Shown piece by piece: positions 1 to 54,676 of a stretch of 54,676 nucleotides of DNA. The stretch is from Rhodobacter sp. (lineage in GTDB: Bacteria; Pseudomonadota; Alphaproteobacteria; Rhodobacterales; Rhodobacteraceae), in the NCBI GenBank assembly GCA_020250445.1, contig JADCEF010000104.1:1-54676 (forward strand). Direction: 5' to 3'. A model generated the notes under the pieces. The model was not told where the DNA came from and did not search any database. It saw only the letters and a program-made list of their open reading frames with translations. The position numbers were made by a program, and so were the translations under genes. Position 1 is the stretch's first letter; every line of letters starts with the position of its first letter.

Positions 1-430
1 CGGAACGGTGCCTCGTAGACCGGCAGGTCTAGGCGACACAGAGGCCAGCGCCCGACCCGGTGGGCGAGAGGCGCCCGCCGGTGGCGGGGCGGGCGCTGGC
101 CGGGGGCTTTGGGCCCCCGGCCGGTCCTGATCCCGGCGTTGTGATGTGGCGGGGACGATGGCCCCTGCCATTGAAGCGGTGATGGTGCTTTCGCCCGTCC
201 GGGCGGGAACAGGAAACGCATTGCGTTTCCCCGCCCGCGCGGGACGTTGCCCTGTAGATCGGGAGGTTCGGGAGAAGCAGAGGCCAGCGCCCGACCCGGT
301 GGGCGAGAAGCGCCCGCCGGTGGCGGGGCGGGCGCTGGCCGGGGGCTTTGGCCCCCGGCCGGTCCTAATCCCGGAGTTGTGCTGTGGCAGGGGCGATGGC
401 CCCTGCCGGGAGGCGCAAGGCGCGCCCAGG
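1..430. repeat. two tandem copies of a mosaic intergenic repeat
   Basis: No convincing gene lies in 1-493. Two similar blocks follow each other: copy A at about 1-171, cut by the window edge, and copy B at about 201-430. Each has a GC-rich core starting with AGAGGCCAGCGCCCGACC (about 40-122 and 279-360), rich in inverted repeats such as GGCCGGGGGC/GCCCCCGGCC, followed by a hairpin of the form CAGGGGC-gatg-GCCCCTG. Copy B is preceded by a module in which GGAAACGC and GCGTTTCC face each other (201-245). Related copies lie at 48296-48530 and, inverted and partial, at 32383-32452. Short ORFs here are read from the repeat and are not credible genes. Confidence 0.85.
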
Positions 431-493
431 GCAGAAGTTTGCCGCGCTTTTCGGTGAGGCGGCCCATACCGCCGGCGGGTCTTCGGCACCCTG

Positions 494-1516
494 TCAGTTG
501 ACGCGGGCCACGACGTAATCGGCAAGATCATCCAGCATCGATTTCAGCGGGTGGTCCGGCAGAACCTGCAGGGCCGCACGCGCCTTTGCCGCCCAAGCCA
601 GCGCGTCGGCCCGCGCCGCGTCCATCGCGCCATGCCGGGCCATGATGGCCAGCGCCCGCGCAAGATCGCCCTCGTCCTGACGGCCCGTCTCGATCACCCG
701 CACCCAGAAGGCCCGCTCTGCGGCATCGGCCTTGGCCACGGCCTTGATTACCGGAAGCGTCACCTTGCGTTCGCGGAAATCGTCGCCGGTGTTCTTGCCG
801 ATGGCGGCAGAACTGCCGCCGTAGTCCAGCAGATCATCCACGATCTGAAAGGCAATCCCAAGGGCATCGCCGTAATCACGCAGGGCCAGAACCCAAGGGT
901 CCGGCGCACCGGCGACCACGCCGCCCGCTTCGGTTGCGGCGGAAAACAGGGCGGCGGTCTTGCCGCGCACGACCTGCAGGTAAATGCGTTCATCCGTCGC
1001 CAGATTCTGCGCGGCCGTCAGCTGCAGAACCTCGCCTTCGGCAATCACCGCCGAAGCGTTCGCCAGAATGTCAAGCACGCGCAGACTGCCGGTTTCCACC
1101 ATCAGCTGAAACGACCGCGCGAACAGATAATCGCCGACCAGCACGCTGGACTTGTTGTCCCAAAGCAGGTTCGCCGTGGGCCGCCCGCGCCGGCGTTCGC
1201 TTTCGTCCACCACATCGTCATGCAGCAGCGTGGCGGTGTGAATGAATTCCACCGTTGCCGCCAGATGCACGTGGAACGGCCCGTCGTAGCCGCACAGCCG
1301 GGCGGCGGCCAGCGTCAGCATGGGGCGCAGGCGCTTGCCGCCGGCTTCCACCAGATGGGCCGTCACTTCCGGGATGCGGGGCGCGTGTTCAGACGTCATC
1401 CGCGCCCGGATCAGCACGTTCACTGCGGCCATATCTTCGGCCAGCCAGTCTGCCAGCCGTTCGTGCGGCTTCACCGAAAGCTCGTCCAACCCCGTCTCTT
1501 CCCCTGCCCGATGCAT
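494..1516 (-). CDS. ispB: polyprenyl (octaprenyl-type) diphosphate synthase
   Basis: A 340-aa class I trans-prenyltransferase. It elongates farnesyl or geranyl diphosphate with isopentenyl diphosphate to make the long side chain of ubiquinone. The first Asp-rich motif DDVVD is at about 100-104 and the second, DDLLD, at 227-231; the conserved GGKRLRP is near 59-65. The frame stays open upstream to 1663, but the chosen ATG at 1516 fits the usual family length, and an earlier start would run into the divergent DUF2007 gene. The chain length (C50 in many Rhodobacteraceae) is inferred from the family and cannot be read from motifs. It is divergent from 1565-1780 with about 48 bp between starts. 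Confidence 0.93.
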   Translation of the reverse strand: MHRAGEETGLDELSVKPHERLADWLAEDMAAVNVLIRARMTSEHAPRIPEVTAHLVEAGGKRLRPMLTLAAARLCGYDGPFHVHLAATVEFIHTATLLHDDVVDESERRRGRPTANLLWDNKSSVLVGDYLFARSFQLMVETGSLRVLDILANASAVIAEGEVLQLTAAQNLATDERIYLQVVRGKTAALFSAATEAGGVVAGAPDPWVLALRDYGDALGIAFQIVDDLLDYGGSSAAIGKNTGDDFRERKVTLPVIKAVAKADAAERAFWVRVIETGRQDEGDLARALAIMARHGAMDAARADALAWAAKARAALQVLPDHPLKSMLDDLADYVVARVN

Positions 1517-1564
1517 CGCGGACCATCTCGACAAGGGCCTGCCTCGCCGACTATGTCCGTCATC

Positions 1565-1780
1565 ATGAAAGAACTTCTGCGCAGCAGCGACCCGACGGTC
1601 ATCGCCTTTGCCTCGGCCCTTCTCGAGGGCGAGGATATACCGGTCTTTCCTATGGACGTCCACATGAGCATCCTGGAAGGGTCCCTTGGGATATTGCCGC
1701 GCCGCCTGATGGTGCGTGATCAGGATCTTTGGCGTGCGCGGATTGTCCTGCGCGACAACGACATCCCGACGGGGCTGTGA
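1565..1780 (+). CDS. DUF2007-family small protein
   Basis: A 71-aa protein starting MKELLRSSDP, with the family-typical stretch MSILEGSLGILPRRLMV in the middle. The family is annotated as putative signal-transducing and has no proven biochemical role. An in-frame ATG at 1553 would add four residues; 1565 matches homologues better, although neither start has a strong ribosome site. The stop at 1778-1780 overlaps the ATG of the methyltransferase by one base (TGATG), so the two are probably translated together. A much longer open frame back to 551 is antisense to ispB and is not used. Confidence 0.8.
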   Translation: MKELLRSSDPTVIAFASALLEGEDIPVFPMDVHMSILEGSLGILPRRLMVRDQDLWRARIVLRDNDIPTGL

Positions 1781-2541
1781 TGTTCCACCCCGAAGAGTTG
1801 ACCGATGACGGGTTTCTGGGGCAGCGCCTGCACATCCTGCAGCCGCGCCGGGGCTACCGTGCGGCGACGGACCCTGTCTTGCTGGCGGCCGCCGTGCCAG
1901 CCCGAAGCGGGGACAGTGTTCTGGAGCTTGGGTGCGGGGCGGGGGTGGCCAGCCTGTGCCTTGCCGCCCGCATCCCCGGCCTTGGCCTGACCGCCCTGGA
2001 ACGCCAGCCCGCCTATGCCGCCCTGGCCCGGATGAACGCCGTCCGCAACGGCCTGGGCCTGACCGTGGTCGAGGGCGATCTTGCCGCCATGCCCGACGGC
2101 CTGCACCGCCCCTTTGACCATGTGATTGCCAATCCGCCCTACTTCGCAGTCGGCGACGGTACCGCCGCCGGCGATGCCGGCCGCGAGGCCGCCCTGCGCG
2201 AAGACACGCCCCTTTCCGTCTGGATTGATGCCGCCACGCGCCGCCTTGTGCCCGGTGGCTGGCTGACGCTGATCCACCTTGCCGCGCGTCTGCCCCACCT
2301 TCTGGCGGTCATGGACAGGCGGATGGGCTCGCAGTCGGTTCTTCCCCTGGCACCAAGGCCGGGCCGCGCCGCCAGCCGGGTGATCCTGCGCGCCCGCAAG
2401 GGCGGGCGGGCGGCGTTCCGGTTGCTGGCCCCGATGGTCCTGCACGACGGGGCCGCGCATGACGCCGACCGCGACAGCTTCACCCCCGAGGTCCGGGCCG
2501 TGCTGCGCGACGGGGCAGATCTTTCGTCCCGCTTCGTTTGA
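1780..2541 (+). CDS. tRNA1(Val) adenine-N6 methyltransferase-like protein (TrmN6 family)
   Basis: A 253-aa Rossmann-fold, SAM-dependent methyltransferase. Motif I is LELGCGAG at about 48-55, and the NPPY motif at 118-121 is typical of enzymes that methylate an exocyclic amino group (N6-adenine or glutamine). The N-terminal DDGFLGQRLHILQPRRGYR resembles TrmN6/YfiC, which modifies A37 of tRNA1(Val). The substrate is inferred from similarity. The start overlaps the DUF2007 stop (TGATG). Confidence 0.82.
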   Translation: MFHPEELTDDGFLGQRLHILQPRRGYRAATDPVLLAAAVPARSGDSVLELGCGAGVASLCLAARIPGLGLTALERQPAYAALARMNAVRNGLGLTVVEGDLAAMPDGLHRPFDHVIANPPYFAVGDGTAAGDAGREAALREDTPLSVWIDAATRRLVPGGWLTLIHLAARLPHLLAVMDRRMGSQSVLPLAPRPGRAASRVILRARKGGRAAFRLLAPMVLHDGAAHDADRDSFTPEVRAVLRDGADLSSRFV

Positions 2542-2640
2542 CTTGTCGCCAGTTTCCGCCGATGCGCCGTCAAGACATGGTGACACGACTCGGCCTTTGT
2601 GATGATCTGATGACACGGGGTCTTTCATAGGAGAACGGAC

Positions 2641-2808
2641 ATGACGGTTGCTTCGCATCTGCAGGAACTTCGCCGGAAACATGAAACCTTGTCGGCCGAG
2701 GTCGAGCAGGCCCAGCGCAGCCCCGGGACGGATGACCTTAAAATCGCCCAGCTCAAGAAGCAGAAACTTCGCCTGAAGGAAGAAATCACGCGCCTCAGCC
2801 AGGCGTGA
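2641..2808 (+). CDS. YdcH-family protein (DUF465)
   Basis: A 55-aa, highly charged, all-helical protein. It reads MTVASHLQELRRKHETL at the start and ends in a Lys/Glu-rich heptad-like stretch (KKQKLRLKEEITRL). This is the standard length and pattern of DUF465/YdcH, a small coiled-coil family of unknown function. A good ribosome site (AGGAG) lies about 9 bases before the ATG. Its last 14 bases overlap the 3' end of the convergent EamA permease gene. Confidence 0.85.
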   Translation: MTVASHLQELRRKHETLSAEVEQAQRSPGTDDLKIAQLKKQKLRLKEEITRLSQA

Positions 2809-3670
2809 CCTTTCGGGCGCTGGCGCGTGCCGCCAGCGCCGCGCCGCCGGCAATCAGGCCTGCCGCGACCAGGATCGTGGATGATGGCTGCGTGATGCCC
2901 GCAGCAACCAGGGCAAGCGTGGATAACAGCGGCGCGGCATAGGACGCCACGCCCAAAAGCTGGATATCCCCGCGCTTCATCCCGATGTCCCATGTGAAAA
3001 AGGCAAGTCCGACCGGCCCGATGCCCAGGGCAAGAACGGCCAGCCAACCCCGGGGGCCATCCGGCCAGACCGTCTGTTCCAGCACGACATGCGCCAGCGC
3101 GGACAGACCCGCCGTCGCCAGACAGAAGACGGCAACGCTGGCCGTGGGAACCGTGCCGAGGCGACGCGACAGCACCGAATAGACGGCCCAGGTGACCGCG
3201 CAGGCGAAGGCCAGAAGCAGACCCGGCAGCGCCGCAGACGTCATGGTGCCGGCACCCCGCAGCACGATCAGCGCCGCCCCGCAGAACGCCATCAGGGCAC
3301 CTGCGATGTGCAGCGCGCCCAGGCGTTCGCCCGGCAGCAGTCCGGACAGAAGCACGATGAACAGCGGCCAGAGATAGGCGATCAGCCCGGCTTCGGCCGC
3401 CGGTGCCATGCGCAGTGCGCTGAAATACAGGAAATGATAGCCAAACAGGCCCGCCGTGCCAAAGGCATAGACCGTCCAGCGGACGCGGCCCAGCGCCCGC
3501 ACCTCGCCCGACCGGATCACCCAGACCAGACCGATGACACCCCCGATCCCGAAGCACAGCGCGTTCAGCAGCAAGGGCGGAACCGGGGCGGAATACACCG
3601 TCAGCAGGGCCAGCAGCGACCACAGCAGAATGGCAGTGAAACCGGTCAGCGTGGCGCGGGTGCGGGACAT
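2795..3670 (-). CDS. EamA/DMT-family inner-membrane permease
   Basis: A 291-aa protein with about ten hydrophobic segments arranged as two EamA repeats, as in the drug/metabolite transporter superfamily. YddG-type aromatic amino acid exporters are among the closer functional relatives, but the substrate cannot be read from the sequence. The start MSRTRATLTGFTAILLW at 3670 puts the first helix right at the N terminus; an earlier in-frame ATG at 3706 would add a basic tail. The 3' end overlaps the convergent YdcH gene by 14 bp. Confidence 0.85.
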   Translation of the reverse strand: MSRTRATLTGFTAILLWSLLALLTVYSAPVPPLLLNALCFGIGGVIGLVWVIRSGEVRALGRVRWTVYAFGTAGLFGYHFLYFSALRMAPAAEAGLIAYLWPLFIVLLSGLLPGERLGALHIAGALMAFCGAALIVLRGAGTMTSAALPGLLLAFACAVTWAVYSVLSRRLGTVPTASVAVFCLATAGLSALAHVVLEQTVWPDGPRGWLAVLALGIGPVGLAFFTWDIGMKRGDIQLLGVASYAAPLLSTLALVAAGITQPSSTILVAAGLIAGGAALAARASARKVTPG

Positions 3671-3711
3671 GGCAGCGGTGATGCCGCAACTGCGCCGCGC
3701 CGCCAAGCGAA

Positions 3712-3735
3712 AAAGGCCCGCCGAAGCGGGCCTTT
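3712..3735 (-). terminator. intrinsic terminator after phaB
   Basis: A perfect 10-bp stem (AAAGGCCCGC / GCGGGCCTTT) with a CGAA tetraloop. On the minus strand it is followed by a T-run. It lies 20 bp past the phaB stop and before the eamA start, so it ends pha transcription. Confidence 0.85.
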
Positions 3736-3754
3736 CACGCGGCAGGGTCGGCCG

Positions 3755-4480
3755 TCAGACCACGAATTGTCCGCCGTTGGCCGACACGGTTGATCCGGTG
3801 ATGAACCCGGCATCATCTGCGGCCAGAAAGACCACGATGCGCGCAATCTCTTCCGGCTCGCCCAGACGGCCCACCGGAATCTGCGGAATGATCCGTTCGT
3901 TCAGCACCTTTTCGTCGATGGCGCGCACCATTTCGGTGGCGATGTAGCCCGGGCAGATGGCGTTGACGGTGATACCGGCCCGCGCACCTTCCTGGGCCAG
4001 CGCCTTGGTAAAGCCCAGATCGCCGGATTTGGCGGCGGAATAGTTCGCCTGGCCTGCCTGCCCCTTCTGCCCGTTGATCGACGAGATGTTGATCACGCGC
4101 CCGAACTTGCGCTCGCGCATCCCCGGCCACAGCGGATGGGTCATGTTGAACAGGCCGGTCAGGTTGGTGTCGATCACCTCTTTCCACTGGCCGGGCGTCA
4201 TCTTGTGGAACATCGCGTCCCGCGTGATGCCCGCATTGTTGACCAGCACATCGACCGGCCCAAGATCGGCCTGCACCCTTGCAATCCCTGCCACGCAGGC
4301 ATCGTAATCGGCCACCGACCACTTGTAGGTGGCGATCCCGGTTTCCCTGGAAAAGGCCGCCGCCGCCGCGTCATTGCCGGCATAGTTTGCGGCAACGCTG
4401 TATCCCGCCGCTTTCAGGGCTACGGAAATGGCCGCGCCAATGCCGCGCGATCCCCCGGTCACCAAAGCCACTCGTGCCAT
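3755..4480 (-). CDS. phaB: acetoacetyl-CoA reductase (PHB synthesis)
   Basis: A 241-aa short-chain dehydrogenase/reductase that makes (R)-3-hydroxybutyryl-CoA from acetoacetyl-CoA with NADPH, the second step of polyhydroxybutyrate synthesis. The cofactor motif TGGSRGIG is at 8-15, NNAG at 81-84, and the catalytic Ser near 134, Tyr147 and Lys151 (YSAAK) are present. GQAGQANYSAAKSG is characteristic of PhaB. The ATG at 4480 has a strong GGAGGAG site 6-8 bases upstream, so the five extra N-terminal residues possible from 4495 are rejected. It follows phaA on the same strand across a 107-bp gap containing a perfect dyad. Confidence 0.93.
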   Translation of the reverse strand: MARVALVTGGSRGIGAAISVALKAAGYSVAANYAGNDAAAAAFSRETGIATYKWSVADYDACVAGIARVQADLGPVDVLVNNAGITRDAMFHKMTPGQWKEVIDTNLTGLFNMTHPLWPGMRERKFGRVINISSINGQKGQAGQANYSAAKSGDLGFTKALAQEGARAGITVNAICPGYIATEMVRAIDEKVLNERIIPQIPVGRLGEPEEIARIVVFLAADDAGFITGSTVSANGGQFVV

Positions 4481-4533
4481 GCTTGTCTCCTCCACCAGCC
4501 CGATATTGAAAGACTGTTATCCAAACGCAGACA

Positions 4534-4556
4534 GATGCGCAATATTATTGCGCATC
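4534..4556. promoter_or_regulatory. perfect 23-bp dyad between phaA and phaB
   Basis: Two perfect 11-bp arms, GATGCGCAATA and TATTGCGCATC, flank a single central T. The site is AT-rich inside and lies about 54 bp upstream of the phaB start. The shape suits a dimeric repressor operator better than a terminator. PhaR, the usual PHB regulator in alphaproteobacteria, is known to bind TGC-rich dyads, so it is one candidate; this is inference. Confidence 0.7.
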
Positions 4557-4587
4557 AATCCCTGACCAATGCCGGGTCATGCAAAGG

Positions 4588-5841
<1,254 letters not shown>

Positions 5842-5876
5842 TCAAGCGCAAGGCACAAGGGATGACTTTCGGCGCG

Positions 5877-6701
5877 TCACGCGCGTCGGCGCGCATCGGC
5901 CCGGCCCGGCACCTGTGCCGTCACCGGCATACCGAACAGATAGCCCTGAAGGCAATCCAAGCCCTGCTGCCGCAGCCAGGCGGCCTCCTGGGCAAGCTCG
6001 ACACCCTCGGCGACCACGACCATGTCGAACTGCCGCGCGATCATGACCAGGGCCCGGACCAGAATCTGGTTGTCCGCATCGCGGTGGACATTGGCGATGA
6101 ACTGGCGGTCGATCTTGACCATGTCGAACGAAAAATCGCGGAAATAGCGGAACGAGGTCTGGCCCGCCCCGAAATCATCCAGCGCAAACGAAATGCCGCG
6201 CCGCTGCAGGCCGGTCATGAAGGCTGTGACAAGGTCCGGTCGGGCCATGGCAGAGGCTTCGGTGATCTCCAGGATCAGCCGTTCGGCAACGGTGTCGTCC
6301 AGCGCCAGTCCCGTCGCCAGCGTTTCCATCCAGCCCACTGCGCCGATCGATCGCGCAGACATGTTCACGGCCAGCCGCAATCCAGGGTCAAGGCGCAGCG
6401 CCTCCAGCCCAAGGGCCAGGGCGGCCCGGTCAAGCTCCGGCCCGTCGTCCGTCGCCTCGACCGCGGCGATGAACTCGCGCGCCGGCACTGGGTGACCCGT
6501 GACGTCCAGGATCCGGATCAGCCCTTCGTGATAGGCAATCCGGTTCGGATCATCGGCATGAACCACCGGCTGAAGCGCCAGGGCAACCCGGTTGCCTTGC
6601 AGGGCCTGCCGCACCATCGCCAGGGTCGCACCGTCCTTTTCGGAAAGCGTCACGGCAAGCGGCTGATCCGCCTTCTGCCGGGTGTCTGTTTCTGTCGACA
6701 T
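5877..6701 (-). CDS. EAL-domain cyclic-di-GMP phosphodiesterase
   Basis: A 274-aa stand-alone EAL domain without a GGDEF, PAS or membrane segment. The signature is EGL rather than EAL (Glu59 in YHEGLIRI). The metal and catalytic residues expected of an active enzyme are all visible: Asn113, Glu145 (LEITE), Asp175/Asp176 (LDDFGAG), Lys196 (KID), Glu232 (AEGVE) and Gln252 (LQGYLFG). It should hydrolyse c-di-GMP to pGpG in the cytoplasm. The short N-terminal arm (about 35 residues) may receive signals. Loss of motility or biofilm control on deletion would be expected but is not shown here. Confidence 0.88.
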   Translation of the reverse strand: MSTETDTRQKADQPLAVTLSEKDGATLAMVRQALQGNRVALALQPVVHADDPNRIAYHEGLIRILDVTGHPVPAREFIAAVEATDDGPELDRAALALGLEALRLDPGLRLAVNMSARSIGAVGWMETLATGLALDDTVAERLILEITEASAMARPDLVTAFMTGLQRRGISFALDDFGAGQTSFRYFRDFSFDMVKIDRQFIANVHRDADNQILVRALVMIARQFDMVVVAEGVELAQEAAWLRQQGLDCLQGYLFGMPVTAQVPGRADARRRA

Positions 6702-6768
6702 GGATTGATCCTGGCCCTGGGTGGTGCGATCCTGCGGCCACAGCCCTGAACATCAGGTTAATCCGGTC

Positions 6769-7368
6769 ATGCCCACAGAAATGATGCCCCCCGGACCTGC
6801 GCGTTGCCCCTGGTGCGGCACGGACCCGATTTATGTCGCCTACCACGACCGGGAATGGGGCGTGCCGGAACGCAACAGCCGCGCGCTGTGGGAAAAACTT
6901 GTGCTGGACGGGTTTCAGGCCGGGCTGTCCTGGATCACGATCCTGCGCAAGCGCGACGCGTTCCGGGCGGCCTTCGCCGGGTTCGATCCGCGGATCGTGG
7001 CCCGCTGGGGCGAACCTCAGGTGCAAAGGCTTCTGGGCAATGCCGGCATTGTCCGCCACCGGGGCAAGATCGAGGCTGCAATCCAGTCCGCCCGCGCCTG
7101 GGAACGAATCGAGGACCGGCAGGGATTTTCCGGTTTCATCTGGCAGCACACCGACGGGCAGCCCGTGCAGAACCGGTTCCGCACCCCGGCAGAGGTGCCT
7201 GCGGAAACCGATGTGTCCCGCCGCCTGTCCAGGGCGCTGAAGGCGGAAGGGATCCGGTTCAGCGGCCCGACGATTGTCTATGCCTTCCTGCAGGCGGCAG
7301 GCGTGGTGAACGACCATCTGCTGAGCTGTCCCCGCCATGCCGAGGTTGCCGCCCTGGCGCAGGGCTGA
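6769..7368 (+). CDS. tag: DNA-3-methyladenine glycosylase I
   Basis: A 199-aa Tag-family base-excision glycosylase removing 3-methyladenine from DNA. The RCPWCG near the N terminus, the YHDREWGVP motif and the C-terminal [10 protein letters not shown] provide the Cys/His set of the family's structural zinc. [15 protein letters not shown] forms part of the substrate pocket. The start [13 protein letters not shown] was chosen; the next in-frame ATGs (MM) are almost equally possible. Divergent from the EAL gene, with a 67-bp gap. Confidence 0.92.
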
Positions 7369-7379
7369 CGGCGCGGCGG

Positions 7380-7928
7380 CTACTGCCCCGCCACCAGCGC
7401 GCCCAGCACCGCCCGCGCGCTGGCGCTGTCCCATTCGGCGTCGCCGGTCAGGCGGGCCACCTCGCGCCCCTCGGGGTTCAGGATCACCGTCACCGGCAGC
7501 CCCAGCACACCCATGTTGCGCGCCAGTTCCGACCTGGGGTCGCGCAGGACGGGAAGGGCCGTCACCCCGGCCTCGCCGTAGAATTTCGCAATTGCCGCGA
7601 CCGAATTGCGGCCCGTCGCCACCGGCAGCACGGCGATCTCGGGCATGGCGGCCTGCAGCCGGTCGAGCGAGGGCATTTCATGACGGCAAGGCGCGCACCA
7701 GGTGGCCCAGAAGTTCAGCACCACCCACTGTCCCCGCCAGTCGGACAGCAGACGTTCCGCGCCGTCCCCATCCTCAACGGCAATGGCCGGTACTTCCGCC
7801 GCCTCGGCGCTGAACACCAGCTTCTTCATGTCGCCCTCGCGCAGGGCTTCGGCTGCAGGCCCGGCAAGGGCGGTGTTTGCAGTAAGGCACAGGGCCGTAT
7901 AAAGACCGATCACACCACGGTGCAGCAT
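7380..7928 (-). CDS. TlpA-like thioredoxin-fold periplasmic protein
   Basis: A 182-aa exported thioredoxin-like protein. A signal peptide covers about residues 1-22 (cleavage near TALA-GP). The redox motif WCAPC places Cys78 and Cys81 in [17 protein letters not shown], and a cis-Pro occurs in LGLPVTVI. It probably reduces or maintains thiols in the periplasm, for example during cytochrome c maturation; the client is not known. It is divergent from argH, an arrangement typical of Rhodobacterales. A longer frame reading back through the argH start was rejected. Confidence 0.88.
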
Positions 7929-7949
7929 TATCCCTCCAAGGGGCCCCAG

Positions 7950-9362
7950 ATGACCAAACCGCCCGAGCCCCCCCCGGCCCCCGCCGCGAATGCGATGTGG
8001 GGCGGGCGTTTCGCCGCCGGACCGGATGCCATCATGCAGGCGATAAACGCCTCTGTCGGCTTTGACCGGCGGCTCTACGCACAGGATATCCAAGGCTCGC
8101 GCGCCCATGCCGCCATGCTGGCGGCCACAGGCATCCTGACCAATAAGGACGCCGAGGCGATCGGGGAAGGCCTGCTCACGGTCTTGTCAGAGATTGAGGC
8201 AGGAACCTTCCGGTTTCGCACCGACCTGGAAGACATCCACATGAATGTCGAGGCGCGGCTGAAAGAGCTGATCGGCGAACCGGCGGGGCGGCTGCACACC
8301 GCGCGCAGCCGCAATGATCAGGTGGCGGTCGATTTCCGCCTGTGGATCCGCGATCAGTGCGATGCCGCGATCACCGGGATCGAGGGCTTGATGCGCGCCT
8401 TCCTGGCGCAGGCCGATGCCGGGGCGGATTGGGTGATGCCCGGGTTCACCCATCTGCAAACCGCCCAGCCGGTGACCTGGGGCCACCACATGCTGGCCTA
8501 TGTCGAAATGCTGTCCCGCGACCGGTCGCGCTTTGCCGATGCGCGCGCGCGGATGAACGAATGCCCGCTGGGGGCGGCGGCGCTGGCCGGAACATCCTTT
8601 CCGATTGACCGGCACGCCACGGCGGCGGCCCTTGGCTTTGCCCGGCCCACCGCCAATTCGCTGGATTCGGTATCGGACCGCGATTTCGCGCTGGAATTCC
8701 TGTCTGCGGCCGGCATCTGTGCCATGCACCTGTCGCGCTTTGCCGAAGAGCTGGTGATCTGGTCATCGGCGCAGTTCCGCTTTGTCCGCCTGTCCGACCG
8801 CTGGACGACCGGCAGCAGCATCATGCCGCAGAAGAAAAATCCCGATGCCGCAGAACTGCTGCGCGCCAAGCTGGGGCGCATCCTGGGCGCGACGGTGGCG
8901 CTGTTCACGGTGATGAAGGGCCTGCCGCTGACCTATTCCAAGGACATGCAGGAAGACAAGGAACAGGTCTTTGACGCCGCCGATACGCTGATGCTGGCGC
9001 TGGCGGCGATGACGGGCATGGTGGGCGACATGACGGCAAACCGCGACAGTCTGGCCGCCGCTGCCGCCTCCGGCTTTGCCACCGCCACCGATCTGGCCGA
9101 CTGGCTGGTGCGCGCGCTTGGCCTGCCCTTCCGCGAGGCGCATCATGTAACGGGCACGCTGGTGGCCCGGGCAGAGGCGCTGGGCGTGGACTTGCCGGCG
9201 CTGACGCTGGCACAGATGCAGGCGGTCCATCCCGGCATCACCGACGGCGTCTTCACCGTGCTGGGGGTGGACAATTCGGTTGCCAGCCGCACATCCTATG
9301 GCGGGACCGCGCCGTCACAGGTCCGCCGTCAGATTGCCCGCTGGAAAGAGGTGCTTGCATGA
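7950..9362 (+). CDS. argH: argininosuccinate lyase
   Basis: A 470-aa fumarase/aspartase-superfamily enzyme that splits argininosuccinate into arginine and fumarate, the last step of arginine synthesis. The signature [12 protein letters not shown] lies at about 288-299 and [10 protein letters not shown] near the N-terminal third. The start [21 protein letters not shown] was chosen 21 bp from the divergent tlpA-like start; the open frame further upstream is antisense or out of frame to tag. The stop overlaps the next start (ATGA). Confidence 0.95.
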
Positions 9363-9505
9363 TCCGCTGTCTCGCCGCCCTTGCCGTTGTTTCAACCCTC
9401 GCCGGATGCGGGGCCGACGGCCCGCCCCAGCGCCCGTCGGACGCCGCAGCAAGCGGCATTGCCGTGACCGGAGAGGCGCGCATGGGCGTGGTGACAAACC
9501 AATGA
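9359..9505 (+). CDS. small lipoprotein between argH and lysA (LptM-like candidate)
   Basis: A 48-aa protein. It has a hydrophobic signal sequence and lipobox (LAGC, Cys at about 17), then a short Pro/Ala-rich tail. ATGA overlaps join it to argH upstream and to the DUF2834 gene downstream, so it is a real translated unit. In gammaproteobacteria the tiny lipoprotein LptM (YifL) sits beside the lysine/DAP genes and helps assemble the LptDE translocon. The similar size and lysA neighbourhood make an LptM role possible, but sequence similarity is too short to prove it. Confidence 0.75.
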
Positions 9506-9822
9506 TCGCGCCGCTGCGCCTTGTCTGGCTGGCCCTGGCGGTTTGGGGGGCCATCCACCCGATGTACTGGTTCCAGCGCTACATGCGGGAAAGCGGCACC
9601 GGGCTGGGCGGGCTGATCGACGCCTGGTATGTCAACGCCTCCACCACCGGGCTGACCTGGGACCTGACCATTGCGGCAATTGCGCTGACGGTCTGGATCA
9701 TCGCCGAAACGGTGTCACGCCGGGCATGGCTGAACCTGATCGCCATTCCGGCCACCTTCTGCATCGGCGTCTCCTGCGGGTTGCCGCTGTATCTTTTTTT
9801 GCGTTGTCGGGAAGAAAAGTGA
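9502..9822 (+). CDS. DUF2834 integral membrane protein
   Basis: A 106-aa protein with three hydrophobic segments (about 7-22, 50-70 and 78-98) and the DUF2834-like pattern of an N-terminal WGAIHPMYWF and a C-terminal LPLYLFLR. No function is known for the family. It starts within the stop of the lipoprotein gene (ATGA), and its own stop overlaps the GTG of the following gene (GTGA). Confidence 0.75.
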   Translation: MIAPLRLVWLALAVWGAIHPMYWFQRYMRESGTGLGGLIDAWYVNASTTGLTWDLTIAAIALTVWIIAETVSRRAWLNLIAIPATFCIGVSCGLPLYLFLRCREEK

Positions 9823-10556
9823 TCCGAAAAGATACTCAATGCGCTGTCTCCCTGTTCGGGCGGAGTACTGTTGGGCTTATCTGCGTTTCCGCAGCCTTGG
9901 CTTTTGGAGTAACCTTTTCGGCAGGAACAACGGTCACTGCCGAAGACCTCCTGTCTGACCAGAAACTGTCGCTGTCTCTTGATGCCTTTCCGACTTTGAA
10001 GTTGGCCAAAAACATCGAAGAAAGCGTCGGCGCGGCTTTGGAAGACCTCAGTAAGAAGTATTTGGGGTACGCAAGCTGCGATGGCGGGACGGCAGAAGAT
10101 TTCGGCACCTCGGTCGAAGTTCTATCTGACGGGCCGGAATTCCTGAGTTTTGTGATCTATGCAGACGGCTATTGCGAGGGCGCTGCCCACCCGTGGCACA
10201 GCGCAGAAACCGTTAACTTCAATCTTGAAACCGGGCGGCGTACGGAACTGATTGAATTTCTCCCGGAGGAGTGGCGCCACGGCGATCATGCTGAGGATAC
10301 TCTTCGGGTGGTCTATTTCAATTTCGTTGGCGATTTGCCCGGTGAATGCGCAGAGACTTATGCAACCGCGTTCCAAGAAGGCTATTTGCAACTGCAAATT
10401 GGGCTGGACGAAGTGCGAAGCGAACTCGTGTTGCAAGCCCACGGCTTGGCCTATGCAGAATCATTCTGTTTGGACGAAGCCCGTGTTCCCATCAAATGGC
10501 TGGAAGGGGCGGGTTTTCATCGAAAACTGATCAGGGCACTCAGCGGATATCAGTAG
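9819..10556 (+). CDS. secreted protein with DUF3298/RsiV-like signature, lower GC
   Basis: A 245-aa exported protein. A GTG start overlaps the previous stop (GTGA), and a long N-terminal hydrophobic segment at about 18-37 looks like a signal peptide. The motif GYCEGAAHPWHS followed by NFNLETGR resembles the DUF3298/RsiV fold found in anti-sigma and peptidoglycan-deacetylase-linked proteins, where a CGGAHP-like motif and a 'F.L.TG' strand recur. Four or more cysteines suggest disulfides. Base composition is visibly less GC-rich than argH and lysA, with codons such as TTT, AAA and GAA used freely. This suggests insertion into the argH-lysA operon by transfer. The function is unknown. Confidence 0.65.
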   Translation: MIRKDTQCAVSLFGRSTVGLICVSAALAFGVTFSAGTTVTAEDLLSDQKLSLSLDAFPTLKLAKNIEESVGAALEDLSKKYLGYASCDGGTAEDFGTSVEVLSDGPEFLSFVIYADGYCEGAAHPWHSAETVNFNLETGRRTELIEFLPEEWRHGDHAEDTLRVVYFNFVGDLPGECAETYATAFQEGYLQLQIGLDEVRSELVLQAHGLAYAESFCLDEARVPIKWLEGAGFHRKLIRALSGYQ

Positions 10557-10653
10557 GGGCCGATCCTGCAAGGGGACAGGTGCCGGCCGACCGATTGTCG
10601 GGGTGCCTACTTCTGTTATACCGACGGTCGAACCACAGGTGGAGACGGCGAAG

Positions 10654-11919
10654 TTGGACCACTTCCTTTACCGCAACGGCCAGCTTCATGCCGAAGACGT
10701 GCCCCTGGCCGAGATTGCGGCCACCGTCGGCACGCCGGTCTACTGCTATTCGACAGCCACACTGAAGCGGCACTACCGTCTGTTCACCGAGGCGCTGTCG
10801 CCGCTGCCGCATCTGGTGTGTTTCGCGGTCAAGTCGCTGTCGAATGTGGCGGTGCTGAAAACGCTGGGCGATCTGGGGGCGGGCATGGATGTGGTGTCGG
10901 GCGGGGAATACCGCCGCGCCCGGGCGGCGGGCGTGCCGGGCGACCGCATCGTCTTCTCCGGCGTCGGAAAGACGCGCGAGGAGATGCGCCTGGCGCTGAC
11001 CGAAGGCATCCGTCAGTTCAATGTCGAATCCGAACCCGAATTGCGCGCCCTGTCCGAGGTCTGCGTCAGCCTGGGGGTGACCGCGCCGATTACCCTGCGC
11101 GTCAACCCCGATGTCGATGCCCGCACCCATGAAAAGATTGCCACCGGCAAGAAGGAAAACAAGTTCGGCATCCCGATCAGCCGCGCTTCCGAAATCTATG
11201 CCGAAGCCGCAGGCCTGCCGGGCATCGACGTGGTCGGCATTGATGTGCATATCGGCAGCCAGCTGACCGCGCTGGAGCCGTTTGAGCAGGCCTATCTGAA
11301 GGTTGCCGACCTGACGCAGCGCCTGCGTGCCGAAGGGCATGACATCCGGCGGCTGGACCTGGGCGGCGGGCTTGGCATTCCCTACAGCCGGTCGAATGAC
11401 GCGCCCCCCCTGCCGCTGGATTACGGCGCGCTGATCAAGCGCACCGTCGGCCATCTGGGCTGCGAGATCGAGATCGAGCCGGGGCGGCTGATCTCGGGCA
11501 ATGCCGGCGTGCTGGTGTCCCGCATCATCTACGTCAAACAGGGCGAAGGGCGCGATTTCCTGATCCTGGACGCGGCGATGAACGACCTGATCCGCCCGTC
11601 CATGTACGGCGCGCATCATGACATCGTGCCACTTGCAGAACCGGCGGTTGCCGTTCAGCCGCATGTCTATGATGTGGTCGGCCCGGTCTGCGAAACCGGC
11701 GACACCTTTGCCAGGGCGCGCCCCCTGCCTGCCTTGCGTCAGGGTGATCTTGTCGCCTTCCGCTCTGCCGGGGCTTACGGTGCTGTCATGGCCTCTGAAT
11801 ACAACAGCCGGCCGCTGATTCCCGAAGTTCTGGTGAAAGAGGATCACTTCGCCGTCATCAGGGCGCGACCAAGCTTTGACGAAATGCTTGCGCGCGATAC
11901 TCTTCCCCCATGGCTGTAA
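10654..11919 (+). CDS. lysA: diaminopimelate decarboxylase
   Basis: A 421-aa fold-type III PLP enzyme converting meso-diaminopimelate to lysine. The PLP lysine is Lys60 in FAVKSLSN; HIGSQ, the glycine-rich GGGLGIPY and the catalytic Cys346 in VVGPVCETGD are present. I chose the TTG at 10654: the mature start DHFLYRNGQLHAEDVP matches relatives, and a GGAG site lies about 9 bases before it. The GTG at 10603 would add 17 residues with no family counterpart. Followed by TIGR02302. Confidence 0.92.
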   Translation: MDHFLYRNGQLHAEDVPLAEIAATVGTPVYCYSTATLKRHYRLFTEALSPLPHLVCFAVKSLSNVAVLKTLGDLGAGMDVVSGGEYRRARAAGVPGDRIVFSGVGKTREEMRLALTEGIRQFNVESEPELRALSEVCVSLGVTAPITLRVNPDVDARTHEKIATGKKENKFGIPISRASEIYAEAAGLPGIDVVGIDVHIGSQLTALEPFEQAYLKVADLTQRLRAEGHDIRRLDLGGGLGIPYSRSNDAPPLPLDYGALIKRTVGHLGCEIEIEPGRLISGNAGVLVSRIIYVKQGEGRDFLILDAAMNDLIRPSMYGAHHDIVPLAEPAVAVQPHVYDVVGPVCETGDTFARARPLPALRQGDLVAFRSAGAYGAVMASEYNSRPLIPEVLVKEDHFAVIRARPSFDEMLARDTLPPWL

Positions 11920-11941
11920 CGGCCGCGACCAGGCAGAGGGC

Positions 11942-14464
11942 ATGATCAGGGATCCGACCGGCAGCGCCACATCTGAAAAACTCATCTGGCCCCTTCGCCT
12001 GACATGGGCGGGTCTGTGGTGCGAGCGTTTGACGCATGCCTTCTGGCCGGTTTGGACCATTGTCGCAGGCACGCTGTCGGTCCTTGCCTTCGGCATTCAG
12101 GACAGCCTTCCGATCGAAGCTGTCTGGATCGGCGGTGTCGCCGCCCTGGGAGGCAGCCTTTGGGCGCTTGTCGCGGGCCTGCGGCGGTTCCGCAGGCCAA
12201 GCCGGGACGACGCCCTGGCGCGACTGGACGCGGCCCTTCCCGGGCATCCCATCGCCGCCCTGACCGACACCCAGGCGATCGGGGTGACAGATGCCGCGTC
12301 GCTGGCGGTCTGGCAGGCCCACCGGGCACGCATGGCGGCGCGCGCGGACATGGCAAGACCGGTCGCGCCCGACCTGAAACTGTCGCGCCGCGATCCTTTT
12401 GCCCTGCGCTATGTTGCATTGACCGCGCTGGTAATGGCGTTGCTCTTCGGCTCTCTCTGGCGGGCCGGTTCCGTCGTGGGGATGTCGCCGGGGGGCGAGG
12501 CCCTGGCAAACGGCCCGGTCTGGGAAGGCTGGGCCCAGCCGCCCCTGCACACCGGCAAGCCCGCCCTTTACCTCAACGACATCACCCAAAGCCGGCTTGA
12601 CCTGCCCACGGGCACCCGCATCCAGGTGCGCCTTTATGGCGAGGTTGGCGCGCTGACCCTGACCGAAACCGTATCGAACCGGACCGATCCGCCGCCGGCG
12701 TCGGACCCCGCGCAGGAATTCGAGGTGGTCCAGTCCGGAACGGTCGAAATCGCCGGGCCGGGGGGGCGGCAGTGGAAGATCGTGGCCACCCCTGATTCCG
12801 CCCCCTCGATCATCGCGACGGGCGAGATCAGCCGCCAGGCGCAGGGCGAGATGGCGCAGGCCTTTACCGCCACGGATGACTACGGTGTCACCTCGGGTCA
12901 GGCGACGATTGTGCTGGACCTGCCGTCGGTCACCCGCAGCTATGGCCTGTCGGTCGATCCCGAGCCGCGCGATGCCATCGTGCTGGACCTGCCGATGCCG
13001 ATCACGGGTGATCGCACAGAGGTCAGCGAAACACTGGTCGATGATCTGTCAAAGCATCCCTTCGCCAATCTGCCGGTGACGATCACCTTTGCGGCCACCG
13101 ATGCCGTGGGGCAGACCGGCCAGTCCGCCCCCCTGTCGGTGATCCTGCCGGGACGGCGCTTTTTCGAACCGCTGGCGGCGGCCCTGATCGAGATGCGCCG
13201 CGATCTGCTGTGGTCCACGGCCAACGCCAGGCGCTCGGCCCAGATCCTCAAGGCGGTTACCCACCTGCCCGAGGGCTTCATCCGCAATGAACGCGCCTAT
13301 CTGCGCCTGCGCGTCCTGCTTCGGGATCTGGACGCTGCCGCAGCCACCGGGCTTGACGCTGCCCGGCGCGATGACATGGCCGAAGCCCTGTGGGACATCG
13401 CCCTGCTGGTCGAGGAGGGCGATCTTGCTTCGGCGCTGGAGCGTCTGCGCCGGGCGCAGGACCGGCTGGACGAGGCGATCAGGAACGGGGCCGACAAATC
13501 CGAGATCGACCGGCTGATGTCGGACCTGCGCGACGCGCTTGACGACTACATGCGCCAGCTTGCCGAAGAGGCACAGAAGAACCCCGATCAGCAGATGTCG
13601 CAAGACATGCAGGGCATGCAGATGTCGGCCGACCAGTTGCAGCAGATGCTCGACAAGCTGCAAGAGCTTATGGAAGAGGGGCGCATGGCCGAGGCCGCCG
13701 AGCTGATGGAGGCGCTGCGCAACCTGATGGAAAACATGCAGGTCACGCAGGGCCAGGGCGGCCAAGGTGGCCCCGGCGGCCAGGCAATGCAGGGTCTTTC
13801 CGATCTGCTGCGCGAACAGCAGGGCCTGTCTGACGAAAGCTTTCAGGAATTGCAGGACCAGTTCGGCGGCCGACAGGGCCAGCCCGGCCAGCCGGGACAG
13901 GATCAACCCGGTCAGGGAAACCGGCCCGGCACCGGCGGGGACGGGCAACTGCCGGATAACCGCAGCCTTGCCGAACGTCAGCAGGATCTGCGCAACCGGC
14001 TGGAAGGGCTGTCGCAGGGCTTGCCGGGCGCGGGCAGCCAGGCCGGGGAAGCAGGGCGTCAGCAGCTTGACAGGGCCGGCCGCGCCATGGACGAGGCCGA
14101 AGAGGCCCTTCGCAACGAAGATTTCTCTGGCGCGCTGGACCGTCAGGCCGAAGCCCTTGAAGCCCTGCGCGAAGGCATGCGCAACCTGGGCGAGGCACTG
14201 GCGCAGGAGCAGGGCCAGCCATATGGCGACGGAACCCGCGACGGCGAAGCCTTTGGCCGCGCAGACCCCGGCAGCCAGCGTGATCCGCTGGGGCGCAGTA
14301 CCGGCGAAATGGGCCGGATCGGTTCGGATCGCAACATGCTGCAAGGGGATGACGTCTACCGCCGCGCGCAGGACTTGCTCGACGAGATTCGCCGCCGCTC
14401 CGGCGATCAGACCCGTCCCGATGCCGAACTTGACTACCTCCGGCGGCTGCTGAACCGCTTCTGA
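11942..14464 (+). CDS. TIGR02302/DUF4175-family membrane protein
   Basis: An 840-aa protein. Hydrophobic helices lie near the N terminus (about 35-75) and near 155-175, followed by a beta-rich periplasmic part, a long helical region, and a Met/Gln/Gly-rich low-complexity stretch with repeats such as GQPGQPGQDQPGQ. The end, DELDYLRRLLNRF-like, is typical of the family. TIGR02302 occurs next to lysA in many alphaproteobacteria; its role is unknown. The ATG at 11942 was chosen over the frame opening at 11876 inside lysA. Confidence 0.88.
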   Translation: MIRDPTGSATSEKLIWPLRLTWAGLWCERLTHAFWPVWTIVAGTLSVLAFGIQDSLPIEAVWIGGVAALGGSLWALVAGLRRFRRPSRDDALARLDAALPGHPIAALTDTQAIGVTDAASLAVWQAHRARMAARADMARPVAPDLKLSRRDPFALRYVALTALVMALLFGSLWRAGSVVGMSPGGEALANGPVWEGWAQPPLHTGKPALYLNDITQSRLDLPTGTRIQVRLYGEVGALTLTETVSNRTDPPPASDPAQEFEVVQSGTVEIAGPGGRQWKIVATPDSAPSIIATGEISRQAQGEMAQAFTATDDYGVTSGQATIVLDLPSVTRSYGLSVDPEPRDAIVLDLPMPITGDRTEVSETLVDDLSKHPFANLPVTITFAATDAVGQTGQSAPLSVILPGRRFFEPLAAALIEMRRDLLWSTANARRSAQILKAVTHLPEGFIRNERAYLRLRVLLRDLDAAAATGLDAARRDDMAEALWDIALLVEEGDLASALERLRRAQDRLDEAIRNGADKSEIDRLMSDLRDALDDYMRQLAEEAQKNPDQQMSQDMQGMQMSADQLQQMLDKLQELMEEGRMAEAAELMEALRNLMENMQVTQGQGGQGGPGGQAMQGLSDLLREQQGLSDESFQELQDQFGGRQGQPGQPGQDQPGQGNRPGTGGDGQLPDNRSLAERQQDLRNRLEGLSQGLPGAGSQAGEAGRQQLDRAGRAMDEAEEALRNEDFSGALDRQAEALEALREGMRNLGEALAQEQGQPYGDGTRDGEAFGRADPGSQRDPLGRSTGEMGRIGSDRNMLQGDDVYRRAQDLLDEIRRRSGDQTRPDAELDYLRRLLNRF

Positions 14465-14470
14465 CGCCGC

Positions 14471-15370
14471 TCAGCCGCCTTGCCCGTCCAGTCCGATCAG
14501 GTCACGCAGGCCCCTGTTGGCTGACTGAAGCATGGTATTGACACCCAGCCGCGCCTGGTCAACAGCCTCGACATAGGCCTGGACCACGCTTTCGCTGGCC
14601 GGCAGTACCGAAACAATGCCCGGTGCCGAGACATAGGCAGACCACATCAGCACGGCGATAAAGACGATCAAGACAAGGCCTGCGCGGAAGCCGCGCCGTT
14701 CCTCGTACTCCTCGACGTCGGTTTCGGGATACTCATCTTCTTCGCGCGGCTCGTTAATGGCGCGAAGAGTAGAGTTGATTTCCTCGATATCGGGCAGCGG
14801 TCCGCGCTGTGCGGGCGAGCGTGCCGCCAGATCATCCTCTTCGGCAGGCGCTTGCGCGCTGACTGACGGATCGGCAAACCGCGCCTGCCCTGCCGGGACC
14901 GGAAAGGGCAGGAGCGGCGGTACCGGCGATACAGGCGGCGCAAGCCCCGGTTCATCCTGCACCTCTACGGGGGGCGGGGCCTCGGCGCGGCGGGCGGCCG
15001 CTTCGCGCGCGGCCTCTTCCCGCAGAACCGCAAGGACGCTGTCATCAAGGCGACGACGCTGCGGCGCGTCGGCGTCTTCCTTTTGCAGCGGCACATCCGG
15101 CGGCTCTTCGCCGGTCAGGGCTTTGGCGTCTGGTTCGGCAATCCTGCTCCGCGTGTTGTCGTCCAAATCAATGCCCTGCGGCGCAGACAGACCGGGGCCT
15201 GCCGGATCATCCTGCGCCGGAAAGCCCTCGTCGGCTGCACGCCCGGCATCCTTGGGCATCTGAAACCAGGCATGTCCGCAGCTTGAACACTGCACATCCC
15301 GCCCCTCGGGCGGGATGGCTGCATCATCAACCTCGTACTCCGCTTCACAACTCGGGCAAATCAGCCGCAT
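14471..15370 (-). CDS. MJ0042-type zinc-ribbon membrane protein
   Basis: A 299-aa protein. The N terminus MRLICPSCEAEYEV followed by VQCSSCGHAW gives two CxxC pairs, a zinc ribbon of the MJ0042 type. A long acidic, Pro/Ala-rich linker with no predicted fold follows, then one transmembrane helix near 227-248 (GLVLIVFIAVLMWSAYV) and a short periplasmic tail. It is found beside ftsE in Rhodobacterales. The function is unknown. The start at 15370 puts the first cysteine at residue 5, as in relatives. Divergent from ftsE. Confidence 0.85.
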   Translation of the reverse strand: MRLICPSCEAEYEVDDAAIPPEGRDVQCSSCGHAWFQMPKDAGRAADEGFPAQDDPAGPGLSAPQGIDLDDNTRSRIAEPDAKALTGEEPPDVPLQKEDADAPQRRRLDDSVLAVLREEAAREAAARRAEAPPPVEVQDEPGLAPPVSPVPPLLPFPVPAGQARFADPSVSAQAPAEEDDLAARSPAQRGPLPDIEEINSTLRAINEPREEDEYPETDVEEYEERRGFRAGLVLIVFIAVLMWSAYVSAPGIVSVLPASESVVQAYVEAVDQARLGVNTMLQSANRGLRDLIGLDGQGG

Positions 15371-15568
15371 GTTCTTCCTGTTCCCGGGGGCTCGCGTCCA
15401 GCAGCTTCCGCCTGCCATTTCGCCCTCTTCTAGCAATGATGCATCGCTTCTCCAAGCATTTGTGTCCGACAAACCAAAGAACGGCTTGCCACAAGCAATT
15501 GAATCCGGCGCAAAACCGGGCAAGACTGCACCGCACCCGGCCCCTGGGGCCGGCATACCGGGGGTCCT

Positions 15569-16240
15569 GTGATCGCGTTCGACAGTGTCGCCTACAGTTA
15601 CGGCGGGGCCGAGCTTCTGTCTGAAGTGTCGCTGCGGCTTGCGCCGGGGTCATTCCACTTTCTGACGGGGCCGTCCGGGTCGGGGAAGTCCACCTTTCTC
15701 AAGCTGTGCTATGCCGAATTGCGCCCCACGGCGGGGCGGATCAGCATTTTTGACCGCGATGTCCGCAGCCTTGGCCGGGATGACATCGCGCGCACCCGCC
15801 GCCGCATCGGCATTGTCCATCAGGATTGCCAGTTTCTGGATCATTTGCCGCTTGCCGCCAATGTGGCGCTGCCACTGACCGTGACGGGACGGGACACCTC
15901 TGTGCAGGACCTGTCCGATCTGCTGGCCTGGGTCGGCCTTGGCCATCTGGCCGATGCCCTGCCGCCCTCGCTGTCGGGCGGGGAACGGCAGCGCGCCGCG
16001 CTGGCGCGGGCGGTGATCATCGCCCCGGACGTGATTCTGGCCGATGAGCCGACCGGCAATGTCGACTGGGAAATGTCACTGCGGCTTCTGTCGCTGCTGG
16101 TCGAATTGAACCGGATGGGCAAGACGATCCTTGTTGCAACCCATGACCTGACCCTGATCCGTACGGTCAAACAACAGATCGCCGCCCGCGTTCTGCGGAT
16201 CCGCAACCAGCGGATCCAGCTTGCCGGGGCAGACCTGTGA
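15569..16240 (+). CDS. ftsE: cell division ATP-binding protein
   Basis: A 223-aa ABC ATPase. Walker A GPSGSGKST is at 34-42, the ABC signature LSGGERQRA at about 135, and Walker B VILADEP and the switch His (ATHD) follow. With FtsX it forms the complex that activates septal peptidoglycan hydrolases. The start is GTG at 15569; upstream 15371-15568 is a divergent promoter region. The stop overlaps the ftsX GTG (GTGA). Confidence 0.93.
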   Translation: MIAFDSVAYSYGGAELLSEVSLRLAPGSFHFLTGPSGSGKSTFLKLCYAELRPTAGRISIFDRDVRSLGRDDIARTRRRIGIVHQDCQFLDHLPLAANVALPLTVTGRDTSVQDLSDLLAWVGLGHLADALPPSLSGGERQRAALARAVIIAPDVILADEPTGNVDWEMSLRLLSLLVELNRMGKTILVATHDLTLIRTVKQQIAARVLRIRNQRIQLAGADL

Positions 16241-17124
16241 CGGGGGTACCCGGCACGGCGCTGCGCCAGGCGAACCGGGTTGTGCCCCCGTCCGGCCCCA
16301 GCGCCTGGCTGACCACGCTGACCTCGGCTGCGATGGCGTTTCTGGCGGTGTTTGCCCTGGCGCTTGCGCTGGCCTCGGGTCGGCTGGCCGCCCGCTGGAC
16401 CGAAGGTCTGGCCAACAGCGCCACCATCCGCATCTCGGCCCCGGCCGATCAGATGGCCCGCCAGACGCAGGCCGTGCTGGATCTGCTGGCGACCACGCCG
16501 GGCGTGGCATCAGCCCGGGCCATGACGGATGAGCAACAGCGCAAGCTGCTGGAACCCTGGTTCGGCCCGGACCTGCCGCTGGATACCCTGCCCATTCCCA
16601 GGCTGATCGAGGTGACGCAAGACGGCGCGGGATATGACGGCGAAGGGCTGCGCCTGCGGCTGGCCGCCGAAGCCCCCGGCGCAATCCTGGATGACCACAC
16701 CCGCTGGCGCGTTCCGCTGGCCGTCGCCGCAGGGCGGCTGCGCATCCTTGGTCTGGCCTCGGTCGTGCTGATCGTGGGAACCATGGCCGCCATGATCACG
16801 CTGGCGGCCAATGCAGCGCTGGCCAGCAACGCGCAGGTCATCCGCGTGCTGCGTCTGGTCGGCGCGCGCGATGCCTTCATCGCCCGTGCCTTCGTGCGCC
16901 GTTTCACCCTGCGCGCCCTGTCGGGTGCTGCCATCGGCACGGCGCTGGGGATGCTGGCGGTGGCTGCCCTGCCTTCGGCGGACGCGGCGGGCGGGTTTCT
17001 GACCGGGCTTGGCTTTCAGGGGGCGGGCTGGCTCTGGCCGCTTGCGCTGCCGCCCCTTGCCGCCGTGGTGGCCTTTGTCACCACCCGGATCGCCGCCTTC
17101 GGCAAGCTGCGGAAGGTGATGTGA
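16237..17124 (+). CDS. ftsX: FtsX-like cell division permease
   Basis: A 295-aa membrane protein. One transmembrane helix lies near 28-48, then an extracytoplasmic domain to about 165, then three helices (about 168-190, 220-245 and 262-285), the FtsX topology. The partner of FtsE; the GTG start shares bases with the ftsE stop. Its stop overlaps the plsC start (TGATG). Sequence conservation is modest, as usual for alphaproteobacterial FtsX; the call relies on topology and on pairing with ftsE. Confidence 0.88.
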   Translation: MTGVPGTALRQANRVVPPSGPSAWLTTLTSAAMAFLAVFALALALASGRLAARWTEGLANSATIRISAPADQMARQTQAVLDLLATTPGVASARAMTDEQQRKLLEPWFGPDLPLDTLPIPRLIEVTQDGAGYDGEGLRLRLAAEAPGAILDDHTRWRVPLAVAAGRLRILGLASVVLIVGTMAAMITLAANAALASNAQVIRVLRLVGARDAFIARAFVRRFTLRALSGAAIGTALGMLAVAALPSADAAGGFLTGLGFQGAGWLWPLALPPLAAVVAFVTTRIAAFGKLRKVM

Positions 17125-17882
17125 TGGCAGGTTCCGTGCAATGGCTGCGGTCGGTGCTGTTCATCGCGCAGATGTATCTGGCGATGCCGCTGTTCGCGAT
17201 TGTCTGCACGCCCTTTGCGCTGTTCAGCCGCCCCGCCGCCTTTGCCGCCTGCCACGCCTATTGCCGCTGGGTGCGCTGGACCGCCGGATGGATGGTGGGC
17301 CTGCGGTCCGAGGTGCGCGGCACCCCGCCGCAGGGCGAGGCTCTGATTGCGGCCAAGCATCATTCGTTCTTTGACATCATCATCCTGTTCAGTGCCCTGC
17401 CGCGCGCCAGGTTCATCATGAAGAAGGAACTGAAATGGGCACCGATCCTGGGCTGGTATGCGCTGCGCCTGGGCTGCGTGCCAGTGGATCGCGGCAAGCG
17501 GGGACAGGCGATTGCCGCCATGATGAAGGCGGTTCAGGACGGCAGGCAGGACCCCGGCCAGCTGATCATCTATCCCGAAGGCACCCGGACCGCGCCGGGT
17601 GCGCGCCCCGCCTACAAGATCGGGTCCGCAGTTCTTTATGCCCAGCTGGGGCAAAGCTGCGTGCCCGCCGCGACCAATGTCGGGGTATTCTGGCCGCGCC
17701 ACGGCTTTCATCGCAAGCCCGGCCTTGCGGTGGTGGAATTTCTTCCTGCCATCATGCCCGGCCTGACCAACGCCGAATTCATGGCGGAACTGGAGCAGCG
17801 CATCGAAACCGCGTCCAACGCGCTGATGGCCGAGGCGGGCTTCATCGCGCCGGCGCAGGGTACCCCCCGGCATGGCCACTGA
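17124..17882 (+). CDS. plsC: 1-acyl-sn-glycerol-3-phosphate acyltransferase (PlsC family)
   Basis: A 252-aa acyltransferase that forms phosphatidic acid from lysophosphatidate and an acyl donor at the inner membrane. The HX4D motif is His79-Asp84 in AKHHSFFD, and the glycerol-phosphate motif YPEGTR is near 150. An N-terminal hydrophobic helix (10-33) anchors it. The ATG at 17124 overlaps the ftsX stop (TGATG); a GTG one codon earlier is possible. It overlaps the TfoX gene by 11 bp. Confidence 0.9.
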   Translation: MAGSVQWLRSVLFIAQMYLAMPLFAIVCTPFALFSRPAAFAACHAYCRWVRWTAGWMVGLRSEVRGTPPQGEALIAAKHHSFFDIIILFSALPRARFIMKKELKWAPILGWYALRLGCVPVDRGKRGQAIAAMMKAVQDGRQDPGQLIIYPEGTRTAPGARPAYKIGSAVLYAQLGQSCVPAATNVGVFWPRHGFHRKPGLAVVEFLPAIMPGLTNAEFMAELEQRIETASNALMAEAGFIAPAQGTPRHGH

Positions 17883-18216
17883 CCCCGGCAGGGCGGCCCA
17901 TGTCGCCGAACAGATGTCGGCGGCAGGTCAGATCGGCCTGCGCAAGATGTTCGGTGAATACGCCGTCTATCTTCAGGGCAAGGTGGTGGCGCTGATCTGT
18001 GACAACCGGCTTTTCGTCAAGCGAACTGCCGGAACCGTGCCGCTTTTGCCCGATCCGCAGATGGGGCCGCCCTATCCCGGTGCCAAACCCCATATACAGG
18101 CCGATATCCTGCTGGATGACCCCGACGCACTTGCGGCGCTGGTGCTTGCCGTTGCGCACGATCTGCCCGGGCCAAAGCCGAAAGCCCCGAAGAAGGTGCA
18201 GATACCAAAGGCCTGA
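17872..18216 (+). CDS. TfoX N-terminal domain protein
   Basis: A 114-aa protein with the TfoX_N pattern: LRKMFGEYAVYLQGKVVALICDNRLFVK, then the PYPGAKPH motif and a Lys/Pro-rich end. TfoX/Sxy regulates competence in gammaproteobacteria, but this short single-domain form has no assigned role in alphaproteobacteria. It overlaps plsC by 11 bp, so translation is probably coupled. Confidence 0.85.
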   Translation: MATDPGRAAHVAEQMSAAGQIGLRKMFGEYAVYLQGKVVALICDNRLFVKRTAGTVPLLPDPQMGPPYPGAKPHIQADILLDDPDALAALVLAVAHDLPGPKPKAPKKVQIPKA

Positions 18217-18303
18217 CACAGACCTTGTTCCGGGCCGGTATGTAAGCGGCACATCCGCACAGGGATGTTTCACCAGGGTGCAGGGTGCCGCCCCCCGCCC
18301 GGC

Positions 18304-18618
18304 TCAGGCCAATTTCAGTGCCGCAATCCCGGCCACGATCAGCAGGATTCCCGCCACCCGCAGCAGGCTGACCGGCTCGTCAAACAGCGCCACTGCCAGA
18401 ACCGCCGTGCCCACCGCCCCGATCCCGACCCAGACGGCATAGGCCGTGCCCACGGGAAGCGTTTTCATCGCAAGACTGAGCAGCCAGAAGCTGCCAAGGG
18501 CCCCCACAACGGTTGCAAGGCTGGGCCAGAACCGCGTGAAGCCTTCGGAATACTTCAGCCCGATGGCCCAGCCGGTTTCCATCAGACCGGCAATCAGGAC
18601 GATCAGCCAGGGGTTCAT
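18304..18618 (-). CDS. gdx: SMR-family exporter, Gdx/SugE type
   Basis: A 104-aa protein with four transmembrane helices. Glu14 in GLMETGWAIGLKY is the essential proton/substrate carboxylate. The Gdx-specific pattern W-x-x-GLKY plus MKTLPVGTAYAVWVGIGAVG separates it from EmrE-type multidrug pumps. Gdx proteins export guanidinium as antiparallel dimers; that substrate is inferred from the motifs. Its ATG shares one base with the accA stop (TGATG), so it is the last gene of an accA operon rather than under its own riboswitch. Confidence 0.85.
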   Translation of the reverse strand: MNPWLIVLIAGLMETGWAIGLKYSEGFTRFWPSLATVVGALGSFWLLSLAMKTLPVGTAYAVWVGIGAVGTAVLAVALFDEPVSLLRVAGILLIVAGIAALKLA

Positions 18619-19577
18619 CAGGCGGCAAGCCCCTTGGTGCCCATGTCCAGAAACTTCTGACGCCGGTCCTTGACCAGCGCGTCGGCCTTTTTGCCGACAA
18701 GGTCCTTCAGCATCGCCTCGATAGCCTTGCCCACCGCGTCGATCGTCTCGCCTCGCCCGCGCTGCGCCCCGCCCAGCGGTTCCTTGATGATCCGGTCGAT
18801 CACGCCCAGCTTTTGCAGGTCCTGCGCCGTCAGGCGCAGCGCCTCGGCCGCCTCGCGCATCTTTTCGGCGTCCTTCCACAGGATCGACGCGCAGCCTTCG
18901 GGCGAGATCACCGAATAGATCGAATGTTCCAGCATGGCGATCCGGTTCGCCGTGGCAAAGGCCACCGCCCCGCCAGAGCCGCCTTCGCCGATGATCACGC
19001 TGACCAGCGGCACGCCGATTTCCAGGCATTTCGCGGTCGAGGTGGCAATCGCCTCTGCCTGCCCGCGTTCTTCCGCACCCTTGCCGGGATAGGCGCCGGG
19101 CGTGTCGATCAGCGTCACCACCGGCAGGCGGAACCGCTGCGCAAGGTCCATCAGCCGGATCGCCTTGCGGTAGCCTTCGGGGCGCGCCATGCCGAAGTTG
19201 CGCTGGATCCGGGTCTTGGTATCGTTGCCCTTTTCGTGGCCGATCACCATCACCGGCGCATCGTTGAACCGCGCCAGCCCGCCCATGACCGCATGGTCAT
19301 CGGCAAAGTTCCGGTCCCCCGCCAGCAGGGTAAACTCTGAAAACAGGGCATCGATGTAATCCTTGCAATGCGGCCTGTCCGGGTGCCGGGCCACCTGGCA
19401 TTTCTGCCAGGGGGTCAGACCCTTGTAGAGGTCCTTGAGCAGCGCCTCCGCCTTGCGGTCCAGGGCCGCCGCTTCCTTTTCCACATCCATTTCCCGGTTG
19501 GCCCGCGCCATCGCACGCAGTTCTTCCGCCTTGCCCTCGATCTCGGCCAGGGGCTTTTCGAATTCCAGGTAGTTCAT
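18618..19577 (-). CDS. accA: acetyl-CoA carboxylase carboxyltransferase subunit alpha
   Basis: A 319-aa subunit of the carboxyltransferase that makes malonyl-CoA for fatty acid synthesis, acting with AccD. Family landmarks: the N-terminal [38 protein letters not shown] and the oxyanion-forming GEGGSGGA. The length equals E. coli AccA. The open frame continues upstream to 20096, but that is antisense to the MGMT-like gene's other frame and lacks family similarity. Followed directly by gdx. Confidence 0.96.
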
Positions 19578-19654
19578 CGGGCACTCCTCAAGCCGGTCGG
19601 TCCTATATGGCCAGAGGCGGGGCAAGAAGCAACTCGCCCCGAACGGGCGTGGCC

Positions 19655-20092
19655 CTATCCCGCCGCCGCCGCGCCGTCGAGCGCAATCAGATGCGCCACA
19701 TGATCCGGCCCACAGGACAGTTTCTGCGCCACCTTGCTGTCCGGCAGAACCACGCGCCAGAAGGGCACGACCTCTTCCAGGCGCTTGCCCCCGGCCAGAT
19801 CGGCCAGCGCCACCTCGGCCACGACCCGCAGGTAAATGGCCGTCGTGACCGGACACATCGCATTGGCACCCGCCTTGCGCGCCAGTTCGTTGCGCAGCCG
19901 GTCCATCGTGCGCGTCTCGGCTTTGGGAATGCGCGACAGGTAGTTCGCAATCTCGCCCGGCGAGGAGATGAGCATCGTGTTCCCCGCCTTTACCCCGGCA
20001 AAATCGGCATGCAGCATGACGACATGCGGTGCCTTTGCCGCGCCGAACCGCTTGCGCCAATCGGTCGGCTTCTTTGTTTTCCCGGCCATCAT
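19655..20092 (-). CDS. MGMT/ATL-like small DNA-binding-fold protein
   Basis: A 145-aa protein. After a basic N terminus, the stretch [24 protein letters not shown], the helix [23 protein letters not shown] and the later FWRVV resemble small proteins annotated as MGMT-family or alkyltransferase-like, which share the winged-helix part of O6-methylguanine methyltransferase. The motif is not PCHR, so methyl transfer is not supported. The ATG overlaps the stop of the upstream SRPBCC gene (ATGA). Confidence 0.55.
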
Positions 20093-20574
20093 TCACCCTC
20101 GCTTCGCGCCTTCAATGCTGCCAGATAATCTGCGGCGAAGGCATCGGGATCAAAGAAAATCCGCCCCAGTATCCGGCCAAAAGGCGACGGCACTTCGACC
20201 CGTTCCACAACTGCAATGCGCGTGCCCTTCCCCTCGGGCGTCAGCGTGGCTTCCCATGTGCCCGCATAACCCGCATCCGAAGAAAAGCGCAGCCGTACCT
20301 GCGATTCGTCCGCCTGCTCGGCCACGAAGGTGATGCGCTCGCCGCGCGCGGTCACTTCTGCCCAGCCGTCCGGCGTAGGCGTGACCGTGGCGATGCCTGC
20401 CCGCCATTGCGGCTGCAACTCTACAGCCTGGATGACTTCAAGCACCCGCTTTGGGGCCGCGTCGATCACAACCGAGGCCCGTCCCTCGCGTCCCGGCGGC
20501 AGCAGCCAGCCCACCGCAAACACCGTGCCGGCCAGCAATAGACCCCCTGCCACAGACCAGATCATGAACCGCAT
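20089..20574 (-). CDS. SRPBCC-family membrane-anchored or exported protein
   Basis: A 161-aa protein. An N-terminal hydrophobic segment (3-24) precedes a START/Bet v1-like fold: [24 protein letters not shown] is the typical helix-grip opening, with a C-terminal amphipathic helix ([14 protein letters not shown]). The family binds hydrophobic ligands; no ligand is known here. A GGAGG site lies 6 bases before the ATG. It is upstream of and overlaps the MGMT-like gene. Confidence 0.75.
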
Positions 20575-21140
20575 CGATACCTCCGCACACTGCCCGACAT
20601 TGCACTGGCAGGGCCGGTCGGTGCCCGCAAGTACCGCAGTTTTTTTATATTGGAAACAGTGTCTTGTTGCGAATCTGCGCTTTGTGGCACCCTTTGCCGC
20701 GCGCCCCGGCCCTGTCCACGGCGGCCGGACCCCTGGGCGCCGCAGCGATCCCGGCGGGCCAGGGCGGCACTGCGCCACCGTCGCCTGCCCCGTTTCGTCT
20801 GACGCATCTTTGCGGCCGCGCCTGCTGATTCGGGCAAGACATCGGCGCGCTGCTGACACATTCTTTGTGCCGGGCGCGGCAGCGGAGATGATGATGATCC
20901 AGACCCACAGCCATCTGTTTCCGGGCGACGCCGCCGGTCCGCCTGCCACCAGGGGGGTGGCGGTGATTGCCAACTGCCGCCCGGACCTTGTCCCGGCCGG
21001 CGAGGGTTGGGCAATGCCCTGCCGACGCGGGCCTGCCCGACGGGCCCCCGGCCGGGGCGAAGGCGGCAGGCACCGTCAGAGACCCCCCGGAAAACCCGCA
21101 AGGCATCGATCTTGTGCAAACTGACCGCAAGGAACCGCCG
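20575..21140. other. 566-bp gap without a supported gene
   Basis: Divergent promoter region between the SRPBCC gene and dgcA. It contains an AT-rich patch with a T7 run (about 20641-20655) that stands out from the GC-rich background and may hold the promoter of the SRPBCC gene. Open frames on both strands across it are Arg/Pro/Gly-rich shadows. A plus-strand MMMIQTHSHLFPGD-like opening at about 20888 dissolves into low-complexity sequence. No trace of the dgcN partner gene was found. Confidence 0.5.
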
Positions 21141-22103
21141 ATGATCACGGTCACCCCCGATGTGTTCCGCCTTGCCCAGGTCTTCACGATCAGCCGGGGC
21201 AGCCGCAGCGAAGCGCGCGTGCTGACGGTGCGCGTGACGCGGGGCGGCGTCACCGGCCGGGGCGAATGCGTGCCCTATGCCCGCTATGGCGAAACGCCGG
21301 AACGTGTGACGGCCCAGATCGAAAGCCTGCCGCAGGACATCACCCGCGACGCCCTGCAAGGTGCCCTGCCCGCCGGGGCGGCGCGCAATGCGCTGGATTG
21401 CGCGCTGTGGGACCTGCAGGCAAAGCAGACCGGGCGGCGCGTCTGGCAGTTGGCAGACCTGCCCGAACCGGTGCCGCAGATCACCGCCTATACCCTGTCG
21501 CTGGACACGCCGGAGAATATGCGGGCGGCGGCGGCGAAACAGGCCCACCGCCCGCTTCTGAAGATCAAGCTGGGCACGCCCGACGACATGCCAAGGCTCG
21601 AGGCGGTTCGGGCCGGTGCCCCCCGGACCCGGATCATCATCGACGCCAACGAAGGCTGGACGGCAGACCTCTATGCGGAGCTTGCCCCGCATCTGCTGCG
21701 CCTTGGCGTGGCGATGGTGGAACAGCCCCTGCCCGTCGGGGCGGATGATATGCTGGCCGAAATCGCCCGCCCGCTGCCCGTCTGTGCCGACGAAAGCTGC
21801 CACGACCGCGCCTCGCTGGCCGGACTTGCCGGCAAGTATGACATGGTCAACATCAAGCTGGACAAGACCGGCGGCCTGACCGAAGCGCTGGCGCTGAAAA
21901 CCGCCGCGCTGGCACAGGGCTATGGCCTGATGGTCGGCTGCATGATCGGATCAAGCCTGGCGATGGCCCCGGCCACGCTGCTGGCGCAGGGGGCCGTCTT
22001 TACCGATCTTGACGGGCCGCTTCTTCTGGCCGAAGACCGGGATCATCCGCTGCGGTTTGACCAAGCGGGCATCCATCCACCCGAACCAGGCCTGTGGGGG
22101 TAA
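21141..22103 (+). CDS. dgcA: dipeptide epimerase / N-acetyl-D-glutamate racemase (enolase superfamily)
   Basis: A 320-aa enolase-superfamily enzyme of the muconate-lactonizing subgroup. Acid/base lysines lie in LLKIKLG and in VNIKLDKTGG; metal ligands are in DANEGW, EQPLP and CADES. DgcA-type proteins epimerize N-acetyl-glutamate or L-Ala-D/L-Glu dipeptides. The adjacent D-amino acid aminotransferase favours a D-amino acid or peptidoglycan-recycling role. The ATG has an AAGGAA site. Starts 6 bp before the dat gene ends its spacer (gap 5 bp). Confidence 0.85.
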   Translation: MITVTPDVFRLAQVFTISRGSRSEARVLTVRVTRGGVTGRGECVPYARYGETPERVTAQIESLPQDITRDALQGALPAGAARNALDCALWDLQAKQTGRRVWQLADLPEPVPQITAYTLSLDTPENMRAAAAKQAHRPLLKIKLGTPDDMPRLEAVRAGAPRTRIIIDANEGWTADLYAELAPHLLRLGVAMVEQPLPVGADDMLAEIARPLPVCADESCHDRASLAGLAGKYDMVNIKLDKTGGLTEALALKTAALAQGYGLMVGCMIGSSLAMAPATLLAQGAVFTDLDGPLLLAEDRDHPLRFDQAGIHPPEPGLWG

Positions 22104-22108
22104 ACCGA

Positions 22109-22972
22109 ATGAGCCGCACCGTCTATGTGAACGGAACCTATCTGCCCGAGGAAGACGCGAAGATCAGCATCTTTGACCGGGGCTTTCTGATGGCCGATGG
22201 GGTTTATGAGGTGACCAGCGTGCTGGGCGGCAAGCTGATCGACTTTGCCGGGCATTGCAAACGTCTGGCCCGGTCGCTGTCGGAACTGGACATGGCCGCC
22301 CCGGTGACGGAGGATGAATTGCTGGCGATCCACCGCGAACTGGTGGCGGTGAACGGCGTGACTGACGGGATGGTCTATCTGCAGATCACGCGCGGGGCAC
22401 CGGGCGACCGCGACTTTGTCTTTCCCGACCCGGCCACCACGCCCCCGACGCTGGTCCTGTTCACCCAGTCCAAGCCGGGCCTGGCCGAACACCCTGCCGC
22501 TGCGACCGGGATGAAGGTCATCTCGATACCGGACATCCGCTGGGGGCGGCGCGACATCAAGACGGTCCAGCTTCTGTACCCGTCGATGGGCAAGATGATG
22601 GCCAGAAAGGCCGGTTGCGACGATGCCTGGATGGTCGAGGACGGGTTCGTGACCGAAGGCACATCGAACAACACCTATATCGTGCGCGGCAACCGCATCA
22701 TCACGCGCCATCTGTCGTCCGACATCCTGCAGGGCATCACCCGCGCCGCCGTGCTGCGCCTGGCCGCCGAAGCCCAGATGGAGGTGGAAGAGCGCCCCTT
22801 TACCATTGAAGAGGCAAAGGCGGCGGACGAGGCGTTTTTCACCTCGGCCTCTGCCTTTGTCATGCCGGTGGTCGAGATTGATGGTGCAGCACTGGGGAAC
22901 GGCACCCCCGGCCCGGTCACGGCCCGGCTGCGCGACATCTACCTTGATGAAATGCGCAAGTCAGCCATCTGA
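22109..22972 (+). CDS. dat: D-amino acid aminotransferase (fold-type IV PLP enzyme)
   Basis: A 287-aa class IV aminotransferase. The Schiff-base Lys lies in RRDIKTVQLL; VYVNGTYLPEEDAKISIFDRGF, Glu in VTEGTSNN and the TSASAFVMPV end are typical of the D-alanine/branched-chain group. D-amino acid specificity is inferred from the N-terminal pattern and the dgcA neighbour. Five bases separate it from dgcA. A terminator for this operon sits 32-58 bp downstream, inside the 3' end of the convergent DUF1244 gene. Confidence 0.85.
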   Translation: MSRTVYVNGTYLPEEDAKISIFDRGFLMADGVYEVTSVLGGKLIDFAGHCKRLARSLSELDMAAPVTEDELLAIHRELVAVNGVTDGMVYLQITRGAPGDRDFVFPDPATTPPTLVLFTQSKPGLAEHPAAATGMKVISIPDIRWGRRDIKTVQLLYPSMGKMMARKAGCDDAWMVEDGFVTEGTSNNTYIVRGNRIITRHLSSDILQGITRAAVLRLAAEAQMEVEERPFTIEEAKAADEAFFTSASAFVMPVVEIDGAALGNGTPGPVTARLRDIYLDEMRKSAI

Positions 22973-23290
22973 CCCCTTGCCGCGATCCGTGACATTCTGC
23001 TTGAAGGCCGCCTCGAAAGCGGCCTTTTTTGCCGCATCGGCCCCGGTCTGGTGCTGCGCAACCCAGTCAGCATAGGGCATGCCATAGACGATCTCGCGCG
23101 CGGCGTCCTTGGTCAGGTCAAGCCCCTGGTCCGATGCCGCCTCCTGGTACCAGCGGCTGAGGCAGTTGCGGCAGAACCCGGCCAGGTTCATCAGATCGAT
23201 GTTCTGCACATCGGGGCGGTCCTGCATCAGGTGGCGCAGGAGCCGGCGAAAGGCGGCTGCTTCCAGGGCGGTGCGGGTGGCGTCATTCAT
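22961..23290 (-). CDS. DUF1244 protein
   Basis: A 109-aa protein with the family hallmark NIDLMNLAGFCRNCLSRWYQEA and EIVYGMPYADWVAQHQT. Two cysteines (CRNC) may bind metal. The function is unknown. Its 3' end overlaps the end of dat by 12 bp, and its start overlaps the HutG-like gene's stop by 8 bp, so it is cotranslated with that gene. Confidence 0.9.
   Translation of the reverse strand: MNDATRTALEAAAFRRLLRHLMQDRPDVQNIDLMNLAGFCRNCLSRWYQEAASDQGLDLTKDAAREIVYGMPYADWVAQHQTGADAAKKAAFEAAFKQNVTDRGKGSDG
23004..23030 (+). terminator. intrinsic terminator for dgcA-dat inside a convergent gene
   Basis: Stem AGGCCGC (23005-23011) / GCGGCCT (23019-23025), loop CTCGAAA, followed by T6. It ends plus-strand transcription, yet the same bases encode an Ala/Lys-rich stretch of DUF1244 on the minus strand. 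Confidence 0.8.
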
Positions 23291-24065
23291 GCGGGGTCTC
23301 CCTTTGTGCGGACATGGGCGGGGTCCGGTCCACGTCATCCAGCGCCGCCTGCAGAAGCGGTGCCAGACGCGCGGCCCAGCTTTGCTGCGCGGGGGCCGTG
23401 GCGATCAGATCCTGGCGCAGCTCGATCAGCGTGTTGTGCAGGCCCCGCTGCAGGGCGTGGCGGTCGATGGCATCGCCCGGCAAATGGCCCGCATAGGGTT
23501 CGTTGTCACCCACGCACAGGTCAGGCTCGGCCCCAAGCCTGTGCAGAAGCGCGCGCGACAGGCGGTCATCGCGATGCGAATGCAGCACGCCGACATGCCA
23601 GGGGCGCGGCGGGCGGCCCTTCAGCCCCGGGGTGAAGGAATGGATGGCGACGATCACCGTATCGGGCCTGCGCGCCGCAAGCCGGGCATAGGCGGCGTGA
23701 TAGGGGCGATACAATGTCTCCAGCCGCCGCGCCGTCTCGGCCGCATCAACCCTGCGGTTGGCCGGAATGATGGTGCCGTCATACAGCTTCATGATCAGGG
23801 TCGGGTCGTCTTCGCCCCGGTTCGGGTCGATCACCAGGCGCGAGAAATCCGACAGGATGACCGGCGCATCCAGACCCGCGGCCAGGGCCACCGCCAGCCC
23901 CGCCGCGCCCGGATCATAGGCAATGTGGCGATCCATGTCTGCGGGCGATAACCCCAGGCTGCCCCCCGCGATATCGGCGGGAACCCGGTTGCTGGCGTGA
24001 TCACAGGTGACCAGCCAGCGCGAGGGGCGGTTTTCGCCGATGATCCGATAGGCCGTCGTCACCAT
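23283..24065 (-). CDS. N-formylglutamate amidohydrolase-like protein
   Basis: A 260-aa FGase/HutG-family hydrolase. CDHASNRVP, YDPGAAGLA, SRLVIDPNRGEDD and IHSFTP carry the Asp/His/Glu zinc ligands. It would hydrolyse N-formyl-L-glutamate or a related N-acyl amino acid; hut genes are absent nearby, so the substrate is open. The start MVTTAYRIIGENRPS at 24065 is preferred over 24098. It lies upstream of and overlaps DUF1244. Confidence 0.83.
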   Translation of the reverse strand: MVTTAYRIIGENRPSRWLVTCDHASNRVPADIAGGSLGLSPADMDRHIAYDPGAAGLAVALAAGLDAPVILSDFSRLVIDPNRGEDDPTLIMKLYDGTIIPANRRVDAAETARRLETLYRPYHAAYARLAARRPDTVIVAIHSFTPGLKGRPPRPWHVGVLHSHRDDRLSRALLHRLGAEPDLCVGDNEPYAGHLPGDAIDRHALQRGLHNTLIELRQDLIATAPAQQSWAARLAPLLQAALDDVDRTPPMSAQRETPHE

Positions 24066-24202
24066 GGGTCCCCCTTGCCGGACTGCGCAGACCGGCATTT
24101 ATGCCGCATTGCGGGAAAGCGCCAGTTGCCCCGTTCGGCGAATTCCGCCATAAGGCGCTTGGCCCGCCGCAGGACATGAACACGATAAGGGACCAGGGCA
24201 GT

Positions 24203-25645
<1,443 letters not shown>

Positions 25646-25688
25646 CCCGTACCCTGTGTAAAGGCTTTGCGCCGGTTGGGGCGCGCCC

Positions 25689-25931
25689 ATGCTGGTCAAT
25701 GTGCTGATGATTGGTGGCGTTGTGATCGGCGGCGCGGCGATACCCGCCCTGCTGTTTGCCATATTTGAAAACGAGGCGCAGCTGGTGTCGCTCGCGGGCC
25801 TGCTGCTGGGCGGGCTGATGGTGCTGGCTGCCCTTTATCTGACCCCGACACCGTTTTCGCCCGATTACATCATGGCGATGCGCATGCTGGCCGGACTTGC
25901 GGCCACCTATTTCGTCTTCCGCCGGCGCTGA
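25689..25931 (+). CDS. small integral membrane protein
   Basis: An 80-aa protein with three hydrophobic segments (about 3-25, 31-51 and 62-75) and an Arg-rich end (FRRR). Unrecognised beyond 'conserved hypothetical'. It lies 43 bp after pyk and ahead of rpmI on the same strand. Codon use matches its neighbours, so it is probably real. Confidence 0.65.
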   Translation: MLVNVLMIGGVVIGGAAIPALLFAIFENEAQLVSLAGLLLGGLMVLAALYLTPTPFSPDYIMAMRMLAGLAATYFVFRRR

Positions 25932-26052
25932 CTGACGATATCCCTTGCACGGTCGGCGGGCCTTGCCTATACGCCACGGCTTGTTACCCCGCGCGTCCGG
26001 CCAAAGCGGCATGCCGAGTCGCGCGCACACCCACTCGCAAGAGGAGTCTGAA

Positions 26053-26253
26053 ATGCCCAAGATGAAGACCAAATCCGCTGCGAAAAAGCGGTTCTCCTTC
26101 ACGGCCACGGGCCGCGTCAAGGTCGGCCCGGCAGGCAAGCGCCACGGCATGATCAAGCGCTCGGCGAAGTTCGTCCGCAACACGACCGGGACCATGATCC
26201 TGTCGGACAGCGATGCGAAGATCGTCAAGAAATACATGCCCTACGACCGGTAA
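26053..26253 (+). CDS. rpmI: 50S ribosomal protein L35
   Basis: 66 aa, very basic: [20 protein letters not shown] with the canonical [10 protein letters not shown] opening and HGMIKRS later. Part of the large ribosomal subunit. A strong GAGGAG site precedes the ATG. Twelve bases separate it from rplT, the standard pair. Confidence 0.98.
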
Positions 26254-26265
26254 GGAGAAGCACCT

Positions 26266-26628
26266 ATGTCCCGCGTCAAATCCGGCGTCGTCACGCACGC
26301 CCGTCACCGCAAGGTCATCAAGGCTGCCAAAGGCTATTACGCCGCCCGCAGCACCAACTTCCGCACCGCCACTCAGGCGGTGGACAAGGCCAACCAATAC
26401 GCCACGCGCGACCGCAAGACGCGCAAGCGCAACTTCCGCGCCCTGTGGATCCAGCGGATCAACGCCGCCGTCCGCCTGTTCGATGCCGAGTTCACCTATT
26501 CGCGCTTCATCAACGGTCTGGCGAAAGCCGGGATCGAGGTGGACCGCAAGGTTCTGGCCGATCTGGCCGTGCACGAACCTGACGCCTTCAACGCCATTGC
26601 GGCAAAGGCAAAGTCGGCGCTGGCCTGA
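26266..26628 (+). CDS. rplT: 50S ribosomal protein L20
   Basis: 120 aa. [19 protein letters not shown] opening, then [15 protein letters not shown] and [14 protein letters not shown], all conserved in L20, which binds 23S rRNA early in assembly and in some bacteria represses its own operon. Preceded by a GGAG site. Followed by a clear terminator. Confidence 0.98.
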
Positions 26629-26650
26629 GCCGGGTGCAGAAGAACGGATC

Positions 26651-26686
26651 AGCCCCGCGCGCCCGGCACGCGGGGCTTCTGTTTTG
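26651..26686 (+). terminator. intrinsic terminator after rplT
   Basis: A 9-bp stem AGCCCCGCG / CGCGGGGCT with a short loop, followed by a T-rich run (TCTGTTTT). It lies 22 bp past the rplT stop. Confidence 0.85.
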
Positions 26687-26870
26687 CGTAATCCGGCCTG
26701 CTGATCTGGTGGGCATCAAAGGCCGGCCCGCCGCCCGGTCCGTCCATCCGGTGCCGTGGCGCGTTCCTGCGGTAGCGGGCGATCCCGCCTGACACGCCCC
26801 GAAGGCCGGACCACCTTGCATCCCGGCACCCTTGCCGCTAGCACCGAAGTGCAGTCAACGGAGGCTTTTC

Positions 26871-27953
26871 ATGCAAGGGCTCGACACGCTCAAGGCCAGG
26901 TATCTGTCCGCCATCGCTGCTGCGGCGGATGAGGCGGCGCTGGAAGAGGTGCGCCTGACCGCCCTGGGCAAGAAGGGCGAGATCAGCCTGAAGATGCGCG
27001 ATCTGGGCCAGATGGAACCGGCACAGCGGCAGGCCGCAGGCGGTCTGCTGAACGCCCTGAAGGACGAGGTTGAGGCAGCCCTGCGCGCCCGCAAGGCGGC
27101 GCTGGGGGATGCGGCGCTGAACGAACGGCTGCGGTCGGAATGGCTGGATGTCACCCTGCCGGGACGGCCCCGCCCCTTCGGCACGATCCACCCCGTAAGC
27201 CAGGTGATGGATGAGCTGACGGCGATCTTCGCCGACATGGGCTTTGCCGTGGCCGAAGGGCCGCAGGTGGAATCGGACTGGTACAATTTCGATGCGCTGA
27301 ACATGGCCCCCGAACATCCGGCGCGGCAGGAACATGACACCTTCTTCATGGCGCGTACCGAGGGCGATGCGCGCCCGCCGCATGTGCTGCGCACCCACAC
27401 CTCACCCGTGCAGATCCGCGCCATGGCCGCCCATGGTGCGCCGATCCGCGTGATTGCGCCGGGCCGGGTCTACCGCATGGACATGGACCAGACCCATACG
27501 CCGATGTTCCACCAGGTCGAAGGGCTGGCGATTGACCGTGACATCAGCATGGCCAATCTGAAATGGGTGCTGGAAGAATTCTGCCGCGCCTTTTTCGAGG
27601 TGCCGTCCGTGGAACTGCGCTTTCGCGCCAGCCACTTTCCCTTCACCGAACCCTCGGCCGAGGTGGATATCCGCTGTTCCTGGGAAGGCGGGCAACTGAA
27701 AATCGGGCAGGGCGACAAATGGATGGAGATTCTGGGGTCCGGCATGGTGCACCCCAAAGTGCTGGAAGCCGCCGGAGTGGACCCGGCGCAGTGGCAGGGC
27801 TTTGCCTTTGGCATCGGGATCGACCGTCTGGCGATGCTGAAATACGGCATCCCCGACCTGCGCGCCTTCTTTGAGAGCGACCTGCGCTGGCTGCGGCACT
27901 ATGGCTTTGCGGCGCTGGATATGCCTGATCTGGCGGGGGGCTTAAGCAGGTAA
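26871..27953 (+). CDS. pheS: phenylalanyl-tRNA synthetase alpha subunit
   Basis: A 360-aa class II synthetase catalytic subunit that charges tRNA(Phe) as an alpha2beta2 enzyme. An N-terminal coiled coil (1-85) is followed by motif 2 ([22 protein letters not shown]) and motif 3 ([15 protein letters not shown]). A GGAGG site precedes the ATG at 26871. pheT follows only after a 384-bp gap, unlike the usual tight pheST operon. Confidence 0.97.
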
Positions 27954-28337
27954 TGTTGCCCCTTTGGACGGACAATCACCCCCGATCATAGAATCGATTT
28001 TGCAGGTCTTCCTGGTGGATTTGACCCGCGTCAAATCCACCCGCGCCTGCCTGCCCCTTGGCAGGCGCGTTCGCGCCCGCCCAGGCAGGCGCGGGCGGAT
28101 TTCCAAAACTTCGGGCAAGCTGACAGACCCTTGCCTCAGGGCTTGCGCCCTTCGGCAATCGGACCCGGCAAAGGTCCACTGGACCTTTGCTTCCGGGTCC
28201 TCTGGGGGGCCTTGATCGGACCGCTTCAACTCCTGATCACCACACGGATTGACAGTGCGGCGCGAACCCACCCTCTCTTTCCCTTGGCGGGCATCTGCGC
28301 TAATCCGCTGGGGGTACCTGACCGCAAGGACGCCGCG
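27954..28337. repeat. hairpin-rich pheS-pheT intergenic region
   Basis: No gene is supported in these 384 bp. Three strong inverted repeats were read directly. (1) 28014-28041 has a perfect 12-bp stem GGTGGATTTGAC / GTCAAATCCACC with loop CCGC. (2) 28042-28069 has CGCGCCTGC / GCAGGCGCG, which can also pair with a similar segment at about 28082-28095. (3) 28161-28200 has an almost perfect stem of about 18 bp, GGACCCGG-CAAAGGTCCA against TGGACCTTTG-CTT-CCGGGTCC. None has a T-run, so they are not simple terminators; an RNA processing site, attenuator or small mobile repeat are options. Confidence 0.75.
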
Positions 28338-30755
28338 ATGAAATTCACCCTCTCCTGGCTGCGCGACCACCTCGACACCGCGGCACCGCTGGAAGATATT
28401 CTCACCGCCCTGACCGACCTCGGGCATGAGGTGGAAGGGGTGGAGGACCCCGAGGCGACGCTGGGCGCGTTCCGCATCGTCCGCGTGATCGAAGCCTTGC
28501 CGCACCCCAATGCCGACCGGCTGCGGCTGTGCCGGGTGGAAACCTTTCCCGACGGCCCCGGTGGCCGGACGGAAGAGGTGCAGGTGGTCTGCGGTGCCCC
28601 CAATGCCCGCACCGGCCTGATCGGCGTCTTCGCGCCCGTGGGCACGCATGTTCCCGGCACCGGGGTTGATCTGAAGCCCGGCGTGATCCGCGGCGTCGAC
28701 TCCAACGGCATGCTCTGTTCCGAACGCGAGCTGATGGTTTCCGACGACCATGACGGCATCATCGATCTGCCCGCCGACGCGCCGCTGGGCGCGCGGTTCA
28801 TCGATTATCGCGGGCTGAATGACCCGATGATCTTTGTCAAGATCACCGCCAACCGCCCCGATGCGCTGGGCGTGCGCGGCCTTGCGCGCGATCTGGCCGC
28901 GCGCGGCCTGGGCGTGCTGAAGCCGCTGGCTATCCCGGCCATCCCCGGCACCTTCCCCTGCCCCATCCGCGTTACCATCGACCCGGCGCTGAAGGAAAAG
29001 GGCTGCCCGCTGTTTGCCGGCCGCCTGATCCGGGGGGTACGCAACGGCGCCTCGCCGCCCTGGATGCAGGCGCGGCTCAGGGCCATCGGCCTGCGCCCGA
29101 TTTCGGCGCTGGTGGATATCACCAACTATTTCACCTTCGGCCTGAACCGCCCGCTGCATGTCTTTGACGCGGCCAAGGTCAGGGGCAACCTGCATATCCA
29201 TCCCGCCAAAGGGGGCGAGACGCTGCTGGCGCTGGATGGCAAAAGCTACACCATGCAGCCCGGCATGATGCTGATTTCCGATGATGACCAGCCCGAATCG
29301 CTGGCGGGGATCATGGGGGGCGAACTTTCCGGCTGTACCCCGGACACGACCGATGTCTTCCTTGAATCGGCCTATTGGGACCCCGTCACCATCGCGGCCA
29401 CGGGCCGCGCGCTGAAGATCGTCTCGGACGCGCGCTATCGCTTTGAACGCGGGGTTGATCCGGCTTTCACCCTGCCGGGGCTGGAACTGGCCACGCAGAT
29501 GATCCTTGACCTATGCGGGGGCGAAGCTTCCGTCATCGCGCTGGATGGCAGGGTGCCCGACACCACGCGCAGCTACCGCTTTGATCCGGCGCGTGTGGCC
29601 CGTCTGGTGGGCATGGACATCCCCGAAGCCGAACAGCGCCGCACGCTGACGGCACTCGGGTTCACCCTGACCGGCGATCAGGCCAGCCCGCCCAGCTGGC
29701 GGCCCGATGTTCTGGGCGAGGCTGACCTGGTGGAAGAGGTGGCGCGCATCGCATCCTTGTCGAGGCTGCGGGGCAAGCCGCTGGACCGGGCACCGGCCGG
29801 GGTGCCGCGCCCGATCCTGACGCCTTTGCAGGTGCGCGAACGCGCCGCCCGCCGCGCGCTGGCGGGGCTCGGCTACAACGAATGCGTCACCTACAGCTTC
29901 ATCGACGGCAAGACAGCCGCCCTGTTCGGCGGCGGGACCGATGCCCTGCGCATCGAAAACCCGATCTCGTCTGACATGACGCATCTGCGCCCCGATCTTC
30001 TGCCGGGCCTGCTGCAGGCGGCGGCGCGCAATCAGGCGCGCGGCTTTGGCGATCTGGCGCTGTTCGAAATCGGCCCGGTCTTTCATGGCGGCGAGCCTGG
30101 GGAACAGGGCCTGCTGGCCGCCGGCCTTCTGGTGGGCGCCGCCGCGCTGCGCGATCCCTTCGGGTCGCGCCGGCCGGTTGACGTCTATGATGCCAAGGCC
30201 GATGCCGAGGCGGTCCTCGCGGCCCTTGGCGCACCGGCCAAGGTGCAGATCAGCCGGACTGCCCCGGCCTGGTGGCACCCCGGGCGATCGGGCGTGATCG
30301 GCCTTGGGCCGAACGTGCTGGCCACCTTTGGCGAGGTGCACCCCGCCATCCTGAAGGCGCTGGACGTCAAGGGCCCGGCCATGGCCTTTGCCCTGCGCAT
30401 TGCCGCCGTGCCGCAGCCCAGGGTCAAGTCACCGACGCGCCCGGCACTGAAACTGTCCGACCTGCAGGCGGTGGAGCGGGACTTTGCCTTTGTCGTCGAT
30501 GCGCGGGTCGAGGCGCTGACCCTGGTCAACGCCGCGCAGGGCGCGGACAAGGCGCTGATCGACAGCGTCCGCATCTTTGATCAGTTCACCGGCGAGAAGG
30601 CCGAAGCACAGATGGGGGCCGGCAAGAAATCCATCGCCGTTTCCGTGCGCCTGCAGCCGGTCGAAAAGACCCTGACCGATGCCGAGATTGATGCCGTCAG
30701 CGCCAGAATCGTCGAAAAGGTGATGAAGGCCACGGGCGGCACCCTGCGGCGGTAA
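28338..30755 (+). CDS. pheT: phenylalanyl-tRNA synthetase beta subunit
   Basis: An 805-aa beta subunit with an N-terminal OB-fold tRNA-binding domain (about 40-150; HPNADRLRLCRV), the B3/B4 editing region (ISALVDITNYFTFGLNRPLHVFD), B5, a degenerate catalytic core and the C-terminal anticodon-binding domain (SDLQAVERDFAFVVD). Full length. The ATG at 28338 opens with MKFTLSWLRDHLDT, as in relatives. Confidence 0.97.
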   Translation: MKFTLSWLRDHLDTAAPLEDILTALTDLGHEVEGVEDPEATLGAFRIVRVIEALPHPNADRLRLCRVETFPDGPGGRTEEVQVVCGAPNARTGLIGVFAPVGTHVPGTGVDLKPGVIRGVDSNGMLCSERELMVSDDHDGIIDLPADAPLGARFIDYRGLNDPMIFVKITANRPDALGVRGLARDLAARGLGVLKPLAIPAIPGTFPCPIRVTIDPALKEKGCPLFAGRLIRGVRNGASPPWMQARLRAIGLRPISALVDITNYFTFGLNRPLHVFDAAKVRGNLHIHPAKGGETLLALDGKSYTMQPGMMLISDDDQPESLAGIMGGELSGCTPDTTDVFLESAYWDPVTIAATGRALKIVSDARYRFERGVDPAFTLPGLELATQMILDLCGGEASVIALDGRVPDTTRSYRFDPARVARLVGMDIPEAEQRRTLTALGFTLTGDQASPPSWRPDVLGEADLVEEVARIASLSRLRGKPLDRAPAGVPRPILTPLQVRERAARRALAGLGYNECVTYSFIDGKTAALFGGGTDALRIENPISSDMTHLRPDLLPGLLQAAARNQARGFGDLALFEIGPVFHGGEPGEQGLLAAGLLVGAAALRDPFGSRRPVDVYDAKADAEAVLAALGAPAKVQISRTAPAWWHPGRSGVIGLGPNVLATFGEVHPAILKALDVKGPAMAFALRIAAVPQPRVKSPTRPALKLSDLQAVERDFAFVVDARVEALTLVNAAQGADKALIDSVRIFDQFTGEKAEAQMGAGKKSIAVSVRLQPVEKTLTDAEIDAVSARIVEKVMKATGGTLRR

Positions 30756-30767
30756 GGGTTCTGGCGG

Positions 30768-30797
30768 GCAAACCGCGCCGGACCCGGCACGGTTTGC
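30768..30797. terminator. possible bidirectional terminator between pheT and DUF1523
   Basis: An 8-bp stem GCAAACCG / CGGTTTGC around a GC-rich loop, between convergent genes. There is no T-run, so the call is tentative. Confidence 0.4.
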
Positions 30798-30808
30798 ACC
30801 CCTGATGC

Positions 30809-31477
30809 CTACCGCCGGAACAGGCCGCCCAGCCAGGCCTTGAACCGCCCCCAGCTTGTCCGGGCATTGGCGCGGGCAGCGTCGGCCCGCGCATCGGCGC
30901 GCGCCAGCGCATCGCTCATGTCTTCCAGCGCCGGGTCGATCATACGCTCGCGGAACTGCAGCCACATGCGGCGCACCATGAACAGAAGGAAGGCCAGCGC
31001 TGTCAGGATCACGATATTGACCCAGGGGAACAAGCTGGTGTCCGGCCCGTCGACCACCCGCAGGCGCACCGCATTGGGATAGATCGACATCCAGGAAATC
31101 CGCCAGCCGTAATGCGTCACCGCCACCCAGACGGGGGCATCGGCGGGCGATTTCAGGTTCGATGCCTCGGCCTGCAGGTTGGAACTGTCATACTTGAAAT
31201 AGGGCGGCCAGACCCAGCCGGTATCCTCGTTGCGATAGACGATGACCCTGCCGTTGGGGCGCACCGCCTCGATGAAGCGGATATCGCGCGTGACCGTGGA
31301 TTCGCCCGTGCCCGCATCGGGCGTGGCGTAGAAGAAGCTGTTCTCACCCACCGTGGTCAGACGGTTGTAGGTTCCGGTGATGCGGACGATGTCGCGCTGC
31401 GGCAGGGTATAGTGCAGCATGCCGCCCACGGTCAGGACCAGAACAATCCAGAAGCCCCATTTGAAATAGCGCCACAT
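30809..31477 (-). CDS. DUF1523-family membrane protein
   Basis: A 222-aa protein. One N-terminal helix (5-25) and a second near 150-168 enclose a periplasmic domain with IVRITGTYNRLTT and WVWPPYFKYDSSNLQAEA, characteristic of DUF1523; an Ala/Arg-rich helical tail follows. The function is unknown. The ribosome site decides the start: AGGAGG lies 6 bases before the ATG at 31477 but abuts the earlier ATG at 31483, so the shorter form MWRYFKWGF is preferred. It follows the 89-aa membrane gene by about 10 bp. Confidence 0.8.
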   Translation of the reverse strand: MWRYFKWGFWIVLVLTVGGMLHYTLPQRDIVRITGTYNRLTTVGENSFFYATPDAGTGESTVTRDIRFIEAVRPNGRVIVYRNEDTGWVWPPYFKYDSSNLQAEASNLKSPADAPVWVAVTHYGWRISWMSIYPNAVRLRVVDGPDTSLFPWVNIVILTALAFLLFMVRRMWLQFRERMIDPALEDMSDALARADARADAARANARTSWGRFKAWLGGLFRR

Positions 31478-31487
31478 GGGCATCCTC

Positions 31488-31757
31488 CTAATTGTAGTTC
31501 ACCAGATAGACCGTGATGGCCACAGCGGTGACGGGAATGACATAGACAAGAAGGATCAGCCAGCGGCGCAGGCTGTGCTGATAGGCCTGCATGCCCTTTT
31601 CGACAAAGGCATCGCGGTCCCCCGGCATATCGCCCCCGTCGAACTGCTTTTCCAGCTTTTCGCGCCGGACAGATCGGGAATAGACCGACACCAGCAGATA
31701 GATCACCGTCAGGATCAGAAACCCGACCACGGCAAAGGTAAGAATTGCAATCATCAT
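31488..31757 (-). CDS. small two-helix membrane protein
   Basis: An 89-aa protein with hydrophobic segments at about 3-25 and 66-86, separated by a charged loop (SRSVRREKLEKQFDGGDMPG). No family recognised. Its ATG overlaps the stop of the truncated upstream frame (ATGA at 31754-31757), showing it once followed that gene in an operon. An AAGGGC-like ribosome site remains, so it may still be expressed, together with DUF1523. Confidence 0.7.
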   Translation of the reverse strand: MMIAILTFAVVGFLILTVIYLLVSVYSRSVRREKLEKQFDGGDMPGDRDAFVEKGMQAYQHSLRRWLILLVYVIPVTAVAITVYLVNYN

Positions 31758-32012
31758 CTGCCCTTCCGTACGGCCCCCCAGGGGCCTACCAGATCAACAA
31801 GGCTGCGCGCGGGCTGCGGGGCCGGGCGCGGGACGGCAGGCTGGCTGTCTTCCATGCCCGGTTCCGGGCCGAACAATGCGGCGCGCGCACCCGCCTTGTC
31901 CACCTGATACTCTCTTGCCAGGAAATCCGCCACATAGCTGCGCTTGCGGTCCGACCAGGTGGCATAGAGGGCATAGAACAGCTCTTTATGGGTGATGAAC
32001 AGCTGGCGCAGA
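31754..32012 (-). pseudogene. 3' fragment of an unknown gene, 5' end lost at an IS junction
   Basis: An open frame on the minus strand encodes about 85 residues including LRQLFITHKELFYALYATW and SYVADFLAREYQVDKAGARA, ending in a Pro-rich tail. It stops in an ATGA overlap with the 89-aa membrane gene. There is no ATG, GTG or TTG in frame; upstream it runs straight into the IS256 end. I read this as the surviving 3' part of a gene cut by the insertion sequence. The protein family is not recognised. Confidence 0.6.
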
Positions 32013-32155
32013 GGTATGCCCGAAAGTTGGTGACGCTTGATCAGGCGGCGTCCTGAAGTTGGCGGATGCCGTCGCGGAACTCAATCCCTTCCATAATCCC
32101 GGGCAGGCGGTTTTTGCCATCGAGTTTGCGCCATTTGCCCTGCGCGGCGATCATC
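32010..32155 (-). mobile_element. IS256-family remnant: transposase C terminus plus right end
   Basis: On the minus strand the last about 33 codons of an IS256-type transposase remain: KWRKLDGKNRLPGIMEGIEF then RDGIRQLQDAA and a stop at 32041-32043. The WR.L.G.N.LP....G..F.DGI pattern is the usual IS256-group ending. The following CACCAACTTTCGGGCATA resembles the terminal inverted repeat. The rest of the element, including the DDE residues, is gone. Upstream the frame continues into a psd fragment. Confidence 0.7.
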
Positions 32156-32370
32156 GGCACCACGCCTTCCGCCGGGCTGACGACCAGAGCTTCGCACAGC
32201 GGCATGACGGGCTGCGGATCGCGGAAGAAATCATGGCGCCTGACCGTCAGGTCGGCGCCCGTTCAGCCCAGCCGTTCGGCAGGGAAGAACAGGATGGCAG
32301 TGGCGGCGGCACAGCGATAGCTTTCGCGGTGAATGGGCGTGAGGAAAGCCGACAGCACGCTGGCGGACAT
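32156..32370 (-). pseudogene. psd: 5' fragment of phosphatidylserine decarboxylase (psd), degenerate
   Basis: From the ATG at 32370 (MSASVLSAFLTPIHRESYR) the minus strand resembles the first about 70 residues of Rhodobacteraceae Psd: a PIH.E.Y/R opening, a hydrophobic stretch, then FFRDPQPV and LVVSPAEGVV. The expected WCYY before FFRDP has decayed, and an in-frame TGA at 32263-32265 interrupts the frame. After GVVPMIAA it switches into the IS256 transposase tail. The catalytic C-terminal half (LGST-type cleavage site) is missing, so it cannot be functional. A complete psd must lie elsewhere if the organism makes phosphatidylethanolamine this way. Confidence 0.72.
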
Positions 32371-32382
32371 CGACAGGGCACC

Positions 32383-32452
32383 GTCCCGCGCGGGCGGGGG
32401 AAACGCGGGTCGCGTTTCCTGATCCCGCCCCCAGGGGCAATCCCTGTTCCCG
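32383..32452 (-). repeat. inverted partial copy of the mosaic repeat
   Basis: On the minus strand this matches the head of the repeat copy at 48296-48362: CCGGGAACAGGGATT, then the facing GGAAACGC / GCGTTTCC elements and CGCCCGCGCGGGAC. The GC-rich tail module is absent; the match breaks off at the psd remnant. Confidence 0.8.
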
Positions 32453-32485
32453 GAGCGGGAAGATTTCCCGGCAGGCAGGCGGTCG

Positions 32486-32504
32486 GGCTGCTGTTTCAGC
32501 AGCC
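32486..32504 (-). terminator. hairpin right after the LRR-TIR stop
   Basis: A perfect 8-bp stem GGCTGCTG / CAGCAGCC with a 3-base loop, starting 2 bases past the LRR-TIR stop. There is no T-run; possibly a transcript-end stabiliser. Confidence 0.45.
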
Positions 32505-32506
32505 TG

Positions 32507-34840
32507 CTACCGGAAGAATTGCAGGAGTCGGTCAAAGATCGGTCGCAACCGCGCGGCAAGGGTTGCCGCCGCATCGGGCACCGTCAGCACGTTGACAACA
32601 ACGCCACTTGTTGCAGCCCCGATAATCCCACCCGTCGCATAGGCAAGACCACGAACGGCCTTTCGCAAACCGGCATAGCGGCGCGTCTCATCCACGGTTC
32701 CTGCCGCCTCGTGGATCCGCTTGACCTCTTTCGCGATCAGGTCAATGCTGGCCGGGTCCAGCGTCGCATTGGCTTCAGCCGAGTTGAGAACCTGCGAAAC
32801 CTCCCCGGCGAGGTCCTGCACAGCGGCCACATCAGCCGCACGCACGACCGGGTCCGGCTCTGGCGGCTTTGCCCCTGCTTCCCCCGCAGGCACCTGACGC
32901 GGCTGCAACAGCGGGCGCAACTCTTCCAGCCGCTGGATCAGCCGCTCAAGCGACCCGACCATCACCATATTCCACGCCTGCCCGGCATCATGGTCAGACA
33001 TGCACTCGCGCAGCGTGGCACGGGCATCATCAATGCCATACCAGCTTAAGGTCTCCGCGTGCAGCGCGGTATGCACGGCGGCCAGGGCATGCCCCAGATC
33101 GGCGGGAAACTGGTAATTGTCCCGGTCTGCCGCCTTGGCGCGCAAGGGGGCAAGAATCTGTTTCAGCCCTTCAACCCGCGCTGCCAGGTCCGGGGCGTTT
33201 ACCACCTCGGGGCGCACATTCGGGGGCGTGTCCACGGGCGCAAGCCGCCCGCCTTTCGGCAGCATGGCCACCGGGCTTGCGGCCAGCAGCCGTACCGCCA
33301 TCGCCGCTGCATCGGGCGGGTTCAGCCGGTCGTGCAGCGCCTGCAACAGCTTTGCCATCTGCGGGTGGGTTGCCGTGCCGTCCCAGCCACGCAGATCGAC
33401 GTATTGCGTTTCGCCAAATCCCCAGGGCAGCGGCGCATCATCCAGCCGCACATGCAAAAGCCGCCCTGTGGCCTGGGCATGCGATGCCTCCTCGACAACC
33501 GCCTTTCGCGCCACGCTTTCCTGCGTCCAGAATGTGACAACCGCCTTTGCCGCGTCCAACTGCGTGGCAATCGTTCTGCGCCATTCCGCCCCGGCGGGAA
33601 TATCCTGATCCCACCACAGGGGAAGCCCCTGACCCGTCAGAAAGTCCCGAAGGGTGCCGATCCGCGGCCGATCCTGGCTTGCATAGGATAGAAAGAAAAA
33701 GGCGGGGGTCGATCCGGTCTCTGGCGGCGGATCATCACGCGGGGCGGGTGCCCCCGGCGGCACCCAGCCCCCATCCAGCAGATCAAACAGCGCCTTTGCC
33801 CGCGCGGCGTCGTCCTCAATTCCGGCAATTTCGGCGATCCGCGGATCGGCTGTTGCCGGAATGCTGCGGAACGAAAGGCCCCCCTCCTCGGGTTCGTCTG
33901 CCAGCTTGCGCAGTCCGGCAAGGGGCCGCAGGTCCCGCACCTGCGTTCTGTCGAGCGAGAGGGTCCGCAACCCCGTCAGCCCCTGCACCGGGGCAAGGTC
34001 GCTGACCGGCGTTCTGTCGAGCGAGAGGGTCCGCAACCCCGTCAGCCCCTGCAGCGGGGCAAGGTCGCCGACCTGCGTTCTGTCGAGCCAGAGGTTCTGC
34101 AATCCCGTCAGCCCCTGCAGCGGAGCAAGGTCACTGACCTGCGTACCGTAGAGCATGAGGGTATCCAACCCCGTCAGCCCCCGCAGCGGGGCAAGGTCGC
34201 TGACCTGGGTGTTGTTGAGAAAGAGGCTCTGCAACCCCGTCAGCCCCCGCAGCGGGGCAAGGTCGCTGACCTGGGTGTTGTTGAGAAAGAGGGTCTGCAA
34301 CCCCGTCAGCCCCTGCAGCGGGGCAAGGTCGCTGACCTGCGTTTTGTCGAGCCAGAGGTCCTGCAGCCCCGTCAGCCCCTGCAACGGGGCAAGGTCGCTG
34401 ACCTGCGTGTAGCCGAGCCGGAGGGTCTGCAACCGCGTCAGCCCCCGCAGCGGCGCAAGGTCGCTGACCTGCGTGGTGTCGAGCGAGAGAATCTGCAACC
34501 CCGTCAGCCCCTGCAGCGGGGCAAGGTCGCTGACCTGGGTGTTGTCGAGCCAGAGGGTCTGCAACCCCGTCAGCCCCCGCAGCGGGGCAAGGTCGCTGAC
34601 CTGTGTGTTACTGAGCCAGAGGCGCTGCAACCCCGTCAGCCCCTGCAGCGGTGCAAGGTCGCTGACCTGAGTCTTGTCAAGGATCAAGGTGCGCAGCTTG
34701 TCCAGCGCACCGATGCCCGGCGGCAGGGCCGCCAGCGCCCGGAACGCCTCGCCGCTGAAATCAAGCGTCTCTGCCCCCGTCCGCTTGGCCTGCTCAATCG
34801 CCGCCCCGGCGGCCTTCCAGGCGTCTTGCGCAGCACTCAT
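32507..34840 (-). CDS. LRR-TIR protein, candidate immune receptor or NADase
   Basis: A 777-aa protein. Residues 1-48 are a helical cap. Residues 49-312 are twelve 22-residue leucine-rich repeats of consensus LQxLxLDNTQVSDLAPLQGLTG. Residues 313-378 are a linker ending in a Pro-rich hinge. A TIR domain covers about 380-505: FFFLSYASQDRPRIGTLRDF, LPLWWDQDIPAGAEWRRTI, VVTFWTQESVARKAVVEEAS with candidate catalytic Glu450/451, and LLHVRLDD. Residues 505-720 match nothing I know; the end (about 725-777) is hydrophobic to amphipathic. Bacterial TIR domains often cleave NAD+ in anti-phage defence, and LRRs sense ligands. Both roles are inferred. The usual Trp of the S-x-x-x-W motif is not obvious. 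The ribosome site is only a G-rich run, so the start at MSAAQDAWKA is moderately sure. Confidence 0.85.
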   Translation of the reverse strand: MSAAQDAWKAAGAAIEQAKRTGAETLDFSGEAFRALAALPPGIGALDKLRTLILDKTQVSDLAPLQGLTGLQRLWLSNTQVSDLAPLRGLTGLQTLWLDNTQVSDLAPLQGLTGLQILSLDTTQVSDLAPLRGLTRLQTLRLGYTQVSDLAPLQGLTGLQDLWLDKTQVSDLAPLQGLTGLQTLFLNNTQVSDLAPLRGLTGLQSLFLNNTQVSDLAPLRGLTGLDTLMLYGTQVSDLAPLQGLTGLQNLWLDRTQVGDLAPLQGLTGLRTLSLDRTPVSDLAPVQGLTGLRTLSLDRTQVRDLRPLAGLRKLADEPEEGGLSFRSIPATADPRIAEIAGIEDDAARAKALFDLLDGGWVPPGAPAPRDDPPPETGSTPAFFFLSYASQDRPRIGTLRDFLTGQGLPLWWDQDIPAGAEWRRTIATQLDAAKAVVTFWTQESVARKAVVEEASHAQATGRLLHVRLDDAPLPWGFGETQYVDLRGWDGTATHPQMAKLLQALHDRLNPPDAAAMAVRLLAASPVAMLPKGGRLAPVDTPPNVRPEVVNAPDLAARVEGLKQILAPLRAKAADRDNYQFPADLGHALAAVHTALHAETLSWYGIDDARATLRECMSDHDAGQAWNMVMVGSLERLIQRLEELRPLLQPRQVPAGEAGAKPPEPDPVVRAADVAAVQDLAGEVSQVLNSAEANATLDPASIDLIAKEVKRIHEAAGTVDETRRYAGLRKAVRGLAYATGGIIGAATSGVVVNVLTVPDAAATLAARLRPIFDRLLQFFR
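33897..34694 (-). repeat. 66-bp tandem repeat array encoding the LRRs
   Basis: Twelve in-frame 66-bp units. The block encoding TQVSDLAPL-GLTG is nearly identical at DNA level in most units; variation is concentrated in the five or six codons of the LxxLxLxx surface strand. Units 1 and 12 and the ones nearest the TIR are the most diverged. Confidence 0.9.
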
Positions 34841-35001
34841 CCCCGCCCCCCCGATCCCTCTGCGTCCATGGGCCGGGCCGGCGGTCCCCGCAAGGCGGCC
34901 CCCGGCCAAAGACCATGACCAATCCCTGACCGCCCCCGCATAGCCCTTGATCCGCAACGCCCGTCACGGCTGCCCGCCGCGGGGTGCCCCAAGGGCCCCC
35001 G

Positions 35002-35310
35002 TCAGAACCGTTCGGCCCGAAGCACCTCGCAGTCGCTGACGGACACCACCCCGATGTGGCGTTCCACCACCTCGAAGGCCGCCGTCAGCAGGGCGTCCAG
35101 CCGGTCGGGGCGGATCAGGCAGACCACGGCGACCATGCCCTGGCGGCCCACCTGCCCTTCCCTTGTCCAGCGGCCTGACCGGCCCGATCCACCCAGCACC
35201 GGCAGCACGGTGAACCCCGTCACCCCGGCGCGTTCCAGCGCCGCCGTCAGCCGGGTTTCCATCGGCGCCTCGATGATGATCTCGACCCGTTTCGCCTGAT
35301 GTGTCTGCAT
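35002..35310 (-). CDS. sbtB: PII-like regulator of bicarbonate transport (SbtB type)
   Basis: A 102-aa ferredoxin-like PII-family protein: VEIIIEAPMETRLTAALERAGVTGFTVLPVLGGSGRSG, a T-loop-like segment, then MVAVVCLIRPDRLDALL and the C-terminal strand. It lacks the PII uridylylation Tyr context. One base separates it from sbtA, and cyanobacterial SbtB binds and regulates SbtA in response to adenine nucleotides, so that partnership is the best reading. The nucleotide sensed is not known here. Confidence 0.8.
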   Translation of the reverse strand: MQTHQAKRVEIIIEAPMETRLTAALERAGVTGFTVLPVLGGSGRSGRWTREGQVGRQGMVAVVCLIRPDRLDALLTAAFEVVERHIGVVSVSDCEVLRAERF

Positions 35311-35311
35311 C

Positions 35312-36289
35312 TCAGCCCCCCGCGACCGCGCTTGCCAGTGCCACGTACAAAGGGATGCCGACCGTCAGGTTGAACGGAAAGGTCACCCCCAGCGACAGCG
35401 TCAGATAGATGCTGGGGTTGGCCTCGGGCAGGGCCACCCGCATGGCCGCCGGCACGGCGATGTAGCTGGCCGAAGCCGCCAGCGTCATCAGCAGTGCCAA
35501 TCCCCCCGCCGACAGGCCCAGTCCCGCCCCCATCAGCAGCCCCGCCGCCGCCCCGATCGGCGGCATCAGCACGCCGAACAGGATCGCGCCCGCGCCCAGC
35601 ACCCTGCCCGAGGTGCGCAGGCCGCGCCCCGCGACCAGCCCCATGTCCAGCAGGAACAGGCACAGCACCCCCTGAAAGGGCGAGACGATGAAGCTTTCGA
35701 TCCGCGCCAGCCCCTCGGCCCCGGTCAGAAGGCCGATCACAAAGGACCCGACCAGCAGCACGATGGAGCCGTTCAGAAGGATCTCGCGCCACAGGTCGCT
35801 GTCGACATCGGCCCCCTCGCCCACCTTGGCCACGATCCACAGCGCCGAGATGATGGCCGGTGCCTCCATCGCCGCCGCAACCGCCACCATGTAGCCTTCG
35901 GACGATATCCCGCGCCCCTCCAGCACCGAAGTGGCGGTGACAAAGGTGACAATGCTGATCGATCCGTAATGCGCCGCCACCGCCGCCGCATCGGCCACGC
36001 TGAACTGCGTCAGGACGCGCAGCAGGCCAAAGGCGACAAAGGGCAGCGCGACGGACAGCAGCACCCCGGCGGCCAGCGCCGAAACCAGGCTGAAGCCAAT
36101 CCCGTGGTCGCCCACGGCAGCCCCCCCCTTGAAGCCGATGGCAAAGAGCAGGTAGATCGACAGGGCCTTTGCGGCCGCCTCGGGAACCGAAAGGTCGGAT
36201 CGCGCCAGGGCGGCCAGCAGCCCCAGAACAAAACACAGAATCATCGGCGACAACAGGTTGCTGCCCGCCAGTGCAAGAATATCCGTCAC
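35312..36289 (-). CDS. sbtA: sodium-dependent bicarbonate permease (SbtA family)
   Basis: A 325-aa protein with about ten hydrophobic segments in two inverted halves, the SbtA/DUF897 length and layout. LSPMILCFVLGLLAALARSDL, YLLFAIGFKGG, FVTATSVLEGRGI, AMEAPAI and LPEANPSIYLTLSLGVTFPFNLTVG correspond to conserved SbtA stretches. It would import HCO3- with Na+ into the cytoplasm. It lies 52 bp downstream of the carbonic anhydrase and next to sbtB, forming an inorganic-carbon operon. Confidence 0.88.
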   Translation of the reverse strand: MTDILALAGSNLLSPMILCFVLGLLAALARSDLSVPEAAAKALSIYLLFAIGFKGGAAVGDHGIGFSLVSALAAGVLLSVALPFVAFGLLRVLTQFSVADAAAVAAHYGSISIVTFVTATSVLEGRGISSEGYMVAVAAAMEAPAIISALWIVAKVGEGADVDSDLWREILLNGSIVLLVGSFVIGLLTGAEGLARIESFIVSPFQGVLCLFLLDMGLVAGRGLRTSGRVLGAGAILFGVLMPPIGAAAGLLMGAGLGLSAGGLALLMTLAASASYIAVPAAMRVALPEANPSIYLTLSLGVTFPFNLTVGIPLYVALASAVAGG

Positions 36290-36340
36290 CTGTCCCCCCG
36301 CCTTTTCTTCAGAATATCAGCCTGCGCGGGCGGCAAAAGA

Positions 36341-36991
36341 TCAGACCGCAACAAATCCGTCCAGTGCGGGATCGTATTGCTCCAGTCCGCCCGCGCCGGT
36401 ATCGGTCCACAGGCCGTGCAGGGTCAGCCGTTCATCTGCCAGCGCCTCGCGCACGAAGGGAAAGGTCATCAGGTTTTCCAGGCTGATGACCACGGCCTGC
36501 TTTTCCATGGCCTGCACCCGCCCCGGATCGCCGGCCAGCAGTGCCGTGCGCGCGAACCCCGGCCGCAGGATGTCCATCCAGCGCCCGACGAAGCTGGACC
36601 GGGCTTCCAGCTCGGGTGCCTCGCCAAGGCACATGTCGTGGCATCCCTTGACGCCGCCGCAGTTGGAATGCCCCAGCACGACGATATGGGCCACCCGCAG
36701 GGCGGTCACGGCATATTCGACCGCCGCCGAAGTGCCGTGATACTGCCCGTCGGGATTGAAGGGCGGGACCAGGCTTGCAATGTTGCGGTGGATGAAGAAC
36801 TCGCCCTCGTCCGCGCCGAAGATCGAGGTGACGTGCACACGGCTGTCGCAGCACGAGATGATCATGGCGCGCGGCATCTGCCCGGCCTCGGCCAGTCGGC
36901 GGTACCAGGCCTTGTTGTCCTGATAGGTGGTGGCGCGCCAGCCATGAAAGCGCTGGATCAGATAGGCGGGCAGCGGTCTGGCCTGATCCAT
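36341..36991 (-). CDS. beta-class carbonic anhydrase
   Basis: A 216-aa zinc enzyme interconverting CO2 and bicarbonate. Zinc ligands are Cys47 in SCCDSR (with the Asp49-Arg51 dyad), His108 and Cys111 in LGHSNCGG. No signal peptide, so cytoplasmic. First gene of the CA-sbtA-sbtB unit; bicarbonate brought in by SbtA would be equilibrated by this enzyme for carboxylases. The promoter must lie in the 210-bp divergent gap 36992-37201. Confidence 0.93.
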   Translation of the reverse strand: MDQARPLPAYLIQRFHGWRATTYQDNKAWYRRLAEAGQMPRAMIISCCDSRVHVTSIFGADEGEFFIHRNIASLVPPFNPDGQYHGTSAAVEYAVTALRVAHIVVLGHSNCGGVKGCHDMCLGEAPELEARSSFVGRWMDILRPGFARTALLAGDPGRVQAMEKQAVVISLENLMTFPFVREALADERLTLHGLWTDTGAGGLEQYDPALDGFVAV

Positions 36992-37201
36992 GACTTGTCC
37001 TTTGCTGATGCCCTGCGCCTTTCAATAGGCAAAGGCTTCGCCAACAGGAACCCTTTTGTTGCGCCCCCTGCCGGGCCGGCCGCCAATCTGCCCCGGCACA
37101 GATCAAGACAATTCGACGCAAAACCCGGTTGGGCCACAACCCTTTGTTCAGCACCGCGTGGCAGGCTTGGCCTGGGTGTGATTTCAGGGTGATCGGGTGA
37201 T

Positions 37202-37585
37202 ATGTCAGGCAATGTGACGGCCTTGCGACCGAAGGAACGTGTGCGGCTGGATGCAGAGCCGATCGCATCGATCTATCGCAATCTGGGACCCGGCGGCGCG
37301 GAACAGGTTGTCTCGCGCGCCCTGGGCGAGCTGGCCCTGACCCTTGCCGGTCTGGTGGAACAGGTGCGGCGGCGCGAGCTTGGCGATCTGGGCCGGGGGC
37401 TGCGGCGGCTGCAGCGGATGGCCGATCATCTGGGCATGATCAGCCTGGGTCTGATCGCCGCCGAGGCGCGCATCTGCATGGACCGGTCCGATGCCACGGC
37501 CTTTGCCGCCGTCTGGGCCCGGCTGATCCGGGTGGCGGAAGCATCGCTGGCCTGGGACAAGGAATTGCTGGACCAGTCGCTGTAG
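37202..37585 (+). CDS. conserved helical protein, possibly Hpt-like
   Basis: A 127-aa, mostly helical protein. A short tail (MSGNVTALRPKERVRLD) is followed by helices with GGAEQVVSRALGELALTLAGL and LRRLQRMADHLGMISLGLIAAEA. His in RMADHLGM sits where a histidine phosphotransfer domain could carry its phosphate, but the flanking K-G of the Hpt motif is missing. Unrecognised otherwise. It lies 78 bp upstream of the aminopeptidase. Confidence 0.6.
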   Translation: MSGNVTALRPKERVRLDAEPIASIYRNLGPGGAEQVVSRALGELALTLAGLVEQVRRRELGDLGRGLRRLQRMADHLGMISLGLIAAEARICMDRSDATAFAAVWARLIRVAEASLAWDKELLDQSL

Positions 37586-37662
37586 GCGGCCGACGGGGCT
37601 TGCGGCGAAGTCCGGAGCGGCTAGGCTGCGCGGTATCCACCGCCCTGACCCGGATCACGCCC

Positions 37663-39042
37663 ATGACCCCCCGCTTTGCCGATGACGGCCACCCGTCTCG
37701 CCCCCTTCACATTATCGCGTCCGCCGATCTGGCGGGCTGGCTGGCGGGGCAAAGTGCGGCCCTGCGCGGCTGGGTGCAGGCGGCGGGGTTCACGGCAGGG
37801 CTGGGAGAGGTGGTTTTGCTTCCGGGCGGCGACGGCGTGGCGGGGGCCCTGTTCGGTTTCGGCACGCCCGAGGCCCGGGCGCGGGGGAGGTTCCCGCTGG
37901 CCCGCGCCGTGGCGGCGCTTCCGGACGGGGCCTGGCATCTGGTGGCCGATCTGACCGCAGCCGACCGGGACGAGGCGGCGCTGGGATGGCTTCTGGCGCA
38001 GTACCGGTTTGACCGCTACCACACGGCAAAGGCACCCGGCGCGCGGCTGAAGGCACCTGCCGGCTGCGACGCGGCGCGGATCGAGGCGATTGCTGCGGGC
38101 GAATGCCTGACGCGGGATCTGATCAACACGCCCGCCTCTGATCTTGGCCCGGCAGAGCTGGAAGAGGCGTTTCTGGCGCTGGCCCGCCGACATGGGGCGG
38201 ACACGGCCGTTGTCCGGGGCGATGATCTGCTGGCGCAGAATTTTCCGATGATCCATGCCGTGGGCCGCGCGTCAGACCGCGTGCCGCGCCTGCTGGACAT
38301 GCGCTGGGGCGACACAGGGCCAAGCCTGACGCTGGTCGGCAAGGGCGTGTGTTTCGACACGGGCGGGCTGAACCTGAAGCCTTCGGCAGGCATGCATCTG
38401 ATGAAAAAGGATATGGGCGGGGCCGCCACGGTGATGGGCCTTGCGCAGATGATCATGGCGCTGCGCCTGCCGCTGCGGCTGCGGGTGATCGTGCCGGCGG
38501 TGGAAAATGCTGTCTCGGGCCGCGCGATGCGCCCGCGCGACATTCTGACCTCGCGCAAGGGCCTGACGGTGGAGGTGAATGACACCGACGCCGAGGGGCG
38601 GCTGATCCTGGGCGATGCGCTGGCGCTGGCGGATGAAGGCAGGCCGGATCTGCTGGTTTCCATGGCGACGCTGACCGGATCGGCGCGCGTGGCGCTGGGG
38701 CCGGACCTTGCGCCCTATTACACCGATGACGCCGCCGTGGCGGCGGCGCTGGAACAGGCGGGGGCAGAGGTGCGCGATCCGGTCTGGCGGCTGCCGTTCT
38801 GGACACCCTACGAGCCGATGATCGAGCCGGGGATCGCCGATCTGGACAATGCCCCGCCCGATGGCATGGCGGGGTCGATCACGGCGGCGCTGTTCCTGCG
38901 GCGCTTTGTCGACTGCCCGCGCTATCTGCACTTCGACCTTTATTGCCACCAGAAGGCGGATGCCCCGGCGCGGCCCAAGGGGGGCGTGGGCCAGGGGGCA
39001 CGGGCGGTGCTGGCAGCCCTTCCTGCGGTGCTGGGCCTGTGA
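37663..39042 (+). CDS. M17 leucyl aminopeptidase
   Basis: A 459-aa cytosolic metallo-aminopeptidase removing N-terminal residues from peptides. Metal and catalytic residues occur in GKGVCFDTGGLNLK, MKKDMGGAA and the signature NDTDAEGRLILGDAL. The N-terminal regulatory domain is shorter than in PepA. The stop overlaps the GTG of the NlpC/P60 gene (GTGA), so the two peptide-bond hydrolases are coexpressed. Confidence 0.92.
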   Translation: MTPRFADDGHPSRPLHIIASADLAGWLAGQSAALRGWVQAAGFTAGLGEVVLLPGGDGVAGALFGFGTPEARARGRFPLARAVAALPDGAWHLVADLTAADRDEAALGWLLAQYRFDRYHTAKAPGARLKAPAGCDAARIEAIAAGECLTRDLINTPASDLGPAELEEAFLALARRHGADTAVVRGDDLLAQNFPMIHAVGRASDRVPRLLDMRWGDTGPSLTLVGKGVCFDTGGLNLKPSAGMHLMKKDMGGAATVMGLAQMIMALRLPLRLRVIVPAVENAVSGRAMRPRDILTSRKGLTVEVNDTDAEGRLILGDALALADEGRPDLLVSMATLTGSARVALGPDLAPYYTDDAAVAAALEQAGAEVRDPVWRLPFWTPYEPMIEPGIADLDNAPPDGMAGSITAALFLRRFVDCPRYLHFDLYCHQKADAPARPKGGVGQGARAVLAALPAVLGL

Positions 39043-39860
39043 CCGACCGGCGGCTGACCCCGGCGAACGGGCGGGCGGCACTGGCCAGCCTGCGCGGCAC
39101 GGTCGATGCGCTGCATTTTGTGGACGGGGAGCCGGCGCGGGTTGCGGTGCCGCTGGTTGATCTGAACCGGGCACCGGACGGGCCGCGCGACCGGCAGTTG
39201 CTGCTGGGTGACGGGGTGACGGTGATCGACCGGGCGCAGGGCTGGGCTTTCGTGCAGGCGGCGAAAGACGGCTATTGCGGCTATGTGCCGGAGGCTGCCC
39301 TGGGCGCGGCGCAGGCCCCGACACACCGCGTGATTGCCCCGGCAACCCATCTTTATCCCGAGCCGAAGGTGCAGGCGCACGAGCTTTGCGCCCTGTCGTT
39401 CGGCAGCCTTTTGACCGTGACGGGCACCGCTGAACGCTATGCCGAAACGCCGGACGGTTTTATGCCGCTTCTGCATCTGCGGGAGCTGGCCGATCCGCTG
39501 ACGGATCCGGTCGCGGTTGCGGCCCTGTTTCTGGGCACGCCTTATCTGTGGGGCGGCAACAGCCGGGCGGGCATCGACTGTTCCGGGCTGGTGCAGGCGG
39601 CCCTGCTGGCCTGCGGCAAGGACTGCCCCGGCGACAGCGATCTGCAGGCGCAGTCCGTAGGACGACTTCTGCAGCCGGATGAGGCGCTGCTGCCGGGGGA
39701 CCTGATCTTCTGGATCGGGCATGTCGCGATGGTGGCGGATGCCGGGCGGATCATCCATGCCACGGGGCACCGCATGGCCGTGGTGCTTGAAGACATGGCG
39801 GCGGCGGTTGCCCGGATAGCCGCCGCAGGCCAGCCGGTGCTGGCGCGCCGCCGCCCCTGA
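39039..39860 (+). CDS. NlpC/P60 (C40) peptidase with SH3-like N terminus
   Basis: A 273-aa protein. SH3b-like segments in the first half (GVTVIDRAQGWAFVQAAKDGYCGYVPE) precede an NlpC/P60 domain: GTPYLWGGNSRAGIDCSGLVQ with catalytic Cys181, and IGHVAMV with His228. It should cleave D-Glu-(meso-DAP) type bonds in cell-wall peptides. No signal peptide is seen, which suggests cytoplasmic recycling of muropeptides, consistent with the coupled aminopeptidase. The GTG start overlaps the previous stop. Confidence 0.88.
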   Translation: MTDRRLTPANGRAALASLRGTVDALHFVDGEPARVAVPLVDLNRAPDGPRDRQLLLGDGVTVIDRAQGWAFVQAAKDGYCGYVPEAALGAAQAPTHRVIAPATHLYPEPKVQAHELCALSFGSLLTVTGTAERYAETPDGFMPLLHLRELADPLTDPVAVAALFLGTPYLWGGNSRAGIDCSGLVQAALLACGKDCPGDSDLQAQSVGRLLQPDEALLPGDLIFWIGHVAMVADAGRIIHATGHRMAVVLEDMAAAVARIAAAGQPVLARRRP

Positions 39861-41655
<1,795 letters not shown>

Positions 41656-41862
41656 GGCGCAACCGGACGCCCTGCAATCCGCATCCCCTGCGCGCCGCCG
41701 GAAGTGACGGCTCTGTACCGGCACATTCCCGGAACGCCTTCCCGATGCCGTTCTTGCAGGCCGCAGCGTCTGCTTGCCGCTGACCAATGCAAGGCGGCAA
41801 AGACCTGCGGAACGGGTGGTTGCCGGACTTCCGGCCGTGCCACAGCCCGGCAGCAGGCAATG

Positions 41863-42528
41863 TCAGCCGCCGCGCAGGGCCGTAACCTTGCGCGCCTCGA
41901 CCGCGATCCCGCCTGTGAACACCAGGGTCGGCGTGGCCCCGCCGCGCGCCTCGATGACGCGCGCATAGGCTTCGGCCGGGGTGGTTGCGATTCGCGTCCC
42001 CTGGGCGAAGCTTTCAAGCGCGAAGGTGTAGCGGCCCGTCGGCATGGGGGCCCCCAAGGAATCAAGGCCGGTCCAGGTGACGGTGTCCGCGCCCGGCAGA
42101 ACCGGCTGTCGCGCCACGACATTGCCTGCCGCGTTTGTTACGACCAGTGCGGCACTGTCCGCCTTTGGATCGGGTGTTGCCGCCAGGGTGACAGGCGTTC
42201 CGCTGTACCAGACCGGCATGTCCGCGCGCGCATCCTTGCCGACCCAGCCTGCATAGGTCGCAAGGCCCGAAACCCCAAGCTGCGCGCCAAGCGATTCCAG
42301 AAGCGTATTGGTCCGTACCTGCTGTTCGACGCCGGAAAAGGTGGCCAGTTGCACCGCGTATTCCGAATTGTCCATCGGATTGAGCGGGTCCTGATTCTTC
42401 AGTTGCGTCGTCAGCATCTTGAGGAAGGTATTGAAATCCGAACTGATGAGCCGGTCCGCCCTGGAGGCGGGGGCTGCGGGTGCCTGGGCTGGCGCCGACG
42501 CGGGGGAAACAGGGGAGATTTCGGTCAT
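41863..42528 (-). CDS. flgD: flagellar hook assembly scaffold FlgD
   Basis: A 221-aa hook-cap protein needed to polymerise FlgE. The N-terminal motif FNTFLKMLTTQLKNQDPLNPMDNSEYAVQLATFSGVEQQ is the FlgD signature (about 33-72), followed by Ig/tudor-like beta domains (VTWTGLDSLGAPMPTGRYTF). The start at 42528 was chosen over the frame open to 42759, which overlaps fliK. It lies 10 bp downstream of fliK. Confidence 0.93.
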   Translation of the reverse strand: MTEISPVSPASAPAQAPAAPASRADRLISSDFNTFLKMLTTQLKNQDPLNPMDNSEYAVQLATFSGVEQQVRTNTLLESLGAQLGVSGLATYAGWVGKDARADMPVWYSGTPVTLAATPDPKADSAALVVTNAAGNVVARQPVLPGADTVTWTGLDSLGAPMPTGRYTFALESFAQGTRIATTPAEAYARVIEARGGATPTLVFTGGIAVEARKVTALRGG

Positions 42529-42538
42529 GGATGCCCTT

Positions 42539-43993
42539 TCAAAGACGAAGATCAAGGCCGGAGGCAGAGGATGGGGCCAGGGGCGGCGCAAAGCCGGCGG
42601 GGTCTGACGGCAGGGCCAGAGGGCCGGTGCCGGTGCCGGAGGGTGACCGGGGTTCGGGGCGGTCCCCGGCCCAGCCCGAAAAGCTGAACGTCGCCCCGGA
42701 AAAGCCCTGGGCGCGGATTTCCTGCAACAGCAGATCAGAATTCCGGCGCAGCAGATCAAGCGTATCGCCCCGCTCGACCTGAACCGTCACATGCAGGCCA
42801 TCCCCGTCCGGAGACAGGCTGAGCCTGACGCGGCCCAGCTCTTCGGGTGACAATGTCAGCTCCACCGGGCCATCGGTCCGGCGCAGAAGAAGGTCGGACA
42901 AGGTTGCGGCAAGAGGTGCCGGGACAAAGGATGCGCCAACCCCGTGAAGGGCGGGGGCCGATGCCGCCTGCGTCAGGGATGAGGGCGCAGCAAACTGGAC
43001 ATCCCCATCGCCCTGAAGGATGGGCGGCGGCACAATCTCTGGCAGGTCGGCCAGCGGCATGGTGCCTGCGGCAGGATCGGGTGCAGGAATGGCGGTACCC
43101 GGCACGGACGCTGACGGGGCCGGTGCCGTCCCGACAAGGTCGCCAGCAGGCCCGTCAATCCGGGACGCTTCGGAAAGCTCCGTGCTGCGAAAGGCAAAGG
43201 CCGCCGGAACGGCACCTGCCTGCCTTTGCACGAAGGCTGCGGCAACGTCCGGATCAGACAGGCTGATCCGGGCCATCACGGGGGCCTCGGCCATGGGGTG
43301 AAGGGACGGGCCGGTCTGCGCGGAAAGGGGGGGCATGTCCGGATCGCGCATGTCACCTGCGGCCGGCAAAGGCCCCTGCGGCAGTGTCGGCATGCGGCTG
43401 GCCCCTGCCGCGTCAGGCGGGGAAAGCGGCGGGCCGGACAGGCCCATCGGTTCCGGCCCCGCAGCGGCGACAGCACTGCCCGCCACGGGACCATCAGAGG
43501 CCAGCAGCGTCATCGCCCCTTCTGCCGCCTGTGTGATGGCAAAGGCCGCGGGCGGCAGCCGCGCGGCAACGGCAGCGCCTGTGACCAGCAGCACAAGAAG
43601 ATCGGTTGCGGGGGGCGTCTCTGCCTCGGCCGCTTCTGTCTCGTTCAGGGCATCTGACGTGTGCAGATCAGACGGCAGATCCGGCGACAGGTCCTGCAAC
43701 AGGTCCGGCGGCAGGTCCGGCGGCAGGTCCGGCAACAGGTCTGGCAACAGGTCTGGCGCCAGCAGGTTGCCCTCTGCCTCGGCCCCGGCAGCAGAGGCAT
43801 CCGGACGGGCGGAGTCCGCCAGCAGTCCGTCTGGCGCGACCGGCTCGGGCGTTGGCCCGGTGGGCTGGTCCGACAGCCCGCGCAGGACCTGCCCGAACCC
43901 GCCGCCGTCGTCGAGGCGGGCCGATTTCGGCTGCGGGCTTGCGGCGGCACCGGCGGGCGGCGTCGGGGAAGAGGGAAAAGAGACAGCTTGCAT
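42539..43993 (-). CDS. fliK: flagellar hook-length control protein FliK
   Basis: A 484-aa protein. A long low-complexity Pro/Ala/Asp-rich N-terminal part contains an 11-mer-like array of PDL units (LLPDLLPDLPPDLPPDLLQD). The conserved FliK C-terminal (Flg_hook) domain is at about 375-460: LSDLLLRRTDGPVELTLSPEELGRVRLSL and LLLQEIRAQGFSGATFSFSG. It sets hook length and switches export specificity. Sequence divergence in the N-terminal part is normal. The start at 43993 is preferred to 44047. Confidence 0.85.
   Translation of the reverse strand: MQAVSFPSSPTPPAGAAASPQPKSARLDDGGGFGQVLRGLSDQPTGPTPEPVAPDGLLADSARPDASAAGAEAEGNLLAPDLLPDLLPDLPPDLPPDLLQDLSPDLPSDLHTSDALNETEAAEAETPPATDLLVLLVTGAAVAARLPPAAFAITQAAEGAMTLLASDGPVAGSAVAAAGPEPMGLSGPPLSPPDAAGASRMPTLPQGPLPAAGDMRDPDMPPLSAQTGPSLHPMAEAPVMARISLSDPDVAAAFVQRQAGAVPAAFAFRSTELSEASRIDGPAGDLVGTAPAPSASVPGTAIPAPDPAAGTMPLADLPEIVPPPILQGDGDVQFAAPSSLTQAASAPALHGVGASFVPAPLAATLSDLLLRRTDGPVELTLSPEELGRVRLSLSPDGDGLHVTVQVERGDTLDLLRRNSDLLLQEIRAQGFSGATFSFSGWAGDRPEPRSPSGTGTGPLALPSDPAGFAPPLAPSSASGLDLRL
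43676..43755 (-). repeat. short tandem repeat in fliK encoding PDL units
   Basis: About seven tandem units of 12 bp of the form GGCAGGTCCGGC (plus strand) encode (L)PDLLPDL/PPDL repeats in the fliK spacer region. In-frame gain or loss would lengthen or shorten the FliK ruler segment. Confidence 0.75.
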
Positions 43994-44040
43994 GGCACCT
44001 GCGACTTTCTGCCGTTCCACCGCAGCATGCCGCCAATTGC

Positions 44041-44055
44041 TTACCACTTGTTTAC
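44041..44055. promoter_or_regulatory. candidate CtrA box between fliK and flgJ-like genes
   Basis: TTAC-N7-TTAC (spacer CACTTGT) against the CtrA consensus TTAA-N7-TTAA, two mismatches. It lies 47 bp from the flgJ-like start and 48 bp from the fliK start, so it could serve both directions. Confidence 0.5.
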
Positions 44056-44101
44056 CGCGCGTCGCCGATAGTCGCCCCTGCGATTGCCACTGGAGGTTCC
44101 G

Positions 44102-44398
44102 ATGACCGATACCGTCCGCATGCCCCTGCCGGTTCCGGTTGTGGTGCGCCCTGATGCCGATGCGCGGCTGCGCGCCCTGTCACAGCAGATCGAAGCAGGC
44201 TTTCTGGCCGAGATGTTGGGACATGCCGGCTTCGGCACTGCGCGGCAAAGCTTTGGCGGCGGGGCGGGGGAAGAACAGTTCGCATCCTTCCTGCGTCAGG
44301 AGCAGGCAAATGCCATGGTCAGGGCTGGCGGCATCGGGCTGGCCGAAAGTCTTTTCAATGCAATGACAGGAGACCGCGATGCGCAGCACCGCAAGTGA
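44102..44398 (+). CDS. flgJ: rod-binding protein, FlgJ N-terminal domain type
   Basis: A 98-aa protein matching only the rod-capping half of FlgJ: LRALSQQIEAGFLAEMLGHAGF, then FASFLRQEQANAMVRAGGIGLAESLF. The muramidase half is absent, as in most alphaproteobacteria. It aids rod assembly in the periplasm. An in-frame ATG at 44084 was rejected; TGGAGG lies 6-9 bases before 44102. It overlaps the next gene by 20 bp. Confidence 0.85.
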   Translation: MTDTVRMPLPVPVVVRPDADARLRALSQQIEAGFLAEMLGHAGFGTARQSFGGGAGEEQFASFLRQEQANAMVRAGGIGLAESLFNAMTGDRDAQHRK

Positions 44399-44714
44399 CC
44401 GCCTGTCGGCAGAACTGGACAGGGTCTACCATGTCCTGCGCAGCGGCAAGCTGGAAGGGTTGGCTGCTGCCAGCCAGGCGCTGGAGACGGAACTTGCCCA
44501 GCTGGACCCGGCGGATGGTGCAGGCCTTGACCTGCTGCGGCACAAGGCGCAACGCAATGCCGCCTGCCTTGAGGCTGCGGCGCGCGGGGTAAGGGCAGCC
44601 CGGCGCCGGCTGACCGAGATCCGGATGATCGAAAGCGGGTCGGGCACCTATGATGACAAGGGCAGGCGCGACGAACTGCCGGGCCTGTCGATCCGGTTGA
44701 CACAGCGCCTTTGA
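44379..44714 (+). CDS. flgN: FlgN-like flagellar export chaperone
   Basis: A 111-aa, all-helical protein with heptad-like leucines (RLSAELDRVYHVLRSGKLEGLA; LLRHKAQRNAACLEAAARGVRAARRRLTEI), the size and form of FlgN-type chaperones for hook-filament junction proteins. The call depends heavily on the position between flgJ and fliC. Confidence 0.6.
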   Translation: MRSTASDRLSAELDRVYHVLRSGKLEGLAAASQALETELAQLDPADGAGLDLLRHKAQRNAACLEAAARGVRAARRRLTEIRMIESGSGTYDDKGRRDELPGLSIRLTQRL

Positions 44715-44769
44715 TTCCGGCCCATTTGCCGGAAAGACGGTTCAAATTCTTGGAATTGATCTGCGCGTC

Positions 44770-44784
44770 TTAGTCTTGCCTTAA
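44770..44784 (+). promoter_or_regulatory. candidate CtrA box upstream of fliC
   Basis: TTAG-N7-TTAA (spacer TCTTGCC), one mismatch to the CtrA consensus, 149 bp upstream of the fliC ATG. The long distance suggests a leader of about 100 nt or more. Confidence 0.5.
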
Positions 44785-44892
44785 GACACCGCAGTGCCTG
44801 ATGCCGGTGCATCCCAAGTCCGGGGTGGCGCGGCCAGATACACCCGCACCGGCGAGAACGCCCTTCATGCCACAACGCGATGGCCCCTACCA

Positions 44893-44914
44893 GCCCGGGC
44901 ACAAAGTGCCGGGC
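44893..44914 (+). promoter_or_regulatory. hairpin in the fliC leader
   Basis: GCCCGGGCAC-aaa-GTGCCGGGC: GGCAC/GTGCC plus GCCC/GGGC with one bulged G. It lies 19 bases before the fliC ATG, close to the ribosome site (AAAGGTGA). Caulobacter FlbT is known to act on the flagellin mRNA leader; an flbT gene lies 0.5 kb downstream of fliC here. Confidence 0.5.
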
Positions 44915-44932
44915 CCATGAAAGGTGACTAAA

Positions 44933-46417
44933 ATGTCTTCGATTCTGACCAACACAAGTTCGATGGTCGCGCTGCAGACCCTGAGATCGATCAACGCCAA
45001 CCTTGCCAAGACCCAGGATGAAATCTCGACCGGCAAGAGCGTCAGCTCTTCCAAGGACAACGCCGCAGTCTGGGCGATTTCCAAGGTCATGGAAGCCGAC
45101 GTCAAGGGCTTCAAGGGGATTTCGGACAGCCTCTCGCTTGGGTCGTCCACCGTGGCCGTGGCCCGCCAGGCCGCAGAAACCATCACCGACCTTCTGACGG
45201 ACATCAAGGGCAAGATCGTCACGGCACAGCAGGAAAACGTCGACCGCGCCAAGATCCAGACCGACATCAGCGCGCTGCGCGACCAGATCACCTCGGTGAC
45301 GAATGCGGCCCAGTTCAATGGCCAGAACCTGATCAAGGGGACGGACGCCATGAGCATCCTGTCATCGCTGGACCGGCAGGCAGGCGGGACCGTCAACGCG
45401 TCGAACATCATCGTCGACCGCAAGGACCTGTCGATGGATGCAGGTGTGCTGGGCACGGGCACAGACCTGTCGCCCAACGCCACCCTGAGCGCCGCCAGCG
45501 CGACCAACGCGGGCAATACGGCAACGCTGACCCTAGCCGCGGATGCCGACGTCAGCGGGGATGCCTTCTCGCTGACCGTGGGCGGCGCGACGCTGACCTT
45601 TGCAGCAGGATCGATCACCGGTGACCAGGATGCGGCAGCCACGGCGATCGGTGCGGCAGTCAACGCCCTGGGTCTGGTGGGTGTCTCGGCCAGCGTTTCG
45701 ACCAACGTCGTCACCTTCACCTCGACCCGTGCTTTCGAGAATGTGGCCCTGACCGCGCTGAAGAACGGCAGTGCGACCGGTGCCACGCTTTCGGCGGCGA
45801 CCATCGCCGAACGGGCGGAAACGCTGACCTTCTCGGCCTCGGCTGCGGTGAACGAAGGCGACGGGTACCAGGTGACGGTGGGCAGCACCGCCTATACCTA
45901 TGTTGCAGGCAAGGGCGAATCCTTTGAGGATGTGGCGCGCGGCCTGAAGGCCGCTGTCGATGGCGGCAACATCACCGACGTGTCGACCAAAGTGGCCCAG
46001 AACGCTTCCGGGCAGTGGGTTCTGAAGATCGACAACAACAGTGCCTCCTCCGTGGCACTTGCGCGGGCCGGTGCTGCGGGTGGCACGGCCTCCGGCGGGC
46101 TGTTCGGCCTGTCCGGCATCGACGTGAAGACGGCCGCCGGTGCCGAAGCGGCGCTGGGCAACATCGAAACGCTGATCCAGAACTCGATCGATGCCGCAGC
46201 AAGCTTCGGGTCGGCCGATGGCCGGATCGACACGCAGAAGAGCTTCATCGGCAAGCTGACCGATGCGCTGAAGAACGGCATCGGATCGATGGTGGATGCC
46301 GACATGGAAGAGGCGTCGGCCCGGCTGCAGGCGCTGCAGACCCAGCAGCAGCTGGGCATCCAGTCGCTGTCAATCGCAAATCAGGCGCCGCAAAGCATCC
46401 TGGCCCTGTTCCGGTAA
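44933..46417 (+). CDS. fliC: flagellin
   Basis: A 494-aa filament subunit. The conserved N-terminal D0/D1 (MSSILTNTSSMVALQTLRSIN; SVSSSKDNAAVWAISKVM) spans about 1-140, and the C-terminal D1/D0 covers the last about 90 residues, ending IANQAPQSILALFR. The variable middle has two beta-rich, Ala/Thr-rich blocks (AGNTATLTLAADADVSGD and AETLTFSASAAVNEGDG) that look like duplicated surface domains. The true start is the ATG at 44933; a GTG at 44924 is in frame. Followed by a terminator, then flaF and flbT. Confidence 0.96.
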   Translation: MSSILTNTSSMVALQTLRSINANLAKTQDEISTGKSVSSSKDNAAVWAISKVMEADVKGFKGISDSLSLGSSTVAVARQAAETITDLLTDIKGKIVTAQQENVDRAKIQTDISALRDQITSVTNAAQFNGQNLIKGTDAMSILSSLDRQAGGTVNASNIIVDRKDLSMDAGVLGTGTDLSPNATLSAASATNAGNTATLTLAADADVSGDAFSLTVGGATLTFAAGSITGDQDAAATAIGAAVNALGLVGVSASVSTNVVTFTSTRAFENVALTALKNGSATGATLSAATIAERAETLTFSASAAVNEGDGYQVTVGSTAYTYVAGKGESFEDVARGLKAAVDGGNITDVSTKVAQNASGQWVLKIDNNSASSVALARAGAAGGTASGGLFGLSGIDVKTAAGAEAALGNIETLIQNSIDAAASFGSADGRIDTQKSFIGKLTDALKNGIGSMVDADMEEASARLQALQTQQQLGIQSLSIANQAPQSILALFR

Positions 46418-46433
46418 CATCAGACCGGTGGCA

Positions 46434-46459
46434 GAGGCGCCCTTCGGGGCGCCTCATTC
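46434..46459 (+). terminator. intrinsic terminator after fliC
   Basis: Stem GAGGCGCCC / GGGCGCCTC with loop TTCG-like, followed by ATTC. It lies 17 bp past the fliC stop and separates it from flaF. Confidence 0.75.
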
Positions 46460-46507
46460 CGGGCCGCCTCGGGCGGCTGCATGATCCGATTCAGGGAAGG
46501 ATAGCCT

Positions 46508-46879
46508 GTGACTGCACTGAACATGGCCCGAACGGCCTACGCGACGCCGGGAACCCCGGCCAGAAGCCTGCGGGGAATCGAGTACGATCTTTTCGCACGT
46601 GTGACACATCGCCTGAAGGCGACGCTCGACCGGCGCAACCTTGCCGACCTGGCCGCAGCGCTGCACGACAATCACCAGCTGTGGACCGTGCTTGCCGCCG
46701 ATGTGGCGGAACCCGGCAACGCCCTGCCGGCCCCCCTGCGCGCCAGGCTGTTCTACCTTTACGAATTCACCGACCAGCACAGCCGCAAGGTGCTTGCGGG
46801 GGATGCCACTGCCGAAGTTCTGGTCGATATCAACACCGCCATCATGCGCGGGCTCAGGGGTGAGGGCACCAAGCCATGA
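46508..46879 (+). CDS. flaF: flagellar biosynthesis regulator FlaF
   Basis: A 123-aa protein with the FlaF pattern: RSLRGIEYDLFARVTHRLKA, NHQLWTVLAADVAEPGN, LPAPLRARLFYLYEFTDQHS and VDINTAIMRGL. In Caulobacter FlaF is required for flagellin synthesis or secretion, opposing FlbT. The start is GTG at 46508. The stop overlaps flbT (ATGA). Confidence 0.92.
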   Translation: MTALNMARTAYATPGTPARSLRGIEYDLFARVTHRLKATLDRRNLADLAAALHDNHQLWTVLAADVAEPGNALPAPLRARLFYLYEFTDQHSRKVLAGDATAEVLVDINTAIMRGLRGEGTKP

Positions 46880-47280
46880 CCGGCCTTGTCCTCAAGCTGG
46901 CCCCGAAAGAGCGGGTGCTGATCAACGGGGCGGTCATCGAAAATGGCGACCGCAGGTCGCGGCTGGCCATCATGACGCCCAACGCGCATATCCTGCGCCT
47001 GCGTGATGCCATTCACCCCGAAGAGGTGAACACGCCGGTGCGCCGGGTGTGCTACGTGGTGCAGCTTGTCCTTTCGGGGGATGCGGTTCCCTCCGAGGCG
47101 CGCACACAGCTGCTGCGCGGCATTGAACAGCTGAGCCAGGTTCTGACCGATGCCGACAGCCGTGCCCTGCTGGGCGCTGCAACCACCGCCGTGCTGGAGG
47201 ATCAGCATTATCAGGCGCTCAAGGTGCTGCGCAGCCTTCTGCCCCGCGAGGAGCGGCTGTTCGCGGCGGCACGGGGATGA
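46876..47280 (+). CDS. flbT: flagellin mRNA regulator FlbT
   Basis: A 134-aa protein with the FlbT pattern LKLAPKERVLINGAVIENGDRRSRLAI, VRRVCYVVQLVLSGD and HYQALKVLRSLLPRE. In Caulobacter FlbT binds the flagellin mRNA 5' leader and destabilises it until the hook is complete. ATGA overlaps tie it to flaF and to the DUF1217 gene. Confidence 0.93.
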   Translation: MTGLVLKLAPKERVLINGAVIENGDRRSRLAIMTPNAHILRLRDAIHPEEVNTPVRRVCYVVQLVLSGDAVPSEARTQLLRGIEQLSQVLTDADSRALLGAATTAVLEDQHYQALKVLRSLLPREERLFAAARG

Positions 47281-48098
47281 GCTTTTCGCCGGTGGTGCCA
47301 TCCGGCGGATATGCGGGCTGGACCTTTCTCAAGCGCACCCAGGACCGCCAGCAGGCGGCCTTTCAGGCGGATCCGGTGTTCCGGCGCGACGAGGCTTACT
47401 TCCGCGCCCGGATCGGGTCCGTCACAACCGCCGAGCAACTTGTGTCGGACCGGCGGCTTCTGAAAGTGGCGCTGGGGGCCTTTGGTCTGGATGCCGACAT
47501 CGCCAATACATTCTTCCTGCGCAAGGTTCTGCAGGATGGCACCCTGTCTGCCGATGCCTTGTCCAGCAAGCTGGCCGACAAGCGGTATCAGGAGTTTTCC
47601 GCAGCCTTCGGCTTTGGTGATTTTTCCGTGCCCCGCACGAAGCTGAGCGACTTTGCCGACAAGATCCTGACGCGCTACAGCCAGCGCCAGTTCGAGATTG
47701 CCGTAGGCAGCCGCAGCGACGCGATGCGGCTGGCGCTGAACGCCGAACGCGAGATCGGTGCGCTGGCGGCCAGAAGGACCGGCGAAGATGCCAAATGGTT
47801 CACCATCATGGGCAATGCCCCGCTGCGGGCGGTGGTCCAGACCGCCTTCAACCTGCCCAAAAGCTTTGCCTCGGTTGACATCGACCAGCAACTGGGCGTG
47901 TTCAAAGACAGGGCACGGCAGTTCTTCGGTGACGACACGGTATCGCAGTTTTCCGATCCGGCAAAGATGGACGCGCTGCTGCGCCGCTACCTGACGCTGG
48001 CCGACCAGGGCGGCCCGACGGTATCGGGCGGGACGGCGGCCCTGCAGCTTTTGCAATCCGCACGCGGCGCGTCAGGCCTGTTGTCGCTTCTGCGCTGA
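47277..48098 (+). CDS. DUF1217 flagellar-cluster protein
   Basis: A 273-aa helical protein. The family pattern AGWTFLKRTQDRQQAAFQADPVF opens it, with LVSDRRLLKVALGAFGLD and FFLRKVLQDGT following. DUF1217 proteins occur in alphaproteobacterial flagellar clusters; the exact role is unknown. Its start overlaps the flbT stop by 4 bp. Confidence 0.87.
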   Translation: MSFSPVVPSGGYAGWTFLKRTQDRQQAAFQADPVFRRDEAYFRARIGSVTTAEQLVSDRRLLKVALGAFGLDADIANTFFLRKVLQDGTLSADALSSKLADKRYQEFSAAFGFGDFSVPRTKLSDFADKILTRYSQRQFEIAVGSRSDAMRLALNAEREIGALAARRTGEDAKWFTIMGNAPLRAVVQTAFNLPKSFASVDIDQQLGVFKDRARQFFGDDTVSQFSDPAKMDALLRRYLTLADQGGPTVSGGTAALQLLQSARGASGLLSLLR

Positions 48099-48612
48099 CA
48101 GGGTGCCGCAAGGGGCATCCGCGCCGCCTGGCGGACGCAAGAGTGGGAATGATCCGTCGCACAGGCGGCCTGCGGACGTGTTCGCTGTTTTCCGGCCAGA
48201 GGTCCTTGCAGTCGGCCCCTTTTCGGCACCCCGCCAACAGGTTGCTCAAACACCGATCCGCCCGCTTGGACCGCCGGGACACTCTTGCCGATCCGGGGAC
48301 AGGGATTACCCTTTTGGGCGGGAACAGGAAACGCGACCTGCGTTTCCCCCGCCCGCGCGGGACGGTGCCCCGTAGACCAGAACGTCCGGGAGACACAGAG
48401 GCCGGCGCCCGACCCGGCGGGCGAGAAGCGCCCGCCGGGGGCGGGGCGGGCACTGGCCGGGGGGGCTTTGCGCCCCCCGGCGGGACAAGGTGCAGCGGAG
48501 CGCTGGGACAGGGTCGATGACCCCTGCGAGGAACCGTAAGGCACGCGCAGGCAGACCTGTTTCCCGCTTTCCGTTCAGCCACCCCTGCGGCCAGCGCCTC
48601 TTCAGCGCCCCG
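48099..48612. repeat. full mosaic repeat copy between DUF1217 and fliI
   Basis: No gene is supported in this 514-bp gap. About 48296-48362 holds the head module (facing GGAAACGC / GCGTTTCC, then CGCCCGCGCGGGAC). 48396-48480 holds the GC-rich tail with CCGGGGGGGC / GCCCCCCGG. 48502-48530 holds the GGGTCGATGACCCC-type hairpin. The order matches copies A and B at 1-430. The segment 48099-48295, downstream of DUF1217, shows no clear feature. Confidence 0.85.
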
Positions 48613-49920
48613 CTAAAGGCCAAGGCAGGCGGCCAGGCGGCGGAAGCTGCCTTCAATGCCGTCCCGGGCATCCTCTGCCAGAAAGCCGTCCAGCGCGGGC
48701 CAGACCTTGATCGCCCGGTCGATCAGCGGGTCCGATCCGGCAACGTAAAGCCCGGCCTGGATCATCAGTTCCGCCCTGTCATAGACCCCCAGCAGCTTGC
48801 GCGCCTCGGCGATCAGCTGGTTTTCGGCTTCTGTCGCTGCCGCAGGCAGGCTGCGCGAGACCGAGCGCAGCAGGTCAACCGCCGGATAGCGCCCGCGTTC
48901 CGCAATCCTGCGGTCCAGAACGACATGCCCGTCCAGCGCGCCGCGCAGGATGTCGGCCACGGGTTCTTCCATGTCAGAGCCGGGCACCAGAACGGAAAAC
49001 ACGCCCGTGATATCACCGCTGCCTTGCGGACCCGGCCCGGCCCGTTCGGCAAGCGACATGATCATATGCGCGACCGAAGGCGGGTAGCCGCGCAGGCTGG
49101 CCTCTTCGCCGGCGGCAAGGGCCACTTCGCGATGGGCTTCGGCAAACCGCGTGACCGAATCCGCCAGGAACAGCACATGCTGGCCCTGATCGCGAAAGTG
49201 TTCGGCCACCGCCATGGCCGCCCAGGCGCAGCGCCGCCGGATCAGCGGCGACTGGTCCGAGGTTGCCGCCACGATGACCGACCGCTTCATGCCCGCGGTC
49301 CCCAGGACGGTCTCGGTGAAATCGCGCAGTTCCCGGCCGCGCTCGCCGATCAGGGCAATCACCACCACATCGGCAGCAACGCCCCGCGCGAATTTGGCAA
49401 GAAGCGATGATTTTCCAACACCGGAGCCCGCGAAAAGACCGATGCGCTGGCCCTGCACCAGCGGAAGAAGGGTGTCGAAGGCCGCAACCCCGGTGGACAG
49501 CCGCGCACCCAGTCTGCCGCGTGACGCTGCGGGCGGGGCCGCGCCCCGCAGCCCGCGGGGCCGCGACCCGCGCAGCAAAGGGCGACCGTCCAGCGGTGCG
49601 CCGAAGGGATCAATGATCCGGCCGATCCAATGATCATCCGGCGCCAGGTCCGTACGGCCCAGCAGTTCAACCGCGTCGCCGATGCCCAGCCCTTCGATCG
49701 CGCCATCGGACAGGACGGTGACCTGATCGCGCGCCAGATTAAGAACCTCGCCCCCCACGGGGCCGGGCTTTGCCAGAATCATCACCCGGTCGCCCAGCGC
49801 GGCCACGTCCGACAAACCGCTGACCGACAGGGTTCCACGACCGATCCCGACAACCTGTCCGACACGATAAGATTTTGAAACATAACTTATTTCTGCGCGA
49901 AGTGGGCTGAATACATCCAT
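48613..49920 (-). CDS. fliI: flagellar export ATPase FliI
   Basis: A 435-aa F1-type ATPase that energises flagellar protein export. Walker A is GLFAGSGVGKSSLL (about 158-171), followed by IALIGERGRELRDF, the LLFLADSVTRFAEAHREV catalytic segment and SLRGYPPSV. The N-terminal beta-barrel precedes GRIIDPFGAPLDG. The start MDVFSPLRAEI at 49920 is preferred; a frame open to 50037 reads into the divergent promoter and flgB. Confidence 0.95.
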   Translation of the reverse strand: MDVFSPLRAEISYVSKSYRVGQVVGIGRGTLSVSGLSDVAALGDRVMILAKPGPVGGEVLNLARDQVTVLSDGAIEGLGIGDAVELLGRTDLAPDDHWIGRIIDPFGAPLDGRPLLRGSRPRGLRGAAPPAASRGRLGARLSTGVAAFDTLLPLVQGQRIGLFAGSGVGKSSLLAKFARGVAADVVVIALIGERGRELRDFTETVLGTAGMKRSVIVAATSDQSPLIRRRCAWAAMAVAEHFRDQGQHVLFLADSVTRFAEAHREVALAAGEEASLRGYPPSVAHMIMSLAERAGPGPQGSGDITGVFSVLVPGSDMEEPVADILRGALDGHVVLDRRIAERGRYPAVDLLRSVSRSLPAAATEAENQLIAEARKLLGVYDRAELMIQAGLYVAGSDPLIDRAIKVWPALDGFLAEDARDGIEGSFRRLAACLGL

Positions 49921-49966
49921 GCCGGGCCATTCCTGAGGGCGATTACCGTTTCTAAAGGAATCACTC

Positions 49967-49981
49967 TTAAGTCTTGGTGAA
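49967..49981. promoter_or_regulatory. candidate CtrA box between fliI and flgB
   Basis: TTAA-N7-TGAA (spacer GTCTTGG), one mismatch to TTAA-N7-TTAA. It lies 23 bp before the flgB ATG and 47 bp before the fliI ATG. Confidence 0.5.
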
Positions 49982-50003
49982 GCAGATCGAGGGAGAAGCC
50001 CCG

Positions 50004-50390
50004 ATGTTCGGAAAGCTAGAAGTGACCAGAATGGCACAGGCGTTGGCCGCCCATGCCGGAGCCCGGCAGGGGGTGATTGCGCAGAATATCGCGCATGCCG
50101 ACACGCCGGGCTATCGCGCGCGGGACCTGACGCCCTTTGAAGACACGTATCGGGCCGGGAACCGGCCCGATGCGCTGTTCGCCACCCGCCCCGGCCATAT
50201 CCGTGCCGAAGCCGTGGCCGCAGAGGCCGTGGTGCGCCCGGTGCCGGGGGCGGCTTCGCCCAACGGCAACAGCGTGTCGCTGGAAACAGAGATGGTGAAG
50301 GCCGTCGATGTGAAACAGCAGCATGACATGGCGTTGTCGATCTATCGCAGCGTGTCCGAAATCATCCGCGCCTCGCTTGGCCGGCGGTAG
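50004..50390 (+). CDS. flgB: flagellar basal-body rod protein FlgB
   Basis: A 128-aa proximal rod subunit. It has the rod-protein motif IAQNIAHADTPGYRARDLTPF near 29-48 and the C-terminal helix VKQQHDMALSIYRSVSEIIRASLG. GGGAGAAG precedes the ATG at 50004; a GTG at 49974 was rejected. First gene of flgB-flgC-fliE-fliQ-flgF-flgG-flgA-flgH-fliL. Confidence 0.95.
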   Translation: MFGKLEVTRMAQALAAHAGARQGVIAQNIAHADTPGYRARDLTPFEDTYRAGNRPDALFATRPGHIRAEAVAAEAVVRPVPGAASPNGNSVSLETEMVKAVDVKQQHDMALSIYRSVSEIIRASLGRR

Positions 50391-50401
50391 GGGGCGCGCC
50401 G

Positions 50402-50779
50402 ATGTCCGATCTGATCCGCACCCTTTCGCTCTCGGCGTCCGGCATGCAGGCCCAGGCGATGCGCCTGCGCCATGTGTCCGAGAATATCGCCAATGCCGAT
50501 ACGCCCGGCTACCACCGCAAGACCATCGCCTTTCGCGAAATGGCCGAAGGTCTGGTTGCCCCCGGGCCGGTGCATCTGGACCGCAGTGCGTTGCGGGACA
50601 TCTACGATCCTGGCCACCCCCTCGCCGATGAAGCCGGCCATTATGAGGGATCGAACGTCGATCTTGTGATCGAGATCGCCGACGCGCGCGAAGCCCAGCG
50701 CAGTTATGAAGCAAACCTGCGGATGTTCGACCAGGCCCGCCAGATGGCGCAAAGCCTTTTTGAACTTCTGCGCCGATAA
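50402..50779 (+). CDS. flgC: flagellar basal-body rod protein FlgC
   Basis: A 125-aa rod subunit. LSASGMQAQAMRLRHVSENIANADTPGYHRK carries the NxANxxTPGY rod motif; the C terminus SYEANLRMFDQARQMAQSLFELL matches FlgC. Eleven bases after flgB. Confidence 0.95.
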   Translation: MSDLIRTLSLSASGMQAQAMRLRHVSENIANADTPGYHRKTIAFREMAEGLVAPGPVHLDRSALRDIYDPGHPLADEAGHYEGSNVDLVIEIADAREAQRSYEANLRMFDQARQMAQSLFELLRR

Positions 50780-50797
50780 CGATAAGGAGTGTCCGTT

Positions 50798-51088
50798 TTG
50801 GATATCACCTCTGCGTTCGCCGCCCAGACCTATGCAAAAGCCCGCCCGGCCACCGCGCCGCTGCCGGGCGAGGCGGGCAGTTCCAACAGCTTTGTCCAGC
50901 TCGTCGGCAACTTTGCCGATACCCTGGCCAAGGGCGACCAGACCGCCCGCGCCGCGATGGCCGGACAAGCCAACCCCCATGCCCTGGTCGAAGCGCTTGC
51001 GGCCAGCTCTCTTGCTGTGGAAACCGCCGTCACCGTGCGCGACAAGGTCGTGGAAGCCTATCAGGAAATCCTGCGGATGCCGGTCTGA
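50798..51088 (+). CDS. fliE: flagellar hook-basal body protein FliE
   Basis: A 96-aa MS-ring/rod junction protein. HALVEALAASSLAVETAVTVRDKVVEAYQEILRMPV is the FliE C terminus. The start is taken as TTG at 50798: AAGGAG (50784-50789) sits 8 bases upstream, whereas the in-frame GTG at 50789 would overlap the ribosome site. Confidence 0.9.
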   Translation: MDITSAFAAQTYAKARPATAPLPGEAGSSNSFVQLVGNFADTLAKGDQTARAAMAGQANPHALVEALAASSLAVETAVTVRDKVVEAYQEILRMPV

Positions 51089-51092
51089 TCCG

Positions 51093-51359
51093 ATGTCCGA
51101 AGCGATGATCTATGATGTCCTGCGACAGGCGCTTTGGGTGTCGGTGAAGATATCGGCCCCGATGCTGGCCATTGCCCTTGCCGCCGGTATCGCCATCGGC
51201 CTGCTGCAGGCGCTGACCTCGGTGCAGGAAATGACCATTACCTTCGTCCCCAAGGTCGGGGCGATGCTGGCGGTCTTCTGGATTTCAATGAGCTTCATGA
51301 CGGCGACACTGGTCAGCTTCTTCGTTGACACCGTGGTGCCGATGATTGCGGGGGGCTGA
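51093..51359 (+). CDS. fliQ: flagellar export apparatus protein FliQ
   Basis: An 88-aa inner-membrane component of the export gate with two helices (about 18-40 and 52-80). MIYDVLRQALWVSVKISAPML, IGLLQALTSVQEMTITFVPKV and MTATLVSFFVDTV are conserved in FliQ. Four bases after fliE. Confidence 0.94.
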   Translation: MSEAMIYDVLRQALWVSVKISAPMLAIALAAGIAIGLLQALTSVQEMTITFVPKVGAMLAVFWISMSFMTATLVSFFVDTVVPMIAGG

Positions 51360-51361
51360 CC

Positions 51362-52075
51362 ATGGATGCCAGCGGCTACACGACCCTGACGCGTCAGGCC
51401 GGGCTGATGCGCGAGATGCAGCTTGTCGCGAACAACATCGCCAATGCCTCGACCTCGGGCTTCCGGCGCGAAGGAATGGTGTTTTCCGAACATGTCAAGC
51501 GCCTGCAAGAGGGGCCGTCGCTGTCGATGGCCAATGGCAATGCGCGTCACATCGATCTGACTCAGGCCGACCTGTCGCAAACCGGCGGCACCTTCGACTT
51601 TGCCATCCAGGGCGACGGGTTCTTTCAGATCGAAACCCCGAACGGGCTGCGTCTGACCCGGGCCGGCAGCTTTACCCCCAATGCCGACGGGGAATTGGTC
51701 ACACCCGACGGCTTTCGCGTGATGGATGAGGGCGGCGGCGCGGTGTTCATCCCGCCGGACGCGGCACAGATCAGCCTGGCGCAGGATGGAACCCTGTCCG
51801 CCGACGGCGAGCCTTTGACACGGATCGGGCTGTGGCAGCCTGTCGACCCGCAGCAGCTGACCCACGAGGGCGGCACCTTGTTCGCCTCGCCCGGCGGGCT
51901 GGAACCGGCCGAGGGCGGCACCCTGCTGCAGGGCTTTGTCGAAGGATCGAACGTCAACCCGATTGCTGAGGTGTCGCGGATGATCGAGGTGCAGCGCGCC
52001 TATGAAATGGGGCAGGGCCTGCTGGACCGCGAAGATGACCGCGTCCGCAATGTGATCCGGACCCTGGGCCGATAG
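51362..52075 (+). CDS. flgF: flagellar basal-body rod protein FlgF
   Basis: A 237-aa rod subunit. LVANNIANASTSGFRREGMVFSE is the rod motif; FAIQGDGFFQIETPNGLRLTRAGSF and the C-terminal EGSNVNPIAEVSRMIEVQRAYEM follow. Two bases after fliQ. Confidence 0.94.
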   Translation: MDASGYTTLTRQAGLMREMQLVANNIANASTSGFRREGMVFSEHVKRLQEGPSLSMANGNARHIDLTQADLSQTGGTFDFAIQGDGFFQIETPNGLRLTRAGSFTPNADGELVTPDGFRVMDEGGGAVFIPPDAAQISLAQDGTLSADGEPLTRIGLWQPVDPQQLTHEGGTLFASPGGLEPAEGGTLLQGFVEGSNVNPIAEVSRMIEVQRAYEMGQGLLDREDDRVRNVIRTLGR

Positions 52076-52087
52076 GAGAATACCGTC

Positions 52088-52873
52088 ATGAAAGCCTTGC
52101 AGATTGCCGCCAGCGGCATGAGCGCGCAGCAGATGCGCGTCGATGTGGTGTCCAACAACCTGGCGAACATGTCGACCAGCGGCTACAACGCCCGCCGGGC
52201 CGAATTCGCCGACCTGCATTACCAGCAGGTCACCCGGCCCGGGACGGTCAATGCACAGGATGGCACCGTGCTTCCGACCGGTGTCCAGATAGGTCTGGGC
52301 GTGCGCCCTGCGGCGGTCTCGGTGATCGTGCAGCAGGGATCGCTTCTGCAGACGGGGGGCGAGCTTGATCTGGCCGTGGAAGGCAAGGGGTACATCGAGG
52401 TGACCCTGCCATCCGGGATTTCGGCCTACACCCGGGACGGCGGGCTGAAACGGTCTGCCGACGGGCTGATCGTGACCTCGGACGGCTACGAGGTGGCTCC
52501 GGGAATCACCATACCCACCGATGCACGCAGCATTTCGATCAACGCCGCGGGAGAGGTTTTTGCCTATTTCAACGATCAGGTCGCCCCGCAGCAACTGGGC
52601 CAGATCACCCTTGCCACCTTTGCCAATGAAAAGGGGCTCGAGGCGATGGGGTCCAACCTGTACCTTGAAACGGCGGCGTCCGGGGCAGCCGCGGTTGCCG
52701 TGCCGGGCGAAGACGGTCTTGGCACCCTGCGACAGGGCTATCTTGAGGAAAGCTCGGTCGATCCGGTGCGCGAGGTGACAGAGCTGATCAAGGCGCAGCG
52801 CGGATACGAGCTGAACGCCAAGGTCATCACGGCGGCGGACGAAATGCTTGCCGCCACAACCCAGGTGCGCTGA
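52088..52873 (+). CDS. flgG: distal rod protein FlgG
   Basis: A 261-aa distal rod subunit of canonical length. MKALQIAASGMSAQQMRVDVVSNNLANMSTSGYNARRAEF and the ESSVDPVREVTELIKAQRGYELNAKVI end are FlgG landmarks. TAGGAGAA precedes the ATG. The stop overlaps flgA by one base (TGATG). Confidence 0.95.
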   Translation: MKALQIAASGMSAQQMRVDVVSNNLANMSTSGYNARRAEFADLHYQQVTRPGTVNAQDGTVLPTGVQIGLGVRPAAVSVIVQQGSLLQTGGELDLAVEGKGYIEVTLPSGISAYTRDGGLKRSADGLIVTSDGYEVAPGITIPTDARSISINAAGEVFAYFNDQVAPQQLGQITLATFANEKGLEAMGSNLYLETAASGAAAVAVPGEDGLGTLRQGYLEESSVDPVREVTELIKAQRGYELNAKVITAADEMLAATTQVR

Positions 52874-53301
52874 TGCTGCGTTCTGCCCTTGCCCTTGCCC
52901 TGCTGATCCTGCCCGGCGCGGCGCCTGCCGAAAGCCTTGTGGCGGCCCGCACCATCCGCGCCGAAACCGTGATCGGCCCCGACGATCTGACCATGGCCGA
53001 TACCCCGTTTCCCGGTGCGCTGACCCACCCGTCGGACGCGCTTGGTCTTGAGGCCCGGGTGACGATCTACGCCGGTCGGCCGGTGCGGGCGGGTGATCTT
53101 GGACTGCCCGCCGTGGTGGAACGCAACCAGATCGTGCCGATCAGTTTCCTGTCCGGCGCGCTGGCGATCCAGGCCGAGGGACGCGCACTTGCCCGCGGCG
53201 GCGTGGGCGATGTGATCCGTGTAATGAACCTCCAATCGCGCACCACCGTTTCGGGGCGCATCGCCCCTGACGGCCAGGTGCTTGTGGGGCTGACACCATG
53301 A
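52873..53301 (+). CDS. flgA: P-ring chaperone FlgA
   Basis: A 142-aa periplasmic chaperone for FlgI. It has a signal peptide 1-20 (PGAAPA-ES), then a SAF-like domain (RTIRAETVIGPDDLTMAD; IYAGRPVRAGDL) and the FlgA C terminus GDVIRVMNLQSRTTVSGRI. Short compared with enterobacterial FlgA (about 219 aa), lacking the N-terminal extra domain, as in other alphaproteobacteria. It overlaps flgH (ATGA). Confidence 0.9.
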   Translation: MLRSALALALLILPGAAPAESLVAARTIRAETVIGPDDLTMADTPFPGALTHPSDALGLEARVTIYAGRPVRAGDLGLPAVVERNQIVPISFLSGALAIQAEGRALARGGVGDVIRVMNLQSRTTVSGRIAPDGQVLVGLTP

Positions 53302-54035
53302 CCGAACGCCGGATGCGCCTTGCCTGCCTGCTGGCCCTTGTGCCGGTCGCCGCCTGCGGAAAGCTTGCCGACGTCGGCCGGGCGCCGGATTTCTCGCCGC
53401 TGGAAGACAGCTATCAGTATCACGCGATGTATTCGAACCCGCTGCCGGATGTCGGGGAATCGGGCGAGCCTTCGGATGCCTCCTCGCTGTGGACGGCATC
53501 GCGATCATCGCTGCTGGGCGACCGGCGGGCAGGCCAGCGCGGCGATATCCTGACCGTGGTCATCGAGATCGACGAAAGCGCCGAGATCTCGAACAAGACG
53601 GCGCGGGCCCGGACCGCCGACCAGGAGATGAAAATCCCCGATTTCGTGGGCCTGCCGCAAAGCATCGACGCGGGCCTGCCGGAAGGGGCATCGATGGCCG
53701 ATGCCGTTCAGACCTCGTCCGATTCGTCTTTCGAAGGCGATGGATCGGTGCGGCGCAACGAACAGCTGACCTTGCGCATTGCGGTCACGGTGGTGGAAGA
53801 GCTGCCCAATGGCGTTCTGCGCCTGGAGGGCAAGCAGGAGGTCCGCGTGAACAACGAGCTGCGCGAGTTGCTTGTCACGGGTTATGTGCGGGCTGCGGAC
53901 ATTTCACGGCAGAACGAGATCACCTATGACAAGATGGCAGGTGCCCAGATTTCCTATGGCGGGCGCGGCCAGATCACCGATGTGCAGCAGCCGCGCTACG
54001 GCCAGCAGGTCACCGACATCATCCTTCCGTTCTGA
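53298..54035 (+). CDS. flgH: flagellar L-ring lipoprotein FlgH
   Basis: A 245-aa outer-membrane lipoprotein. Signal and lipobox VAAC give Cys20. SLWTASRSSLLGDRRAGQRGDILTVVIEIDESAEISNKT is the L-ring hallmark, and ISYGGRGQITDVQQPRYGQQVTDIILPF closes it. ATGA overlap with flgA. Confidence 0.95.
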   Translation: MTERRMRLACLLALVPVAACGKLADVGRAPDFSPLEDSYQYHAMYSNPLPDVGESGEPSDASSLWTASRSSLLGDRRAGQRGDILTVVIEIDESAEISNKTARARTADQEMKIPDFVGLPQSIDAGLPEGASMADAVQTSSDSSFEGDGSVRRNEQLTLRIAVTVVEELPNGVLRLEGKQEVRVNNELRELLVTGYVRAADISRQNEITYDKMAGAQISYGGRGQITDVQQPRYGQQVTDIILPF

Positions 54036-54041
54036 GGCATC

Positions 54042-54542
54042 ATGCTGCGCAAGCTTCTTCCGGTTCTTCTTGTTCTTGTCGGATGCGGTGCCGGTGCCGC
54101 GGCTGGTGTCTTCCTTCGGCCCTCTGATCCCAAGGCCGAAGACGCCGCCGCCGAGGCACCGGGTGACCACGGGGCCGATACCGAACACGGGGCGAATGCC
54201 GAACACGGGGCCGAGCCCCTGCACGAATATGTGAAGCTGAACAACCAGTTCGTCGTGCCGGTGATGGCCGAGGGCAGGGTATCGTCCCTGGTTGTCCTGT
54301 CGCTGAGCCTGGAGGTGACGCCGGGTCAGGTCGAACGTGTCTACGAGATGGAGCCGAAGCTGCGCGACGCGATGCTGCAGGTCCTGTTCGACCACGCCAA
54401 CAGCGGCGGCTTCAACGGGTCGTTCACCGACGGGGCCAATCTTGTGCTTCTTCGCGCGGCCCTTCTTGAAACGGCCCTGCGCATCTTCGGCAAGGATGTG
54501 ACCGATGTGCTGATCGTGGACATCGTCCGGCAGGACAACTAG
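54042..54542 (+). CDS. fliL: flagellar basal-body-associated FliL-like protein
   Basis: A 166-aa single-pass membrane protein. Helix at 5-25, then an acidic/His-rich linker with EHGANAEHGAE repeats, then a stomatin-like domain (LNNQFVVPVMAEGRVSSLVVLSLSLEV) and FGKDVTDVLIVDIVRQ. FliL associates with the stator and basal body. Last complete gene of the operon. Confidence 0.85.
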   Translation: MLRKLLPVLLVLVGCGAGAAAGVFLRPSDPKAEDAAAEAPGDHGADTEHGANAEHGAEPLHEYVKLNNQFVVPVMAEGRVSSLVVLSLSLEVTPGQVERVYEMEPKLRDAMLQVLFDHANSGGFNGSFTDGANLVLLRAALLETALRIFGKDVTDVLIVDIVRQDN

Positions 54543-54676
54543 AGCATGAGGATGATTTGTGGAAACACAGCATCGCAGTCTTGTGTCGCGCAGGCGTCGG
54601 CAGGACCAGGTGCAAACCGAAGACACTGGGCGAAAGTCCCTCAGGAAAACGCGCGGCAAGGTTGGAAACCGCGCGC
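54543..54676 (+). other. downstream end of window, possible start of another flagellar-operon gene
   Basis: After fliL the window ends within 134 bp. A GTG at 54559 opens a frame to the edge with a very basic start (VETQHRSLVSRRRRQDQVQ); an ATG at 54546 opens another. Neither is recognisable, so no gene is called. Confidence 0.2.

Follow-up and report, generated by a model that had tools for sequence, protein, structure and literature searches.

The LRR-TIR gene and its surroundings

The window, i.e. the whole stretch of 54,676 nucleotides from a Rhodobacter sp. genome (G000) that was analysed, carries a gene for a protein of 777 residues that runs from an ATG at position 34840 to a stop codon ending at 32507 (Table 1). 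The gene is no chance open reading frame, since its copies in two genomes of the same genus, G005 and G001, are 88% and 86% identical. A sequence-only reading had placed it at these coordinates, which were correct, the strand being minus, and had described a compact protein in which twelve 22-residue leucine-rich repeats (LRRs) are joined to a TIR domain without an intervening NTPase module. This architecture was borne out: Pfam LRR_4 matched over the repeats (residues 49-312, E=1.1e-50) and TIR_2 at residues 382-488 (E=1.5e-18), and NACHT, NB-ARC and Roc-COR had no Pfam match in the protein at E<=1. The motifs FFFLSYAS, WWDQDIPAG and VVEEAS, on which the TIR assignment had been based, are all present in the translation. 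The C-terminal region could not be assigned to any family in that reading, and indeed the last 260 residues matched no Pfam family and, by profile, no PDB sequence at E<=1. A search of NCBIfam with the whole protein gave matches to LRR-bearing models only, all of them under their cut-offs.

Table 1 Features in and around the LRR-TIR gene (positions in the window).
Feature	Position	Strand	Evidence
LRR-TIR-tail gene, 777 aa	32507..34840	minus	ORF and Pfam; copies in G005 (88%) and G001 (86%)
N-terminal cap, residues 1-48	34697..34840	minus	pN 0.028, pN/pS 0.26 (G000 vs G005)
Twelve 22-residue LRRs, residues 49-312, presumed sensor	33905..34696	minus	Pfam and variation; positions 3, 5, 7 and 8 vary most
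Family-specific C-cap and proline hinge, residues 303-368, overlapping the last repeat	33737..33934	minus	Profile A6; homology to G002 ends inside, at 33754
TIR domain, residues 380-507	33320..33703	minus	TIR_2 E=1.5e-18; profile matches to AbTIR, SARM1 and plant TIR chains
E451 codon, presumed catalytic Glu	33488..33490	minus	Invariant in 9/9 aligned TIRs; aligned with AbTIR Glu
T-type helical tail, residues 518-777	32510..33289	minus	Modelled helices in two bundles, mean pLDDT 70; TIR-less T-tail member in G209
Carbonic anhydrase, SbtA-type transporter and P-II-like genes, upstream of the LRR-TIR gene	35002..36991	minus	Pfam; SbtA and P-II also adjoin family members in G189 and G238
3' piece of DUF6638	31757-32080	minus	Pfam E=6e-30

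Between the stop codon of the LRR-TIR gene and a small gene at 31488-31757 lie broken gene pieces (region 31757-32508, minus strand), among them the DUF6638 piece of Table 1. Two fragments beside this piece are psd-like by eye, in line with the psd remnant proposed previously, but had no Pfam match at 0.01. The stretches at 1-407 and about 48238-48527 of the window are repeated in other contigs of the same genome and of the same genus, with 81-85% identity in most pairs; some of the copies lie at contig ends, so that the repeats may explain where the assemblies break.

TIR active site and helical tail

In an alignment of nine TIR domains one glutamate is invariant, namely E451 of the E450/E451 pair, and in a profile alignment this residue is aligned with a glutamate of the AbTIR chain. 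The catalytic Glu of AbTir is given as E208 (PMC10022894), and the AbTIR glutamate that faces E451 is probably this residue. A TIR domain lacking the glutamate of the NADase site is thus not the case here, as the position is kept as E451. AbTIR has a tryptophan four residues before its catalytic Glu, where the window protein has Ala447, and activity or product may therefore differ from those of AbTIR. The domain is under purifying constraint between G000 and G005, with a pN of 0.017 and a pN/pS of 0.18.

An AlphaFold2 model based on an alignment of four sequences gave pLDDT values of mostly 77-91 for the LRR block and poor values of 27-45 for the TIR domain, with a helical tail; the tail modelled alone likewise consisted of helices, in the two bundles of Table 1. 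The closest structures to the modelled LRR part were the LRRs of the C. tepidum Roco protein (E 2.5e-24) and internalin A (about 1e-23).

A mostly TIR-less family with several tail types

The window protein belongs to a family that is defined by its LRRs together with a specific C-cap, on which the profile A6 was built. Using A6, 31 of 394 sampled genomes of Rhodobacteraceae were positive, i.e. the presence is patchy, and among 289 genomes drawn across the class only the window's own genome was found. Loci were available for 30 of the 38 A6-matched places. Among the loci examined, we counted 36 distinct family members, including some truncated genes. Despite several draft MAGs the family is no assembly artefact, since members are located on long contigs (4.2 Mb in G238 and 1.8 Mb in G306).

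Tail profiles were used to type 35 ORFs, of which five carry a TIR domain. Six have the T tail of the window protein, five of these with TIR and one, in G209, without; nine, twelve and three have the tails termed Q, R and S, respectively, whose profiles were built from members of the typed set itself, and five have no type. Two members outside the building sets were typed as S (L123, 2e-18) and Q (L124, 1e-27). A second family gene of the window's own genome, on contig C3, is a paralogue with a Q tail and no TIR. Since 30 of the 35 typed members are TIR-less, the tail must matter without a TIR. The reading of the gene as a single LRR-TIR protein was therefore right as to architecture and incomplete, since most of its family lack a TIR and the protein represents the branch that has one.

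A profile-profile comparison of the T, R and Q tails gave no match, and cross-matches between tail types within the 36-sequence set were weak (E about 1e-5 to 1e-2); a single tail family common to all members is thus not supported. Two of the five members without tail type carry DUF6161 (E 8.4e-10 and 9.6e-12), of which no mention was found in the open-access literature. In these members (L082:628-1503 and L095:571-1503, minus strands), the DUF6161 domain, which has strongly hydrophobic stretches, forms the end of the protein in place of the other tails. In G023 there are five TIR-matching places on three contigs (among C19, C120, C122 and C134), and the LRR protein on C134 (L018) continues into what is, by the look of the sequence, an apparent P-loop GTPase.

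Variation of the LRR face

Across the repeat units, positions 3, 5, 7 and 8, which we take to be the exposed x of LxxLxLxx on the concave face, as in other LRR folds, are the most variable, positions 2, 10 and 18 are less so, and the frame is nearly invariant. Between units, pN/pS at the exposed positions was at least 1.50 and at most 4.22 in seven family groups; an eighth (G238) had a far higher value, with a pS close to zero. Three unrelated LRR proteins gave values of 1.28, 0.88 and 0.79, and are imperfect controls because they are more diverged (higher pS); groups with only three units (G189 and the control L047) were left out of this computation.

The same positions stand out between genomes. 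For G000 and G005, pN was 0.42 and pS 0.22 at exposed positions, with a pN of 0.062 at the other LRR positions, and 48.8 of the 77.3 nonsynonymous changes fell on exposed LRR positions, a share that was reached in none of 10000 permutations. Exposed pN/pS was above 1 in all five pairs compared (1.18 to 2.47), and exposed pN exceeded the pS of the whole gene in four of them (p 1e-13, 3e-13, 0.011 and 2.5e-5); the exception is the pair G000/G002 at the carbonic anhydrase site described below (p 0.11). Within the exposed codons alone the nonsynonymous excess is weak, with p values of 0.076 to 0.52 for single pairs and of 0.023 when three pairs are pooled. The number of repeats is not constant among same-genus copies, and a reshuffling of repeats could be the source of a joint increase of nonsynonymous and synonymous changes. 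Taken together, these comparisons are strong evidence for a variable LRR surface; for positive selection on its exposed positions the evidence is moderate. The sensor role that had been ascribed to the LRRs gains support from the variation of the concave face.

A diversity-generating retroelement was considered as the source of the variability and rejected: RVT_1 had no match in the 97%-complete own genome, and the LRR DNA matched only itself and the C3 paralogue there, so that no template repeat was seen.

Different tails at the same loci

At the carbonic anhydrase/SbtA/P-II site of the window (locus A), the family member has a TIR domain and T tail in G000, G001 and G005, a Q tail in G002 and G238, and an S tail in G189. 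The window and G002 are 89% identical over 34137-37622; within the gene the homology stops at 33754, a position in the hinge that follows the C-cap, and beyond it window-by-window identity drops to 0.32-0.48. Where the exchange ends on the 3' side is not visible, because no homology to the window was found downstream of the G002 gene. In G238 the LRR gene lies between the carbonic anhydrase and SbtA genes on the opposite strand, and its placing is therefore not identical. SbtA and P-II thus adjoin family members in two further genera, those of G189 (L123:7224-10148) and G238 (L125:7268-11275); either insertion recurs at this site or the genes may be linked in function. Four other genomes (G006, G007, G011 and G021) keep SbtA and P-II and showed no DNA homology to the LRR gene in the examined stretches, the contig of G006 ending about 1.3 kb past P-II.

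Locus B, with a peroxidase gene, an aminotransferase gene and a RodZ-like gene as neighbours, has Q tails in G000 and G002 and R tails in G001 and G005. Its flanks are 88-95% identical; between them, homology is lost from the hinge onwards and is regained no more than 50 bp from the stop codon. G001 was compared by the downstream flank only, and the two sides of G005 are on two contigs (L038 and L042) that were taken as one locus. The aminotransferase and RodZ-like neighbours were also found in G011 (R tail), G189 (Q tail) and G184 (no tail type). At a further locus, C, the R-tail members of G189 and G037 have both flanks in common, and G026 (no tail type) shares one of them. As different tails occur at the same loci in different species and the same tails across loci, tail type does not follow locus. 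From these alignments it looks as if the C-terminal module is exchanged while the LRR sensor, the C-cap and the chromosomal site stay.

Genomic neighbourhood of the family

The site of the gene had been regarded as a spot where defence genes accumulate. We scanned the neighbours at 12 of 16 family loci, four (L126, L128, L130 and L131) having been dropped as the GC-frame gene caller called no LRR gene there. Only one of 117 neighbour proteins matched PADLOC at 1e-10 (mad2); the neighbours tested are housekeeping genes, and family members recur at housekeeping loci. The argument from location for a defence role therefore fails, and the enrichment of homologues in defence islands that had been set beforehand as a test was not found. 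As to conserved neighbours that would tie the gene to another pathway, SbtA and P-II do recur in three genera, which speaks in part against a defence role; other members are at loci with different neighbours.

Searches of plasmid and phage collections with the TIR domain plus tail gave partial matches, confined to the TIR, in two plasmid records and one phage record, none of them covering 80% of the query, and viral contigs gave no match at all. An R tail had no match in the plasmid collection. Taken with the neighbourhood scan, these searches are moderate evidence against a defence system that is mobile. Immune receptors fixed in the chromosome would still be compatible with them.

Discussion

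The window protein shares with bacterial TIR NADases such as AbTIR the fold family, as recognised by profile, and the position of the catalytic Glu, and it differs from AbTIR in carrying LRRs and an unmatched helical tail on the same chain and Ala447 in place of the tryptophan; its NADase activity is putative. Similarity to the TIR systems of PADLOC (SAVED_TIR, Thoeris ThsB and TIR short Argonaute) is weak and confined to the TIR, with E=1.8e-4 to SAVED_TIR for the whole protein. Unlike in CBASS, short Argonaute and Thoeris systems, no SAVED, Argonaute-like (pAgo) or ThsA-type part was matched in the protein, and its adjoining ORFs are housekeeping genes. Animal Toll-like receptors have an LRR solenoid before the TIR domain on one chain and no NTPase. 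The window protein shares this order, but has no visible transmembrane helix between LRRs and TIR, an additional helical tail, and 22-residue repeats of the internalin/Roco type. Plant TIR-NLRs and bacterial NACHT (NLR-related) proteins likewise combine a recognition module and a death or immune executor in one protein, but with an NB-ARC or NACHT module, which is missing here. In comparison with the C. tepidum Roco protein and the internalins, whose LRRs are the closest structures to the model, the window protein has no match to a Roc-COR GTPase and is not a surface invasin.

A constant C-cap, a presumed sensor face that varies and putative executors that differ at the same sites make up the pattern of a recognition-and-response receptor, and we infer from it a defence role for the LRR-TIR protein. 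In our best explanation, the gene would encode a single-gene immune-type receptor without NTPase, presumably cytoplasmic. Its LRR solenoid would recognise via the concave face some variable molecule of non-self origin, most probably one made by phage; ligand binding would gather several copies, and the TIR domains thus brought into association would cleave or cyclise NAD+. The helical tail may serve to cluster or anchor the protein or may itself be the executor, and in relatives it would work without any TIR. We give an even chance to a single-gene receptor for non-self, probably phage, molecules that acts through NAD+ in the TIR-bearing branch.

Part of the evidence could also be read as that of a fast-evolving scaffold without immune role, in which the exposed LRR positions are unconstrained and repeats and tails are reshuffled by recombination. 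Relaxed constraint predicts an exposed pN near pS, which is what one pair gives (1.18), the comparison of pN and pS inside the exposed codons is marginal (pooled p 0.023, single pairs 0.076 to 0.52), and copies of the same genus differ in repeat number. However, exposed pN/pS is above 1 in all five pairs and reaches 2.47, in four of them exposed pN is higher than the pS of the whole gene, with p values from 0.011 down to 1e-13, and the TIR domain and its Glu remain constrained, which makes a mere scaffold rather unlikely. Variation of the concave face is also not what a host ligand would predict, and this bears on a regulator of host physiology, for instance of inorganic-carbon uptake or P-II signalling at the SbtA site, whose LRRs would bind host proteins. 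Such a role would account for the presence of SbtA and P-II next to family genes in three genera, as well as for the shared strand of these genes in G189 and in the genus of the window. It is unlikely given that other members have different neighbours, that the G238 gene sits between carbonic anhydrase and SbtA on the opposite strand, and that the gene is missing beside SbtA/P-II in G007 and G011, whose members are on other contigs.

Recognition of other strains or kin by a polymorphic receptor at fixed loci, as in fungal incompatibility, would mean that the trigger for LRRs and tails comes from other strains' molecules or from incoming DNA instead of phage. The varied recognition face and the different C-terminal types of close relatives at fixed housekeeping loci are what it would predict, but the same pattern fits phage recognition, and no contact or DNA-transfer functions were among the tested neighbours; we consider this quite unlikely. 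Polymorphic toxins have a constant front and exchanged C-terminal modules. The family resembles them in having a constant N-terminal part followed by swapped C-terminal modules, but a toxin against other bacteria is very improbable: the protein starts with MSAAQDAWKAAGAAIEQAK, in which no signal peptide is seen by eye, and no immunity gene accompanies the member at locus B, where there is no room for one matched to the tail because the sequences become homologous again no more than 50 bp from the stop codon.

Known TIR effectors of bacteria usually depend for their activation on a partner, on a messenger or on a STAND ATPase. More tentatively than the single-gene phage receptor itself, we propose that the Rhodobacteraceae have a dispersed receptor family at fixed chromosomal loci, comparable to Toll-like receptors, NLRs and the VLRs of lampreys. 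Selection would diversify the LRR face, and behind a C-cap that stays the same recombination would swap the executors (TIR with helical tail, several helical types, or the DUF6161 type). Each gene would be complete without NTPase, second messenger or partner protein. A search of the open-access literature by title and start of the abstract found no paper on an NTPase-less bacterial LRR-TIR family, an absence that is weak evidence. If the proposal is correct, a single-chain LRR-TIR protein with a diversifying face and an exchanged executor would represent, in minimal form, a bacterial counterpart of the Toll-like and NLR receptors. It would make testable how LRR recognition alone switches on a TIR domain, and the natural pairs with different tails at the same locus would provide ready-made comparisons.
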